Below, in pieces: positions 1 through 47,792 of a stretch of DNA of 47,792 nucleotides (its first letter is position 1; each line of letters begins with the position of its first letter). The stretch is from a virus: positions 1-47,792 of the IMG/VR virus record IMGVR_UViG_3300025419_000004; one strand, given 5' to 3'. The notes under the pieces were generated by a model, which was given only the letters and a program-made list of their open reading frames with translations, was not told the origin of the DNA and made no database searches. The position numbers and the translations under genes were made by a program.

Positions 1-211
1 TCTTGTCGTTCCACCCGTACCTCATCATGCTCTCGCTCATGTGCCAGCAGCCGAACTGAGAGCACCATTCCTCCAGCTCGGACTTTATCTCCTCGTCGCT
101 CCAGTCCTTGGGGACCGAGACGAACTCACTGCGATCCGTGCCCCGGGTGCTGCGTATCCAGAACTCCAGCTTCCTCTTCCCGCCAGTCGGCGGGCAATAG
201 TGCATCGGCAT
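1..211 (-). CDS. Small hypothetical protein, 3' end cut by window edge
   Basis: The first 70 codons of a minus-strand gene are visible and the frame is still open at base 1. The ATG at 211 is preceded by GGGAGGA four bases upstream, which fixes the start better than the second in-frame ATG two codons later. The visible protein is rich in Trp, Glu and Lys (KDWSDEEIKSELEEW) and has no motif I can name. It follows the zinc-finger gene at 222-563 by 10 nt and is probably the last visible gene of that small operon. Function unknown. Confidence 0.7.
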   Translation of the reverse strand, partial: MPMHYCPPTGGKRKLEFWIRSTRGTDRSEFVSVPKDWSDEEIKSELEEWCSQFGCWHMSESMMRYGWNDK

Positions 212-221
212 GGCTTCCTCC

Positions 222-563
222 CTACCAGTCCTTCTCCCTGTAGACGTCGCGGTCGTCGAGAAGACGCCAGAAGACCGTCCCGGGCTTGGCCATCGCCGCC
301 TCGATGTCGTCGGCGTTCCCCGTCTCGCTGGAATAGTCCTTCAGGCAATGGGCGCTGATGCCGGTGATGCGGGAGAACTCGGCCCTGGACCTGACCGCCG
401 CCATGATCATGACCTGCTTCCCGTTGCGGAAGTCGTCGGTGCACAGCACTTTCCTCCCGATGCAGTAGGGGCAGGGGACGGGCCTCGTCAGGGGGCCATA
501 GGGGATGCCCGTGGCACCCTCGTACCTTCCCTTTCCGTCGCATTCCGTGCAGGGCTTCTTCAT
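222..563 (-). CDS. Small protein with DnaJ-type zinc-finger motif
   Basis: This 113-residue protein begins with a CxxCxGxG-like element (CTECDGKGR, residues 5-13) followed by CPYC near residues 31-34, the arrangement of one half of the DnaJ central zinc-binding domain. No J-domain is present, so it is not a DnaJ chaperone; single zinc-ribbon proteins of this kind are frequent in phages and may bind nucleic acid or protein. The remainder, with a Met/Ala-rich segment and an acidic helix, is not recognised. Its start overlaps the stop of the upstream gene by 4 nt (ATGA), showing translational coupling. Confidence 0.75.
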   Translation of the reverse strand: MKKPCTECDGKGRYEGATGIPYGPLTRPVPCPYCIGRKVLCTDDFRNGKQVMIMAAVRSRAEFSRITGISAHCLKDYSSETGNADDIEAAMAKPGTVFWRLLDDRDVYREKDW

Positions 564-817
564 GCCCGTCCCTCGTTCTTGTCCAGGAGCTCCGACAGCT
601 TCTCGTACGTCCAGTAGACTTCAGAGTAGCCGCACGAATGGCCGTCGTCCCATGCTATCTCGAACAGCCGGTCCCTTTTCGGGTGGAATTTCAGCCCGAA
701 CTTCTTCTCCAGGTCCGCCTTGAACAGCAGCCTGAGGCGGTAGTCCTCGGCCCGGTAGGCGTCCCGGGAGACGTTCTTGTACACAAGCTTGTTTTCGTAC
801 TTCTTGAGGTCCAGCAT
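560..817 (-). CDS. Hypothetical protein, first gene of a short operon
   Basis: An 85-residue, charged and aromatic protein (LDLKKYENKLVYKNV at the N-terminus, SEVYWTYEKLSELL near the C-terminus) with no recognisable domain. It is the first gene after the minus-strand promoter at 845-879, and overlaps the next gene by an ATGA junction. A GGAAAGG stretch lies about 10 nt before the ATG. It is predicted to be soluble. Function unknown. Confidence 0.7.
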   Translation of the reverse strand: MLDLKKYENKLVYKNVSRDAYRAEDYRLRLLFKADLEKKFGLKFHPKRDRLFEIAWDDGHSCGYSEVYWTYEKLSELLDKNEGRA

Positions 818-844
818 CGGGCGTCACCTTTCCTTTCCACCTAT

Positions 845-879
845 AGAATACACGATGCTACACGGAATTTCCAGGGATT
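845..879 (-). promoter_or_regulatory. Phage promoter, AATCCC / TATTCT type
   Basis: Reading the minus strand, AATCCCTGGAAATT begins at 879 and the -10 box TATTCT occupies 850-845, with exactly 29 nt from the first base of AATCCC to the first base of the -10. The same spacing recurs upstream of at least five other minus-strand units in the window. It would start transcription near 838 into the genes at 817-1. Confidence 0.6.
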
Positions 880-907
880 CTGCTTTCCTTTTCCTAAGCA
901 GGGGAAC

Positions 908-2218
908 ATGGTAACGGAGCTGCTCGTCCTCAATTCGAGCTACGTCGGGAGCCGCGACCTCTGGTGGGTCGACGACCCCGAGGCGACCAAGGGCTACCAC
1001 GTCTACAGGGCCCACGACTATCCGGCGAACTGGCGGAAGCTCAACCCCGGCGCTTGGAAAGGCCACTTCTGGAGGGACCAAGCGGCCCTGGAGGAAGTCC
1101 GGTACCAGGTCAAGGACTCGGACTGGGTGGACAGGGGGAAACTGGGCAAGTGGGGGTTCAGGCTCCCGGACGCGCCCTACGCCGACGTCGTGGCGGCGAG
1201 GCCCGTCCTGGCCACCAGCCCCGACGACGTGTCCGTGACGGTCACCGACATCTCCAACGTCTCCACCGTCCTGAGGCCGGTGGCCGTCGTCCCCCTGGAC
1301 CAGACCGTCTGGCTGCCGGCCGACAACTCCCTGCCCGCTGGCGGGGCGGTGAGCGACCAGGCCGAAATTTATACGGACGACGTGAATAGGGTCGACTACT
1401 CGGCGATCCAGAGCTTCGTCGCCGCCTACAAGCGGCTGGCCAACTACGTCGACATCTACGCCGCGATGGACAGGACTTTCTACACCGTCGTGGGCGTCGG
1501 GGACCACGGGGAGCTGCACCCCCCGGGGGCCAAGGGGACCAAGGTAGTCAGCACCATGGAGGTGGACGCCATCACATGGGAGTACGCCGAGATGGTCAAC
1601 CGCAACCAATGGATATTCGAGCAGACGGGGGAGCCCGCCTACCTCCTGTTCCGCAGGACCAGGGGGGAGCCCTGCGGGTGCGTCCGTCCGCAGGCTGGGC
1701 TGGGGGCCCCGAGGCACGGGTGCAGGTCGTGCTTCGAGACGGGCATAGCCGGGGGCTACTACGGGCCCTACGACGTGCTGTACGTGCCCCCCGACACCGC
1801 CCTGGTCAGGGAGCTGGACGAGGGGGGCGGCATCAAGGCCACCAGGGAAAGCCGCAGCTACCTCACCAACACCCCCATCGTCCAGGACGGCGACCTGATC
1901 GTGCGGCGCAACGGGGAGCGCCTCGTGATACACGGCGCGACGTACAAGAACCCGAGGGGCATCCTGCTCCAGCAGGACTTCGGGACGGAGCTGCTCAAGC
2001 CGGGCGACACCCGCTACCTCATCCCGCTGAACACCGGCCTGCCCACCCTCTACAACCCCGTGATCCGGGACAACCCGTTCCAGGGCATCGGGCCGAACGA
2101 CCTCAAAGGCGACGGGGAGCCGGTCTTCGACGCGAGGGAGCAGCCGGACAAGCCCTGGGAGAACGACGTCAAGGTGCCCATCGGCAGGACGATGACGTTC
2201 GGGAGGATAGAGGCGTAA
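908..2218 (+). CDS. Virion structural protein with internal Cys cluster
   Basis: A 436-residue protein starting at the ATG preceded by AGGGGAAC. It is rich in beta-type sequence and aromatic residues with no transmembrane segment, fitting a tail, neck or baseplate protein. About residues 255-275 hold a compact Cys/His cluster (CGC, then HGCRSC) that probably binds a metal. The C-terminal third is Pro/Gly-rich (NPVIRDNPFQGIG). It heads the plus-strand virion block and is followed after 1 nt by a zinc-ribbon gene. I cannot match it to a named T4-type component. The same frame is open back to 638, but that extension overlaps minus-strand genes and lacks a ribosome binding site. Confidence 0.7.
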   Translation: MVTELLVLNSSYVGSRDLWWVDDPEATKGYHVYRAHDYPANWRKLNPGAWKGHFWRDQAALEEVRYQVKDSDWVDRGKLGKWGFRLPDAPYADVVAARPVLATSPDDVSVTVTDISNVSTVLRPVAVVPLDQTVWLPADNSLPAGGAVSDQAEIYTDDVNRVDYSAIQSFVAAYKRLANYVDIYAAMDRTFYTVVGVGDHGELHPPGAKGTKVVSTMEVDAITWEYAEMVNRNQWIFEQTGEPAYLLFRRTRGEPCGCVRPQAGLGAPRHGCRSCFETGIAGGYYGPYDVLYVPPDTALVRELDEGGGIKATRESRSYLTNTPIVQDGDLIVRRNGERLVIHGATYKNPRGILLQQDFGTELLKPGDTRYLIPLNTGLPTLYNPVIRDNPFQGIGPNDLKGDGEPVFDAREQPDKPWENDVKVPIGRTMTFGRIEA

Positions 2219-2219
2219 A

Positions 2220-2420
2220 ATGGACTATGTCTGCCCGATATGCAAGAGGGAGATGAAGACGAGGAAGTACGACGGCCTCCGCCAGGACGGGATGGACTCG
2301 GTCGAATGCTTGGCCCCGGGGTGCGGGTACTTCGACTACTTCGACCCGGGCGACCCCGTGGTGCTCGACTACTACCGGCCGGAAAGCCCCAGGTTCCACA
2401 GGTTCGAGGCCCGCGCATGA
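2220..2420 (+). CDS. Small zinc-ribbon protein
   Basis: This 66-residue protein starts with MDYVCPICKREMKTRKYDG and has a second Cys pair (CLAPGCGYF), giving CxxC-x(24-26)-CxxxxC, a typical zinc-ribbon layout. It starts 1 nt after the stop of the virion gene upstream and overlaps the next gene by ATGA at 2417-2420, so the three are translated together. Zinc ribbons of this size in phages are usually nucleic-acid or protein binding, but no specific role can be given. Confidence 0.7.
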   Translation: MDYVCPICKREMKTRKYDGLRQDGMDSVECLAPGCGYFDYFDPGDPVVLDYYRPESPRFHRFEARA

Positions 2421-4150
2421 GGTACCTCTACCACTGCACCCCCGCCGACCGGATGCCCAGCATCCAGAAGATCGGCCTCCGGCCTTCGGAGGACTCGAAC
2501 TGGGGAGGGGAATTCGAGGCATCGTCGCTCGGGAGGGTGTTCCTTGCCGACACGCCGGAGCATGCCTACTATTTCGGGGAGATCATCTTTCGGGAAAACC
2601 TGCGGGGCCTCGGGGTGGCGTTCCCGCCGGTCGTCCTCAGGACAAGGGCCCCTCGGGATGCCGTAAGGAGCGCCGAGGACGAGCACGAATTTTCCGTGGA
2701 AAGGGAAATCCCCCCGCAGGAGATCGACGTCCTGTGGCACGGCTGGAGGCCCATTGGGAGCGCGACGCCCGACTGGGAGGACATGGGGTACAGGCTGAAC
2801 GATGACGAGGGCGTCTACGAGGACTGGGAGGGCACCCCCTTCGACAGCATGGAGGAGGTGCTTGCGGACGCCAAGGGCACCTTCCTGTCCCCCGCCTCGG
2901 CATCCCCGAAGAAAGGCGGCACCATGCCAAAGGATCACGCAAGGGAACGAGGGGCGGCGAAGGTCATCGTGGCGGTGACGCATTCCAGGGTCCTCCTGGC
3001 CATGCCGTGCATCTTGTCCGATGGCGACCCCAGGACCATCCCGCAGGTCGGGGGGGCCAAGGTGGGGGAGATCCTGGAGGTCCAGAAGAACGGGGGGAAG
3101 TGGGTCATGAGGACGTTCCAGGAGGCCTCCGACCCGGGGGAGGAGGACGGCTACGGGACGAGGCCCACCGTGTTCTTCGTGCGGCACGGGCACACGCCCT
3201 TCAACTCCACGACCGGGGACTCCCTGGACGGAAAGATCAGGGGGTACCTCGACATACCCCTGGACGACGAGGGAAGGAAGCAGGCCGCGGAGGTGGCGGA
3301 GAAGTTCGAGGGCATGCCCGTCTCGGAGCTATGGTCGTCGGACCTGGGAAGGGCGACGGAGACCGCCAAGGAGATATCGGAGGTCACGGGAAGGCCGGTG
3401 CGCCCCACGAAGGCCCTGCGTCCCTGCGACTGGGGGGACATGAACGGCAAGGTGGTCAGGGACTGCATCAAGAAGATGGAGGAGCTGCAGGAAAGCCTGG
3501 ACGTCCCCGCCCCGGGGGGCGAGACGTTCGGGGGGTTCTACCGGAGGGCCAAGCAGGGGGTCGAGATGCTCCTGGCCAGGGCGGAGGGCGGGACGGAAAC
3601 CGACTACCCAAGCCTTAAGGGAGGGATCAGCATGGACGCAAAAGAGCTTAGCGAGGATTTGGCAAAGACGGCCGGGATACTGTGCGAGATGGAGCCGAAC
3701 GCCGACCAGGGGCTCCAGGCCATCGTGGGGGACCCGGACGACGTGCGGACGTCGACCTTCGTCCAGTTCAAGCCCAACCCCGGCACCATGCAGCTCCCCA
3801 ACCCCCTGTCCCCCGTGGAGGGCGACGACATCTTCTTCGCCTACATGATCCCCGGCGCGAAGTTCCAGGCGCACGACGGAACCCAATGGAACATCATGAC
3901 CTACGGTGCCCCGGACCAGATCGAGATCGAGAACGTATGGTATCCCCGGGAGCACGCAATCGTGGCCATAGGGGACATCCGGCGCAGCATCGACCAGTGG
4001 ATCGAGCCCGTGCAGCAGTACGTCCCGGCCCCGCCTCCGGGGGTGGACTACTCCTCCCTGCCCGTCAAGGTGATGGACAAGGAAGACAACGTGGGGGACA
4101 TCGACCAGAGGACGGACTCGGGGGCGTCCACCCAGACCGGCGGATGGTAG
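2417..4150 (+). CDS. Virion-block fusion: ART-like domain, permuted histidine-phosphatase domain, structural C-terminus
   Basis: A 577-residue protein with three visible parts. Residues 1-110 look like an ADP-ribosyltransferase/Tpt1-like fold (YLYHCTPADRMPSIQKIGL, then GRVFLAD). Residues 180-392 carry histidine-phosphatase motifs: RHGHT at 256-260, a SSDLGRATETA segment at 307-317 and GGET at 367-370. The second-His motif normally near the C-terminus (here VTHSRV, 187-192) lies before RHG, so the domain seems circularly permuted. Residues 406-577 are structural-looking and Pro-rich. A strong internal Shine-Dalgarno precedes Met406. Context suggests a virion component carrying enzymatic cargo, or a polyprotein-like fusion. 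Catalytic activity is inferred from motifs only. The ATG overlaps the upstream stop (ATGA). Confidence 0.7.
   Translation: MRYLYHCTPADRMPSIQKIGLRPSEDSNWGGEFEASSLGRVFLADTPEHAYYFGEIIFRENLRGLGVAFPPVVLRTRAPRDAVRSAEDEHEFSVEREIPPQEIDVLWHGWRPIGSATPDWEDMGYRLNDDEGVYEDWEGTPFDSMEEVLADAKGTFLSPASASPKKGGTMPKDHARERGAAKVIVAVTHSRVLLAMPCILSDGDPRTIPQVGGAKVGEILEVQKNGGKWVMRTFQEASDPGEEDGYGTRPTVFFVRHGHTPFNSTTGDSLDGKIRGYLDIPLDDEGRKQAAEVAEKFEGMPVSELWSSDLGRATETAKEISEVTGRPVRPTKALRPCDWGDMNGKVVRDCIKKMEELQESLDVPAPGGETFGGFYRRAKQGVEMLLARAEGGTETDYPSLKGGISMDAKELSEDLAKTAGILCEMEPNADQGLQAIVGDPDDVRTSTFVQFKPNPGTMQLPNPLSPVEGDDIFFAYMIPGAKFQAHDGTQWNIMTYGAPDQIEIENVWYPREHAIVAIGDIRRSIDQWIEPVQQYVPAPPPGVDYSSLPVKVMDKEDNVGDIDQRTDSGASTQTGGW
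3619..3634 (+). promoter_or_regulatory. Internal ribosome binding site and in-frame start (Met406)
   Basis: GGGAGGG at 3619-3625 lies 6 nt before an in-frame ATG at 3632. This is one of the best Shine-Dalgarno sequences in the block and sits exactly at the junction between the phosphatase-like domain and the structural C-terminal domain. It would give a separate 172-residue product (3632-4150) from the same frame. Production of two proteins is inferred, not shown. Confidence 0.5.
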
Positions 4151-4166
4151 GAAAGGAAGGATCGCC

Positions 4167-4397
4167 ATGCTATTATTGCTCATCATCCTCATCCTGTTGT
4201 TCGGCGGAGGCTTCGGCTACTACGGCTGGGGCCCACGCCCCGGTGGGCCGAGATACGACTACGGCTACGGCGGGGGCTTCGGGCTAATATTGCTCATCAT
4301 CCTGCTGTGGCTTTTGCTCGGCAACACGTCGAGCTGCAACGGACGGCGCATCACCATAGGCTCCAACGCGGGCAGCGCCACGACGGCGCTCGTCTAG
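4167..4397 (+). CDS. Small Gly/Tyr-rich membrane protein
   Basis: A 76-residue protein with two hydrophobic helices (LLLLIILILLFGG near residues 2-14 and LILLIILLWLLLG near 40-52) joined by a Gly/Tyr/Pro-rich loop (GWGPRPGGPRYDYGYGG). It resembles the short Gly-Tyr membrane proteins common in bacteria and phages whose function is not known. It starts 16 nt after the upstream virion gene and precedes two more tiny membrane genes, so a membrane-associated role during assembly or lysis is possible but unproven. Confidence 0.65.
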   Translation: MLLLLIILILLFGGGFGYYGWGPRPGGPRYDYGYGGGFGLILLIILLWLLLGNTSSCNGRRITIGSNAGSATTALV

Positions 4398-4430
4398 GCG
4401 GCCTGCCTGGGGACTCGAAGGAGGCTCGAC

Positions 4431-4598
4431 ATGACGGCCATATTGCTCAGCGTATTCATAGCCCTGGTGGGGCTCCTGATATACGGCTTTACCAGGAACG
4501 CCAAGCTGGGATGGGTCGGCCAGACGATGTTCTGGTGCGGCCTTCTGGTCAGCCTGCTGAAGTTCCAGGACACCATGATCCACTTTGGGGGCCGGTAG
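4431..4598 (+). CDS. Tiny membrane protein (55 aa)
   Basis: A short gene starting at ATG 4431 behind AAGGAGG. The 55-residue product has one strong hydrophobic segment (AILLSVFIALVGLLIYGF) and a second amphipathic one (TMFWCGLLVSLL). It lies between two other small membrane genes. Holin-like function is conceivable from size and context only; no family is recognised. Confidence 0.6.
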   Translation: MTAILLSVFIALVGLLIYGFTRNAKLGWVGQTMFWCGLLVSLLKFQDTMIHFGGR

Positions 4599-4653
4599 AA
4601 AAACCTGGCCGAATCCAGTATTATCCCACGACAGAAAGGCACGGAGGTGCACA

Positions 4654-4824
4654 ATGGTGGTAACAGTTGGGGTGGGAGCAGTCTGCCTGGTCGTGGGGTT
4701 CGCCTGCGGCCGGATCAAGAACGCCAAGAAGCTGGCCGACATCAAGGCGTACGCGGAAGCGGCGGAAAAGAACCTCGAAACGGACGGCAAGAAGGTCCTG
4801 ACCGACATCAAGGCGAAGCTGTAG
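4654..4824 (+). CDS. Tiny single-span membrane protein (56 aa)
   Basis: ATG 4654 lies 6 nt after GGAGGT, which I prefer to an upstream in-frame start at 4585. The 56-residue product has an N-terminal hydrophobic span (VGVGAVCLVVGFACG) and a Lys/Glu/Ala-rich helical tail (KLADIKAYAEAAEKNLE) likely facing the cytoplasm. This one-span-plus-coiled-tail layout is common among phage membrane accessory proteins. No family recognised. Confidence 0.6.
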   Translation: MVVTVGVGAVCLVVGFACGRIKNAKKLADIKAYAEAAEKNLETDGKKVLTDIKAKL

Positions 4825-4844
4825 GAAGCCAGCAAGGACCCCGG

Positions 4845-4885
4845 CACGGTTCCCGCCTATGCATTCCTAAGTAGGGGGAACCGTG
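4845..4885 (+). promoter_or_regulatory. Hairpin occluding the GTG start of the next gene
   Basis: CACGGTTCCC (4845-4854) and GGGAACCGTG (4876-4885) form a perfect 10-bp inverted repeat with a 21-nt loop. The 3' arm contains part of the Gly-rich ribosome binding site and the whole GTG start codon of the gene at 4883, so folding would hide the start. The loop contains TTCCTAAG, also found just before the other long plus-strand structural gene (891-907). Confidence 0.55.
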
Positions 4886-6481
4886 CTCGATCTCACTGGA
4901 AGCAATCTCATATCCTACATCCGCCGGATCATCGAGGACGCGATAAGCCGCAGTCCGCGCTTCAGGAGCACCCTCGGGAAGGTCGCCACCCAGTACAGCA
5001 ACATCCTCCAGTTCCAGGACGCCCAGGTCACCATCAAGGACGTGGCCTCGGCGGGAAACCGCCTCTCGCCCGACTACTTCCTGTGCAAGACGTACGGCAG
5101 GGCCATCCTGGCCAAGGTCCAGGACCACGAGGGGCAGTTCGTGGAATGGCTCCAGGAGATAGACCCGACGAGGGCCGCCCCGCCGCCCGGGGTCTACTAC
5201 CTGAACGTGGACTCGGTGGACGAGCAGACCAACGACGTGGGGCTGGGCGTCCAGACCTACCAGTGGACGGAGGGCAAGGTGGTGAACGCCCAGGGGTCCG
5301 TGGCGTACCTGGCCCCCTGGGTGGACGGGACCGCCCTCGAAGCAAGCATCCCCGGCTCCCCGCCCGTGATCCTGACGACGGCGGTGGGGACGGGCGACGC
5401 CCCCCCGGACGTGGACGTCCTGCTCTTCCCCCACTTCCTCTACCTCCTGACCCCCACCCCGGCGGGCCTGGAGCTGTACACGCTGGGCTCCCCGCCCGTC
5501 GCCCTCGTCCCCATGCAGGACTACTGGTACCAGCAAAAGGCAAACGTAATCATCGTCCAGAGCACCGTGGGAGGAAAGGAGGTGGCGAACCTCCCAGGCG
5601 ACTTCCTGTCCTTCGTCCTGGTGGACCAGACGGGATACGAGCTCCGGCCCGGGATAGACTACACGTGGTACGCCACGAACGGATGGATAGAGCTTTCGCA
5701 ATGGACCCCGCCGGGCCAGACCGTCATAGCCCGCCTGACGGTCAAGGCCGACCCCTCGACGGTGCCGGGGACCAATCCCGAGAACGTACTGGCCATGAAC
5801 CTGGGGCCGGGGAAAACGCCCGCCCAGGTGTTCATCCACACGCAGTCCGCGACCTACACCAGCGTCTCGCCGGAGCCGGACGGGACCGTCGTCCTCCCCG
5901 TCCTCCTGACGCCGGGGCAGTCGTGCCGCTGGGAGGCCAGGACGGACGGGGGGGAGCGCCGGGCCACGGCGAAGAAGTTCAACCTGAACGACAACGTCGT
6001 CATGCCGGGTCTCAGGGTGGCGATAGGGGACAACGTGACCGTGGGGGACCAGGTGGCGGTGATCGTGTCGCCCCAGGTCTGCGAAACCTACGAGGTGTAC
6101 GGGTCCAAGGATAACCTGGACTTCACCATCGACGTGAGGTCCAACGACCTCCAGACGTCGTCCGACCTGAGCGAGATGCTCAAGCAGCAGCTCCTGGTGA
6201 TGCGCCGGACCAACATGGAGGCGGACGGGGTGACGATCTTCGAGGCAAGGCGGACCTACCACGGCACCCAGCGCGACGCCTCGGGCACCGCCCCGCAGTT
6301 CGTCTACACGATAGGGATAACGGCCATGGCGGACTGGAAGGTGTTCGTCCCCCTCGTCACCCGTTTGATGCACCTGGAGATAACGGAGTCCGCCTACGCC
6401 TACGCCCCGACCGGGAGGCTGAGCCTCCAGCCCAGGACCAGGGCCTTCGGCGTTACAAAATTTATCCAATCATATTCATAG
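4883..6481 (+). CDS. Virion structural protein (532 aa)
   Basis: A 532-residue beta-rich protein with a GTG start behind AGGGGGAACC. There is no signal peptide or membrane span. The middle contains Pro/Gly-rich repeats such as PPGVYYL and SPPVIL, and the C-terminal 150 residues (from DLDFTIDVRSNDL-like sequence to the end) look like a globular domain. Together with the gene at 908 it is likely part of the tail, neck or baseplate, but I cannot assign a T4-type counterpart. Its stop codon is followed immediately by the 13-mer AAAAACAACTTCC and then a homing endonuclease gene. Start-site hairpin at 4845-4885 may restrict its translation. Confidence 0.7.
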   Translation: MLDLTGSNLISYIRRIIEDAISRSPRFRSTLGKVATQYSNILQFQDAQVTIKDVASAGNRLSPDYFLCKTYGRAILAKVQDHEGQFVEWLQEIDPTRAAPPPGVYYLNVDSVDEQTNDVGLGVQTYQWTEGKVVNAQGSVAYLAPWVDGTALEASIPGSPPVILTTAVGTGDAPPDVDVLLFPHFLYLLTPTPAGLELYTLGSPPVALVPMQDYWYQQKANVIIVQSTVGGKEVANLPGDFLSFVLVDQTGYELRPGIDYTWYATNGWIELSQWTPPGQTVIARLTVKADPSTVPGTNPENVLAMNLGPGKTPAQVFIHTQSATYTSVSPEPDGTVVLPVLLTPGQSCRWEARTDGGERRATAKKFNLNDNVVMPGLRVAIGDNVTVGDQVAVIVSPQVCETYEVYGSKDNLDFTIDVRSNDLQTSSDLSEMLKQQLLVMRRTNMEADGVTIFEARRTYHGTQRDASGTAPQFVYTIGITAMADWKVFVPLVTRLMHLEITESAYAYAPTGRLSLQPRTRAFGVTKFIQSYS

Positions 6482-6494
6482 AAAAACAACTTCC
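6482..6494 (+). repeat. 13-mer shared by both homing-endonuclease insertions (copy 1)
   Basis: AAAAACAACTTCC follows the TAG stop of the structural gene with no gap and precedes the GIY-YIG gene. An identical 13-mer in the same position relative to a stop codon precedes the second GIY-YIG gene (40560-40572, minus strand). It probably marks the 5' edge of a mobile cassette. Confidence 0.55.
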
Positions 6495-6517
6495 TCTTGC
6501 TTAAACAGGAGGGAGTT

Positions 6518-7426
6518 ATGTTCATCTACCTCATCGTCAACCGCGAGACCGGGAAGTACTACATCGGTCAGCACAAAGGCAACAACCTAAAGAAGTACCT
6601 CCAGCAGAAGTTCCACCATGCCCAAAGAGGGATATCCGAGAACTCCCGCTTGTTCCGTTCAATGAGGGCACATCCCGATCCCTCCATCTGGTCCATCCAC
6701 GCCCTCCGTTCCGACATCCAGACAAGGGAGGAGCTCGACCAGATCGAGCGAGATTTCATCAAATTCCTCAAAGCACAGGACCCCGGATACGGCTACAACA
6801 TCTGCCGGGGAGGAGAGGGGTTCACGGGGCCGCATACGGAGGAGACCAAGAAAAAATTATCGGCTTCCATCAGAGAAGGCATGTCAACAACCGCATACCG
6901 CCAAAAAAGGTCCCGTCTTTCAAGAGAGATGTGGCAACGACCGGGGTATAGGGAAGACCACATTACGAAAATGAAAGAGACACTCGCCAGTCCTGATAAG
7001 CGTGCCGAAAAAGCTAGGATCAGCAAAGAACTATGGCTCAATAATCAGGAGAGAAGGGCTAAGCAATCGCAATTTGATAGAATAGCGTGGTCCGATCCCG
7101 AGAAGCGTGCCAAAAGAATTGATGCCATAAAGAAAGGCCACGCCAACCCTACCACCCGTGCCAAATGCAGTGAGGCCTCTCGACAAAGATGGCTAGACCC
7201 AGCATGTCGTGTCAGAATGACACAAAGCAGAAAATCCCGACGAATTGACTTGGCTGGGCGGAGTTTTGGGCTATGGAAGGTGCTGCATTTTGCGGGAACG
7301 ATGGGTAAAGAGTCAATGTGGTGGGCGGAATGCCAAGGCGGGTGTCGAATTCAAAAAGCCGTCGCTGGCAGTTCGTTGAGGGGTGGCACTTCAAGAAGCT
7401 GCGGGTATGCTTGGCTTCATCCTTAG
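6518..7426 (+). CDS. GIY-YIG homing endonuclease with NUMOD-like repeats
   Basis: A 302-residue protein. The N-terminus carries the GIY-YIG core (FIYLIVNRETGKYYIGQHKG), then conserved Arg and Glu positions (ALRSD, IERDF) and YGYNICRGGEGFTG. The middle has NUMOD3-like DNA-binding segments (GPHTEETKKKLSASIREG and similar). The end has FGLWKVL...WWAEC...SLRGGTSRSCGY, a zinc-module pattern often attached to phage endonucleases. ATG 6518 is preceded by AGGAGGGAG. Codon use is richer in A and T than in flanking structural genes, a mark of a mobile gene. It would cut DNA at a target site to copy itself. The N-terminal half is closely related to the endonuclease at 39601-40533. Confidence 0.9.
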   Translation: MFIYLIVNRETGKYYIGQHKGNNLKKYLQQKFHHAQRGISENSRLFRSMRAHPDPSIWSIHALRSDIQTREELDQIERDFIKFLKAQDPGYGYNICRGGEGFTGPHTEETKKKLSASIREGMSTTAYRQKRSRLSREMWQRPGYREDHITKMKETLASPDKRAEKARISKELWLNNQERRAKQSQFDRIAWSDPEKRAKRIDAIKKGHANPTTRAKCSEASRQRWLDPACRVRMTQSRKSRRIDLAGRSFGLWKVLHFAGTMGKESMWWAECQGGCRIQKAVAGSSLRGGTSRSCGYAWLHP

Positions 7427-7429
7427 CCC

Positions 7430-7633
7430 CTATTCCAGGAACTCCAGGAGCACCTTCTCGGCCTCCTCGACGGTGGGATAGCCGAACAGGGGGGTGGCGG
7501 ACCTCAGCGCCGCCCATTCCTTGCCCGACTCCTTGCCCACTTGGAGCTCGATGCTCTTCCTGACCTGGTCCCCGACGAGGAACTCGGCAAGCCTCTTGAT
7601 GAATATCCTCTTTCTCTCCACTTTGCTGGACAT
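7430..7633 (-). CDS. Hypothetical protein (67 aa)
   Basis: A 67-residue Lys/Glu-rich protein (SSKVERKRIFIKRLAEFL at the start, TVEEAEKVLLEFLE at the end) predicted to be mostly helical and soluble. It is the last gene of the minus operon that contains the RNA ligase and NadV/NatV, and converges with the plus-strand homing endonuclease 3 nt away. GGAAAGGAACGG lies just before the ATG. Function unknown. Confidence 0.6.
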   Translation of the reverse strand: MSSKVERKRIFIKRLAEFLVGDQVRKSIELQVGKESGKEWAALRSATPLFGYPTVEEAEKVLLEFLE

Positions 7634-7663
7634 GTCCGTTCCTTTCCGCTTCAGGAAGGAATG

Positions 7664-7876
7664 CTAGATTCCACTTCCGGCCTCTGCCTTTGCTTCTTCC
7701 TTTGCCTCGTCCTTGGCATTGGCGAGGCAGTTTTCGCAGGGGTCTATGTTGAGCCTCCGGTTGAAGCTGTTGTAGTGCCTGGTTTCCTCGAACTCCCCGT
7801 CCAGTATGGCGTCGCACTTGGCGCACCGGAGGTCGATGTCCAGCTCCACCTCTGCGTGCTCGGTCTTGATCGTCAT
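7664..7876 (-). CDS. Small zinc-binding protein with two CxxC pairs
   Basis: A 70-residue protein with CAKC near residues 18-21 and CENC near 47-50, enough to hold one zinc ion, followed by an Ala/Glu/Lys-rich helical tail. The acidic N-terminus (TIKTEHAEVELDIDL) is beta-like. Its start codon overlaps the stop of the RNA ligase gene by ATGA, so the two are co-translated. Role unknown; a nucleic-acid-binding partner of the ligase is only a contextual guess. Confidence 0.65.
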   Translation of the reverse strand: MTIKTEHAEVELDIDLRCAKCDAILDGEFEETRHYNSFNRRLNIDPCENCLANAKDEAKEEAKAEAGSGI

Positions 7877-8487
7877 GGTCCCCCCTCTTCACAATATTTC
7901 CTTGCGACCTCCCTGCCGAACGCCTCGTCCAACCTCCTGAGGTAGGCGAGGGTCTTTATCTTCGCCATCCACCCGTCGCCCTTGGCCACGACCCCCTCGA
8001 CGACCGGGTAGGCCCCGTTGCGGACGTCGTTGATGAACTGCCTCCCCATGTTCCCCTGGTAGACAACCTCGGCGGCAAAGGGCAGGCCGCCGAAGGTCTC
8101 GACGAATTGCCGGGGGGCCATGATGCCCCGCTTGTAGAGGCATACGTCGATGAGCCTGAGCTCCTTCGGCTCGTCCAGCTTGTGGATGCCCGCGAACGAC
8201 GAGGGGCCGAAGAACTCGGTGAATGCCGTGACGCGCTGGACGCCCCACTCCGCCTCCCGGCACCTGCGGACCACCTCGTCCCCCATGCCGCCGAGGAACA
8301 GGGGGATGGCCTGCCCATAGAGGGGGTCGGAGGCATCGAACAGCTCGGTCCGGGTGCCGAACTTGTGCCATCCCCGCTTGGAGGACCACTCCCACCGGAG
8401 GTTGGAGCCGTCGTACTTGACGAAGGCTATGCACGGCACTCCCAGCGGGGCGCGGGCGCTGCCCGGTATCTCGGGGTACTGCTTCAC
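7873..8487 (-). CDS. RNA ligase family nucleotidyltransferase
   Basis: A 204-residue protein with covalent-nucleotidyltransferase motifs: motif I KYDGSN with catalytic Lys24, GTRTE near residues 44-48, FFG near 92-94, EGVVAKG at 164-170 (motif IV) and AKIKT at 175-179 (motif V). This is the RNA-ligase (T4 Rnl2-like/DRB0094) arrangement, lacking the extra domains of DNA ligases. It would seal nicked RNA through an adenylylated lysine. The GTG start overlaps the upstream stop as GTGA, which settles the start. In a phage with six tRNAs a role in repairing cleaved tRNAs is plausible but inferred. Confidence 0.82.
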   Translation of the reverse strand: MKQYPEIPGSARAPLGVPCIAFVKYDGSNLRWEWSSKRGWHKFGTRTELFDASDPLYGQAIPLFLGGMGDEVVRRCREAEWGVQRVTAFTEFFGPSSFAGIHKLDEPKELRLIDVCLYKRGIMAPRQFVETFGGLPFAAEVVYQGNMGRQFINDVRNGAYPVVEGVVAKGDGWMAKIKTLAYLRRLDEAFGREVARKYCEEGGP

Positions 8488-9035
8488 GAGAGCACCACGA
8501 TGCACGCCACTACCACCAGGACGATCATGAATATGCTGAGGAAAACCCCGCTCATGGTCCTTGCGTCGCCGGAAGCAAACTTGTAGGCGGGATGGTCGGC
8601 GTACGTCTTCTTCCTGGAGTACCATGGCCCCTCCACGGTGGCGAGCACCCGGTACCCTATGAACAACCGCTTGTAGAGATGGAACCACACGCCCAGCCCT
8701 ATTATCAGGAACGGAATGCCGAGGCCGATGCGGAGTGCGTCCCCCCCGATTATCTTCCAGGCGATCATCACCATGACGAAGGTCCCCACCCTGGTCGCCC
8801 CGAACTTGTTTGTCGTGTCCACCACGGCGTCGAGGCCTTCCTTCGTGGCGATGCCGATCTCCTTGCCGATGCCTATCCATTGGTTGAACTCGGCCGGTGC
8901 CTGGTGCGCAAGCCCCTCCGCCGAGACGTACCGCTTCGGGACCGTCACCAGGGTGTCCAGGTCGTTGGCTCCCTGCGGGAACGCCATGGCGGCGGCCAGC
9001 AGGACGAGAATCGGGAACAGAAACAGCGTTTTCAT
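8484..9035 (-). CDS. Signal-peptide-bearing membrane protein
   Basis: A 183-residue protein with an N-terminal signal or anchor (TLFLFPILVLLAAAMAF), a hydrophilic segment, and three further hydrophobic helices (GTFVMVMIAWKIIGG, IGLGIPFLIIGLGVWF, VFLSIFMIVLVVVACIVVL). ATG 9035 follows GGAGAGGAGA closely and is preferred over an in-frame ATG at 9062. It lies between NadV and the RNA ligase in the same operon. Topology suggests an inner-membrane protein; no family recognised. Confidence 0.65.
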   Translation of the reverse strand: MKTLFLFPILVLLAAAMAFPQGANDLDTLVTVPKRYVSAEGLAHQAPAEFNQWIGIGKEIGIATKEGLDAVVDTTNKFGATRVGTFVMVMIAWKIIGGDALRIGLGIPFLIIGLGVWFHLYKRLFIGYRVLATVEGPWYSRKKTYADHPAYKFASGDARTMSGVFLSIFMIVLVVVACIVVLS

Positions 9036-9065
9036 TGGTTTTCTCCTCTCCGTTTTTTCCATGTG

Positions 9066-10484
9066 CTACTCCTCTTCCGTATACCTGTCGAAGCTGGCGG
9101 CCAGCTTGCGCACCTCTTCGAGCGTGTAGGACTTCAATATCCTCCCGTCCTCGAACACCGTGTGCAGGAGGTTCCCGGCCTCGTTGTTCTTCCATCCGTG
9201 CTGGGCCACGCGAAAGTCCTCTTTGCCATGCATGAGGAGGTCGAACCGGCCCCCGATGGACGCCTTGCCCGGGTCCGCCGTGGTGGTTTTGTACACGTCG
9301 AACCATTCGCCGCCGCGCCTTACCGCCGAGCACTTGATTGCGAAGCGCATCGTGTCGCGGTTCTGCTGCTGGAGGAGCGCGCCGCCCATGCCATAGCCCC
9401 AGTTGTCCATGGACCACCCGGCCCGGGTGAGGTGCGAGTTGATGCGGAGGATGTTCTGGTAGTTGACGCCGTCCCCCTGGATGACCCTGACCTTCGGGTT
9501 CAGCACCCTCCATCCCTTCTGGTTGGTGTCGAACCCGAACTTCTCCGCCAGGGCGTTGAAGATGTCCTCAATCACCACGCAGGGGTCGCCGGAATCCGGG
9601 CGCAGGACGACGGTGCCGTTCCTTTGCAGGACTTTGTCCCGCAGCTTGCCCCCGAAGATTTCCGACACCGCATGGTGGGCGTCGTAGCTGTCGACGACGC
9701 ATGCCGCCAGGGGCGTGGGGCTCCTGCCCAGCATGTTGGCATATGCCTCGGCCTCGTGCGCCTCCCCCCAGGACGTGACGGTCGAGTGCTCCATCGCGGG
9801 GATGGAGAATCCCGCCATGGGGGCAGCGTAGTACCCCCGCAGGAGGGCGAGCGCCGCCATGGTGTCGGTACCAAGGAAGTTGACCAAGTGCGCCGCCCCG
9901 CCGATGGCTGCGGTCTCCTCCGAAGACACCCCCCGGTAGCCGAAGTCATGCAGCTTAAAGGGCAGGAGGGCGGGGTCGCCGGTGCGGACGAGGTCCTTGC
10001 CGATGGCCTGCTTGATCTCGAAGGAAAGGGTCCCGACCGTGATCGGATACCACACCTTGAGCAATAGGGTCTCCGCCCAGTTGGTGAGCCATGGGAACTC
10101 GGGATTCGTGTTCTCGACGGTCATGAGGACGTTCTTGACCGGCACCACCATGCCCTCCGGCACCGCCCTTACGCGGAGCGGCAGGCTGCCGTCGTGCTTC
10201 TCCAGGAGGCGCATCCAGCCTTCCCGGTTGAACACCCGGTAGTCCCCGAAGTGCTCCTTGGCCAGCTCGCTTGCCTCGTTGACGTCGCTCCTGTTGAAGA
10301 CCTCCCCCTCGAAGTATGCCTTGAGGATGTACTGGAGCCCGAAGAACAGGGTGTGCTTCCAGAAGCCGCCCCGGGACATCAGGTATGAATAGACGTGCTC
10401 GACGTCCGGGGGGTACTGGAACCAGTGCGACAGCTTGTAGCTGTCGGTCCTGAGCAACGGATTGATCCAAAGCCTTTTCGGCAT
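9066..10484 (-). CDS. nadV: Nicotinamide phosphoribosyltransferase (NadV/NAMPT)
   Basis: A 472-residue full-length NAMPT, which joins nicotinamide and PRPP to make NMN. Key residues of the family are in place: DSYKLSH (14-20), HDFGYRGVSS with Asp180, EHS with the catalytic His233, VLRPDSGDP with Arg295 and Asp297, IQGDGV (336-341) and the phosphate-binding GYGMGGALLQ (363-372). GAGGAGGAAGGC precedes the ATG, and a short CCCCG/CGGGG hairpin sits about 20 nt further upstream. NatV lies two genes upstream in the same operon, so the two could turn nicotinamide into NAD+. Phage KVP40 has the same enzyme pair. Confidence 0.95.
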   Translation of the reverse strand: MPKRLWINPLLRTDSYKLSHWFQYPPDVEHVYSYLMSRGGFWKHTLFFGLQYILKAYFEGEVFNRSDVNEASELAKEHFGDYRVFNREGWMRLLEKHDGSLPLRVRAVPEGMVVPVKNVLMTVENTNPEFPWLTNWAETLLLKVWYPITVGTLSFEIKQAIGKDLVRTGDPALLPFKLHDFGYRGVSSEETAAIGGAAHLVNFLGTDTMAALALLRGYYAAPMAGFSIPAMEHSTVTSWGEAHEAEAYANMLGRSPTPLAACVVDSYDAHHAVSEIFGGKLRDKVLQRNGTVVLRPDSGDPCVVIEDIFNALAEKFGFDTNQKGWRVLNPKVRVIQGDGVNYQNILRINSHLTRAGWSMDNWGYGMGGALLQQQNRDTMRFAIKCSAVRRGGEWFDVYKTTTADPGKASIGGRFDLLMHGKEDFRVAQHGWKNNEAGNLLHTVFEDGRILKSYTLEEVRKLAASFDRYTEEE

Positions 10485-10520
10485 GCCTTCCTCCTCGTCT
10501 TTATGCCCCCGTCCGCGGGG

Positions 10521-10712
10521 TCAAATCCTGTCCCGCGAGTCGTCCCAGGGGTCGCCGGACGCCACCAGGTCTTGGATGTCCTTCTCGATGGCGTCCAGGC
10601 GCTTCTGTTCTTCCGGCACAAGCCCGCCCTTCTCGGCTTGTCTTTCCAGGACTCTCTTTGACGCCTGGAGCGACTCCAGGCGGTTGTGCGCTGCCCTTGC
10701 CAATATGCCCAT
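10521..10712 (-). CDS. Small helical protein between nadV and natV
   Basis: A 63-residue protein, almost wholly helical and charged (ARAAHNRLESLQASKRVLER, then EEQKRLDAIEKDIQDLV), likely a short coiled coil. It starts 1 nt after the natV stop and precedes nadV by 36 nt, so it is embedded in the NAD-salvage operon. Whether it binds either enzyme cannot be told from sequence. Confidence 0.6.
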   Translation of the reverse strand: MGILARAAHNRLESLQASKRVLERQAEKGGLVPEEQKRLDAIEKDIQDLVASGDPWDDSRDRI

Positions 10713-10713
10713 T

Positions 10714-11664
10714 TCAGTCTCCTTCTTCCGTTCCGATGAATTGCCCGCCTAGGGCCCTGCGGGCCGAGGCATGGAGCATCTCGAACAGGGGCTTGTGCTC
10801 CTCCTCGATGTCCGCCTCCGTCACCGCAGCAAGGTCGAACCACCGGCATTCGGCGAGGTCGTCGGCGGCCCTGCCGCCCAGGGTCGTGGACCATGCGACG
10901 AAGAACAGGGTCTTCATGCCCTCGGACTTCTCCGCCTTCCAGCGCCAGCTCTCTATCCGCGAGGAGCCGACGTACCCGATGCCCGACACGTCCAGTCCCG
11001 TCTCCTCGAAGGCCTCGTCCTTGACGTCCTGCTCGAAGGTGGGGGTGAGGGGCTTGGCATGTCCCCCGACGAACCTCCATCCGACGTCCTCGGCCTTCTT
11101 CCCGAGCAGGATGGATACCCCGCCGTCCCCCCTGGCATGCAGGATGGCGACGTCGACCGTGGTGATGCAGCGGGGGTATAGCTGGTTCATGGCATAGATG
11201 ACGCCCGCCCGGAACTTGGGGTCCTCCATGACCTCGTTGGTCAGCTTCTCCCGGATGTCCGTGGCCGAAAGGGACGTCGGGACCTCGACGTCCAGCTCCT
11301 TGACCCCGTGCCTGCCGTGGTAGAACGGGGCGAAGCTTTCCCTGGAACCGTACAGCACGATCTCGGCTGGCACGCCGCCCACGGCATCGTCGATGCGGGC
11401 GTCCAGCTCGGTGCTCCATTCCTCGTCCGTCTTCTTGTCCTGGAGGGGGAGGACGGTGAAGTCCGGGAACTTGGCCTGCACCATCTTCCTGCGGGTCTCG
11501 AAGTCCAGCGGATCGTGCCGGGTGGGCCCGACCTTGGTGCATCCCAGGAACACGATGACGCGGCTGTGCCGCCCGCGGACCACGCGGAACAGCTCCATGT
11601 GCCCGTCGTGCAGCTCGTGGACCTGGAAGCGGCCGACCACCACGCCGAAAGACGGCTTATTCAT
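10714..11664 (-). CDS. natV: Bifunctional NMN adenylyltransferase / Nudix hydrolase (NatV, NadM-Nudix type)
   Basis: A 316-residue two-domain enzyme. Residues 1-165 are NadM-like: GRFQ (11-14), HDGH (19-22, the HxGH nucleotidyltransferase motif) and SATDIR (133-138). It would make NAD+ from NMN and ATP. Residues 170-316 are Nudix-like, with a box ending in EAFEETGLD (217-225); the first Gly/Glu positions are degenerate. In known NadM-Nudix proteins the second domain hydrolyses ADP-ribose. ATG 11664 has GGAGG seven nt upstream; the 8-nt overlap with the preceding gene indicates coupling. Together with NadV it forms a two-step salvage path from nicotinamide. Confidence 0.92.
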   Translation of the reverse strand: MNKPSFGVVVGRFQVHELHDGHMELFRVVRGRHSRVIVFLGCTKVGPTRHDPLDFETRRKMVQAKFPDFTVLPLQDKKTDEEWSTELDARIDDAVGGVPAEIVLYGSRESFAPFYHGRHGVKELDVEVPTSLSATDIREKLTNEVMEDPKFRAGVIYAMNQLYPRCITTVDVAILHARGDGGVSILLGKKAEDVGWRFVGGHAKPLTPTFEQDVKDEAFEETGLDVSGIGYVGSSRIESWRWKAEKSEGMKTLFFVAWSTTLGGRAADDLAECRWFDLAAVTEADIEEEHKPLFEMLHASARRALGGQFIGTEEGD

Positions 11665-11923
11665 GCGGCCTCCGTCGCTTTTGCGTTCTGGGGGCCTCGG
11701 GCAAATCGGCCCAGTGCGAGACCTCTTCCTCATAGAAGGTCGAGCCCTGCAGGGATACGAATACGGGAAGATTGTAAGCGTTCAAGAAATACCTGCCAGC
11801 GCAAACGGTATGTCGCTTGTTGTTGCTAGGAACGTTGAAAAGCACTGGGGCGTAGCCGCTGCCGACCTGGATTTCAGGCTTGCCTTCCTTGAGCGTCCTC
11901 CAATGTATTTGAACGGTAGTCAT
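11657..11923 (-). CDS. Hypothetical protein (88 aa)
   Basis: An 88-residue protein starting MTTVQIHWRTLKEG with a beta-rich middle (AGRYFLNAYNLPVFVSL) and basic C-terminus (RTQKRRRPHE). No motif is recognised. Its ATG overlaps the upstream stop by ATGA and its end overlaps the natV start by 8 nt, placing it tightly in the NAD-salvage operon. No function can be proposed. Confidence 0.6.
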   Translation of the reverse strand: MTTVQIHWRTLKEGKPEIQVGSGYAPVLFNVPSNNKRHTVCAGRYFLNAYNLPVFVSLQGSTFYEEEVSHWADLPEAPRTQKRRRPHE

Positions 11924-12165
11924 TCCACCCTCCGTCCGTTGCCGATGATTTCGTATTCGATCAGTTCCTTGGTGCCGTGCTGCGGAAGGACGGCGAACTC
12001 CCTTACGGCCTTGTCCCTTTCCATGACGAAGCCGTAATCGGCGACGCCCCAGTAGCCCTCCCCGCCGTCCCCGTGGCCCGGCATCCAGTCCACCCAGGGT
12101 GGCCCTTTGAACATGAACACGTCCACTTCGTTCCTTACTGCTCCGGTCCCGACCCACAGCTTCAT
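11920..12165 (-). CDS. Hypothetical protein (81 aa)
   Basis: An 81-residue protein (KLWVGTGAVRNEVDVFMF at the N-terminus, then PPWVDWMPGHGDGGEGYWG) of mixed beta and loop character, without known motifs. GGGAG precedes the ATG at 12165, and both ends overlap neighbours by ATGA. Phages often carry such short Trp/Gly-rich proteins of unknown function in early operons. Confidence 0.6.
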   Translation of the reverse strand: MKLWVGTGAVRNEVDVFMFKGPPWVDWMPGHGDGGEGYWGVADYGFVMERDKAVREFAVLPQHGTKELIEYEIIGNGRRVE

Positions 12166-12473
12166 GATTTGCTCCCTTCCTGGGGCGGTATGCGCCCGTA
12201 GGAAAATTCTATCCCGGCATATTCCTCGGGGTTCGCCAGCACCACCCTGAGGCCGCGATCCAGGCCGCGCTGGTCGATGGGATACATGCCGTGGATGCCG
12301 TTGTGGACCTGGACATACGAACCCACGTACGAGTTTCCCGGCCATCGTTCGAGGATTTCCCGCTCAAGGAGGTGGAACAGCCACTCCCCGCAGTACGCAT
12401 GGTGGACCCTGACGACCTTGCCGAAGGACGGCCTGAGGTCCTCGACCTTCTTTATCTCCAAGCCAACGTCCAT
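12162..12473 (-). CDS. Hypothetical protein, first gene of the NadV/NatV operon, probably leaderless
   Basis: A 103-residue protein starting MDVGLEIKKVEDLRPSF. It has aromatic and His-rich stretches (VHHAYCGEWLFHLLE) but no motif I can name. The ATG at 12473 lies 7 nt after the TATAAT at 12486-12481, so transcription would begin at or next to the start codon, giving a leaderless mRNA. The in-frame ATG at 12482 falls inside the -10 box and is rejected. It is followed by the genes leading to natV and nadV. Confidence 0.6.
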   Translation of the reverse strand: MDVGLEIKKVEDLRPSFGKVVRVHHAYCGEWLFHLLEREILERWPGNSYVGSYVQVHNGIHGMYPIDQRGLDRGLRVVLANPEEYAGIEFSYGRIPPQEGSKS

Positions 12474-12480
12474 CGCCTGC

Positions 12481-12515
12481 ATTATACACCCTTCCGTGTA
12501 TGAATTCGTGCAATT
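12481..12515 (-). promoter_or_regulatory. Promoter for the NAD-salvage operon
   Basis: The -10 box TATAAT (12486-12481) is perfect and preceded by GTG. At the 29-nt position used by the other promoters the minus strand reads AATTGCACGAATTC, keeping AAT and the later AATT but not the CCC. Expected initiation is at about 12473, coinciding with a start codon. Confidence 0.6.
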
Positions 12516-12541
12516 CCGGCAGTGGGGACGCTTCCGTGCAT

Positions 12542-13522
12542 TCAGTCCTTGAAGCCCACGGGCGACGCATCTTCGTTGTTCTTGGGCTTTACCCTCATGG
12601 CCTTGAGCCTCTCCAGCGTCTCGCCGAACGACCGGTCGAGGCATTGCGTCGCCGCGACGACCTCCCGCAGGTGCGCCACGCTGAGGCCCTCCGTCTCCTT
12701 TGCCCACGTCCGGATCGTTTCCTCGGGCACCCTCCCCTTGAGGATGTGCTCGAAATACTTGACCCTTGCCCGTTCGTCCGGCATGCGGACCTTGATGACC
12801 TCGTCGAACCGGCTGGGCCGGTTGACGATCCTCGGGCCCAGGAGGCCGGGATAGTTGGTGGTGGCGAGGTACACGACGTTGTTCACTTGGTCCTCCCCGT
12901 CCAGGAGGGCAAGGAGGCTGTGCTCCCCATAGGCGGAGATGAGCTCCTCGATGTCCTCTATGACGATGATGAGCGGGCGGGAGGGCTCGATTTTGCGGAG
13001 GATGCTGAGGGCCTTGCTGCACATCTTCGGGTTGTCGCACAGGACGACTATCCCGCCTCGGGACACGAGCTTCCGCATCAGGATGCTCACGGCGACGGTC
13101 TTCCCGGATCCCGCGGGGCCCCAGAGGAGGATGCCCCGCTTGAACAGGATGCCCCTTTCTTCGAAGCGGTGCTTCGACTCCCAGAACTTCTCGATGGACC
13201 CCACCACCCTGGCGGTGACGGTCTCCCCGAGGTCGATGATGGCGTCCGTGAGGGGGTTGGACTTGACGAAGAGGAGCATCCCGTCCGGGGTCCTGTCCAG
13301 CTTGTACACGTCCGGGGGCAGGGAGCCCTCGGTGTGCGAGGCGGCCGAGAATGCCCCGTTGGAAAGGACCTGCCACTGGCAGTAGCTGTACGGCCATTCG
13401 TTTTTGGGCCTCCCTTCCGGGGCGTCGCCGGTGGCCGGACCGTCGTTCTGCGCGATGGTCCGGTTGGGACGGTCTGGCTTCTCGTCCAGCAGCTCCTGAA
13501 GTTCCTGCATGTCGTCTGCCAT
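12542..13522 (-). CDS. AAA+ ATPase
   Basis: A 326-residue protein with a C-terminal AAA+ module: Walker A GPAGSGKT (135-142), Walker B IIVIEDIE (185-192), sensor-1 ATTN (220-223) and an arginine-finger region RPSRFD (235-240). The layout resembles BCS1/FtsH-type AAA proteins. The N-terminal 120 residues lack a protease, nuclease or membrane segment. It lies just downstream of the LemA-like and TPM-like membrane genes and may act on proteins in that complex; that link is contextual. GGAGG lies 8 nt before the ATG. Confidence 0.85.
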   Translation of the reverse strand: MADDMQELQELLDEKPDRPNRTIAQNDGPATGDAPEGRPKNEWPYSYCQWQVLSNGAFSAASHTEGSLPPDVYKLDRTPDGMLLFVKSNPLTDAIIDLGETVTARVVGSIEKFWESKHRFEERGILFKRGILLWGPAGSGKTVAVSILMRKLVSRGGIVVLCDNPKMCSKALSILRKIEPSRPLIIVIEDIEELISAYGEHSLLALLDGEDQVNNVVYLATTNYPGLLGPRIVNRPSRFDEVIKVRMPDERARVKYFEHILKGRVPEETIRTWAKETEGLSVAHLREVVAATQCLDRSFGETLERLKAMRVKPKNNEDASPVGFKD

Positions 13523-13537
13523 TGTGTGTCCTCCGGA

Positions 13538-14116
13538 CTACTTGTTGAACAGGTTGAGCTCCGGTGCCCGCTTGGTGTCGAAGTCCTGCTCCGTCTTGGT
13601 GCTGGTCACGATGTCGTACTTCGACAGGTCGATGTGCGGGTAGTGGGCGACCAGGTTGTAGAAGCGCCCGTGCATGGTGCCGGTCAGGAGGTTCTGGTAC
13701 TCCTGCTTCCTGGACACCAGCTCGGTCTGCGCCTGGGCGAACTGGTTGTGGAATATCTCCACGGCCTGCTGGATGTCCCTGTACACCGAGGCGTCGATGG
13801 TCGGGTTCTGCTCCTTGATGAACTGGAGCAGCGCCTGGGAGCCGTTGGGGCCGTAGCGCCCCTTCATGACCCCGTCGTAGACGTCCTTCATCTGCCCTAT
13901 GTACTCCTTGGGCACCTGGGCCTTCTCCATGACCGTCTTCCAGCCGTTGTCGTACACGTTCTTGTTGTTGGTCCAGGCGGCCACGATGCCGTTCTCGGAC
14001 CGGTTGGCCTCGTTTCCAAAGTTGACGTATCCGAACGCCAGGGAGGTCGCAAGCAAGACGGCAATCCCGACAATGATCCCGACGATTGTAAGCACGGTGA
14101 TGGCTGTTTTCGACAT
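13538..14116 (-). CDS. LemA-like membrane-anchored protein
   Basis: A 192-residue protein with one N-terminal membrane helix (AITVLTIVGIIVGIAVLLA) followed by a long helical domain. The order of features (short anchor, YVNFGNEANRSENGIVAAW, long helices, NLLTGTMHGRFYNLVAHYP, then ELNLFN at the end) matches the LemA family, which forms four-helix bundles facing the periplasm or outside. Start 14116 follows GGGAGAAAAC. LemA proteins in bacteria often sit next to TPM-domain proteins, as here. Role in phage biology unknown; envelope modification is possible. Confidence 0.65.
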   Translation of the reverse strand: MSKTAITVLTIVGIIVGIAVLLATSLAFGYVNFGNEANRSENGIVAAWTNNKNVYDNGWKTVMEKAQVPKEYIGQMKDVYDGVMKGRYGPNGSQALLQFIKEQNPTIDASVYRDIQQAVEIFHNQFAQAQTELVSRKQEYQNLLTGTMHGRFYNLVAHYPHIDLSKYDIVTSTKTEQDFDTKRAPELNLFNK

Positions 14117-14127
14117 AGTTTTCTCCC

Positions 14128-15222
14128 TCAATAGTAGCGATGGTAGCTACGGTAGTGGCCGCAGCCGCCGCAGTAGTCCCCGCGCAGGTTGGCGGACGCG
14201 AAGGCCGTCGCCAGCACGGTGACGCACTCCAGGAACAGTATGATGCCCAGGGCCCGGCCCCCCGGCTGGTGGCTGGCCGCGAGGTACTTGAGGTCCCTCA
14301 TGTGGCGGCGCTCGAACCTGCCCTGGACCTCCTTGCGCACGGCCCCCATGATGTCGTCCCTCCGGTCGAGGGTGCCTATGGCCTGTATGTCGTCCCGCAG
14401 CACCACCTTGAGGTCCTCGGCGGTGGACCACGACACGATGCGCACCCATGAAATCTTGGGATAGCGGGTGGTGCCGATCAGGACTATGAGGTCGTTCTTC
14501 TTGCCCCCGACCCATTCCTTTTCGAGGGCGTACTGGTAGCGGGGATCGTCCGTGAACGCCAGGACGACGATGACGTTGACCTGCTTGGCGGCCCCCAGGT
14601 CGGCATTCAGCCTGTCCAGAAGCCATTGCCAATCCTTCTCGCCCCGCACGGGCACCGCCCCGCCCAGGAGGAACCGGTTGCACCGGTAGTAGTCGTAGAC
14701 CTCGCCCGGGTACGGGGGCACGAGGCCCGAGAAGCCCTCGGGGGCGTCGTGGTGGAGCAGGATGCTGTCCGTGGCGGCCAGGAGGTAGTTGGTGAACTCA
14801 CGAGTCTCGGCGGTTGGTTCGCCGACGTAGGCGGCGTCCCATCGGGGGGGCTCCAGGAGCCCCTGGCGGTCGGCGGTGGGTATACCGACGACCTTGCCAG
14901 TGGAGAAGTGCAGGTTCCAGTCCACGTCGTAGAAATGCTCGTAGCAGGTCTGGCAGTGCGAATGCCCGTCTTTGTCGGTGTGGCAATTGCAGTCATAGGA
15001 ATGGCGGCATGAAACCACATCGCGAGTCTTGGCGACAATGCACCCGTTCCATATCTCGGTATCGGACGTCGCACTCCAGAACTCAACGGCCAGGCCGCCG
15101 AGCGAGAGGAGCACGCAGGCCCCCACGGCAACCAGGAACGCCGCGATGCCGAACCTCTTGTCGACCGCCCGCGCCATCAGGCACAGGATGATCGGGACGA
15201 TCAGGAGCAGGGCAAGGTACAT
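14128..15222 (-). CDS. Membrane protein with TPM-like domain and Cys/His cluster
   Basis: A 364-residue protein with two N-terminal membrane helices (about 3-17 and 26-45), a soluble region, and a third helix near 325-345. Residues 72-93 hold a dense Cys/His cluster (CRHSYDCNCHTDKDGHSHC), probably metal binding. Residues 205-300 resemble the TPM (YgcG/Psb32) domain: YALEKEWVGGKKNDLIVLIG, then EDLKVVLRDDIQAIGTL. Its neighbour is LemA-like, a pairing known from bacteria. The ATG is 4 nt after GGGAGG and overlaps the upstream gene by 22 nt. Confidence 0.6.
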   Translation of the reverse strand: MYLALLLIVPIILCLMARAVDKRFGIAAFLVAVGACVLLSLGGLAVEFWSATSDTEIWNGCIVAKTRDVVSCRHSYDCNCHTDKDGHSHCQTCYEHFYDVDWNLHFSTGKVVGIPTADRQGLLEPPRWDAAYVGEPTAETREFTNYLLAATDSILLHHDAPEGFSGLVPPYPGEVYDYYRCNRFLLGGAVPVRGEKDWQWLLDRLNADLGAAKQVNVIVVLAFTDDPRYQYALEKEWVGGKKNDLIVLIGTTRYPKISWVRIVSWSTAEDLKVVLRDDIQAIGTLDRRDDIMGAVRKEVQGRFERRHMRDLKYLAASHQPGGRALGIILFLECVTVLATAFASANLRGDYCGGCGHYRSYHRYY

Positions 15223-15995
15223 GCATCCTCCCTTTTCTTCTTTTTGGGGATGGGCCCCTTGTCCTTCGCCCAGTCCTTGAGGTCCTGGAGGGTGAACCAC
15301 CCGAAGTTGTTCTTCTGCTGCTCCATCGGGTTGAGCCAGAACGAGAGCTCGCCGTCGCTGCGTATCTGCGGGGAGAGGGAGAAATACCTCTTGCCCTTCT
15401 TTGCCAGGAGCTTCTCGATGCCGCTCTCCCTCAGCTTCTTCTGGGCTTGGTTGCGATCCAGGTCGTTCTTTTCCCATTCCTTCCCTATGTTCGCGGGGAT
15501 GCGGCTGGCTATGCCCAGGAGGAGGCTGGACCCCATGAAGTCCGTATGCAGGCAGACGATGGCGTCCATTTCCTTGAAGTGTTTGAACACCTCCTGGAGG
15601 GCGTCCGCCTCGGAGGCGACGTTGGAGGTGACCATGAAGGACTCCTCGTCCCATGCGGCCACGAGGCCGTGCCGGGCCTCGTCCAGCCGGAGGACCTGCC
15701 AGTAGTGGGCGGCGACGTTGTCCTTTTCGTACTCGACGTCGAACGGGGTGGCCATGAGGATGCCCTTCCTGCTGCCCTTGCCCACCCACGAAAGCCCCTT
15801 CGGGACCACGGACGCCTTCCTGCGGGCGACGCCCATCTCGTCGCCAGCGGGGATCCCGAAGGCCGAGAGCAGGCGTCGGATTCCGTGCTCGTGCTCGGAG
15901 CAGAAGTCGTACCCGAGGAAGACGCCCCAGACGCGATCGGGGCCCGTCTCGCTTTCCTCGTAGGCGATGCATGCCTTGGAAGTGGATTTTCTCAT
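15201..15995 (-). CDS. Hypothetical protein (264 aa)
   Basis: A 264-residue soluble protein. The N-terminal half is of mixed alpha/beta type (RVWGVFLGYDFCSEHEHGI) and the C-terminal third is Lys-rich with FSLSPQIRSDGELSFWL. No nucleotide-binding or catalytic motif is visible. AGGAGGAAAGCC precedes the ATG. It leads a unit with the TPM-like and LemA-like genes, overlapping the former by 22 nt. Function unknown. Confidence 0.65.
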   Translation of the reverse strand: MRKSTSKACIAYEESETGPDRVWGVFLGYDFCSEHEHGIRRLLSAFGIPAGDEMGVARRKASVVPKGLSWVGKGSRKGILMATPFDVEYEKDNVAAHYWQVLRLDEARHGLVAAWDEESFMVTSNVASEADALQEVFKHFKEMDAIVCLHTDFMGSSLLLGIASRIPANIGKEWEKNDLDRNQAQKKLRESGIEKLLAKKGKRYFSLSPQIRSDGELSFWLNPMEQQKNNFGWFTLQDLKDWAKDKGPIPKKKKREDACTLPCS

Positions 15996-16028
15996 GGCTT
16001 TCCTCCTAGCTTGGCCTTGCGCCCGTCG

Positions 16029-16367
16029 TCAGTCCTTCCTTGCCGTGCCGTTCTTCTTGGGCACGGTGAGCCGCTCCGCGTCGAACCACCTCGGGCGGTG
16101 GGACGCGCCTCGCCGGGGGCGCTTGGCGGGACGGGGCGGAGGCGGCTCCTCCTTGAACGCCCACTCGGGGTTGGCCTCCAGGAAGTCAAAGTAAAAACTC
16201 TTCATCTCGTCGAGCCCGGCCTTGGTGTTGGAGGGGGATGCCGCTGGGCCCATGCGGTCAACCGCCGCCTTGTACAGCTCCTTGAGCCTCCGCCTGCCCA
16301 CGGGTGGGATGACCCGGAAGTACTCCCACAGCAGGGCTTCTGTCCTTTGTTGGTTCAGTTCGGTCAT
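16029..16367 (-). CDS. Hypothetical protein (112 aa)
   Basis: A 112-residue protein: helical N-terminus (LNQQRTEALLWEYFRVIPP), then a Pro/Arg-rich basic C-terminus (PPPPRPAKRPRRGASHRPRW) that could bind nucleic acid. GGAG lies 6 nt before the ATG. It overlaps by 110 nt, in another frame, the gene at 16258-16620; this frame looks more protein-like in the overlap. Confidence 0.6.
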   Translation of the reverse strand: MTELNQQRTEALLWEYFRVIPPVGRRRLKELYKAAVDRMGPAASPSNTKAGLDEMKSFYFDFLEANPEWAFKEEPPPPRPAKRPRRGASHRPRWFDAERLTVPKKNGTARKD

Positions 16368-16620
16368 GATGACTCCTGGAATCTTGGATTGGGGGACTCG
16401 GGGTCCCCCTGCAGCATTCGAAGCATCGCTTCCTGGCGGCGGCCCCGCTCAGGGCCCGTGCCAGGTCGCCGATCAATTCCGATTTGCCCTTGTTCCCGAT
16501 GCGGCCCCGGACGACGTGCCCGCATTCCAGGGCGATCCTGGGGACCCGGACGTCGGGGTTCACGGGCGAGGGAATCGTGTACTCCCTGACCACCTTCCGC
16601 ATTTTGTAGGGGATTCGCAT
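16258..16620 (-). CDS. Basic Cys-containing protein, overlapping its neighbour
   Basis: A 120-residue reading frame with a convincing start: a promoter -10 at 16640-16635, then GAGGAAGG directly before ATG 16620. The N-terminal 80 residues look real (KMRKVVREYTIPSP, LECGHVVRGRIGNKG, then CFECC), including a possible zinc site with C-GH and CxxC. The last 36 codons lie inside the next gene in another frame and look random. Either a true overlap or a frameshift in the sequence near 16370 would explain it. Confidence 0.5.
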   Translation of the reverse strand: MRIPYKMRKVVREYTIPSPVNPDVRVPRIALECGHVVRGRIGNKGKSELIGDLARALSGAAARKRCFECCRGTPSPPIQDSRSHHDRTEPTKDRSPAVGVLPGHPTRGQAEAQGAVQGGG

Positions 16621-16634
16621 CCTTCCTCAATGGT

Positions 16635-16669
16635 AGTATACCTCGGGAAGAAGGAAATGCAAGGGGATT
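16635..16669 (-). promoter_or_regulatory. Phage promoter, AATCCC / TATACT type
   Basis: Minus strand: AATCCCCTTGCATTT begins at 16669 and the -10 TATACT spans 16640-16635, with the characteristic 29-nt interval. TTGCAT within the box could serve as a -35 with a 16-nt spacer. The Shine-Dalgarno GAGGAAGG starts about 6 nt after the -10 region and directly precedes the ATG at 16620. Confidence 0.65.
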
Positions 16670-16687
16670 CTGCCTCCCGTCCTTCAC

Positions 16688-17257
16688 TCACTCGCCCAGA
16701 TGGGTGGACTTTCTGAGTTCCTTTTTGGCCAAATCCCACGCTCGCCGATAATCGGAAAGCACGGCGGAATCCACCTTGTAGCCCTTCGAAAGGTTGTTTG
16801 CCTTGATCAGTTCCACCACGTCGGCCAGGTCCTGCTGCCTCCCGGCGGAAAGCTTTGCGGACAGGAGGTCGGCAAGTGTCAGGAACACGGGCACGGCAGA
16901 TACCTTGATGGGCATGGGAAGGGCGACTAAGCCTCCCTTGGACACGGTGCTCCCCCCCTTCAGCAGGTCTATGGGGACCTTCGTTTCCCTGTCCGTCACG
17001 GTCATTCCGCTTCCTTGGTTCTTCCTGAACAGGCCGCTCTGCCGGAGCCGCCACATCGCATGCCCGGGGTCCGGGACGATGACGTCCACGTCGATGGTCA
17101 GCCGCGGGTACCCATGCTCCTGCACGGCGAACCCGCCGCAGACGTAGTGCGGGATGCCCCACTCGGCCAGGACGGACACCGCCTTCTTGAGGGTCGTTTC
17201 GAGCGACGTGGTGGCGGTCGCTCTGCGCAAGAATGTAGCCCTGAAATTGAGTGGCAC
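16688..17257 (-). CDS. Nucleotidyltransferase-fold protein
   Basis: A 189-residue protein with a pol-beta-type nucleotidyltransferase signature: GGFAVQEHG (41-49) followed by RLTIDVDVIV (52-61), supplying the Gly-Gly and the Asp56/Asp58 pair. Similar small proteins include antitoxin-like and AbiE-like nucleotidyltransferases. I place the start at GTG 17257, 5 nt after GGAGG; upstream in-frame ATGs lie in or beside the -10 box. A possible partner toxin is not evident next to it. Substrate unknown. Confidence 0.72.
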   Translation of the reverse strand: MPLNFRATFLRRATATTSLETTLKKAVSVLAEWGIPHYVCGGFAVQEHGYPRLTIDVDVIVPDPGHAMWRLRQSGLFRKNQGSGMTVTDRETKVPIDLLKGGSTVSKGGLVALPMPIKVSAVPVFLTLADLLSAKLSAGRQQDLADVVELIKANNLSKGYKVDSAVLSDYRRAWDLAKKELRKSTHLGE

Positions 17258-17273
17258 GGATGCCTCCATCCAC

Positions 17274-17279
17274 ATTATA
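17274..17279 (-). promoter_or_regulatory. -10 box TATAAT before the nucleotidyltransferase gene
   Basis: A perfect TATAAT preceded by G and followed by GTGGATGGAGG, the same -10 plus Shine-Dalgarno layout seen at 29015 and 33251. The AATCCC box is not clear at the 29-nt position (AAAGATCG instead), so this is a weaker member of the group. Confidence 0.45.
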
Positions 17280-17292
17280 CAGCGAAGGCGGG

Positions 17293-17634
17293 TCAATCCT
17301 CGATCTTTTTCCAGGCGCGGGGCCGTCCCTTGAGCAAGACACGAAGCCCCCTGGCGTGCTTACACGGGGTGCGCCTCCCCGACAGCGCCAGGACGGCCCT
17401 GAACATCGAGTCGAGGCAACTGCACACGATGGTGCAGGACCCGTTCCCCCACCCTGCCTTCCTGTCCTTGATCGCCTGGAGGTAGTAGCCCTCGGCCTCG
17501 TAGGTCAGGGAGGGCGTCGCGAACATGCGGACGGACGACTCGTCCGGGAAGTCAATCAGGATGCGGGCGGGGATTCCGATCTCCCTGTACTGGCCGGGCC
17601 TCAGGCCCGGGTAGTTCCTGGAGAACGAGGACAT
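17293..17634 (-). CDS. Small protein with SWIM-like Cys/His motif
   Basis: A 113-residue protein. The middle contains CTIVCSCLDSMF, and PCKHARGL about 20 residues on, matching the CxC-x(n)-CxH pattern of SWIM zinc fingers, which bind DNA or protein. The N-terminal half is beta-rich and the C-terminus basic. It starts 15 nt upstream of the lipoprotein stop side and lies between the lipoprotein and nucleotidyltransferase genes. Role unknown; zinc binding is inferred from the motif. Confidence 0.6.
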   Translation of the reverse strand: MSSFSRNYPGLRPGQYREIGIPARILIDFPDESSVRMFATPSLTYEAEGYYLQAIKDRKAGWGNGSCTIVCSCLDSMFRAVLALSGRRTPCKHARGLRVLLKGRPRAWKKIED

Positions 17635-17649
17635 GGTGTGCCTCCTACT

Positions 17650-19608
17650 CTAAAACTGCTTCGAAAAAGTCCCCGATTGCGTCTCATTGGGGTCTATCCC
17701 GACCATGACGGCATGGGACGGGTCGATCAGATAGATTGCAAAGTTTCCAGCTCCCTGACCAAAACCCACCACCCCCCTGCCGTTTGCTTGAATGGGCTGG
17801 ACAACCGTTCCGGCTGAAATTATGCCGTTGGTGCCATCATAGAATGGGCAAGACGTACCAACTGAGGAAACCACCCAAGATTCGAATGCAAAAAAGATGC
17901 TTCCACTCTCTTCGGTACGCATGATTCCTACACTAGAAAAAACCCCCGTGGGGTTGGTACCAGACACCAAAAATGCATACGTCCCATTAAGGGACGAATT
18001 AGAAAATGGTATTCCTTGCTGGAGGAAAGAGCGTCCTATGACAACGCCGCCAGCCGTATCTATCACATATGCCTCATCCGAGGATGCCATATAAAAGTCG
18101 ATGGTATCGTTCCAGGAACTGCCCTGAACTGTTACTTTGCCAATCCCGTTAGAATCAATGCTATAGGAACCTGACAAGCTTTCCGCCGCAAATACCGATC
18201 CACCTCCACTTATATCTGCTATCCCACTTATACCTCCGCTCCCGTCAAACACGACCCTTCCGACTTCCTGTATGGCTCCGTAATCCTCCAATCCGGAGAG
18301 CACGAACACATAGCTTCCCGCCAAGGAAGATGTCGAAAACGTTCCTTGCTGTTTCTCCGCCCATCCAGTTAGCTGGTCCCCAACAGAATCATTTGAAACA
18401 ATCGCCAGCTTGTTGGCCGAAATCGGATAAAAGGCGAAAGAGGACGTTCCCAAAGAGCTGTTTGTGGTTATCGTTCCCTGCCCATTGTTATAGGTCGCTG
18501 TCCCCAAAAAGGAGGCCTTGGACAGGCTTGCCAATCCGGTTCCTTCGACGAAATCCTCGGAGCCCGACACAGTACCATGTTGATCGACAGAAAGTATCCC
18601 TACCGCGGCAGCCACAGTCCATGGTTGTACATGTCCGTTGAAACTGAATACCCAGCTTCCGGAGAACGAGGCAAGGTCAAGGTTTGCTATCTCGTCTTGT
18701 TTGACGAATTTCCCAATGCCCTTGACGCCCCAGCCAAGCGTAACGAGGCGTCCGGACCCAGCCTCATCTAACGAGAAATATAGGTCAATGCCCCCATCAG
18801 TGGAGATATGTCCGTCTCCTCCGGAGTCCACTTGATAGGTTCCCGTAAAGTTGTTCCCGTTTCCCCACCCCCAAGCCACTCCTATGCCAGTAACATTGCC
18901 GTTACCATCAGATGTCATTTTTCCCACGAAGGAATATTCAGTCGCATTATCATCATGAAATTCCAGCACGTAGACTCCAGCAAGACTTGCGTTAGATGGG
19001 GTGGAAACCACGGTCACTATCGTGCTGCCAACCTTAGTTGCATCTTCCGTTGATGTAGCAGTGATGGTCACCGTATTGGCTGTGACGGGTGCGGTGAACA
19101 ACCCCGAAGAATTGATCGTCCCCGCGCTTGCGGACCATGTGACGGTCGAGCTGTAGGTCCCCGTTCCCGTGACCGTCGCCGTGCATTGCGAGGTCTGCCC
19201 GGTTTCGACTGAGGCGGGAGTGCAGGAGACGGAGACAGAGGTGACAACCGGCAAGATGGTCAACACAAAGCTCTGGACCGCATTGGGCAATACGCCGTTT
19301 GATGCAGTGAAAGTGATAGGGAACGAGCCGCTTTCCATAGGCGTTCCACCCAGGATGCCAGCAGCAAATGTTACACCGGTAGGAAGCGCCCCCAATTCCG
19401 TGATGGTCGGGACGGGCGTTCCAGTAGCAGTCACGATAAACGAGCCCACCGTGCCAACAGTGAATGTCGTACTGCTAGCACTGGTGATTGCCGGAGCCAC
19501 TTGAGACGGAGGTGGTGGGGCGAAATTGCTTGAGCCTCCCCCACCGCATCCGAGATAAAAAGCCACAAACATTGCCAACAAAACTGACACCAAGATAGGA
19601 TGTTTCAT
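17650..19608 (-). CDS. Ig-like lipoprotein with four Gly-rich repeats (host-like cargo)
   Basis: A 652-residue protein with a lipoprotein signal (ILVSVLLAMFVAFYLGC, Cys21), a Gly/Ser/Pro linker, a He_PIG-type Ig domain (about 40-115), a bacterial Ig-like domain (about 118-200; TSQCTATVTGTGTYSSTVTW) and four repeats of about 110 residues beginning SLAGVYVLEF, SFSGSWVFSF, SLAGSYVFVL and SLNGTYAFLV. Such proteins are common on the surface of Acidobacteriota. Base composition is clearly more AT-rich than the neighbours, suggesting recent capture from a host. AAAGGAGAG precedes ATG 19608, and it has its own promoter. It could alter the infected cell surface, a guess. Confidence 0.75.
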   Translation of the reverse strand: MKHPILVSVLLAMFVAFYLGCGGGGSSNFAPPPPSQVAPAITSASSTTFTVGTVGSFIVTATGTPVPTITELGALPTGVTFAAGILGGTPMESGSFPITFTASNGVLPNAVQSFVLTILPVVTSVSVSCTPASVETGQTSQCTATVTGTGTYSSTVTWSASAGTINSSGLFTAPVTANTVTITATSTEDATKVGSTIVTVVSTPSNASLAGVYVLEFHDDNATEYSFVGKMTSDGNGNVTGIGVAWGWGNGNNFTGTYQVDSGGDGHISTDGGIDLYFSLDEAGSGRLVTLGWGVKGIGKFVKQDEIANLDLASFSGSWVFSFNGHVQPWTVAAAVGILSVDQHGTVSGSEDFVEGTGLASLSKASFLGTATYNNGQGTITTNSSLGTSSFAFYPISANKLAIVSNDSVGDQLTGWAEKQQGTFSTSSLAGSYVFVLSGLEDYGAIQEVGRVVFDGSGGISGIADISGGGSVFAAESLSGSYSIDSNGIGKVTVQGSSWNDTIDFYMASSDEAYVIDTAGGVVIGRSFLQQGIPFSNSSLNGTYAFLVSGTNPTGVFSSVGIMRTEESGSIFFAFESWVVSSVGTSCPFYDGTNGIISAGTVVQPIQANGRGVVGFGQGAGNFAIYLIDPSHAVMVGIDPNETQSGTFSKQF

Positions 19609-19662
19609 GCTACTCTCCTTTATATGGAATGTCTCGCTTTTCTCAACGAGATTCCCATAATG

Positions 19663-19697
19663 ATTATACATTGTGAAAAACCCGATTGCAGAAGATT
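19663..19697 (-). promoter_or_regulatory. Promoter of the Ig-like lipoprotein gene
   Basis: Minus strand: AATCTTCTG starts at 19697 and TATAAT spans 19668-19663, 29 nt apart as in other promoters of the window. The 5' leader holds a TCTCG/CGAGA hairpin before the ribosome binding site. It gives the lipoprotein independent expression from the helicase gene upstream. Confidence 0.6.
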
Positions 19698-19699
19698 CT

Positions 19700-21637
19700 T
19701 CAGGCAACGCCGATCTCCGCCAAAAACCTGCTTGGGGCCACGGTCCTAGTGCCGGGCCCGTACTGCTCCACCTCGTGAATGCAGATCGCCAGGGCGTCCT
19801 TCGCCCTCGTGCAAGCCACATAAAACAAACGCCTTTCTTCCTCAATTTCTGATAATAAACTCATACTAAATCTATGGGGTAATGACCCCTCTGTTACGTT
19901 AGTAACATACACCCTCCGCCATTCCAGGCCCTTGGCCGAATGGATGGTGCTGATCACCACCTCCCCCCCGTCGTCCTCCCCCTCCCTTTCCTCCTCCGTC
20001 GCCCTGTCCATGGTCAATTGGAACACGAGGTCCTCGGCCGAGAGGCCGTCCTCACACAGCGTTGCCACGAGGGCCAGGAACCGGTCGACGTTCTCCGCCT
20101 TGGCCTTGGCCTTGCCCGCCTCCCGGAAGTACTTCCTGGAGATGTGGTCCTTGTAGCCAAACAGCCTCACGATGGCCTCCAGGGCGGCGGCGGGGTCGGC
20201 CAGCTCCGCCATGGCCTGCCTCATCCCGTCGTGGAACGAAAGCAGCCTGTCCTCCTCCCCGCACGCCTCCACGAGGTCGCCCCCGTAGAGGGCCCCGGCA
20301 GCCTTGCGAAGCCTCTCCAGGGAGACGTCCCCCACCCCCCTCTTCGGGGCCCCCACGGCCCTCGCGAACGCCGTGAAGTCCCTGGGGTTGACCGCCAGCC
20401 GGAAGTACGCCAGAACGTCCTTGGCCTCCTCGGTCTGGAGCAGCCCCTTGCCCCCCCTCACGACGTAGGGGATGCGGAGCCTCACGAGCTCCCCCTCTAT
20501 GTCCCTCACCTGGATGGCGCTGCGCACCAGGATGGCGTTCTCCCGGTATGGTACAGCTTGACTGTCGCGGCGTATCTCCTGGGCGATGGTGAAGGCAATG
20601 TCCTTGGGGGTGGCGGCCCTGATCAGGCGGGTGCTGCCGGACAGGACCTCCGTCCCGACGTCGTCGAGCCCCCGGAACAGCGCCATCCTCAGGGGGATGG
20701 TCTCGGTCATCGTGGCGTTGATCTTGTTGCCCAGGCGGATGATGCTGGGCAGGCTGCGGTGGTTCCGGGAGATGCGGTAGAGGTCCGGCACCAGCCCCCG
20801 CCAGCCCTCGCTGAACTCCCTAAGTAGTTTAGGCTCAGCGCCCTGGAATCCATAAATCGACTGGCTAATATCTCCCACACAATAGAGGTTGGGGTTATCG
20901 TCCGCCAGCAGCAGGTTGATGAGCCTCCACTGCACGGGGGAGGTGTCCTGGGACTCGTCCTGGAGGACGTGGTGGAACCTGCGCTGGAGGGCGGCCCGCC
21001 AGGAGGCGTCGCCCTCCCCCCGCCGCACGACCAGTATGACCATGTCGTCGAAGTCGACAAGGTTGGCGGCCTTCTTCATTTCCTCGAACTGCCCCCACAG
21101 GCCGACCTCCCAGTCGTCCATGGCGTGGTACCCCCCGTGGCGCTCCTGCGCCTCGTCGTCGACCTCCTTCGTGTAGTCCGCGGCGAAGCCGACCCCCCTC
21201 GCCCGGTGGTAGCCTATCTTCTCCAGCACCCTCCATGCGTTCATGTCCACGCCCCGGACGGGCGGGGTCCTTTCGATGAGCTTCTTCATCGCCTGCCCCT
21301 GGTCGTAGTCATCCATGGGCGTCACCCTGCCGTCGAACCCGAAGCCCTCGGGGTCCTTGCGGATGGCGTTCAGGGCGAGGCTGTGGATGGTGCTGATGTG
21401 GGGACGGGACTCCGGGCTGGCGTCGTCCGCCAGGCCGAGGCGCGACGCCAGCGTGCCCGCGGCCTTGTTCGTGAAGGTCACGACCCCGATCCTCAGGGGC
21501 GGGACGCCCTGCTGGATGAGCCAGCGCACCCTTTCCGTGAGGGTGGTCGTCTTCCCGCTGCCCGCCCCGGCGATGAGGCAGGCGGGCCTCCCGATGGGAT
21601 GGCCCACGGCCGTGAGCTGCTCCTCGTTGAGCGTCAT
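19700..21637 (-). CDS. UvrD/Rep-type superfamily 1 DNA helicase
   Basis: A 645-residue SF1A helicase. Q-motif LNEEQLTAV (3-11), Walker A GAGSGKTT (24-31), VVTFTNKAAG (motif Ia), QDESQDTS (motif II), VGDISQSIYGFQGAEP (motif III), then STIHSAKGLEW (motif V region) and FYVACTRAKD (motif VI). All are in order at the usual spacing. It would unwind DNA 3' to 5' in replication or repair. The ATG overlaps the upstream stop by ATGA. The N-terminal motif is repeated in the gene upstream. No nuclease domain is attached. Confidence 0.92.
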   Translation of the reverse strand: MTLNEEQLTAVGHPIGRPACLIAGAGSGKTTTLTERVRWLIQQGVPPLRIGVVTFTNKAAGTLASRLGLADDASPESRPHISTIHSLALNAIRKDPEGFGFDGRVTPMDDYDQGQAMKKLIERTPPVRGVDMNAWRVLEKIGYHRARGVGFAADYTKEVDDEAQERHGGYHAMDDWEVGLWGQFEEMKKAANLVDFDDMVILVVRRGEGDASWRAALQRRFHHVLQDESQDTSPVQWRLINLLLADDNPNLYCVGDISQSIYGFQGAEPKLLREFSEGWRGLVPDLYRISRNHRSLPSIIRLGNKINATMTETIPLRMALFRGLDDVGTEVLSGSTRLIRAATPKDIAFTIAQEIRRDSQAVPYRENAILVRSAIQVRDIEGELVRLRIPYVVRGGKGLLQTEEAKDVLAYFRLAVNPRDFTAFARAVGAPKRGVGDVSLERLRKAAGALYGGDLVEACGEEDRLLSFHDGMRQAMAELADPAAALEAIVRLFGYKDHISRKYFREAGKAKAKAENVDRFLALVATLCEDGLSAEDLVFQLTMDRATEEEREGEDDGGEVVISTIHSAKGLEWRRVYVTNVTEGSLPHRFSMSLLSEIEEERRLFYVACTRAKDALAICIHEVEQYGPGTRTVAPSRFLAEIGVA

Positions 21638-22026
21638 AGGCCCGCTTTTTCCATGATTCGATCCTTGAGGCTTGCACTTGCCGCCACGGACTCCGCAAAC
21701 TTCCTGATGAGCTGGGCTACGGCCTCGTTGGGGTCCTTCCCGTCCTCCCACCACACCGATACCCGGACGTCCTGCCTGTTGTATTCCTCGCCAAAGAAGT
21801 CGGCGCTGAACCGGGGCTGCCCGTCGTTGGTTGTAGTGGGGTAGACCTTGATGCCCAGGGCACGGGAGACGATCTCGTAGTGCCAGTCCATGCGCTTCCA
21901 GACATGGATTTCCCAATCGTTGCCGACCCTCATGCCTTGGACGAGCAGGCTGCCCCGGCTTACGGCATCCTCCTCCGACTCGGGGTTGTTCACCACGGCT
22001 TTTAGCTGCTCCTCGTTGAGCTCCAT
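21634..22026 (-). CDS. Small protein with helicase-like N-terminal motif
   Basis: A 130-residue protein. Its first residues, MELNEEQLKAVVNNPESEED, copy the Q-motif of the adjacent helicase (MTLNEEQLTAV), also at DNA level, but the rest (DWEIHVWKRMDWHYEI, then QPRFSADFFGEEYN and DVRVSVWWEDG) is different and not helicase. It overlaps the helicase start by ATGA. I do not recognise the main domain. The shared start is probably a local duplication that supplied a translation start. Confidence 0.65.
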   Translation of the reverse strand: MELNEEQLKAVVNNPESEEDAVSRGSLLVQGMRVGNDWEIHVWKRMDWHYEIVSRALGIKVYPTTTNDGQPRFSADFFGEEYNRQDVRVSVWWEDGKDPNEAVAQLIRKFAESVAASASLKDRIMEKAGL

Positions 22027-22033
22027 CCGGCTC

Positions 22034-22861
22034 CTATCCTTCCTCGATCTTCTTCTCGGCGACCGGGACGAACCCCGGGACCGTCTCGATGCCCACCCAG
22101 TGCCTGCCCAGCCTCTTGGCGGCCAGGCAGGTCGTCCCGCTGCCGCAGAAGGGATCCAGCACCGTCTCCCCGGGCAGCGTGAAGAGCCTGATGAACCATT
22201 CCGGAAGCCCCACGGGAAAGACGGCGCTGTGGGACTGGTTGGTGAACTCGGGGGAGAGGTAGACGACGTTCGTCGGCAGGACCATGTCCTTGCCGATCCA
22301 TCGCGCCCTATTCCTCCCAAACCCGCTTCCCGTCTTCGTTTCCTTCCGTACGTCCTCCCTGCCGTCCGCCCGGGCGCTGGACTCCGCCCTCCGCACCGTG
22401 CTCTCGGCGGCCGGGACCATCACCGCCTCCTGGTGCATGGAGAACGACCTCTGTTTGGTGAAGTGGTAGCAGTGCTCCCACGCGTCCCGGAACCGGTTGG
22501 GCCACTTCCCGGGCATCGCCGTCGCCTTGTGCCAGATGTACTCCTCGACCCACAGCCATCCCTGCCTCCTGAGCGCCATGACCAGCTCCATGACGTAGGT
22601 CTGGCGCTCCCCGTCCTTGCAGCCTTCCTTGATGTTCAGGACGAAGGAGCCGGAGGGCCTCAGCACCCGGAGGAACTGCGCCGACCGCGGCAGGAACCAT
22701 CCGACGTACTTGTCCGCCTCGATCCCCCCGTAGGTATGGGAGCGCTTGTCGGCATAGGGAGGGGAGGTGACGACGAGGTCGACGCAGGCGTCGGGGAAGC
22801 ACGCGAGGACGTCGAGGCAGTCCCCCTCGATGACCCGGTCCGGGACGAAGGCAGGCTCCAC
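22034..22861 (-). CDS. Site-specific DNA methyltransferase (beta-class, TSPPY)
   Basis: A 275-residue methyltransferase with TSPPYAD (32-38) near the N-terminus and the SAM-binding DPFCGSGTT (236-244) near the C-terminus, the order of beta-class N4-cytosine/N6-adenine enzymes. Typical short segments follow, such as EYIWHK and LPTNVVYL. No restriction endonuclease is next to it, so it probably protects phage DNA. The GTG start at 22861 is 6 nt after GGGGAGG; a longer in-frame reading to 22909 lacks such a signal. Confidence 0.88.
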   Translation of the reverse strand: MEPAFVPDRVIEGDCLDVLACFPDACVDLVVTSPPYADKRSHTYGGIEADKYVGWFLPRSAQFLRVLRPSGSFVLNIKEGCKDGERQTYVMELVMALRRQGWLWVEEYIWHKATAMPGKWPNRFRDAWEHCYHFTKQRSFSMHQEAVMVPAAESTVRRAESSARADGREDVRKETKTGSGFGRNRARWIGKDMVLPTNVVYLSPEFTNQSHSAVFPVGLPEWFIRLFTLPGETVLDPFCGSGTTCLAAKRLGRHWVGIETVPGFVPVAEKKIEEG

Positions 22862-22862
22862 G

Positions 22863-23051
22863 CTATGCCTCCCCGAGGCATTCCACTTCCCACCGCCAGC
22901 ACTTGGCATCCCTGCCGAGCACGGCGGCCCTGCGCTCCGCCTCGTAGTGGTTGGACGCAGGAAACCTGAAGACCTTCCAGGCCTTCGCGGCGCTGTTCTT
23001 GAACAGGGACACCTTGTAGCGGTACTTCATTATTCGGTAGCTGTAGGGCAT
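22863..23051 (-). CDS. Small basic hypothetical protein (62 aa)
   Basis: A 62-residue basic protein ([18 protein letters not shown], then [19 protein letters not shown]). It lies between two methyltransferase genes, overlapping the upstream one by 22 nt and ending 1 nt before the GTG of the downstream one. No motif. It may help one of the enzymes bind DNA, from context only. Confidence 0.55.
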
Positions 23052-23725
23052 AAGGTCCCTTTCTTCCTGAATACCAGGAAATAGGAGTGGTTCTTCCTGG
23101 CGTGGAGCTGCCTCTTCATCCTGCTGACGCCGGGCCTGCCCTTCCTCACCACCACGAACAGGTCGTCGGCCTCGAAGCCCATCCCGGCTAGCCGGTTTAT
23201 GATCTCGACGTGGGCGAGCCGCTGCCGGCCGGCGCACACCTCGTCCTGGCACTTCACTATGTAGACGCCCCCCGGGCGGAGCACCCGCCTCGCCTCCTCC
23301 GCCGCCTCGAAGTAGAGCTCCAGCACCGCGTCGTGGTACTTCTTCGTACTACGCTCTTTTGCGTTACGCAAAGATGCGTAACGCTCGTTGTTCTTGTAGT
23401 TCGGCTCGTATTCCTGGTGGCCCTTGTGGGCCGTCCCCCCCGAAAGGTGCATGTACGGCGGGTCGAAGACGATGCACTCGGCGCTCCCGGCGACGTAGGG
23501 AAGGCTGCGGCAGTCCACGCCCGTGGAGATGTCGGACGCCCATACCTCGTAGAGGTCCCGGGGCACCTTCCTCCAGAACACCCCCTTGCCGTAGGTGACG
23601 TCGCAGACGACCGAGCCGGGACGCACGTGCAGTTCGAGGATGCGGGGGAACACGTCGGCGTTGCCGCCCACGGAGGCGCTGAGCACGAGGTCGTTGGTGG
23701 GCCTTCCGGAAGGGCGCTTCCTCAT
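23030..23725 (-). CDS. DNA methyltransferase, DPPY type
   Basis: A 231-residue class I methyltransferase with an unusual motif I region ([13 protein letters not shown], 39-51) and the catalytic DPPYMH (88-93), followed by [12 protein letters not shown]. The motif I pattern recurs in the enzyme at 30635-31270 (LDATVNRGRFW), so these two are probably paralogues. Target base is likely adenine N6 or cytosine N4. ATG 23725 overlaps the upstream stop by ATGA. No cognate nuclease is adjacent. Confidence 0.82.
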
Positions 23726-24291
23726 GGCCTGAAGTACCCCTCGACCAGCGTCTGCCGGTTGAACGTGTTGTACACCCATTCCCGCATCCCTTCCTGCAGC
23801 TTCTTGTGCCATTCCCCGAGGTTCCCAGTCGCCTCCCCCTTTTCCCTGGACAGGGCGACGTATTCCGGAAGGCTTCCGCACAGGCGAGCCAGGAAGAGGA
23901 ACAGCCAGCAGGGAGTCATGACCAGGGCCAGCTTGTCGGCCAGGGCGAGCCTCGAAACCGGATGCCCGTCCCTCTTGGCAAAGAAGCGGGAATGGTAGAG
24001 GCAGAAGTCGTGCCAGAAAAGCGGCTCGTCGCCGGGGCACGAGAACTCCGGACGCTTCACGAGGTCGAACAGCCAATGGGCTATCTGCGCCCCGAGTTCC
24101 GGATGGGTGCTCCCTTCCTCCCCGTCCATGTTCGGCTTGCCCCAATATCCGAGGTCGTGGACGAAGAAGCAGACCCACAGCCTCGGGTCGCGGGGGAACC
24201 CGAACAGCCTCCACCAGGCGCGGGCGACGAACAGGGGGTGGATCAGGAACTGGTGGTCCCCGAAAAGGATGCTTTTCGTCCCGACGTTCAT
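23722..24291 (-). CDS. HD-domain phosphohydrolase-like protein
   Basis: A 189-residue protein with metal-binding residues typical of the HD superfamily: His18 (FLIHPLFV), FFVHDLGYW with His45-Asp46, His63 and a later LALADKLA. Members hydrolyse nucleotides or nucleotide second messengers; which substrate applies here cannot be told. It overlaps both neighbours by ATGA and lies between a membrane protein and a methyltransferase. Confidence 0.72.
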
Positions 24292-24656
24292 TCCGAGAAT
24301 CCCTCGTAGCGGTGCCCGACCAGGCGGCACCGGTCCTCCAGCTTGTCCGAAGGGCACTGGTACACGTCCGACACGTTGGCCGTGAAGCTGGTGCCGGGGC
24401 GCAAGCGCCTGAAAAGCTCGGGATCGTTGACGATCATCCTCGACCCATCGTCGAACTGGATGACGATCTGATACACGTCCGTGGTGTATGCGGCATCGGG
24501 GGTGTACTTGAGGCTTACCACGGACGCCGGGGCCTGCCTCCGGGCCTCCTTCGTAAAGACCATCAATCCCAGCCATCGGGCGACGAGGGGAAAGAGGAGC
24601 GCAGCCAGGACCATCGTCGCAAGGAACACGGGGACTATCAGGTGCTTTGCCTTCAT
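24288..24656 (-). CDS. Membrane-anchored small protein
   Basis: A 122-residue protein with one or two N-terminal hydrophobic segments ([21 protein letters not shown]) and a soluble beta-rich C-terminal domain ([17 protein letters not shown]). ATG 24656 follows GGAAG closely and is preferred over an in-frame ATG at 24725. A GGACGGGC hairpin (24671-24689) sits just upstream. It is co-translated with the HD protein by an ATGA overlap. Function unknown. Confidence 0.62.
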
Positions 24657-24670
24657 GTCGTCTTCCTTTC

Positions 24671-24689
24671 GGACGGGCTGGGCCCGTCC
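24671..24689 (-). terminator. GC-rich hairpin after the acyl carrier gene
   Basis: GGACGGGC and GCCCGTCC pair perfectly (8 bp) around a 3-nt loop. It lies between the acyl carrier protein stop (24750) and the next ribosome binding site. There is no U-run after it on the minus strand, so it may act as a weak terminator, an RNA-processing block or a translation modulator rather than a classical terminator. Confidence 0.4.
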
Positions 24690-24749
24690 AATGGCAAATA
24701 CCACGCCTTCGGGGAATGGCATCACTTGCGGATTGGCACTGGGACGGGG

Positions 24750-25196
24750 CTATTTGTCGTGGCTTTGCTTTTCGACCCGGGCATGCGCCCTGCGGAGGAT
24801 GTCCACGGCGGCCGCCACCAGGTCCGCGGCGGCCTCGTCCACGGTGGCCACATCCGTGGCTTGATTCGACAAGTCCCTGATGGCGTCGTCCAGGCCCCTT
24901 TCGCAGCGCTCCTCCGTGCTCGGCTTCTTCCGGCAAGCCTTCATCTTCGCCATGTGGGCGCTCTTTTCGACGTACGCAACGGCGTCCCCGAACGTCGTCA
25001 GCGCCTCCTCCTCCCCGTCCGCTATGTCGATGTCGAACTCCTCCTCGACCGCCAGCACGAGTGCCACGAGGTCGAACGAATCCGCGCCCATGTCGTCGAC
25101 GAAGCGGGCCGCGGGGGTGACGTCGCCCTCGTCGGGCCTGAGCTGCTCGACGACGATCTTCCTGAGCCTGTCCTCTATCGTGGGGAGCTTGTTCAT
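24750..25196 (-). CDS. Acyl carrier protein with C-terminal extension
   Basis: A 148-residue protein whose first 80 residues match acyl carrier proteins: IEDRLRKIVVEQL, then DDMGADSFDLVALVLAVEEEF, with Ser40 as the expected phosphopantetheine site in DSF (DSL in most ACPs). Residues 80-148 are an extra helical tail not present in standard ACPs. ACPs need a host phosphopantetheinyl transferase. No fatty-acid or polyketide enzyme is in the window, so its use is unknown; binding a host partner or acylating a phage product are options. Confidence 0.85.
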   Translation of the reverse strand: MNKLPTIEDRLRKIVVEQLRPDEGDVTPAARFVDDMGADSFDLVALVLAVEEEFDIDIADGEEEALTTFGDAVAYVEKSAHMAKMKACRKKPSTEERCERGLDDAIRDLSNQATDVATVDEAAADLVAAAVDILRRAHARVEKQSHDK

Positions 25197-25206
25197 GCCG
25201 TTCTCC

Positions 25207-25425
25207 TTATCTGGTTGTCCCATGTTCCTTCAGGTCGGCCCTGGCGGCGGCTATGGCGTCCTTCGTCACGGGGGTCGGGCATATTGCCCGCAGTCCCTCG
25301 GGCCCCCGGCCTATCGCCTTCCGGAAGCCCGGGGCATGCAGCTCGACGAACTCGATCACGTCCTCCCGGTCGCCCTCGTAGAACCCGAAGTCCCAGCCGG
25401 GGCCCGTGGCGTGCCATATCCTCAT
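25207..25425 (-). CDS. Small hypothetical protein (72 aa)
   Basis: A 72-residue protein (RIWHATGPGWDFGFYEGDRE, then a helical C-terminus with TKDAIAAARADLKEH). The start at 25425 follows GGAGGAAGGGCA. It is 10 nt upstream of the acyl carrier gene and likely co-transcribed with it. No motif recognised. Confidence 0.6.
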   Translation of the reverse strand: MRIWHATGPGWDFGFYEGDREDVIEFVELHAPGFRKAIGRGPEGLRAICPTPVTKDAIAAARADLKEHGTTR

Positions 25426-25481
25426 TGCCCTTCCTCCTTTTCCAACGCTTCCCGACACGATCTTCTGATCGCACAATACCC

Positions 25482-25919
25482 CTAGATTGGCTCCCCAAAG
25501 GCCCATAAATCCTGGTCTTCTACCTCTAGCTCGTCCAACCCGTGGTACCACAGCACTGTATTGGGCTCCAGCCGCAATTTTTTGAATTCGTCCCATTCCC
25601 AAAGCCGGGCGAACATCCGATTGCCCTTGAACATCGCATGTACGTCCACCATCCTTGACTCGCCCGACCAGAAATCCACCATCAGCCAAAACGGCTTGAT
25701 GGGGGTGGCTTGCCTTATCGCATAGGGCCCATGCCTTTTGATTGCCCGCGGGGCGATGGCAACCCCGGCTTTTTTGTTCCTTAACTCCTGAGGGGCCGGG
25801 ATTTTGACCATAGGCTTTCCGTATTGAGAGAGCAGCCAGTTGTCGTACATCAGACTTCGCACCGTCTTCTCTCCGCCTACTGGCATTTCGAACCAGTCCT
25901 TTATCTGCCCGATGCGCAC
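25482..25919 (-). CDS. DUF2442-like protein
   Basis: A 145-residue protein whose second half fits DUF2442: FWLMVDFWSGESRMVDV, then FARLWEWDEFKKLRLEPNTV and a final LWYHGLDEL. DUF2442 proteins are commonly paired with DUF4160 proteins, and the gene directly upstream is one. Such pairs have been suspected to be toxin-antitoxin-like, without proof here. It uses a GTG start 1 nt after the upstream stop, and its base composition is more AT-rich than neighbours, hinting at transfer. Confidence 0.68.
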   Translation of the reverse strand: MRIGQIKDWFEMPVGGEKTVRSLMYDNWLLSQYGKPMVKIPAPQELRNKKAGVAIAPRAIKRHGPYAIRQATPIKPFWLMVDFWSGESRMVDVHAMFKGNRMFARLWEWDEFKKLRLEPNTVLWYHGLDELEVEDQDLWAFGEPI

Positions 25920-25920
25920 G

Positions 25921-26133
25921 CTAGACAGAACTCCTCTCCCCCCTTTCCGTGGGCTTCAAATCCCATATGTTTATGGAGTAGGTCGTTCCTTTACCGGATC
26001 CCTCCCCGATTCTCACATGGAAGTGCGGGGGGTTGTGCTCCTTAGGAGGGTACTGAATCCTGAAACTCATCCCATTCCATCTGGAGACTTCTGGAAAGGC
26101 GCGTTTGCGAAGAAGGAAATTCTTGAGGATCAT
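25921..26133 (-). CDS. DUF4160-like protein
   Basis: A 70-residue protein with the DUF4160 signature PPHFHVRIG preceded by MSFRIQYPPKEHN. The family usually runs to about 80 residues, so this is near full length. It overlaps the upstream DUF262 gene by ATGA and is followed 1 nt later by the DUF2442-like gene. Together they form a compact two-gene cassette in the middle of a phage operon. Confidence 0.7.
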   Translation of the reverse strand: MILKNFLLRKRAFPEVSRWNGMSFRIQYPPKEHNPPHFHVRIGEGSGKGTTYSINIWDLKPTERGERSSV

Positions 26134-26969
26134 CCCGTCTCCTGGTTTTTGCCCGACTCTTCTGCCTTCAATGCCTCCTGGTACAGCCTCCTGGCATTGG
26201 CCACGTGCTCCTCGGTCTGCGGCACGCCGCACTCGTTGATGGCCAGGAAGAGCCACAGGATGTCGGACCTCTTGACCCGGGCCGAGTCGAGCATGCAAGT
26301 CTGGACGTGCATCTCCGCGAAGGCCAGCTTGTCCTCGCGGGACAACTGGGCCCACAGCTTCCCCTCGTACCGGAACCTCCCCTCCATGAAGTCCAGGACG
26401 GCCCGGATGCGCTGCTTCCCGTCCACGACCTCCAGCCTGTTCTCGGGGTAGGGATGCTCCACGAAGACGAACTTCCCGATGTCGGTCCGGTTGAGTATGG
26501 AGCGGATCAGGCGCTGCTTGTCCTTCAGGGTCCAGGCGTAGTCCCTCTGGTACTCGGGGTTCTCGATGAGCCCCCTGCGATAGCAGGTGAAGGCGAGGCT
26601 GCGGAGGTCCGTGGAGGAGTACTGGGCGTGGATGCGGGGGCGGGAGAACCTGGTCCTTTCCTCCGCCGCGAGGGGGGCGAGGTCCACCCACCAGACGATG
26701 CGGGGCTTCCGTCCGGCGTCGTAGAGCTTCCCGTAGATTTTCCCCTTGTCGTGGTAGCTGATGTGGTAGCGCACGCCGCCGTCGAGGACCTCCTCCACCC
26801 TGGCGTCGGCGAGCGCCCCGTACACGACCTTTTCGCCCACGGAATAGACGTACGTGGGGTCGCGGGGGACGTGGTCGTCGGCATGGCGGGTCTGCCACTG
26901 CCCGTGCTCCTCCCTCAGGAGGCCCTCGTAGGTCTCGGGTTCTTCCGGCGCTTTCGATTTCCTGGCCAT
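26130..26969 (-). CDS. DUF262/ParB-like protein with N-terminal extension
   Basis: A 279-residue protein. Residues 135-200 match the DUF262 core found in GmrS/GmrSD-type and ParB-like proteins: NPEYQRDYAWTLKDKQRLI, then EVVDGKQRIRAVLDF. DUF262 domains bind or hydrolyse nucleotides and often occur in DNA-modification-dependent defence enzymes; no DUF1524 nuclease part is present. Residues 40-75 look like an SH3/Tudor-type beta barrel. Possible roles are interference with host restriction or exclusion of rivals, both inferred. Confidence 0.72.
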   Translation of the reverse strand: MARKSKAPEEPETYEGLLREEHGQWQTRHADDHVPRDPTYVYSVGEKVVYGALADARVEEVLDGGVRYHISYHDKGKIYGKLYDAGRKPRIVWWVDLAPLAAEERTRFSRPRIHAQYSSTDLRSLAFTCYRRGLIENPEYQRDYAWTLKDKQRLIRSILNRTDIGKFVFVEHPYPENRLEVVDGKQRIRAVLDFMEGRFRYEGKLWAQLSREDKLAFAEMHVQTCMLDSARVKRSDILWLFLAINECGVPQTEEHVANARRLYQEALKAEESGKNQETG

Positions 26970-26987
26970 GCCCTTCCTTCCTCCCGT

Positions 26988-27302
26988 CTACGTCTTGATT
27001 ATGACGGCCCGCTCGGCCCTGTCGCATTCCCACGGATCGCAATATTCGGTCCAGTTGCTCCCCGTGTCCACGGCGGACCTAGCCTTCCTGTGCTCCATGT
27101 GCTTCAGGACCGCGAACGGGGGGCCGAAGCCATGGTGCATGTCCTCCTCGGCGAGCACCAGGAGGTCGCCTTCCTTCTCCTCCAGCTCGGAGAGCGTCCG
27201 GATGAGGTCGCTGAGGCGCACCTCGATCTGTTCGACCGTGTCCCCCGCCTGGTTCTCGGACGTGCCGACAACGTGGTAGTGCGGCGGCTTGCGGAATTCC
27301 AT
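26988..27302 (-). CDS. Hypothetical protein (104 aa)
   Basis: A 104-residue protein with a helical middle (EQIEVRLSDLIRTLSELEEK) and a C-terminal His/Trp-rich segment (EEDMHHGFGPPFAVL). GGGAGGAAGTAT precedes ATG 27302. It leads the unit including the DUF262, DUF4160 and DUF2442 genes. No motif recognised. Confidence 0.6.
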   Translation of the reverse strand: MEFRKPPHYHVVGTSENQAGDTVEQIEVRLSDLIRTLSELEEKEGDLLVLAEEDMHHGFGPPFAVLKHMEHRKARSAVDTGSNWTEYCDPWECDRAERAVIIKT

Positions 27303-27326
27303 ATACTTCCTCCCGGTTAACGTCGT

Positions 27327-27342
27327 CCGTCGAGATCGACGG
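27327..27342 (-). promoter_or_regulatory. Perfect inverted repeat in the 5' region of the DUF262 unit
   Basis: CCGTCGA and TCGACGG form a 7-bp stem with a 2-nt loop in the 58-nt gap before the gene at 27302. It is followed by the ribosome binding site. It may be an operator or a leader hairpin; there is no U-run for a terminator. A weak TATATAG lies next to it. Confidence 0.35.
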
Positions 27343-27360
27343 CTATATAGACACGTAATA

Positions 27361-27744
27361 CTACGCCCGTGCCTCGAAGTTCGGGGACGACAGGAAGCAG
27401 CGGGCGACGAACTCGTGGGTCACCCTGAACTTGCCGTCCTTCCCGAACTGGACGAACTGGTTCTCCTCGTCCTGCAGCCATTCGAGGGTGCCGGGCTGGG
27501 CATGCCGCAGGCCGTTGAAGGTGTAATCCTCATGCCCCTCGGGCTTGTTGGCCAGGTAGAACCTGTTGAGCTGTTTGAACGTGAACGGGAACCACCCGAC
27601 ACGCTCCTGGCAGAAAGCGACGATGTAGTTGGCCGAGACCTCCGTCTCGCTGTTCCCGAACGCATCCCAGAAATGGGTCGATGCGTCGATGTCCGAGGGC
27701 CGGATCGGGTACGCTGCGTCCTTTTCGTCCAAGACGTGCTTCAT
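27361..27744 (-). CDS. Hypothetical protein (127 aa)
   Basis: A 127-residue mixed alpha/beta protein (FWDAFGNSETEVSANYIVAF, then FPFTFKQLNRFYLANKP). It resembles small phage proteins with a winged-helix or partner-binding look, but no motif supports that. The ATG overlaps the upstream stop by ATGA. GAAAGGAAGG lies before the start. Function unknown. Confidence 0.6.
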   Translation of the reverse strand: MKHVLDEKDAAYPIRPSDIDASTHFWDAFGNSETEVSANYIVAFCQERVGWFPFTFKQLNRFYLANKPEGHEDYTFNGLRHAQPGTLEWLQDEENQFVQFGKDGKFRVTHEFVARCFLSSPNFEARA

Positions 27745-28010
27745 GGGCTTCCTTCCTTTCTGACAAGCTGCCCGATGATGTCGAAATGCGAGTCGGGATA
27801 GCTCCTCAGGTCGTTGATCGCCTTCCAGCAGTAGGCACGCTGCCTGCCGGACCATCCCAGCCAGCTTACCTGCACCCATGCCGCCACCGTCCAGCGGTCC
27901 CGGAGGGCGACGTAGTACAGGCCGGGCTTCCGCACGGTCTCCCTGGACAGGCCGTGGTCCTTCGCAAAGCCGTCGTCGAGCCTTTTCAATGCATCCTTGA
28001 GCCTTCCCAT
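27741..28010 (-). CDS. Hypothetical protein (89 aa)
   Basis: An 89-residue protein with a basic helical N-terminus (GRLKDALKRLDDGFAKDHGL) and aromatic middle (VAAWVQVSWLGWSGRQRAY). ATG 28010 follows GGAGA at good spacing and is preferred over an in-frame TTG at 28028. It is the first gene after the promoter at 28116-28150, with a leader of about 100 nt. Confidence 0.58.
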   Translation of the reverse strand: MGRLKDALKRLDDGFAKDHGLSRETVRKPGLYYVALRDRWTVAAWVQVSWLGWSGRQRAYCWKAINDLRSYPDSHFDIIGQLVRKEGSP

Positions 28011-28115
28011 AATGTCTCCGTTCGCCAAGCCCGGAGTCTCGCCCCCTTCGATCCTGCGGGGTCCTTGCCTCCCTTGCTCCGAGTCTCGTGGCCCGCCTTA
28101 GATGCCTTCAACAGT

Positions 28116-28150
28116 AGTATACATCGGCGGGAGGGCAAATCACAGGGATT
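28116..28150 (-). promoter_or_regulatory. Phage promoter, AATCCC / TATACT type
   Basis: Minus strand: AATCCCTGTGATTT starts at 28150 and TATACT spans 28121-28116, again 29 nt apart. It is followed by TACTGTTGAAGG and a leader of about 100 nt before the gene at 28010. This copy matches the consensus almost fully. Confidence 0.65.
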
Positions 28151-28162
28151 TTTTGTGCCAGC

Positions 28163-28180
28163 GTGGTAGGGGCCTACCAC
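28163..28180 (-). terminator. Strong palindrome between two transcription units
   Basis: GTGGTAGG and CCTACCAC form a perfect 8-bp stem with a 2-nt loop, 18 nt after the stop of the gene at 28198-28599. The neighbouring ACCACA/TGTGGT can pair with part of it in an alternative fold. No U-run follows on the minus strand, so termination is likely but not certain. The promoter of the next unit begins 13 nt beyond. Confidence 0.4.
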
Positions 28181-28197
28181 AAGTGTGGTGGGCGGGC

Positions 28198-28599
28198 CTA
28201 CGGGATGTCGAGGTCGGACGGGGAGCCCCCGATGCCGCTGGCGTCCATGTCGAGGGGGCTGGGGGTGCCGTCGAGGAAAGACGTCAGCGCCGCAAAAAAC
28301 CGCGCCAGCTTGACGTCCCCCTCACGGGCAAATATCTCTTTTGGCGTGCGGATCGTATTGGGCAGGTCGCCCTTTCCCGCAAGCTTCCACCCCTTGAGCG
28401 AGGGATCGTACGGAGTCAGGTCTATCCACCATCCCTGCCAATGGTCGGATTTTAGTGTTCTTATGCCTAGTGCGGGCAAGGCCTTGTCCCAAAGCGCTTC
28501 GGGGGGATTGTGAATACGAATGTGATGTTCAAGCCCTCGATCCTCCTCCCAACCTTTGGTGGGCCATTTCTTTGGGTCGAAGATGATGCGCTCTTTCAC
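28198..28599 (-). CDS. Hypothetical protein (133 aa)
   Basis: A 133-residue protein with Trp-rich segments (PKKWPTKGWEEDRG, SDHWQGWWIDLTP) and a Pro/Ser/Asp-rich tail. It overlaps the upstream gene by ATGA. Base composition is slightly less GC-rich than average for the window. No domain recognised. Confidence 0.6.
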   Translation of the reverse strand: MKERIIFDPKKWPTKGWEEDRGLEHHIRIHNPPEALWDKALPALGIRTLKSDHWQGWWIDLTPYDPSLKGWKLAGKGDLPNTIRTPKEIFAREGDVKLARFFAALTSFLDGTPSPLDMDASGIGGSPSDLDIP

Positions 28600-28991
28600 C
28601 TTTTGAACCCTTCCTTGACAAGGGCTAGGGCTACACGGCTGGAAATGGGAAGGCTGAAACAGCCCTTCGGCTTTTCGACGTAACCAAGTTTCACGAGCTC
28701 TTTGTCGGTCAGTTCTCGACCCCTGGCCTTGGCGGCTGCTTCGGCGGCGTCAACCGCCGCAATCATCTTTTTCGCCGCCACCACCTGCTTGGCAATCTTC
28801 GTTGTTGGCTTCGTCTCGGGAAACGCCGGAAGCTCGACGAACCCAAGCTCCTCAAGCATCTCCTCGTCGGTGGGATGACGACCCTCGGCGGCGGCTTTTG
28901 CTTTGAAAGCGGCGAAAAGAGCGTCGTGGTCGGCATAGACCCCCTTCGCTTCCATCGCCCGCTTCGCGGTCTTTGCGATCCGTTTTGCCAT
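28596..28991 (-). CDS. Lys/Ala-rich protein with two internal repeats
   Basis: A 131-residue helical protein, rich in Lys and Ala. Two related segments are visible: AAAEGRHPTDEEMLEELGFV and AAKARGRELTDKELVKLGYV, about 55 residues apart, each ending in a short turn with Pro. This internal repeat suggests two copies of a small helical DNA- or protein-binding unit. It is the first gene after the promoter at 29015-29049; GGTGGAGGG precedes its ATG. Confidence 0.65.
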   Translation of the reverse strand: MAKRIAKTAKRAMEAKGVYADHDALFAAFKAKAAAEGRHPTDEEMLEELGFVELPAFPETKPTTKIAKQVVAAKKMIAAVDAAEAAAKARGRELTDKELVKLGYVEKPKGCFSLPISSRVALALVKEGFKR

Positions 28992-29014
28992 GGTGTCTTT
29001 TTCCCTCCACCTAC

Positions 29015-29049
29015 ATTATACACCGTAAAGCTAGGGTTTTTCAGGGATT
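29015..29049 (-). promoter_or_regulatory. Phage promoter, AATCCC / TATAAT type, after the tRNA cluster
   Basis: Minus strand: AATCCCTGAAAAACCC starts at 29049 and TATAAT spans 29020-29015, 29 nt apart. The -10 is followed by GTAGGTGGAGGG, so the ribosome binding site starts near +1. It begins 9 nt beyond the 3' end of the last tRNA. Confidence 0.7.
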
Positions 29050-29057
29050 TTAAGGCT

Positions 29058-29131
29058 TGGTTCCGGGAGGAGGAATCGAACCTCCATAGCGAGTTTCAAG
29101 GGCTCGCGGCCTACCATTAGCCGACCCCGGA
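29058..29131 (-). tRNA. tRNA-Gln (TTG), C at position 33
   Basis: A full cloverleaf can be drawn with CCA encoded: acceptor TCCGGGG/TCCCGGA, D-arm GGCT-AATGGTA-GGCC, T-arm GGAGG-TTCGATT-CCTCC. The anticodon arm is CGAGC-CCTTGAA-ACTCG with a mismatch at its last pair, giving anticodon TTG (Gln). Position 33, almost always T, is C. A TGA (Ser) reading is ruled out by the lack of a long variable arm. Confidence 0.72.
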
Positions 29132-29140
29132 ATGACCACG

Positions 29141-29176
29141 ATGATGGACGCAATGCCTGATAGCGTCCACCATCAT
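29141..29176. repeat. Inverted repeat between tRNA-Gln and tRNA-Thr(TGT)
   Basis: ATGATGGACGC (29141-29151) pairs with GCGTCC-acc-ATCAT (29163-29176), an 11-bp stem with a 3-nt bulge and an 11-nt loop. It fills the spacer between two tRNAs and may be an RNA-processing or termination structure. Confidence 0.45.
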
Positions 29177-29188
29177 GAACGTTAAGCC

Positions 29189-29276
29189 TGGAGCTGGCGG
29201 AGGGAGTCGAACCCCCGTGGGGCCGTGGCCCTTCCGCTTACAAGGCGGATGCGGTCGACCGCTGCGCCACGCCAGC
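29189..29276 (-). tRNA. tRNA-Thr (TGT) with a long variable arm
   Basis: Cloverleaf with acceptor GCTGGCG/CGCCAGC, discriminator T, encoded CCA, D-arm GCG..CGC, anticodon arm TCCGC-CTTGTAA-GCGGA (anticodon TGT) and T-arm GGGGG-TTCGACT-CCCTC. Between anticodon and T arms are 16 nt that include GGGC-CACG-GCCC, a 4-bp hairpin. Threonine tRNAs normally have 4-5 nt there; long arms mark Ser, Leu and Tyr tRNAs. Confidence 0.8.
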
Positions 29277-29281
29277 AAAGC

Positions 29282-29355
29282 TGGAGCTGCCTGGGAGAAT
29301 CGGACTCCCGTGACTAGCTTACCAAGCTAACGCACTGCCACTGTGCTAAGGCAGC
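29282..29355 (-). tRNA. tRNA-Thr (GGT), C at position 55
   Basis: Acceptor GCTGCCT/AGGCAGC, discriminator T, CCA encoded. D-arm GCAC-AGTGGCA-GTGC, anticodon arm TTAGC-TTGGTAA-GCTAG with anticodon GGT, T-arm GGGAG-TCCGATT-CTCCC. The T-loop starts TCC instead of the near-universal TTC, so the usual pseudouridine at 55 is replaced by C, which could pair with G18. Confidence 0.8.
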
Positions 29356-29450
29356 AAAAACTTATGTTCACACAGCATCAAAAACTTATGTCCACACAGC
29401 ATCAAAAACTTGCGTTCGCACAGCATAATAGGCTTGCGTTCGCACGAAAC
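29356..29450. repeat. Four tandem 24-nt repeats between two threonine tRNAs
   Basis: Three full 24-nt units (29356-29379, 29380-29403, 29404-29427) start with AAAAACTT and end with CACAGCAT plus one base; units 1 and 2 differ by one base. A diverged fourth unit (29428-29450) starts ATAGGCTTGCGTTCGCAC. There are no unique spacers, so this is not a CRISPR array. Units 3 and 4 contain the hairpin TGCGTTCGCA. They fill the whole gap between tRNA-Thr(GGT) and tRNA-Thr(CGT). Confidence 0.8.
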
Positions 29451-29526
29451 TGGAGCTGGCGAGAGGGTTTGGGCCTCCGACCTCTGCATTACGGGTGCAG
29501 CGCTCTACCAACTGAGCTACGCCAGC
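29451..29526 (-). tRNA. tRNA-Thr (CGT), C at positions 33, 54 and 55
   Basis: Acceptor GCTGGCG/CGCCAGC, discriminator T, CCA encoded, D-arm GCTC-AGTTGGTA-GAGC, anticodon arm CTGCA-CCCGTAA-TGCAG with anticodon CGT, T-arm GGAGG-CCCAAAC-CCTCT. T33, T54 and T55 are all replaced by C while the stems remain intact. Confidence 0.75.
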
Positions 29527-29532
29527 AAATCC

Positions 29533-29607
29533 TGGTGGTTCCGTAGGGACTTAAACCCCAATCTCTCGCTAATCGGGCGAGGGTCCTGGTTATTGGACGA
29601 CGGAACC
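29533..29607 (-). tRNA. Atypical tRNA, apparent anticodon GAT, altered D- and T-loops
   Basis: Acceptor GGTTCCG/CGGAACC, discriminator A, CCA encoded. D-arm GTCC-AATAACCA-GGAC lacks the G18-G19 pair; T-arm TGGGG-TTTAAGT-CCCTA has T at 56 in place of C. Anticodon arm CTCGC-CCGATTA-GCGAG gives GAT (Ile) with C33 and T37. G19 to A and C56 to T together would keep base pairing. Body resembles Glu-type tRNAs. Identity is uncertain; it may be a decaying or specialised tRNA. Confidence 0.55.
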
Positions 29608-29614
29608 ACGATCT

Positions 29615-29690
29615 TGGTTGGCGTGGTGGGAGTCGAACCCAACCGCCTCAGTCTTATCAGGACTGCGCTCCACCGACGAGCTGCACGCCA
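29615..29690 (-). tRNA. tRNA-Ile (GAT)
   Basis: Acceptor TGGCGTG/CACGCCA, discriminator A, CCA encoded. D-arm GCTC-GTCGGTG-GAGC, anticodon arm CAGTC-CTGATAA-GACTG with anticodon GAT and normal T33, T-arm TTGGG-TTCGACT-CCCAC with a mismatch at its first pair. It is the first tRNA in transcription order. The coding gene upstream ends inside it (stop at 29657). Confidence 0.82.
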
Positions 29691-30044
29691 AAAATCCTTC
29701 CCCATTCCTCCTTGACCTTCTTCTCGAACTCGTCCCACCATGCGTCCTCGCCCCCCGGTGCCATGGAGGCCGGGGCGACCTCTATGCGGAAGTCGTGCGC
29801 CCGGTAGTAGTCCCTCTCCCTCGGCACCCTGCCGCAGTCTCGGACGATGTGGGCCACCGCCGCCCTGGCCGCCTCCCGCCCGAACAGCTCGTCGGCCTCG
29901 TCCACCCCCCGGGAATGGTGCCGGAAGCGCCGGTGGTCCGCCCCGTGCTTCCCGAACTCCTGGTCCATCCACTGGTGGACCGCCTCGTGCCCGTCCCCCA
30001 GGAGCCTCTCGCAGTCCCTGCAGTGCCGTTCCAGGTCGGCCATC
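29657..30044 (-). CDS. DUF6915-like protein whose end overlaps tRNA-Ile
   Basis: A 128-residue protein with RHCRDCERLLGDGHEAVHQW near the start, HRRFRHHSRGVDEADELFG in the middle and AAVAHIVRDCGRVPRERDYY after it, an order of His-rich segments like the phage DUF6915 family, possibly metal binding. Its last 11 codons lie inside the tRNA-Ile gene, so the natural C-terminus may have been replaced by read-in from the tRNA. The start overlaps the upstream stop (TGATG). Confidence 0.62.
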
Positions 30045-30285
30045 AGAACGCCCTCACGGGATCGCATCCCTCCCACTTCTCGCCGGGGGGAATCTCCCGC
30101 ATTTCGAGCACGGAGGACACCTCGTACGTCCTCCCGCAGTACCCGCACTGGACGGCGTAGACGAACTCCCCGTCGATGTGGAACTGCTGCCCGCACACGC
30201 AATAGTAGTCGGCGCAGGAGCCCGTCCCCTTCCACTGGATGAATGCGCTCGGCCTCGGCAGGTCCCTCGTCGCCCAGTCGCTCAT
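30043..30285 (-). CDS. Small zinc-ribbon-like protein
   Basis: An 80-residue protein with CVCGQQFHI near residues 29-37 and CGYCGRTYE near 47-55, giving a CxC/CxxC pair set able to bind zinc. The N-terminus (DWATRDLPRPSAFIQW) is loop-rich. ATG 30285 follows GGGGGGACC. It lies directly after the terminator hairpin at 30304-30332, so it needs its own weak promoter or read-through. In-frame sequence further upstream falls in the RNA region and is not protein-like. Confidence 0.62.
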   Translation of the reverse strand: MSDWATRDLPRPSAFIQWKGTGSCADYYCVCGQQFHIDGEFVYAVQCGYCGRTYEVSSVLEMREIPPGEKWEGCDPVRAF

Positions 30286-30303
30286 GGTCCCCCCACAGAC
30301 ACG

Positions 30304-30332
30304 AAAGCCGCCGATTACCTCCGGCGGCCTTT
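30304..30332 (-). terminator. Intrinsic-terminator-like hairpin
   Basis: AAAGGCCGCCG and CGGCGGCTTT pair through about 10 bp with one bulged G and an 8-nt loop, followed by TTT on the minus strand. The A-run and U-run on the two sides are short but give the stem the shape of a bidirectional intrinsic terminator. It closes the non-coding interval that starts at 30583. Confidence 0.6.
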
Positions 30333-30583
30333 GAACCTCGTTCCGGGATCGTCTATCCCGGGCGGGCTCCGCCGCCAGCCCTAGTTTGGGTCGTTGTCGT
30401 CCGAATTCGGAGAACGTGCGGCATGTGCATCCCTCGATCCTTGAAGGCGGGGACGGCCCGGACACATTAAGGACCGTCCCTACCTATTTGACGCGTCGGG
30501 CATCCTCCCCGGGCCAACGCCGCCCGCGTATCTGTTGCGGCCAGCGAAGTGGGCTCGGGTGGGGAAAGGGCTGGGCCCCTCCC
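30304..30583 (-). ncRNA. Candidate structured non-coding RNA (about 280 nt)
   Basis: The interval between the methyltransferase at 30635 and the zinc-ribbon gene at 30285 has no convincing coding frame. It has a promoter of the phage type at its start (30624-30590) and a terminator-like hairpin at its end. Between them, minus strand, are several strong stems: GGGACGG/CCGTCCC (30480-30453 region), TCCG-AATT-CGGA (about 30410-30399), GGGC/GCCC near 30380-30364, and CGGGAT-AGACG-ATCCCG (30360-30344). It lies close to the tRNA cluster. No known RNA family could be recognised by eye. A long leader of the gene at 30285 is the main alternative. Confidence 0.5.
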
Positions 30584-30589
30584 CCATGT

Positions 30590-30624
30590 ATAATACCTCG
30601 GAAAGTCGAAAAACTCGAAGGAAT
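30590..30624 (-). promoter_or_regulatory. Promoter of the candidate non-coding RNA
   Basis: Minus strand: ATTCCTTCGAGTTTTT starts at 30624 and TATTAT spans 30595-30590, exactly 29 nt apart as in the protein-gene promoters. Transcription would start near 30583. It lies 11 nt after the stop of the methyltransferase gene. Confidence 0.55.
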
Positions 30625-30634
30625 CTTCCGGACC

Positions 30635-31270
30635 TCACTCGCACCGGGGGGACTTGCGGAGCACCAGCCAGTAGCAGTGCCGCCTGCGGCTGTGGTGGGC
30701 CTTCTTCCACCTCGGGTCCACGATGGGCCCCCTGCGCACCTTGACGATGAGGTCGCACGGCGTGAACCCCGCCTTCCGCCCCTCCATGGCCAGGTCCATG
30801 TGCGCCCACTGGTAGCGATGGTTGTGGACGTAGTCCGACACCTTGCACAGCAGCACACCCTCGGGCCTCAGGACCCGGGACGCCTCGCGGAGGAACCCCG
30901 GGTAGGTGAAGGAAAACGAATAGCTAGTCTCCTTGCCCGACTTGGCCCCGAGCCCGAACCTGAAGCGGAAGTCCTTGCGGCTCTTGCCGGAACTGTGGTC
31001 GGGGGTATGGGGAGGGTCGTACACCACCACGTCGAACGAGCCGTCCGCAAACGGCATCATGGAGTTGTCCCCCACGACCGTGGGGCGGAAGGACGGGTCC
31101 ACGTCCATTCCCGTCACCTTCCGGGGGCTCCCCTTCCAGAACCTGCCCCGGTTGACGGTGGCGTCCAGGATGCCCTCGGGCGGTCGCCGGGGATAGAACA
31201 GGAGCATGAGCTCCAGGAGCTCGGCGTCGCTGCCCTCCCATACGGAGGAAAGAGGATGGTAGGAATCCAT
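30635..31270 (-). CDS. DNA methyltransferase-like protein, DPPH type
   Basis: A 211-residue class I methyltransferase-like protein: LDATVNRGRFWKG (35-47) takes the SAM-binding place, VTGMDVDPSF follows, then FDVVVYDPPHTPD with DPPH at 85-88 in place of DPPY, and ASRVLRPEGVLLCKV. It is a likely paralogue of the enzyme at 23030-23725, sharing the odd motif I and the downstream order. The Tyr to His change in the catalytic tetrapeptide may alter or abolish activity. Target unknown. Confidence 0.75.
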   Translation of the reverse strand: MDSYHPLSSVWEGSDAELLELMLLFYPRRPPEGILDATVNRGRFWKGSPRKVTGMDVDPSFRPTVVGDNSMMPFADGSFDVVVYDPPHTPDHSSGKSRKDFRFRFGLGAKSGKETSYSFSFTYPGFLREASRVLRPEGVLLCKVSDYVHNHRYQWAHMDLAMEGRKAGFTPCDLIVKVRRGPIVDPRWKKAHHSRRRHCYWLVLRKSPRCE

Positions 31271-31274
31271 GCGG

Positions 31275-31922
31275 TCAGTTCAGCCATTCCTTCTTTTCTC
31301 TTTTTTCGATGCCGATCACCTTCCCGTCCCACGTTATCGCCACGCCTTCGTCCCATTGTTTCCGCCTGCGCTCGGCGTAGCTGGGGAATGTGCCCGGCTC
31401 CCCCGCCTTCGGCGGCACGACCCTCGGCAGGGGGTCCCTGTAGCTCAGGTTGCGGTCGAAGAAGTCCTCGGCGAGCTCCGAGAACCCCACGTCGTCGATT
31501 TCCTCACTGATGTCCGGGAAGGAGGCGTGCGCCAGCTCCCTGGCCCATTCCAGGAACAGGCCGAGCTCGGCCTCGCGGTGGACGCCCCTGTTCTCCTGCC
31601 GCAGCCTCTCGTCGGCCTCCCTGTACCTCGTCGCCCTCGGCTCGGTGAGGCCGGAGTAGTCTATCGGGGCCTCGGGATTCTCCAGGAGCACGTCGTCCTC
31701 CGACAGGGTGTGGATGACGACCTTGTCCCCGCTCTCCACGTACCGGACGCCCGTGACGTTGTAGCCGTCGATGGACTTGTCCCGCACCAGGAGCCGCAGG
31801 CAGCCGTCGTGGTAGGCGGGCTCCCTGGAGACGAAGAAGATGTCGTCGTTCCCGACGCACACCTCCGTCTCGCCGGACGGGTCCGATTGCCTGATCAGCC
31901 TTATGACTTCCTTGGATTTCAT
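31275..31922 (-). CDS. Conserved-type phage protein of unknown function (215 aa)
   Basis: A 215-residue protein starting KSKEVIRLIRQSDPSGETEV, followed by CVGNDDIFFVSREPAYHDG and later RDKSIDGYNVTGVRYV. This N-terminal pattern is one I associate with widespread phage hypothetical proteins. The second half is charged with a short PPKAGEPGTFPSY linker. The ATG overlaps the upstream stop by ATGA. No catalytic motif. Confidence 0.62.
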   Translation of the reverse strand: MKSKEVIRLIRQSDPSGETEVCVGNDDIFFVSREPAYHDGCLRLLVRDKSIDGYNVTGVRYVESGDKVVIHTLSEDDVLLENPEAPIDYSGLTEPRATRYREADERLRQENRGVHREAELGLFLEWARELAHASFPDISEEIDDVGFSELAEDFFDRNLSYRDPLPRVVPPKAGEPGTFPSYAERRRKQWDEGVAITWDGKVIGIEKREKKEWLN

Positions 31923-32197
31923 GTGTGCATCCCCACCAGGAACGCCCCGCCGTCCGCAAGTTCGATGCGGGCTACGGAGCAGAATTTGAAGGGCCCGTCG
32001 CCCTCCGCCATGGACATCCAGGAGTCCGCCAGGTCGGGGGGCACCAGGGCCACCCAGTCGCCCTCTCTTCCCCCGACCACATCCCTCACCGCCCCGGGGG
32101 CGTCCCGGAGCCTCCATAGCAGGACGGGGGGCACGTACCCCCCGTGCGCCGAGCCGTAGAGATGCGACCAGCTAGGCCTTCCTTCCTCGTCGTCCAT
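31919..32197 (-). CDS. Hypothetical protein (92 aa)
   Basis: A 92-residue protein, Trp/Gly-rich (PSWSHLYGSAHGGYVPPVLL, then DVVGGREGDWVALVPP). The segment before the ATG (TTTCCTGAAATTCC...GGTATTCC) lacks a clear ribosome binding site and contains a promoter-like string, so its expression is uncertain. Its stop overlaps the next start by ATGA. No motif recognised. Confidence 0.55.
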   Translation of the reverse strand: MDDEEGRPSWSHLYGSAHGGYVPPVLLWRLRDAPGAVRDVVGGREGDWVALVPPDLADSWMSMAEGDGPFKFCSVARIELADGGAFLVGMHT

Positions 32198-32227
32198 GAA
32201 GGGGAATACCAGGAATTTCAGGAAACT

Positions 32228-32524
32228 TCATTCTTTCCAGCAGGGGTTGAGCTGGGGCGTCTCGGTGGCGATGTCCTCGATTTCCTTGGGGGTCACCTCG
32301 TTCCTCGGGTCGTCGATGAAGGTCAGGAGGCCCTTGGGGGTGCCCGTGCCGCTGTTCTCGTCCGCCGCCCATCGCGTGTACTTGCTGCGGATGATCGCCT
32401 CTATCTGGCGGTCGTCGTACCCTCGCCTGCGCAGGGCGAGGATGCAGCCCTCCCACCCGCCATATGCGTCGGTGGAGTACGCGTCGCTCAGTTCCTCGGC
32501 GAATTCCTTGACCGGCTTCTGCAT
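32228..32524 (-). CDS. Small helical hypothetical protein (98 aa)
   Basis: A 98-residue protein: MQKPVKEFAEELSDAYSTD, then GCILALRRRGYDDRQIEAII, a helix-turn-helix-like stretch, and a Thr/Pro/Glu-rich tail. ATG 32524 follows GGAGGGACAAGCC; an upstream in-frame ATG at 32545 lies in the -10 box and is rejected. The helical RGYDDRQIEAIIRSKYTRW segment might bind DNA; this is weak. Confidence 0.58.
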   Translation of the reverse strand: MQKPVKEFAEELSDAYSTDAYGGWEGCILALRRRGYDDRQIEAIIRSKYTRWAADENSGTGTPKGLLTFIDDPRNEVTPKEIEDIATETPQLNPCWKE

Positions 32525-32543
32525 GGCTTGTCCCTCCACGGTC

Positions 32544-32578
32544 ATTATACCTCGCTTTGCCGAGGATTCGGGGGGATG
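32544..32578 (-). promoter_or_regulatory. Phage promoter, near-consensus (CATCCC / TATAAT)
   Basis: Minus strand: CATCCCCCCGAATCC starts at 32578 and TATAAT spans 32549-32544, keeping the 29-nt interval and ATCCC. The -10 is followed by GACCGTGGAGGG, with the ribosome binding site near the start of transcription. It overlaps the stop codon of the upstream gene (32545). Confidence 0.55.
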
Positions 32579-33198
32579 TTCGGACTAGCCTCCCGCCTTC
32601 TGTACTCCCTGCATTCAGGGTGGTCGGAGCATTCCCCGTACTCGACGCCGCCGCCCTCGCTCACCCTCTTGCGGTGCTTGCCCTGGTCGCATCCGCACTC
32701 GCACCTGTACCTCTCGTCGACCTCGGCTATCGCCTTCCTGGCCATGTCGTCCTGGGGCACGACGTCCACCCCCTGGCACACGAACCTGCCGATGGGGGTG
32801 GCGAACACGTCGCCCTCCTTCAGGCTGTCGTTGACCTGAAACTCGGCGTACAACGCCCTGTACAGCTCCTCGGCCAGGTCCAGGTTCTTGGCCTCAAGGG
32901 GAACGTCGAGCCATGCGTCGGGCGTCTTGACGGTCGGGGGGCCTCCTTCTTCCTCGTTGACTTCCTCCCCCTGGAGGCCGATGACGTACCAGAAGCCGTC
33001 CTCCTTCTTCCTGACCGGGTATTCCCTGGGGGCCGAGGCGGCGGCCTTTGCATGCAGCGGAGGGGCGGGCGGCCTGGGCGGCTCGGGAGGCTTCGGCGGC
33101 TCCGAGGGATTGCCCCTGGCCCCATAGTCCGGCCTGCGCCGGAGGCCGGGCGCTGCCTTCTTCAGGAAGGCGGACTCGAACGTGCTGGCTTTGGACAT
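32545..33198 (-). CDS. Pro-rich protein with C-terminal Cys/His cluster
   Basis: A 217-residue protein. Residues 30-60 are Pro-rich (SEPPKPPEPPRPPAPP), a flexible linker; residues 65-160 form a mixed domain (GFWYVIGLQGEEVNEEE); the C-terminus holds CECGCDQGKHRK and CSDHPECREY, a likely zinc-binding site. The layout suggests a two-part adaptor protein. GGGGGAATGCC precedes the start. Function unknown. Confidence 0.62.
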   Translation of the reverse strand: MSKASTFESAFLKKAAPGLRRRPDYGARGNPSEPPKPPEPPRPPAPPLHAKAAASAPREYPVRKKEDGFWYVIGLQGEEVNEEEGGPPTVKTPDAWLDVPLEAKNLDLAEELYRALYAEFQVNDSLKEGDVFATPIGRFVCQGVDVVPQDDMARKAIAEVDERYRCECGCDQGKHRKRVSEGGGVEYGECSDHPECREYRRREASPNIPPNPRQSEV

Positions 33199-33250
33199 GG
33201 CATTCCCCCACTAAAGAAACGAAAATACGGAATGTTCGGGCGATGCGAGG

Positions 33251-33256
33251 TATAAT
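33251..33256 (+). promoter_or_regulatory. -10 box of the plus-strand two-gene island
   Basis: TATAAT at 33251-33256, preceded by GAGG and followed by GTAGGCGGAGGACGCC and ATG 33273, the same compact -10/ribosome-binding-site layout used by minus-strand units. The AATCCC box is not visible 29 nt upstream. Confidence 0.55.
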
Positions 33257-33272
33257 GTAGGCGGAGGACGCC

Positions 33273-33533
33273 ATGGGACGGATGAACAGGGAAACCGAGA
33301 GGCTGCTGCCGGTGCTCCACGCCCTGCTGGCCGGATGGGATCCCCGGGAGGGAAACCGGCGGGCACGGAGGCACTTCTACTACGACGGGCCCGCTGGGGT
33401 ATGCACGTTCGAGGTGCACTGGCATTGCGGGGAGCCCAGCTACACGGTGGGGAACCAGGGGACCACCAGCGAAACGAGGACCATCGAATGGCTGGAGGAG
33501 GCCGTCACGGGAAGGCCATGGACGAAAGAATGA
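33273..33533 (+). CDS. Hypothetical protein of the plus-strand island (86 aa)
   Basis: An 86-residue protein: RETERLLPVLHALLAGWDP (helix), then basic and beta segments (RRARRHFYYDGPAGVCTFEV) and a C-terminal TRTIEWLEEAVTGRPW. GGAGG precedes the ATG by 5 nt. It is one of two plus-strand genes inside a long minus-strand region, with its own -10 box. It overlaps the next gene by ATGA. No motif recognised. Confidence 0.65.
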   Translation: MGRMNRETERLLPVLHALLAGWDPREGNRRARRHFYYDGPAGVCTFEVHWHCGEPSYTVGNQGTTSETRTIEWLEEAVTGRPWTKE

Positions 33534-33712
33534 GCAAGGACGCACGGCTGGAGCCCCCCGTGAGGTGCCTCAGGTACGGGTGGGTCGGCAAGCGCTACCC
33601 GGTGCCGACCTACACGGGCCCGGGCTGCCCCATGTGCGGGGGCCAATTGGAGCATGCAGAAGAAACGGGCGGACCTCAGGACGGAAAGGAACAGGGCAGG
33701 CCCTCGGCGTAG
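33530..33712 (+). CDS. Small CxxC protein, overlaps convergent ASCH gene
   Basis: A 60-residue protein with CPMCGGQLEH near residues 33-42 and an earlier Cys, a possible zinc ribbon. The ATG overlaps the upstream stop by ATGA; an in-frame ATG at 33518 is also possible. Its last 37 nt overlap the 3' end of the minus-strand ASCH-like gene (33676-34140). Confidence 0.55.
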   Translation: MSKDARLEPPVRCLRYGWVGKRYPVPTYTGPGCPMCGGQLEHAEETGGPQDGKEQGRPSA

Positions 33713-34140
33713 TTCCGGTAATAGTCCTGCTGCGGCCTCCATTCCCAGAACCCCAGCATCCCCCTGGCGGGGATGGGCTCGATGAACTCCGGGTCCAGGA
33801 GCTGGTAGCAGAACCTCCCGTCCCGGTAGTCCCCGAACGCCAGCTCCTGTTTGGACAACTGGTCGCGGACCTCCTCCACCGGGCGGCAGGAAGCGAACGT
33901 CACGAACCCTATGACGTGCCCGAGGGCGAACTGGTCTGGCTCTATGTCGTGCCTGGCCAGGGCCTCGATAAAGGGGCTGGTTTCGCACAGGGCGAGCGCC
34001 TTCCTGGGGAATCCCTTGGACGCGTGGATGGCGACCCGCGCCCCCACTATCCTCCTGTTCGGGCGGGATCGGGTCTCCCACTTCTTTTCCTCCCACACCA
34101 CCAGCGACGCCCACGGCTCGGTAAGGGTGAATGCCTTCAT
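33676..34140 (-). CDS. ASCH/PUA-like domain protein
   Basis: A 154-residue protein. The first 45 residues, MKAFTLTEPWASLVVWEEK followed by KWETRSR and GARVAIHASKG, fit the ASCH domain, a PUA-like fold that binds RNA or modified nucleotides. The family norm is about 110-150 residues, so this is full length. It overlaps the upstream gene by ATGA. Possible roles are RNA binding or nucleotide hydrolysis; unassigned. Confidence 0.72.
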   Translation of the reverse strand: MKAFTLTEPWASLVVWEEKKWETRSRPNRRIVGARVAIHASKGFPRKALALCETSPFIEALARHDIEPDQFALGHVIGFVTFASCRPVEEVRDQLSKQELAFGDYRDGRFCYQLLDPEFIEPIPARGMLGFWEWRPQQDYYRNYAEGLPCSFPS

Positions 34141-34502
34141 TGGGTCCCCCTCTGGCTCGAATTCAGGGCTATCAGGAGGTTGGAGAACGACTTGTGCGGG
34201 GTGGGGGGCACCATCTTCCAGTTGACCAGGTGGAACGGCTTGCGGAGGGCGAACGCCATGCCGAGGTCGAACAGGCTCCCCTGGCTCGCCGGGTTCCACC
34301 AGACGTCCACCCGGTCGGCCCGCTCCATCCCCTCCCTGTTGCTTGAGCATATGTCCAGGCCGCAGGGGTCGGACTGGTCCGTGTCCCTCGCCGGCCAATA
34401 GACCTCGTGGCCCTCCTCCTCCATCAGGGAAACGTATTCGGCTACGAACTTCGTTTCCTCCTTCGTAGCCTCGCGGACGGGGCAAATCAAGAACACCTTC
34501 AT
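34137..34502 (-). CDS. Nucleoside 2-deoxyribosyltransferase-like protein
   Basis: A 121-residue protein with VFLICPVREAT (3-13), HEVYWPARDTDQSD (32-45), NREGMERADRVDVWWN (55-70) and SQGSLFDLGMAFAL (73-86), the order of the nucleoside 2-deoxyribosyltransferase/TIR-like Rossmann family. Enzymes here cleave N-glycosidic bonds in deoxynucleosides, and some relatives act on NAD-type substrates. It is small for the family. It overlaps the upstream gene by ATGA. Substrate unknown. Confidence 0.65.
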   Translation of the reverse strand: MKVFLICPVREATKEETKFVAEYVSLMEEEGHEVYWPARDTDQSDPCGLDICSSNREGMERADRVDVWWNPASQGSLFDLGMAFALRKPFHLVNWKMVPPTPHKSFSNLLIALNSSQRGTQ

Positions 34503-34717
34503 GTTTCTTTCCTCCATTTGACCAGGTTCCTGAGGGCCAGGACGGCGAACACGGCGCAGATGAAGGCCAGCGACCAGAGGCGGTGCTGGAAGGAATAGAG
34601 CACCCACACCGACTCCCCGACCAGGGAAAATGCGAAGGCCCACCATTTCCTGGCCCCCATGTACCACAGGCCGAGGCAGATCAGGGCGTTCCCCGCCCAG
34701 TCGAACGGCACCGTCAT
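34499..34717 (-). CDS. Small polytopic membrane protein (72 aa)
   Basis: A 72-residue protein with two or three hydrophobic spans (NALICLGLWYMGARKWWAFA, then LVGESVWVLYSF and LAFICAVFAVLAL), ending RNLVKWRKET. The Trp-rich half-transporter look recalls the short repeat units of PnuC or SemiSWEET-type carriers, but this is weak. It overlaps the deoxyribosyltransferase-like gene by ATGA. If it were a nicotinamide riboside half-carrier it would fit the NAD theme, an unproven idea. Confidence 0.55.
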   Translation of the reverse strand: MTVPFDWAGNALICLGLWYMGARKWWAFAFSLVGESVWVLYSFQHRLWSLAFICAVFAVLALRNLVKWRKET

Positions 34718-34738
34718 CCCTTTCCTCCTTGCGCCCCC

Positions 34739-35509
34739 TCAGAAATTGAAGAACAGGACCTCCGCCTTGGGCTTCGCCGTAGTGTCGTGCGCCCCGGTCC
34801 TCGCCCTGCCGACCGTGTCCTTCCTCTCGGATCGCCATCCCGGATAATGGACGGCCGCCTCGGGGTACTCCGACACCACCACCCTGGCCTTGGCCTCGCG
34901 GAGGGCCTCTACGAGCCTCCCGTAGTCCACGGAGAACCTGTACTCGCCCTCGTGCCCGGAATACGGCGGATCGACGTAGACGAGGGCGTCCTCCTGCATG
35001 TAGACCCTCTTGAGGGCGTCGACCCCGTCCTCGTTGAGGATTTCGACGCTGCGAAGCCTGGCTGCGGCCGGCAAGACCCGGAGGAACCAGTCCGCCCATA
35101 CCTCGGGCTTGGGCTTGTGCGGCACCCCCGACTTCTCCAGCGCCCACGTGCTGGTATTGCCGTTCCCGCAGTAGAACTGCGTTCCCTGGGCCATGAGCAG
35201 CCTGGCGTCCTCCAGGGCGTCATCGCCGCATGCGGCGTCGCGCCAGTTGTCCTTGGAATAGGGCGTCGCCCACAGGAGGGCGGCAAGCTGCTCGGGGTTC
35301 TCCCTCGCCTGCCTGAACATGCCGACGATGCGCCCGTCGAGGTCGTTGGCGATCTCGATGAACGACCTGGGCTTGGCGAACAGGACGGCGCACGAGCCGC
35401 AGAACGGCTCCATGTAGACCCTGTGGGGAGGAAAATGCGAGACTATCCACCTGGCGATGGAGGACTTCCCGCCGTACTGCTTGTACAGGATTTTCGGGGT
35501 GCCGCCCAT
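34739..35509 (-). CDS. dam: DNA adenine N6-methyltransferase (Dam-like, D12 class)
   Basis: A 256-residue D12-class methyltransferase: YGGKSSIARWIVSHFP with the GGK loop at 13-15, YMEPFCGSCAVLFAKP, NDLDGRIV and the catalytic DPPYSG (180-185). These are the hallmarks of Dam and phage T4-type Dam. It probably methylates adenine in a short motif of phage DNA. The ATG lies 6 nt after the -10 box of its promoter, so the message is likely leaderless. Confidence 0.92.
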   Translation of the reverse strand: MGGTPKILYKQYGGKSSIARWIVSHFPPHRVYMEPFCGSCAVLFAKPRSFIEIANDLDGRIVGMFRQARENPEQLAALLWATPYSKDNWRDAACGDDALEDARLLMAQGTQFYCGNGNTSTWALEKSGVPHKPKPEVWADWFLRVLPAAARLRSVEILNEDGVDALKRVYMQEDALVYVDPPYSGHEGEYRFSVDYGRLVEALREAKARVVVSEYPEAAVHYPGWRSERKDTVGRARTGAHDTTAKPKAEVLFFNF

Positions 35510-35515
35510 GCAGCA

Positions 35516-35545
35516 TCAATACCGATGGAATGCCGCTTTTTTCAA
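35516..35545 (-). promoter_or_regulatory. Sigma-70-like promoter of the dam unit
   Basis: Minus strand TTGAAA (35545-35540) and TATTGA (35521-35516) with an 18-nt spacer. This copy uses a TTGAAA -35 rather than the AATCCC box. Expected start is at or next to ATG 35509. It overlaps the end of the structural gene upstream and marks the border between virion and early genes. Confidence 0.55.
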
Positions 35546-36039
35546 TTTCCCTTGATGGAGTAGTCGGCGGGCCCCCCGACGACGCTCGGGAACTTGCGGA
35601 ACAGGGGGATGGTGTTGTTGAAGTTGCCCTGGAACTTCACCCACCATCCCCTGAGGGAATCGTACCCGTTACCTATAAGGACGAGCGGGGCCTCGACCGT
35701 GGGGAATGGGGTGGGCTGGGCCGGGACGAGGTATATCCCGGAGCTGGCGAGGGACGGGTTCGGGGGGACGGACTCGAACTCCGCCCACATGACGGGATGC
35801 ATCAGGAACCTCGAAAGGAACTTCCTGTACAGGGCTATGCTGTCGAGGGATCCCACGTCGACCGTCCCCGCCCCCCACGGGGAGCCCGTCATCTGGAATA
35901 GCTGGTCGCCGTAGAAGGTGGTGGTCTGCACGTCGGCCTGGATGACGTTGACGGCGAGGATAATCCTGTAGCCGGTGTCGATGGCACCATTCCCCAGTTC
36001 CTGCCTCTCGCCGAGACGGACCGCCAGTATCCTTCCCAT
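35542..36039 (-). CDS. Virion or tail accessory protein (165 aa)
   Basis: A 165-residue beta-rich protein (GRILAVRLGERQEL, IILAVNVIQADVQTTTFYG, then PAQPTPFPTVEAPLVLIG). No membrane span. It lies at the downstream end of the baseplate block and its ATG 36039 follows GGGAGGAAGTAGGC. Probably a small tail or baseplate component; no precise match. Confidence 0.6.
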   Translation of the reverse strand: MGRILAVRLGERQELGNGAIDTGYRIILAVNVIQADVQTTTFYGDQLFQMTGSPWGAGTVDVGSLDSIALYRKFLSRFLMHPVMWAEFESVPPNPSLASSGIYLVPAQPTPFPTVEAPLVLIGNGYDSLRGWWVKFQGNFNNTIPLFRKFPSVVGGPADYSIKGN

Positions 36040-36041
36040 GC

Positions 36042-36383
36042 CTACTTCCTCCCGTCCTTCCCACCGACCCGGGGCAGGATGTCGTCGGGGGACCTGCGCA
36101 TCACCCCCAGCGTCCACCACAGGTAGAGCCTTCCCGCAAGGGTCAGCAGCCGGTCGCCCAGCACGGCGTGCCTCCAGAAGGAAACGTGGAACCCCAGGCC
36201 GGACGTCGAGCGCCCCCCGGACGCCCTCCGGAGCCGCCAGCACCTCTCCGCCATCCCCAGCGCGAGGTCCCCGACCATGGAGGGGGGTGTGTCGGGGTCC
36301 AGCGAGGCGGCGACGAGCGCCCTGCTCTCCTCGACCAGGCCCATCCGATCCCTTGCCTCGTTGTACGGGGCGGCCTTCGACAT
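36042..36383 (-). CDS. Hypothetical helical protein in tail block (113 aa)
   Basis: A 113-residue helical protein (ARDRMGLVEESRALVAASL, then MVGDLALGMAERCWRLRRA and a basic C-terminus). GGACTTGTC precedes ATG 36383. It lies 2 nt upstream of the next virion gene. It could be a chaperone or assembly factor from context. No motif recognised. Confidence 0.6.
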   Translation of the reverse strand: MSKAAPYNEARDRMGLVEESRALVAASLDPDTPPSMVGDLALGMAERCWRLRRASGGRSTSGLGFHVSFWRHAVLGDRLLTLAGRLYLWWTLGVMRRSPDDILPRVGGKDGRK

Positions 36384-36399
36384 GACAAGTCCTTTAGAA

Positions 36400-37041
36400 T
36401 CAGAAGGAAAAAATCCACGAAAAGATGATGTTTATTCCTGGTGGAAGTAACAAAGGAGGTAATGTCTTATAGTTCAAAAGGATGACCGTCTGCTGCGCCG
36501 CCGCCACGCTGGGGTAGGAGGACGGCACGCCGTCGAAGTACGGCGCGGTCTGCATGGGCGTAGAAGGGAGCCCTCCCCCGATCAGCCCCATCTCCCGGAT
36601 GGCCTGGACGATGCCGTCGACGGTCGGGTTGACCGTGGTCTGGAAGTCCACGCTCGTGGATATGGTGTTGACCGGGTTGAAGTTCCCGCTGTTGTCCTGC
36701 GTCACGAAGTTTATCCTGGAGAGCCGGATGCGGGCGATTTCCTGGACCATCGCCACCTGCGAGGCGGTCTCTATGGGCTGCGTCTCGGGTGCCCACGTCG
36801 GGCTCCCGGCCCCGAGGGCCAGCCCCCATGCGCCCCATGCTGGCTCGACGGCCGGCACGCTGATGGGCTGCGTCTGCGGAGGGGACAGCGAGATGGGGCT
36901 CGCCGTCGCCATGAAGATGGAGAACAACCACCTGCTGACGTCGGTTATGATGTTGTCGGCGCGGTACAGGACCTCCCCGGTGTCCTCCCTGGAGACCGTG
37001 ATCCTCCCCCTCCTGATGATGGCATCGTGCTTCTCCGTCAT
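36400..37041 (-). CDS. Virion structural protein (213 aa)
   Basis: A 213-residue protein with an Asp/Arg-rich start (RGRITVSREDTGEVLYRADN), a Pro/Gln-rich middle (SLSPPQTQPISVP) and a hydrophobic end (PPLLLPPGINIIFSWIFSF). It overlaps the large ART-Nudix gene by ATGA, so both are made together. Tail or baseplate role is inferred from position. Confidence 0.6.
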   Translation of the reverse strand: MTEKHDAIIRRGRITVSREDTGEVLYRADNIITDVSRWLFSIFMATASPISLSPPQTQPISVPAVEPAWGAWGLALGAGSPTWAPETQPIETASQVAMVQEIARIRLSRINFVTQDNSGNFNPVNTISTSVDFQTTVNPTVDGIVQAIREMGLIGGGLPSTPMQTAPYFDGVPSSYPSVAAAQQTVILLNYKTLPPLLLPPGINIIFSWIFSF

Positions 37042-39122
37042 TTTGTTCCCCCCTTGCCTTCCCCGGGCATGCCCCTTCCCTTCCGGCACAGCCGCCGTAT
37101 CATCTTGCCGGAATCCTCGAACAGGGCGAGCATGCCGGGATGGAACTGCTTGGGATCGGACTCCATGAGCGCCTCGGCGTCGTCCAGCCCCACCCACCTT
37201 ATCTTGTCCGTCTCCCATGCGCTGTCCTCTACGGGGCGGAAGGCAAACTCCCTCTGCACTTCCCCGACGAAGTTGAAATACTGGAACTTGCCGTCCTTGT
37301 AGACGAAGGCGGGATGGAGCAGGATGCCTCCCCCGTACCCCGTCTCCTCCTTCAGCTCGTGCCTGGCGCTGTCGGCGGGCGACATCCCCTGCTTCACCGC
37401 CCCGCCTATCGTGCCCCAGCAGTTCCCCTTCAGGACGTCGGCGCTGCGCCATGCGAGGCAGACGCGCCCGGTGGCAGGGCATACGGGAAGGATGCCGGAC
37501 GCCGCGTCGCCCTCTCCCGCCCAGTGGCCCTCCTCGTCGATGTAGTCGGCCTTCTTCTCAATCGCCAAGTCGGACAGCCGTCCGACAATCTTGCCCTTCT
37601 GGATCATGACGTAGATTTTGTCGGCAGGCACGGGATGCTGGGACAGCCAGTCGCCGGGCTCGTAGGCGATCACGTTCCCGTATGGATGCCGCTGGACCGG
37701 GCCCAGGTCCTTCAGGCTTACGGCAAGCCATACGTCCCCCCAGACGCTTATCGGCCTGGAGGAGAACGAGCCCTGTATGAACCCCTCGGCCTTGATGGAG
37801 GGCAGGTATTCCAGCCTGGTATGGTGGTAGACGAGGTCCTTGGGGAGCGCCAGGGCGAGTTTGGCTACCTTGCCCCTGGCCGCGGCATCCTCGTGTTCCC
37901 TATGGCTTTTCTCTATCTTCGCCTTGACGTTCTCCGGGGTGGTGTCCTCGAAGCGGAGCACGAACGAGGACCCGCATGATGGGTCGGGGTCGGTAAACCA
38001 GACGTGCCCCCCCGAGATGCCATCGAACCTGCCTCCCCCGTCCTTGACCTTCTGGGCAAGGGCCTCCTCGGAGTCCCCGCCTCCTGGAGGAAGGCTGGTT
38101 ACGCCCGCAGCCTTGCCCTTCGCGCCCTCCAGCAGGAGGACCTCCTTCTTCACCTGCTGCCTCCTGGCCTCCTGGTCCTTCCATCCCTTGACCTCGGGCT
38201 CCCTGAAAAGCTCCCTGGCCAGCAATGCGGCCTTGCGGCGGACGGAATGGGGGACTTCCGAGCCGTGGTCGAGGAGGAAGGTGGCGACCGCGACATAGTC
38301 CTGCTTCCGCTCGGGCGTGTCGAGGGCCATGCCCTCTATCTCGGCGAGGAGCGCCGGGACGTTCTCCTTCGGTATGGGCTCATCGAAGCCCAGCGCCGTC
38401 CCCGGCTGCCTGTACCTGTCCAGGATGTCGTGGGCGGAGTCCCCATCGTAGGAGCGCACCCCCCACTGCCCCGCCTTCTTGCCGTACTGCATCCTGAGCA
38501 GTTCGTTGTGGAACCCGGGCCCGAGCGACAGCGTCCCCTTGGGGTTCCCCTCCTTGTCGTACACGACGAGGTAGAGGGGGAAGGGCTGCGTCTTTATGCT
38601 CTGGAACCTGTAGCGTCTGATGGCCTTGAGGACGTCGTTCTTGGACGGCTTCTCCGGGCGGTCCTTGACGAACTCCAGGGCCCTGTACTTCGGGGCCTTC
38701 CTGACCTTCTTGCCCGCCGTGACCACGTGCTTCTGCGTCTCGTTGACGAACCCCATGGGAAGCTCGAAGCTCCCCCTGGCGGTCCTCACCGTGGGGTCCT
38801 TATCCTCCTCCTCCGCCTTCCCCCTCTCCGTGATTTCCCTGTAGCATTCGAGGGCCAGGGCGTACATCTTGGCGATGACGTCCTTCCCGTACCCCGTGGA
38901 GAGCATGAAGGCCGACATCTCGTCCAGCATCACGGCCAGGGCCTCGCTCGCCACCTGCCGGAACACGCCCGGGTCGCTGGGAGGAGCCGGGAACTTTACG
39001 GAAAATATGGAGAAATTGGGTATGCCGAGGTCCAGGACTATGGAGGCGGACGGCTGCGCCGAGCGCGTCGTCGTTATTTCGAGCGTCCCGTTGGCCGGCG
39101 AAAGGTAGGACTTCTTCTTCAT
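37038..39122 (-). CDS. Large virion-block protein with ART-like and Nudix domains
   Basis: A 694-residue protein. The first 400 residues look structural (SASIVLDLGIPNFSIFSVKF). Residues 430-515 are ART/Tpt1-like (VYHHTRLEYLPSIKAEGF, then WLAVSLKDLG). Residues 545-670 are Nudix-like: TIGGAVKQGMSP, then ARHELKEETGY (586-596), keeping E-L-x-E-E-x-G but with Arg and one Glu of the box changed. Nudix enzymes often cut ADP-ribose, the product or substrate of ART chemistry. The gene lies among baseplate genes, so the domains may be carried in the particle. Activity is inferred. Confidence 0.7.
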   Translation of the reverse strand: MKKKSYLSPANGTLEITTTRSAQPSASIVLDLGIPNFSIFSVKFPAPPSDPGVFRQVASEALAVMLDEMSAFMLSTGYGKDVIAKMYALALECYREITERGKAEEEDKDPTVRTARGSFELPMGFVNETQKHVVTAGKKVRKAPKYRALEFVKDRPEKPSKNDVLKAIRRYRFQSIKTQPFPLYLVVYDKEGNPKGTLSLGPGFHNELLRMQYGKKAGQWGVRSYDGDSAHDILDRYRQPGTALGFDEPIPKENVPALLAEIEGMALDTPERKQDYVAVATFLLDHGSEVPHSVRRKAALLARELFREPEVKGWKDQEARRQQVKKEVLLLEGAKGKAAGVTSLPPGGGDSEEALAQKVKDGGGRFDGISGGHVWFTDPDPSCGSSFVLRFEDTTPENVKAKIEKSHREHEDAAARGKVAKLALALPKDLVYHHTRLEYLPSIKAEGFIQGSFSSRPISVWGDVWLAVSLKDLGPVQRHPYGNVIAYEPGDWLSQHPVPADKIYVMIQKGKIVGRLSDLAIEKKADYIDEEGHWAGEGDAASGILPVCPATGRVCLAWRSADVLKGNCWGTIGGAVKQGMSPADSARHELKEETGYGGGILLHPAFVYKDGKFQYFNFVGEVQREFAFRPVEDSAWETDKIRWVGLDDAEALMESDPKQFHPGMLALFEDSGKMIRRLCRKGRGMPGEGKGGTK

Positions 39123-39151
39123 CTAACTAGGAACGGGTAGTCCCTTGCCTC

Positions 39152-39604
39152 CTATGCTTGGTGAAGCTCGCCGTCCTTCAGGAACCCGTGCCAGCCATTG
39201 GCCAGGACGCTGCCCGCCCCCACGGGGCATGTCGGCCCGGCATTCTTGTCCACGGTGACGTTGGGGGGCTCCCCCCGCCTGGGCCAGCAGCGGTGCGTCC
39301 AGTCGTCCTTCATTGTGCAATTGGAACAATGCCCGTCGATGCTCCAGTCGGAGCCGTTGGGGAGGACGACGCAAAGCGGGGGCTCGGTCTCGTTCTTCCA
39401 TATGGCGTTTTTGACGTACCAGTAGCAATGCCACATGGCTCCCGGGCCGAACTCATGCACGTGTTCGTGGCGCTCGCCTGTGTCGTTGCGCACAAAGCCC
39501 AGGATTTCCCGGTTGTCCCATACGGGATAATCGGAGTCGTCGATGCGCTTGTCCCCGAATATGGGCTCCACGAGGAAGCATTTGATCCCCATGCTTGTAT
39601 TCAT
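39152..39604 (-). CDS. Hypothetical Cys/His-rich protein (150 aa)
   Basis: A 150-residue protein with Trp, Cys and His spread through it (HEFGPGAMWHCYWYVKNA, CVVLPNGSDWSIDGHCSNC, then SVLANGWHGFLKDGEL). The final GWHGFL.DG.L pattern is common in phage hypothetical proteins. The stop of the homing endonuclease overlaps its ATG (TAGATG); an alternative start is Met5. It is the gene directly downstream of the insertion. Function unknown. Confidence 0.6.
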   Translation of the reverse strand: MNTSMGIKCFLVEPIFGDKRIDDSDYPVWDNREILGFVRNDTGERHEHVHEFGPGAMWHCYWYVKNAIWKNETEPPLCVVLPNGSDWSIDGHCSNCTMKDDWTHRCWPRRGEPPNVTVDKNAGPTCPVGAGSVLANGWHGFLKDGELHQA

Positions 39605-40533
39605 CTATTTAGGGGACTTAAAGCCCTCAAACAAAACCCGCAACCATTGCTGAGGATACCTCTAGCAACATGCCAACGTGTATGCCTGCCTCTGTCTAAA
39701 GAGGCCTTTCGTTTATCGTCGCATACCATCCCCTTGAGTGCATTGGAAATAGCGTCTCTTTGAGATTTTGGCATGGGTCTTCCTTGCTGTCGCAACCTCA
39801 TCCGCTCAGCCTGCCTAAGCCTTTCTACATCGGTCCATACATGTCGCATGGGCATAACGGGCTTAATCCCTTGCTCCCTTTCCCGTCTTCGCCGAACGGA
39901 CTGAGCTTCCGACATATGAATATGAAACGTGGGAGATTTTTGGGCCTTTCGCAAGGCGTTCAATCTTATTTGCTCACTCCTTTTGTCTTTTATCCGATGC
40001 AAAAAGCAGGTTGATGAGCAATATACCCTCTTCTTTTTTCCAAAGGATACGAAAAAGGTCCCCCCACAGACAGGACAGAGTTTTTCTATCTGTGGTTTTT
40101 TATTAAGTTGCTTAGCCTTACGGATTTTGAGTGAGTGAACTCTACGATCTTGTGGACTATAGGATGACCACATCTCTTTACTTGCTGCAGATATTTTAGA
40201 ACAAGTGGCCTTCGTGTGCGGCCCCGTGAACCCCTCCCCTCCCCGTTGGATGTTGTAGCCGTACTCCGGGTCCTGCGAGCGCAGGAACCTGATGAAGTCC
40301 CGTTCAATTTGGTCAAGCTCGATCCTGTCCTGGATGTCGGATCGTAGGGCGTGGATGGACCAGACCTTGGGGTCTGGGTGCTTGCGCATGGAATGGAACA
40401 GGCGGGAGTTTTCGGAGATTCCTCTCCGGGCGTGGTGGAGCTTCTGCTGGAGGTACTTCTTTAGGTTGCTCCCTTTGTGCTGACCAACGTAATATTTGCT
40501 GGTCTCATGGTTTACGATCAGGTAGACGAACAC
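39601..40533 (-). CDS. GIY-YIG homing endonuclease, paralogue with different DNA-binding part
   Basis: A 310-residue protein with FVYLIVNHETSKYYVGQHKG at the N-terminus, HALRSDI, IERDF and YGYNIQRGGEGFTGPH, closely similar to the endonuclease at 6518-7426 over about 115 residues. The rest differs: LCPVCGGTFFVSFGKKKRV with CSSTCF forms a zinc finger, then basic helices. So the nuclease domain is shared and the target-recognition part is swapped. GTG start at 40533 follows a G-run. Codons are more AT-rich than in neighbours. It lies directly after the stop of a baseplate gene. Confidence 0.9.
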   Translation of the reverse strand: MFVYLIVNHETSKYYVGQHKGSNLKKYLQQKLHHARRGISENSRLFHSMRKHPDPKVWSIHALRSDIQDRIELDQIERDFIRFLRSQDPEYGYNIQRGGEGFTGPHTKATCSKISAASKEMWSSYSPQDRRVHSLKIRKAKQLNKKPQIEKLCPVCGGTFFVSFGKKKRVYCSSTCFLHRIKDKRSEQIRLNALRKAQKSPTFHIHMSEAQSVRRRREREQGIKPVMPMRHVWTDVERLRQAERMRLRQQGRPMPKSQRDAISNALKGMVCDDKRKASLDRGRHTRWHVARGILSNGCGFCLRALSPLNR

Positions 40534-40559
40534 GACAACCCCCCCCTATAATACCAATG

Positions 40560-40572
40560 GGAAGTTGTTTTT
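40560..40572 (-). repeat. 13-mer shared by both homing-endonuclease insertions (copy 2)
   Basis: On the minus strand AAAAACAACTTCC follows the TGA stop of the baseplate gene (40575-40573) with no gap, exactly as copy 1 follows a stop at 6481. A -10-like TATTAT lies a few nt further on. Confidence 0.55.
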
Positions 40573-42003
40573 TCAATCAAAGTTTAATACCTGCAATGAG
40601 TCTTTACGAATCTCCCAGGCGTTCGACTCCCTCGGGGCCACGAGGCCCATCGGGCTGGCGACGTTCCAATTGGCAACCTCGCCGGTGGGGCTCCCCGTCT
40701 TGTCCACGACCTGGATCCATTTCTGCGGACTGGTGAGGTAGCTCGTGCCGAGGTTCTCCCACAGGATGCCGTTGTCGTCCGTGATGTCCCCCTTGGTGGT
40801 GCTGAACGTCACGGAAGCGCCGGATATGCCCCCCGTGGTCGCAACCTGCAAGTTGCCATTCGGGTCCAGGATGAACTGGCCCGCATAGAACGGCGAGCCG
40901 CCCGCCCACGGGGCGATGCCGAGGATGTAAGCCCCGGAAGGCAGCGGATGGTATGCCTGCCATGCCGCGGGGCTGGGGAGCTGCTTCCAGTAGGAGGGGC
41001 TGCTTGCCGGGGACTGCCCGACGTTCTTCTTCAGGGCCCGGTACATGAGGTAGCTCGCCATCGGCGGGCTGATCGTGGAGAGGCTCGCCAGGATGCCCCT
41101 GGCGTACGTCGCGGCCGGGTCCCACGGGGCGGGAAGGGCCTGGAGCGCCGTCCACTGGGCATAGGTCAGGAAGGGCGTCATGCGGCGTCCGAACGATGCG
41201 AGCGTCGTCTTCGGGTGCTTCACGTCGAATATGGGGGCTATCCACAGCATCGGGTCGAGCGGCGCTGCCTCTATCTGCTGGACGATGATCCGCAGCGTGT
41301 CGATGATGGACATGGGGAGGTTCTCGGTCTCCCCGAACACCGTGGTGAACTCCAGGCCGACGTGGGCGGGCTTGGCGAGGTCGATGGCCCCGTAAAGGCT
41401 CCGCACTATCTCCTGGAGCTGCCCGAGGCTCTGCACCTCCGTCAGGGGATTGCTCCCGAAGGCGTTGACGCTCACCTGGATGGCGTTCCGGTCCGACTGG
41501 TCGTAGACGCCCTGCCCTATCTGCGTGTAGAGCTCCACCACCTTGATGGCCTTCCCCGTGTAGGCGTAGATCACGTCTTCGATTGCCTTGGAGGTGGCCC
41601 CGAGCCGGTAGGCGGCAAGGAGGTCGACGAGCATGTCCCTGTACCCCACCGGGTTGGTCAGGGAGGGGACCACGGGGCTCCCCGTGAAGTCGCCCTTGTC
41701 GAACTGCGCGGGCGGGGGGAAGTTGCGCCCCACGGACAGCGGCCCCGCCCAGCGGCGGCGGGCGTCGGGGGGCGTCAGGTACTGCGGCTCCCCCGTGACA
41801 ATATCATATTGGTAGTCGTAGTCCAGGCGGGCGAGCTCCTGGGCGATGGCGCGCATGAGGCCCCCCCACATGGGCTGGTCGTTGCGCGGGGAGTAGTAGT
41901 TGCAGACCGCCTGGAGGAGCCCGAACAGGCGGGCGTCCTCGAAGACCAGGAGCGATTCCCTGGGCAGGAGGTAGAGCAGGTCCGGATTGATCTGGCTAGC
42001 CAC
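40573..42003 (-). CDS. Baseplate/tail protein (476 aa)
   Basis: A 476-residue protein. The N-terminal 150 residues (SPRNDQPMWGGLMRAIAQEL, then YRDMLVDLLAAYRLGATSK) match the style of baseplate wedge or tail-initiator proteins that carry the start of the tail fibre. The C-terminal half is repeat-like and beta-rich (PSGAYILGIAPWAGGSP). GTG start overlaps the upstream small membrane gene. Its stop is followed by the homing-endonuclease cassette. A T4-type name cannot be assigned. Confidence 0.68.
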   Translation of the reverse strand: MASQINPDLLYLLPRESLLVFEDARLFGLLQAVCNYYSPRNDQPMWGGLMRAIAQELARLDYDYQYDIVTGEPQYLTPPDARRRWAGPLSVGRNFPPPAQFDKGDFTGSPVVPSLTNPVGYRDMLVDLLAAYRLGATSKAIEDVIYAYTGKAIKVVELYTQIGQGVYDQSDRNAIQVSVNAFGSNPLTEVQSLGQLQEIVRSLYGAIDLAKPAHVGLEFTTVFGETENLPMSIIDTLRIIVQQIEAAPLDPMLWIAPIFDVKHPKTTLASFGRRMTPFLTYAQWTALQALPAPWDPAATYARGILASLSTISPPMASYLMYRALKKNVGQSPASSPSYWKQLPSPAAWQAYHPLPSGAYILGIAPWAGGSPFYAGQFILDPNGNLQVATTGGISGASVTFSTTKGDITDDNGILWENLGTSYLTSPQKWIQVVDKTGSPTGEVANWNVASPMGLVAPRESNAWEIRKDSLQVLNFD

Positions 42004-42094
42004 CCTTTTTCCTCGTTGCCAGCAGGCCTATGATGAAAAGGAAAGTGCTGAGCGCCGAAACGCTGGCGAACGCCGTCCACATGTCCTTGGTCAT
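41996..42094 (-). CDS. Tiny membrane protein (32 aa)
   Basis: A 32-residue single-span protein: TKDMWTAFASVSALSTFLFI, followed by GLLATRKKGG. It lies between the ART-like gene and the baseplate gene, overlapping the latter start by 8 nt. Coupling to both neighbours supports it as real, but the size makes it uncertain. A membrane role is likely. Confidence 0.5.
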   Translation of the reverse strand: MTKDMWTAFASVSALSTFLFIIGLLATRKKGG

Positions 42095-42095
42095 G

Positions 42096-42446
42096 TTATC
42101 CGATGATCCTCATCCGGGGCTTCCACCGCTCGTCGTCGGATTCCCCCATGGGATGCATGTACATGTCCTCGTAGTCGTGGGGGTCCCACGAAGGATCGAG
42201 GATAGGAACCTTGCGTATGTCATCCCCCTTGACCTCGATGGCGACGGGGTCCTTCAGCTCCCCGTCCCAGCCGCCCCTGGCAGCATATTCCTCGGCGGAA
42301 TAGGGAGTGCCGTAAAGGTATACCCCGTAGCCCGCATCCCCCCATCCTCCCGCAAAGCCGTTCTTCAGGATGTCCGCCGCGGCATCCCTTTCCGTGACGT
42401 GGTAGAATGTCCTCGGCGAAGCGAGGAACTGCGCCCTGAATCCCAT
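42096..42446 (-). CDS. ADP-ribosyltransferase/Tpt1-like small protein
   Basis: A 116-residue protein: RTFYHVTERDAAADILKNGF at residues 12-31, then GYGVYLYGTPYSAEEYAA and a C-terminal acidic/His-rich tail. The YHxT...I...GF order is that of the ART/Tpt1-like fold seen in the genes at 2417 and 37038. Unlike those it stands alone. It lies between the tiny membrane gene and the baseplate J-like gene. Catalysis on NAD+ is possible but catalytic residues cannot be confirmed by eye. Confidence 0.62.
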   Translation of the reverse strand: MGFRAQFLASPRTFYHVTERDAAADILKNGFAGGWGDAGYGVYLYGTPYSAEEYAARGGWDGELKDPVAIEVKGDDIRKVPILDPSWDPHDYEDMYMHPMGESDDERWKPRMRIIG

Positions 42447-42448
42447 GC

Positions 42449-45400
42449 CTAGCTCCCCGACGCCACGTAGCCGATGGTGACGCGGCCCGGCACGACGTAC
42501 TCCGTGCTGGAAAGGACGACGTCGCTCGCCGTCGTCTCCCCCTCCACGACGTAGGTCACGAAGTAACTCTTGAGCGAGGGCGTCGGCGTGTCGGCCGGAA
42601 TCGTGAGGATGACCTTCTGGGCGTAGGATGCGGCGAGCGGCGCGGAGGCGCTGACCTGGTCGTTGGCCCCTATGATGTAGAACGAGCCGTTCTCCGAGGA
42701 CACGGAGGGCGTCGCCGCATTGTCGAGGAAGTCCCGCACCGACGTGGCGCGGGCGTATTCCTGCCCCTGGTAGAGCAGCCCGACGAAGGCGTCTGCAGGC
42801 CCCCCCGAGGGGACGGTGCTGTCCGGAAGAATTTGGCCGGAGGAGATGAAGCTGTTGCTCGGGACCGCCAGCCCGGTGAATGCTGGGTCCTGGGAAAGCG
42901 GGGTCCAGGCCGTCCCCGTGGGTATCACGACCGCGACGTCGTAGCTCCCGTCGCTCTTGGCGCACTTCGTGAGGGGCAGGACGACGGACTTCACGCCCGG
43001 GACCGCCTGCACCTGGGCGACGATCTCGGACTGGTAGAGCGTCGTCTCGGCGTTGTCCAGCACCGTGTCGATGGCGGTGCGGACGGCCGGGTCTATCGTG
43101 CTGGCTGAGATTCCCTGCTCCAGCACCACGGTCAGCGTGACGTCCACGGGGTTGGCGACCATCGCCTTGACCAGCACGTCAGCATCGGCATGCTTCGTGC
43201 TGGCGATCCGATTCGCCAGGATGGGGACGAACGCGGGGTATTCCGTGGCGACGGTGAAGGCCTCGTTGTAGAAGTACGACACGAGGACCTGCCCGCCATC
43301 GGGGATGCGGCTCGTCCCGCTGACGGACGTGTTCCTCTGGATCGTGGCGAGGCCCGAGATCGGGTCCACGGCAAGGATGAAGTCCACGCCCTCGACCATC
43401 GTCTCGTACGTCGGGGGATCCTGCCCGTTCTGGAACAGGACCTTGACGTAGCGGCTTGCGTAGGGCACCCTGGCGGCGATGAGGTCGACGTCCAGGACGA
43501 GGACGGTGCCATCGACCGTGTCCCCCAGGGGATTGACGTAGCTGGTGCCGTAGGTCGGCGGCTGCCATGCGTTCTGGATGAACCCTTGGTTGGCCAGGGC
43601 GCTGGGGATGCTCCCGTTGAGCGTCAGGGCCTCGCCGGAGGCGAAGCTCAGGCTCTCGCTGACGACGAACTTGTTGTACGCCACGACCACCTTCTGCTGG
43701 TCCTGGATGGCGCTTCCCGTGGCCGTCCCCGTCACCGCCGTGGCGGGAAGGTCGCTGCCGGGATAGGTGGCGGTGAAGGCCGTGCCGGTCGAGGCGACGA
43801 CGACGACGGTCTCCCCGTTGAGGAACGCCGCCGCGTTGGCGGCCGGAATCCCGCCCAGAAGGATGGGTGCCCCCGTCCCGAAGTCGTTGGCGCATGCCAC
43901 GGTCAGGACGTTGCCGGAGATGCTTACTTGCGTGATGGCGACCGACTTGACCTGCGGGAGCAGGGCATACGTGCGGTAGGGCCCGGCGGGCACGATGACG
44001 TAGTCGCCGCCCGGGCCGAAGCTGTACAGTATCGAGGAGTCCGTGGAACGGACGGACAGGACGTTGCCGGGGACGCCGTTCGTGTCCACCGGCAGGTCCA
44101 TCCCCGAGTCGATCAGGACGGGGAGGGGGACGCCTCCCGGCACGCTCGCCTCTATGGTCAGGATGAGGGGGCTGCTTGCCGTGGAGGGGACCTGCGCGGT
44201 GTCCCCGGCCCGGTTGGACCCCCCGTCGAGCAGGAAGTCCGAATGGTGCACCAGGGTGACGAGGGCCTCCGGGACCGCCCCCGTATAGCCCGCCTGCCCG
44301 ACGACGGAATTTACCTTCATCACGGGCTGGTTCTCCGGAACGTCGGACAGGGGGGACTGGATGCGGGCGAGCAGGCTGTAGTTCGCCGAGCCGCCAGCAT
44401 ACGTCACCGCCGCCAGGTTGGTTGCCGGGACGCCGTTGATCAGGAAGGGGACGTAGGCTTGCGTGGGGCCGCTTCCCGTGACCTGGTATGCCATGTCGCC
44501 GGGGTCGAGGATGAGGAACCCGTCCGTGTTGTTGAACTGCGCCTTGCCGAGGCCGAGGAAGAACTGGCCCGTGAGGCTGGAGACCAGCAGCTCCACCCCC
44601 TGGTAGGGCTGCCACGGCAGCGCCCGGAAGGCGGCGCTCCCTATCTGGAACTTCACGAGCTGGCTGGACTTGGAGACCAGGGTGAGGAACAGGTAGCTGG
44701 TGTAGGCCCCGTACGTCCCGGAGTTCTGGTACCGGAACGCCACGATGTCGTCCTCCTCGGACGACGTGTTCCCCTGGACGTAGACGTCAACGCAACCGAA
44801 GACGTGCTTCTGGCGGATGGGGTCCCAGTCCCTCTGCATCTCGACGTCCCCTGCCGCCACCACCTCCCCCGCCACCACGCCCGGAGTGGCCAGGGCGGCG
44901 GTGAGGTAGCCGTCCCGGGTCCCGGAGTCGACGCCCGTGACCTGCCGCACGGCGATGCGGGATGCGAACTTGGAGTTTATCTCGTCGTCCTGCCCGAACG
45001 TGGCGGCGACGGGGTTCGTGATGTTCCAGCCCGCAGGGGCACCGGAGCCTATGGTGCGGATCGTACCGGCCCCCGCGTTCGTGGTGCTTCCGGCAGTCTG
45101 GCACGATGCGGGGACCGACACCGCCCACCATCCGTTGACGGGGTCGTAGAAGGATGCCGCGGAGCCCTTGTCCACCACGGCGGAGCCCGTGGTCATGAAC
45201 GTCAGCGAGGGCGTGTTGCCATCGGGGACCGTGGCGCACAGGATGCCCACGGGAAACGACACCGTGACCGTGGGCTTGACGTAGGTGTAGAACGTGAGGG
45301 TCACGACGGAGGATGTGGCCCCTCCGCGAACGAGCCCCACGCTTTCCCCGAGGATGTCGAACTGCTTGTCGATGAGCGTCTGCGTGTCGTTGGCGCTGAG

Positions 45401-46672
45401 CCCGAAGGCCCGGGAAATCTGCTGCTTGACGGAGGAGGTATTGAACGGGTCGCTGGTCCCGTTGCCGCTTGCGTTGTCCACCTGGCTCATGGCGGACACC
45501 GACTGGCTCACCCTGGCGAACCATTCCCTGACGCTCATGTTGGACAGCTCTATGGCCACGGGGTCGATGAGCAGGTCGCGGGGCTCCGAGCGGGGGGTCA
45601 AGTCGAGGTCCGGGTAGAGCTGCGTCATGTAGGCAATGAGCCGGCCGGCGATGTCCTCCTTGCGCTGGAGGGCGAGGAAGTCGGTGGGGCTGACCAGGGA
45701 CAGGTCGGCAAACCCACACGTCACGGGCCCGTTCTGCTGGGATTCGAACACCACGCTGGTCAACGGATCCTGAACGACCGTCGAGAGCATGGCATAGAAC
45801 TTGGCTGCCCCGTTGACCGCCGAGGGCAGTATGTCCACGTAGTTGTAGGTGAACTCCTGCGTCTGGTTGACCGTGGTGATAACCTGCGTGCCGGTCTTCG
45901 GGTCGTAGCTCGTGGAGGTGGAGCTGTCGATGACCTGCGTGCTGGTACGGCTGACCGCGCTGGTGGGGACCACGTCCCCGTACTGGACGTACGGCGGGCT
46001 GACCCCGGCAGGGTCGGTGGAGAGCATGACCTTGGTCCCCATGGTCCCCGGGAAGGTCGGCATCAGCCATTCCACCCGGCAGGCCACCTGGGACTTGTAG
46101 GAGCTTATGCCGCTCGGGGGGCCGATTACGGCGCTGGAGCCGCTGACGAACGGTATGACGGTGAAGCCGACCGTGGGGCTCACCTCGTAGAGGCCCATGT
46201 TCTTCCACGTGGTGCCGCCGTCCTGCGTGATGGTGGCGGGGAGGTCCTGGGCGATCCCCGCAGGGGTGAAGACGACGGGCTGGGAGGCCCCGGTGGGCCC
46301 GGTGGCCGCCGTGACGGCCTGCACGTACCCGTTGGCGTCCACGAACCGGAAGCCCACGGCATACAGGGTCCTACCCGCCCACGTCATTATCTGCATGGGA
46401 TCGTAGTTCCTGGCCAGGAACTGGAGGACCGCCTGCTCGCCCTGCGTGTCTATGGCTATGGTGCCGACGAAATGCGTCTTTCCGGACACGGGGGGCAGGG
46501 GTGCGCCGTTTATGGTGACGGTCCCGTAGATCGAGACCTCAAGCCGGACGTAGGAGGAGTCGGCCAGGACGTCGTATGGAAGGACGGTCGAGTCCACCGA
46601 CATGGAGGTGGCTCCAGCCTGGAGGACCGGCGTGACGAGCGTCAAGGCGCTTCCCGAGATTGGTGGCTGCAT
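42449..46672 (-). CDS. Baseplate J-like protein (1407 aa)
   Basis: A 1407-residue protein. The central region (about 560-640) contains NPVAATFGQDDEINSKFAS, then RDGYLTAALATPGVVAGEVV, the core of the Baseplate_J family (T4 gp6-like). The C-terminus has VTLTVVLEQGISASTIDPAV and IVAQVQAVPGVKSVVLPL, also typical of the family. The remainder is made of beta-rich insertions. It is larger than usual gp6-type proteins, which run near 400-660 residues. It would link wedges around the baseplate hub. It overlaps the upstream gene by 1 nt (TGATG). Confidence 0.85.
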   Translation of the reverse strand: MQPPISGSALTLVTPVLQAGATSMSVDSTVLPYDVLADSSYVRLEVSIYGTVTINGAPLPPVSGKTHFVGTIAIDTQGEQAVLQFLARNYDPMQIMTWAGRTLYAVGFRFVDANGYVQAVTAATGPTGASQPVVFTPAGIAQDLPATITQDGGTTWKNMGLYEVSPTVGFTVIPFVSGSSAVIGPPSGISSYKSQVACRVEWLMPTFPGTMGTKVMLSTDPAGVSPPYVQYGDVVPTSAVSRTSTQVIDSSTSTSYDPKTGTQVITTVNQTQEFTYNYVDILPSAVNGAAKFYAMLSTVVQDPLTSVVFESQQNGPVTCGFADLSLVSPTDFLALQRKEDIAGRLIAYMTQLYPDLDLTPRSEPRDLLIDPVAIELSNMSVREWFARVSQSVSAMSQVDNASGNGTSDPFNTSSVKQQISRAFGLSANDTQTLIDKQFDILGESVGLVRGGATSSVVTLTFYTYVKPTVTVSFPVGILCATVPDGNTPSLTFMTTGSAVVDKGSAASFYDPVNGWWAVSVPASCQTAGSTTNAGAGTIRTIGSGAPAGWNITNPVAATFGQDDEINSKFASRIAVRQVTGVDSGTRDGYLTAALATPGVVAGEVVAAGDVEMQRDWDPIRQKHVFGCVDVYVQGNTSSEEDDIVAFRYQNSGTYGAYTSYLFLTLVSKSSQLVKFQIGSAAFRALPWQPYQGVELLVSSLTGQFFLGLGKAQFNNTDGFLILDPGDMAYQVTGSGPTQAYVPFLINGVPATNLAAVTYAGGSANYSLLARIQSPLSDVPENQPVMKVNSVVGQAGYTGAVPEALVTLVHHSDFLLDGGSNRAGDTAQVPSTASSPLILTIEASVPGGVPLPVLIDSGMDLPVDTNGVPGNVLSVRSTDSSILYSFGPGGDYVIVPAGPYRTYALLPQVKSVAITQVSISGNVLTVACANDFGTGAPILLGGIPAANAAAFLNGETVVVVASTGTAFTATYPGSDLPATAVTGTATGSAIQDQQKVVVAYNKFVVSESLSFASGEALTLNGSIPSALANQGFIQNAWQPPTYGTSYVNPLGDTVDGTVLVLDVDLIAARVPYASRYVKVLFQNGQDPPTYETMVEGVDFILAVDPISGLATIQRNTSVSGTSRIPDGGQVLVSYFYNEAFTVATEYPAFVPILANRIASTKHADADVLVKAMVANPVDVTLTVVLEQGISASTIDPAVRTAIDTVLDNAETTLYQSEIVAQVQAVPGVKSVVLPLTKCAKSDGSYDVAVVIPTGTAWTPLSQDPAFTGLAVPSNSFISSGQILPDSTVPSGGPADAFVGLLYQGQEYARATSVRDFLDNAATPSVSSENGSFYIIGANDQVSASAPLAASYAQKVILTIPADTPTPSLKSYFVTYVVEGETTASDVVLSSTEYVVPGRVTIGYVASGS

Positions 46673-47445
46673 CAGTTCCCTACCCTGTCTCTAGTAGACG
46701 ATACCGTGAAATTGACCGGCAGCGGGGAGGACTGCACCCCGTAGCTGGTGATCGAGCACTCCACGCTCACCGACGTCGGGTCGGGCATGGAGGAGGATAT
46801 CCCCGTCACGTCCTTGAGCATCTCCTGGAGGCTCAGGTCCTGGACGGTCCTCTGGGCGGCCTGCACGCTCTTAATGTCCTGGAGGGCGTCCAGGATTTGC
46901 GAGGACACGTCCGCCTCCGTTATGGCGTTGCCAAACTTCTTCCCCACGTAGTCCTTGATCTTGCAGGTGAACTGGGGATAGAAGGAGCACCTGGAGGTCA
47001 GCACGAACTTCAGCACCTTCTGGATCAGCTTGTCGGTGTTCACGACCCTCAGGAGCCCCCCGATCCCCGACATCTTGAGGTCGTTGAGCTGCCCCTGGGC
47101 GCTGCACCTCAGGCAGTACGGCTGGCGGGTGATGTACCCCGCCTCGATCAGGGGGACGAACCAGCGCACCGGCTTCCTGAACATGACCTTGTAGAACTGG
47201 TCGTTGGTCTGCAGCCGGTTCTCGTCCGCCAGGATGTCGTACCCGTAGGTCGGGTCGTCGGGCTGGACGAGGGTCCCGCTGATGCGCAGGGTGAGGGTGC
47301 TCTGCCCGTTTATGGGTGCCCTCATGTTGAGGGAGGTGTTCGCGGCCAGGTGGAGCGTCCTGAAGTCCTTCGCGTCGACGATGTACCTCTCCTCCGAGAT
47401 GACATGGGGGCAGGGGGCCGTCCGCGTGTTGAAGTCGTAGCTCAT
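46672..47445 (-). CDS. Baseplate-region structural protein (257 aa)
   Basis: A 257-residue protein with a Cys pair (PYCLRCSAQGQL) and two others (SRCSFYPQFTCK), possibly a metal site, and a helical region (ITEADVSSQILDALQDIKSV). It is the gene upstream of the baseplate J-like protein, joined by a 1-nt overlap. It is probably a baseplate or tail-end protein of unknown T4 counterpart. Confidence 0.65.
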   Translation of the reverse strand: MSYDFNTRTAPCPHVISEERYIVDAKDFRTLHLAANTSLNMRAPINGQSTLTLRISGTLVQPDDPTYGYDILADENRLQTNDQFYKVMFRKPVRWFVPLIEAGYITRQPYCLRCSAQGQLNDLKMSGIGGLLRVVNTDKLIQKVLKFVLTSRCSFYPQFTCKIKDYVGKKFGNAITEADVSSQILDALQDIKSVQAAQRTVQDLSLQEMLKDVTGISSSMPDPTSVSVECSITSYGVQSSPLPVNFTVSSTRDRVGN

Positions 47446-47792
47446 GGGTCGATCTGCCCCCTGTCCACTACCCCGAGGGGCGTCCCGACCGGGCTGTGGT
47501 TCACCTGCTCAAGCTCGAAGATCGTGGGCGGGTCGGCAGGATGCACCCTGGCATACGGCTGGCCCTTGTATAGGACGGTGTCGTCGACCAGCACGGTCTG
47601 GTACTCGGGCTTGGAGAAGTAGCCATCGACCTTGGAGAGGATGGCCTGCAGGCCCTCGGGGCTGCCCTGGTCGGCATCCGCGGGGGGATTGACGAAGTCG
47701 TTGGCGTACTGGGCCCAGTCCTCGTGCTTCTCGACGAGGCAGCGGACCTGGTTCATGTAGTAGACCGCGTCCTCGTGCCTCTGGAGCATCTC
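47442..47792 (-). CDS. Virion-block protein, 5' end cut by window edge
   Basis: At least 117 codons are open to the right edge; no convincing start is inside the window, so it is treated as partial. The visible part is helical then beta (HEDAVYYMNQVRCLVEKHED, later SPEGLQAILSKVDGYF, then PPTIFELEQVNHSPVG). It overlaps the downstream gene by ATGA. Function unknown; structural by position. Confidence 0.6.
   Translation of the reverse strand, partial: EMLQRHEDAVYYMNQVRCLVEKHEDWAQYANDFVNPPADADQGSPEGLQAILSKVDGYFSKPEYQTVLVDDTVLYKGQPYARVHPADPPTIFELEQVNHSPVGTPLGVVDRGQIDP

Follow-up and report, generated by a model that had tools for sequence, protein, structure and literature searches.

Evidence for a circularly permuted histidine phosphatase fused to a phage tail-region protein

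Histidine phosphatases (HPs) carry the RHG motif first and their second His near the end. Here, we describe an open reading frame (ORF) of viral DNA, at 2417–4150 of a 47,792-nt stretch (IMG/VR record IMGVR_UViG_3300025419_000004; hereafter, the window, meaning the whole stretch), in which this order is reversed. That its HP is a circular permutant is well supported by sequence, phylogeny, locus comparison, and a structure model. In this gene, a conserved tail-region protein, which appears to belong to large soil phages of a myovirus-like family, would carry an enzymatic extension joined in frame to its N-terminus. For the account as a whole, namely a permuted HP at a canonical locus, with a predicted normal fold and an internal start that likely gives two products, we estimate a probability of roughly 0.7.

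Results

Reversed order of the histidine-phosphatase halves

The fusion gene comprises three domains joined by short peptides (Table 1; residue numbers refer to the product of ORF 2417–4150). The HP module covers residues ~177–390, which corrects earlier bounds. Directly upstream, the stop codon of a 66-aa ORF and the start codon of the fusion gene overlap (ATGA), and the two may be translationally coupled.

TABLE 1 Features of the fusion gene and of the ORF preceding it in the window
Feature	Residues	Position	Strand	Basis
Zinc-ribbon-like small ORF, 66 aa		2220..2420	+	Sequence; Pfam DUF2387, E 4e-4, below cut-off
Whole fusion ORF: ART-like, permuted HP, and tail-region domain, 577 aa	1-577	2417..4150	+	Translation
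ART/Tpt1-like domain; YHCT and IPPQEI motifs	1-153	2417..2875	+	Conserved in four relatives; weak Tpt1 profile match
Leader peptide before HP, kept from canonical layout; internal ATG at 2924	154-176	2876..2944	+	Alignment to L009 leader
HP C-half, now first: second-His strand, helix, final beta hairpin; His189	181-233	2957..3115	+	Ortholog alignment, model
New linker, old C-terminus to old N-terminus	234-248	3116..3160	+	Ortholog alignment; low-confidence loop in model
HP N-half, now second: RHGHT, SSDLGRA, GGE helix; Arg256, His257, Arg312	249-390	3161..3586	+	Pfam His_Phos_1, alignment, model
Trailer peptide kept from canonical layout; encodes Shine-Dalgarno of tail-region domain	391-405	3587..3631	+	Alignment
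Tail-region domain; own ATG and strong Shine-Dalgarno; homolog of stand-alone Tunturi_5 gp323	406-577	3632..4147	+	Homology

The original prediction had put the second-His motif ahead of RHGHT, SSDLGRATETA, and GGET, and the translation agrees at every position: VTHSRV lies at residues 187–192 (THSR at 188–191, with His189), followed by RHGHT (256–260), SSDLGRATETA (307–317), and GGETF (367–371). The Pfam profile His_Phos_1 matched residues 252–392 over its positions 1–140 of 194 (E 1e-31; 110.5 bits against a curated cut-off of 21.7). As this match stops at position 140, the family's C-terminal quarter is missing from its expected place. The missing quarter lies upstream, at residues 182–233, which match the C-terminal regions of canonical orthologs in an ungapped alignment. 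This 52-aa C half is 46–62% identical to all five canonical HPs, again ungapped (55.8% to L002 and 61.5% to L009, with a z-score of about 22 against shuffles), a resemblance far beyond chance. The N half (141 residues) aligned to the canonical orthologs at 48–54% identity, likewise ungapped; for scale, the ART-like and tail-region domains are 56–67% and 67–72% identical to those of the same relatives.

Rejoining the two halves in normal order gave one Pfam match over profile positions 1–188 of 194 at 119.1 bits, compared with 112.6 bits in two stretches (1–140 and a second stretch) for the natural order. All five canonical relatives have RHG first and the second His late, as expected of branch-1 HPs (His_Phos_1). 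In the window, the second His precedes RHG, which marks a permuted relative rather than an ordinary branch-1 member. Both halves are homologous to a single canonical domain and stand in reversed order, as in a circular permutant.

Canonical, permuted, and absent states at one locus

We compared 61 loci with a tail-region domain, and their ORFs, from contigs of viral collections. Five architectures were seen. At most loci, including Tunturi_5 gp323, the tail-region domain forms a separate gene on its own. A further relative, L007, joins it to the ART-like domain with no HP; L011/L012 and L020 join it to an HP with no ART-like domain; and L002–L006, L009, and L010/L015 have the ART-like domain, a canonical HP, and the tail-region domain. 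The fifth architecture, with a permuted HP, was found in the window only, in collections from which near-identical records may be absent. All 11 other HP-bearing contigs, which hold five distinct HP sequences, are canonical. The canonical orthologs share with the window gene its locus, trailer, tail-region fusion, and internal start, and also its leader where the ART-like domain is present, but their HP is in normal order.

No further permuted copy was found among viral contigs with the HP module or by exact DNA pattern, and the genome contigs searched yielded no permuted copy and one distant canonical HP. Searches of plasmids and the PDB returned N-half matches, in the case of the PDB among the matches listed. 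No record in the phage and plasmid collections covered at least 80% of the permuted HP query, and the phage collection yielded no match at the DNA level. On contig L100, a second, divergent canonical HP was observed in a 341-aa ORF (6477–7499, minus strand), about 5 kb from the HP-tail fusion of the same contig.

Junctions and route of the permutation

Window residues 149–173 align to the leader of L009 and residues 388–424 to its trailer, and for each alignment none of 500 shuffles was as good. The flanks are thus fixed, while the two HP blocks have exchanged places and gained a new linker of ~15 residues. Comparison with the orthologs places the cut after the GGE helix and ahead of the second-His strand, with the old termini joined by the linker. 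The simplest route, and one that fits having leader and trailer in place, would be that the HP segment was duplicated in tandem and that the first N half and the last C half were then lost in frame. Circular permutation by duplication and truncation has been described as a model (PMC3320104). No duplicated intermediate was found among the relatives, and the new linker held no DNA relics of duplication above shuffles.

Phylogeny and rate of change

In a maximum-likelihood tree with outgroups, the reordered window HP and the five canonical HPs formed a clade with 100/99 support, in which the window HP was sister to the other five on a longer branch. Because the outgroup HPs are canonical, the permutation is derived.

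The five canonical HPs agree at 99 sites, and 29 of these have changed in the window HP; counted in the same way, each canonical HP departs at 1–5 of about 75. The upstream minor-tail homolog of the window shows no such excess (17/253; Fisher p 1e-7 versus HP), and the tail-region domain shows a smaller one (18/117; Fisher p 0.011 versus HP). Branch depth could be part of the cause; running counter to pure branch depth, the upstream gene sets the window close to L012 (81% identity). Fast evolution of the permuted HP could also mean relaxed constraint. In both HP halves, pN is well below pS (about half or less), a comparison that includes the time before the permutation, and codon-position GC is broadly even along the fusion ORF. 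The changes at otherwise fixed sites amount to a concrete prediction on structural adjustment after permutation.

Predicted fold and catalytic residues

The HP module alone was modeled with AlphaFold2, using an alignment in which ortholog N- and C-half fragments were placed on the matching parts. The model is one compact unit (mean pLDDT 80, pTM 0.83) that begins with strand, helix, and hairpin, continues through a loose loop, and only then enters the RHG strand. Foldseek against the PDB gave 63 matches with E up to 0.001, and the 50 listed were all histidine phosphatases. Each alignment spanned ~130–150 columns, as a permuted chain should give with an aligner that works in sequential order. 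The histidine-phosphatase fold anticipated for this region was therefore borne out by AlphaFold2 and the top PDB matches.

According to this model, the permuted chain would fold into the normal HP alpha/beta sandwich. Arg256 and His257 of RHG, Arg312, and the second His, His189, are all kept, and the GGE loop is intact. From what is known of the family, these four residues would share a single phosphate pocket, and His257 would be the nucleophile that becomes phosphorylated. Branch-1 histidine phosphatases usually have a proton-donor Glu in an LRE motif; the window and all canonical relatives read LRP, with Pro for Glu. A role in NAD- or nucleotide-related host takeover would be our guess.

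The ART-like domain

By eye, the YHxT start, GLxP turn, and IPPxxI end of the N-terminal domain seem to resemble Tpt1-type ADP-ribosyltransferases. The best profile match was to RNA 2'-phosphotransferase (Tpt1; PDB profile, E 0.05) over only 25 residues, and the Pfam search gave best E values of about 0.05–0.3, none above cut-off. An AlphaFold2 model of the domain was unusable (pLDDT 41). The ART/Tpt1-like label given at the outset thus keeps its motif and a weak Tpt1 profile match, with nothing above the Pfam cut-off behind it. In addition to the four relatives in which the domain is conserved, a 1263-aa protein on a 456-kb phage contig (G002; L099 3441–7229, minus strand) has about four ART-like repeats, one of them 41% identical to the window domain. 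These related repeats indicate that the ART-like family, whose activity is putative, is real.

Elsewhere on the window, a nicotinamide phosphoribosyltransferase (NAMPT) homolog at 9069–10484 (minus strand) suggests phage NAD salvage. Tunturi_5 gp321 (L001 2791–6879), annotated as a MutT/NUDIX hydrolase, looks by eye like a mosaic whose segments resemble metalloproteases, 2H-phosphoesterases, ARTs, and acetyltransferases.

Internal start and structural setting

In all fusions, the tail-region domain has kept an ATG and a Shine-Dalgarno sequence at its start (aagggagg in the window, aagagagg in relatives), and in relatives without a fusion the same pair is the plain gene start. In the window, this start has the strongest Shine-Dalgarno of 17 in-frame ATGs. 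It ranks from 1 to 4 in the relatives and is not top in every one. A ribosome-binding site and start codon of its own inside the fusion ORF make two products likely, which would be the tail-region protein alone and a form extended by the ART-like and phosphatase domains. To judge from sequence and synteny, the extended product would put some enzyme on the particle.

The tail-region domain family had no match in Pfam, PHROG, or PDB. The gene upstream is a homolog of Tunturi_5 gp322 (annotated minor tail protein) and the gene downstream a homolog of gp324 (annotated tail terminator), with the sheath gene near. Tunturi_5, a 309-kb isolate with a contractile tail, infects an acidobacterium (PMC11924767). 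Its gp322–gp324 (PP885688) follow the same gene order, but gp323 is the tail-region domain alone, with neither ART nor HP fused. Synteny with these genes supports a structural setting for the window gene, and carriage of the enzyme on the virion seems plausible.

Discussion

The window HP resembles histidine phosphatase branch 1 (His_Phos_1; PhoE-type 1h2e/1ebb, phosphoserine phosphatase 4ij5, and glucosyl-3-phosphoglycerate phosphatase 4pz9) in its RHG, SSxLxRAxxTA, GGE, and second-His segments and in its predicted fold, but differs in its swapped halves, in the Pro at the LRE glutamate, and in its fusion to other domains. In swaposin and DNA methyltransferases (PMC3320104), blocks of a fold have likewise been exchanged, which duplication and truncation explain; here, by contrast, canonical, permuted, and absent states occur at one locus of related phages. 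In the literature searched, we found no description of a permuted histidine phosphatase. What is new is a variant of a known superfamily, circular permutation itself being already known. Few circular permutants can be set beside their ancestral state at the same locus. Here, one gene of related phages has permuted, canonical, and HP-less alleles with unchanged flanks, so that a direct test of how permutation affects the rate, stability, and activity of an enzyme becomes possible, as does direct comparison of a rare rearrangement with its form of origin.

That the enzyme is circularly permuted, as originally proposed, is upheld by canonical-order orthologs at the same locus, by the near-full-length Pfam match on reordering, and by the confident single-domain fold. 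Its occurrence in a single contig could invite the view that the swapped order is a misjoin in metagenomic assembly. This is very improbable, as the three new junctions all lie in one reading frame, share no long repeat that could cause a misjoin, and leave leader and trailer intact; codon-position GC is also broadly even along the ORF. Moreover, the halves differ from each canonical allele found at about 40–50% of residues, so that the window form could not have arisen by misjoining of any of these canonical copies. Equally improbable is that an HP already permuted elsewhere was acquired and inserted at the same place. The long branch and sister position of the window HP would suit such an origin, but leader, trailer, and insertion point are common to window and canonical HPs, the clade uniting them is strongly supported, and searches of the phage, plasmid, and PDB collections found no other permuted HP, the PDB matches listed covering the N half. 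Hardly any weight falls on the idea that THSR arose by chance beside a single RHG half, two non-homologous elements in one chain; it would account for Pfam alone detecting only residues 252–392, but it is refuted by the alignment of the whole C half to ortholog C halves and by the profile that this half restores.

More weight, if still a minor share, goes to an active site that forms only between two subunits, in a segment-swapped dimer, or to a decaying pseudo-enzyme. The excess of changes at otherwise fixed sites would be in keeping with either, while the intact catalytic Arg and His residues and GGE loop, the open frame, the low pN relative to pS, and the confident single-chain model speak against them. 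We therefore retain a permuted HP that folds within one chain as our preferred reading. Its fullest form, in which a natural permuted HP is functional, has reached fixation in a lineage of phages whose locus shows permuted, canonical, and absent alleles, and is carried on the particle as an optional extension governed by internal initiation, we hold tentatively, at a little under even odds.

Several further genes were observed around the locus. ORFs resembling GIY-YIG/NUMOD3 homing endonucleases occur in the window (6497–7426, plus strand) and in L002 (2815–3738, directly upstream of the ART-like gene), both by Pfam, and by eye in L009 (3957–4667 and 8057–8704). They occupy differing positions around the locus in the three contigs and could be drivers of its rearrangements. 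The minus strand of the window also encodes a 694-aa protein with a NUDIX domain at its C-terminus (37041–39122) and a 1407-aa protein with a Baseplate_J domain (42452–46672), placing structural genes on both strands of the contig.
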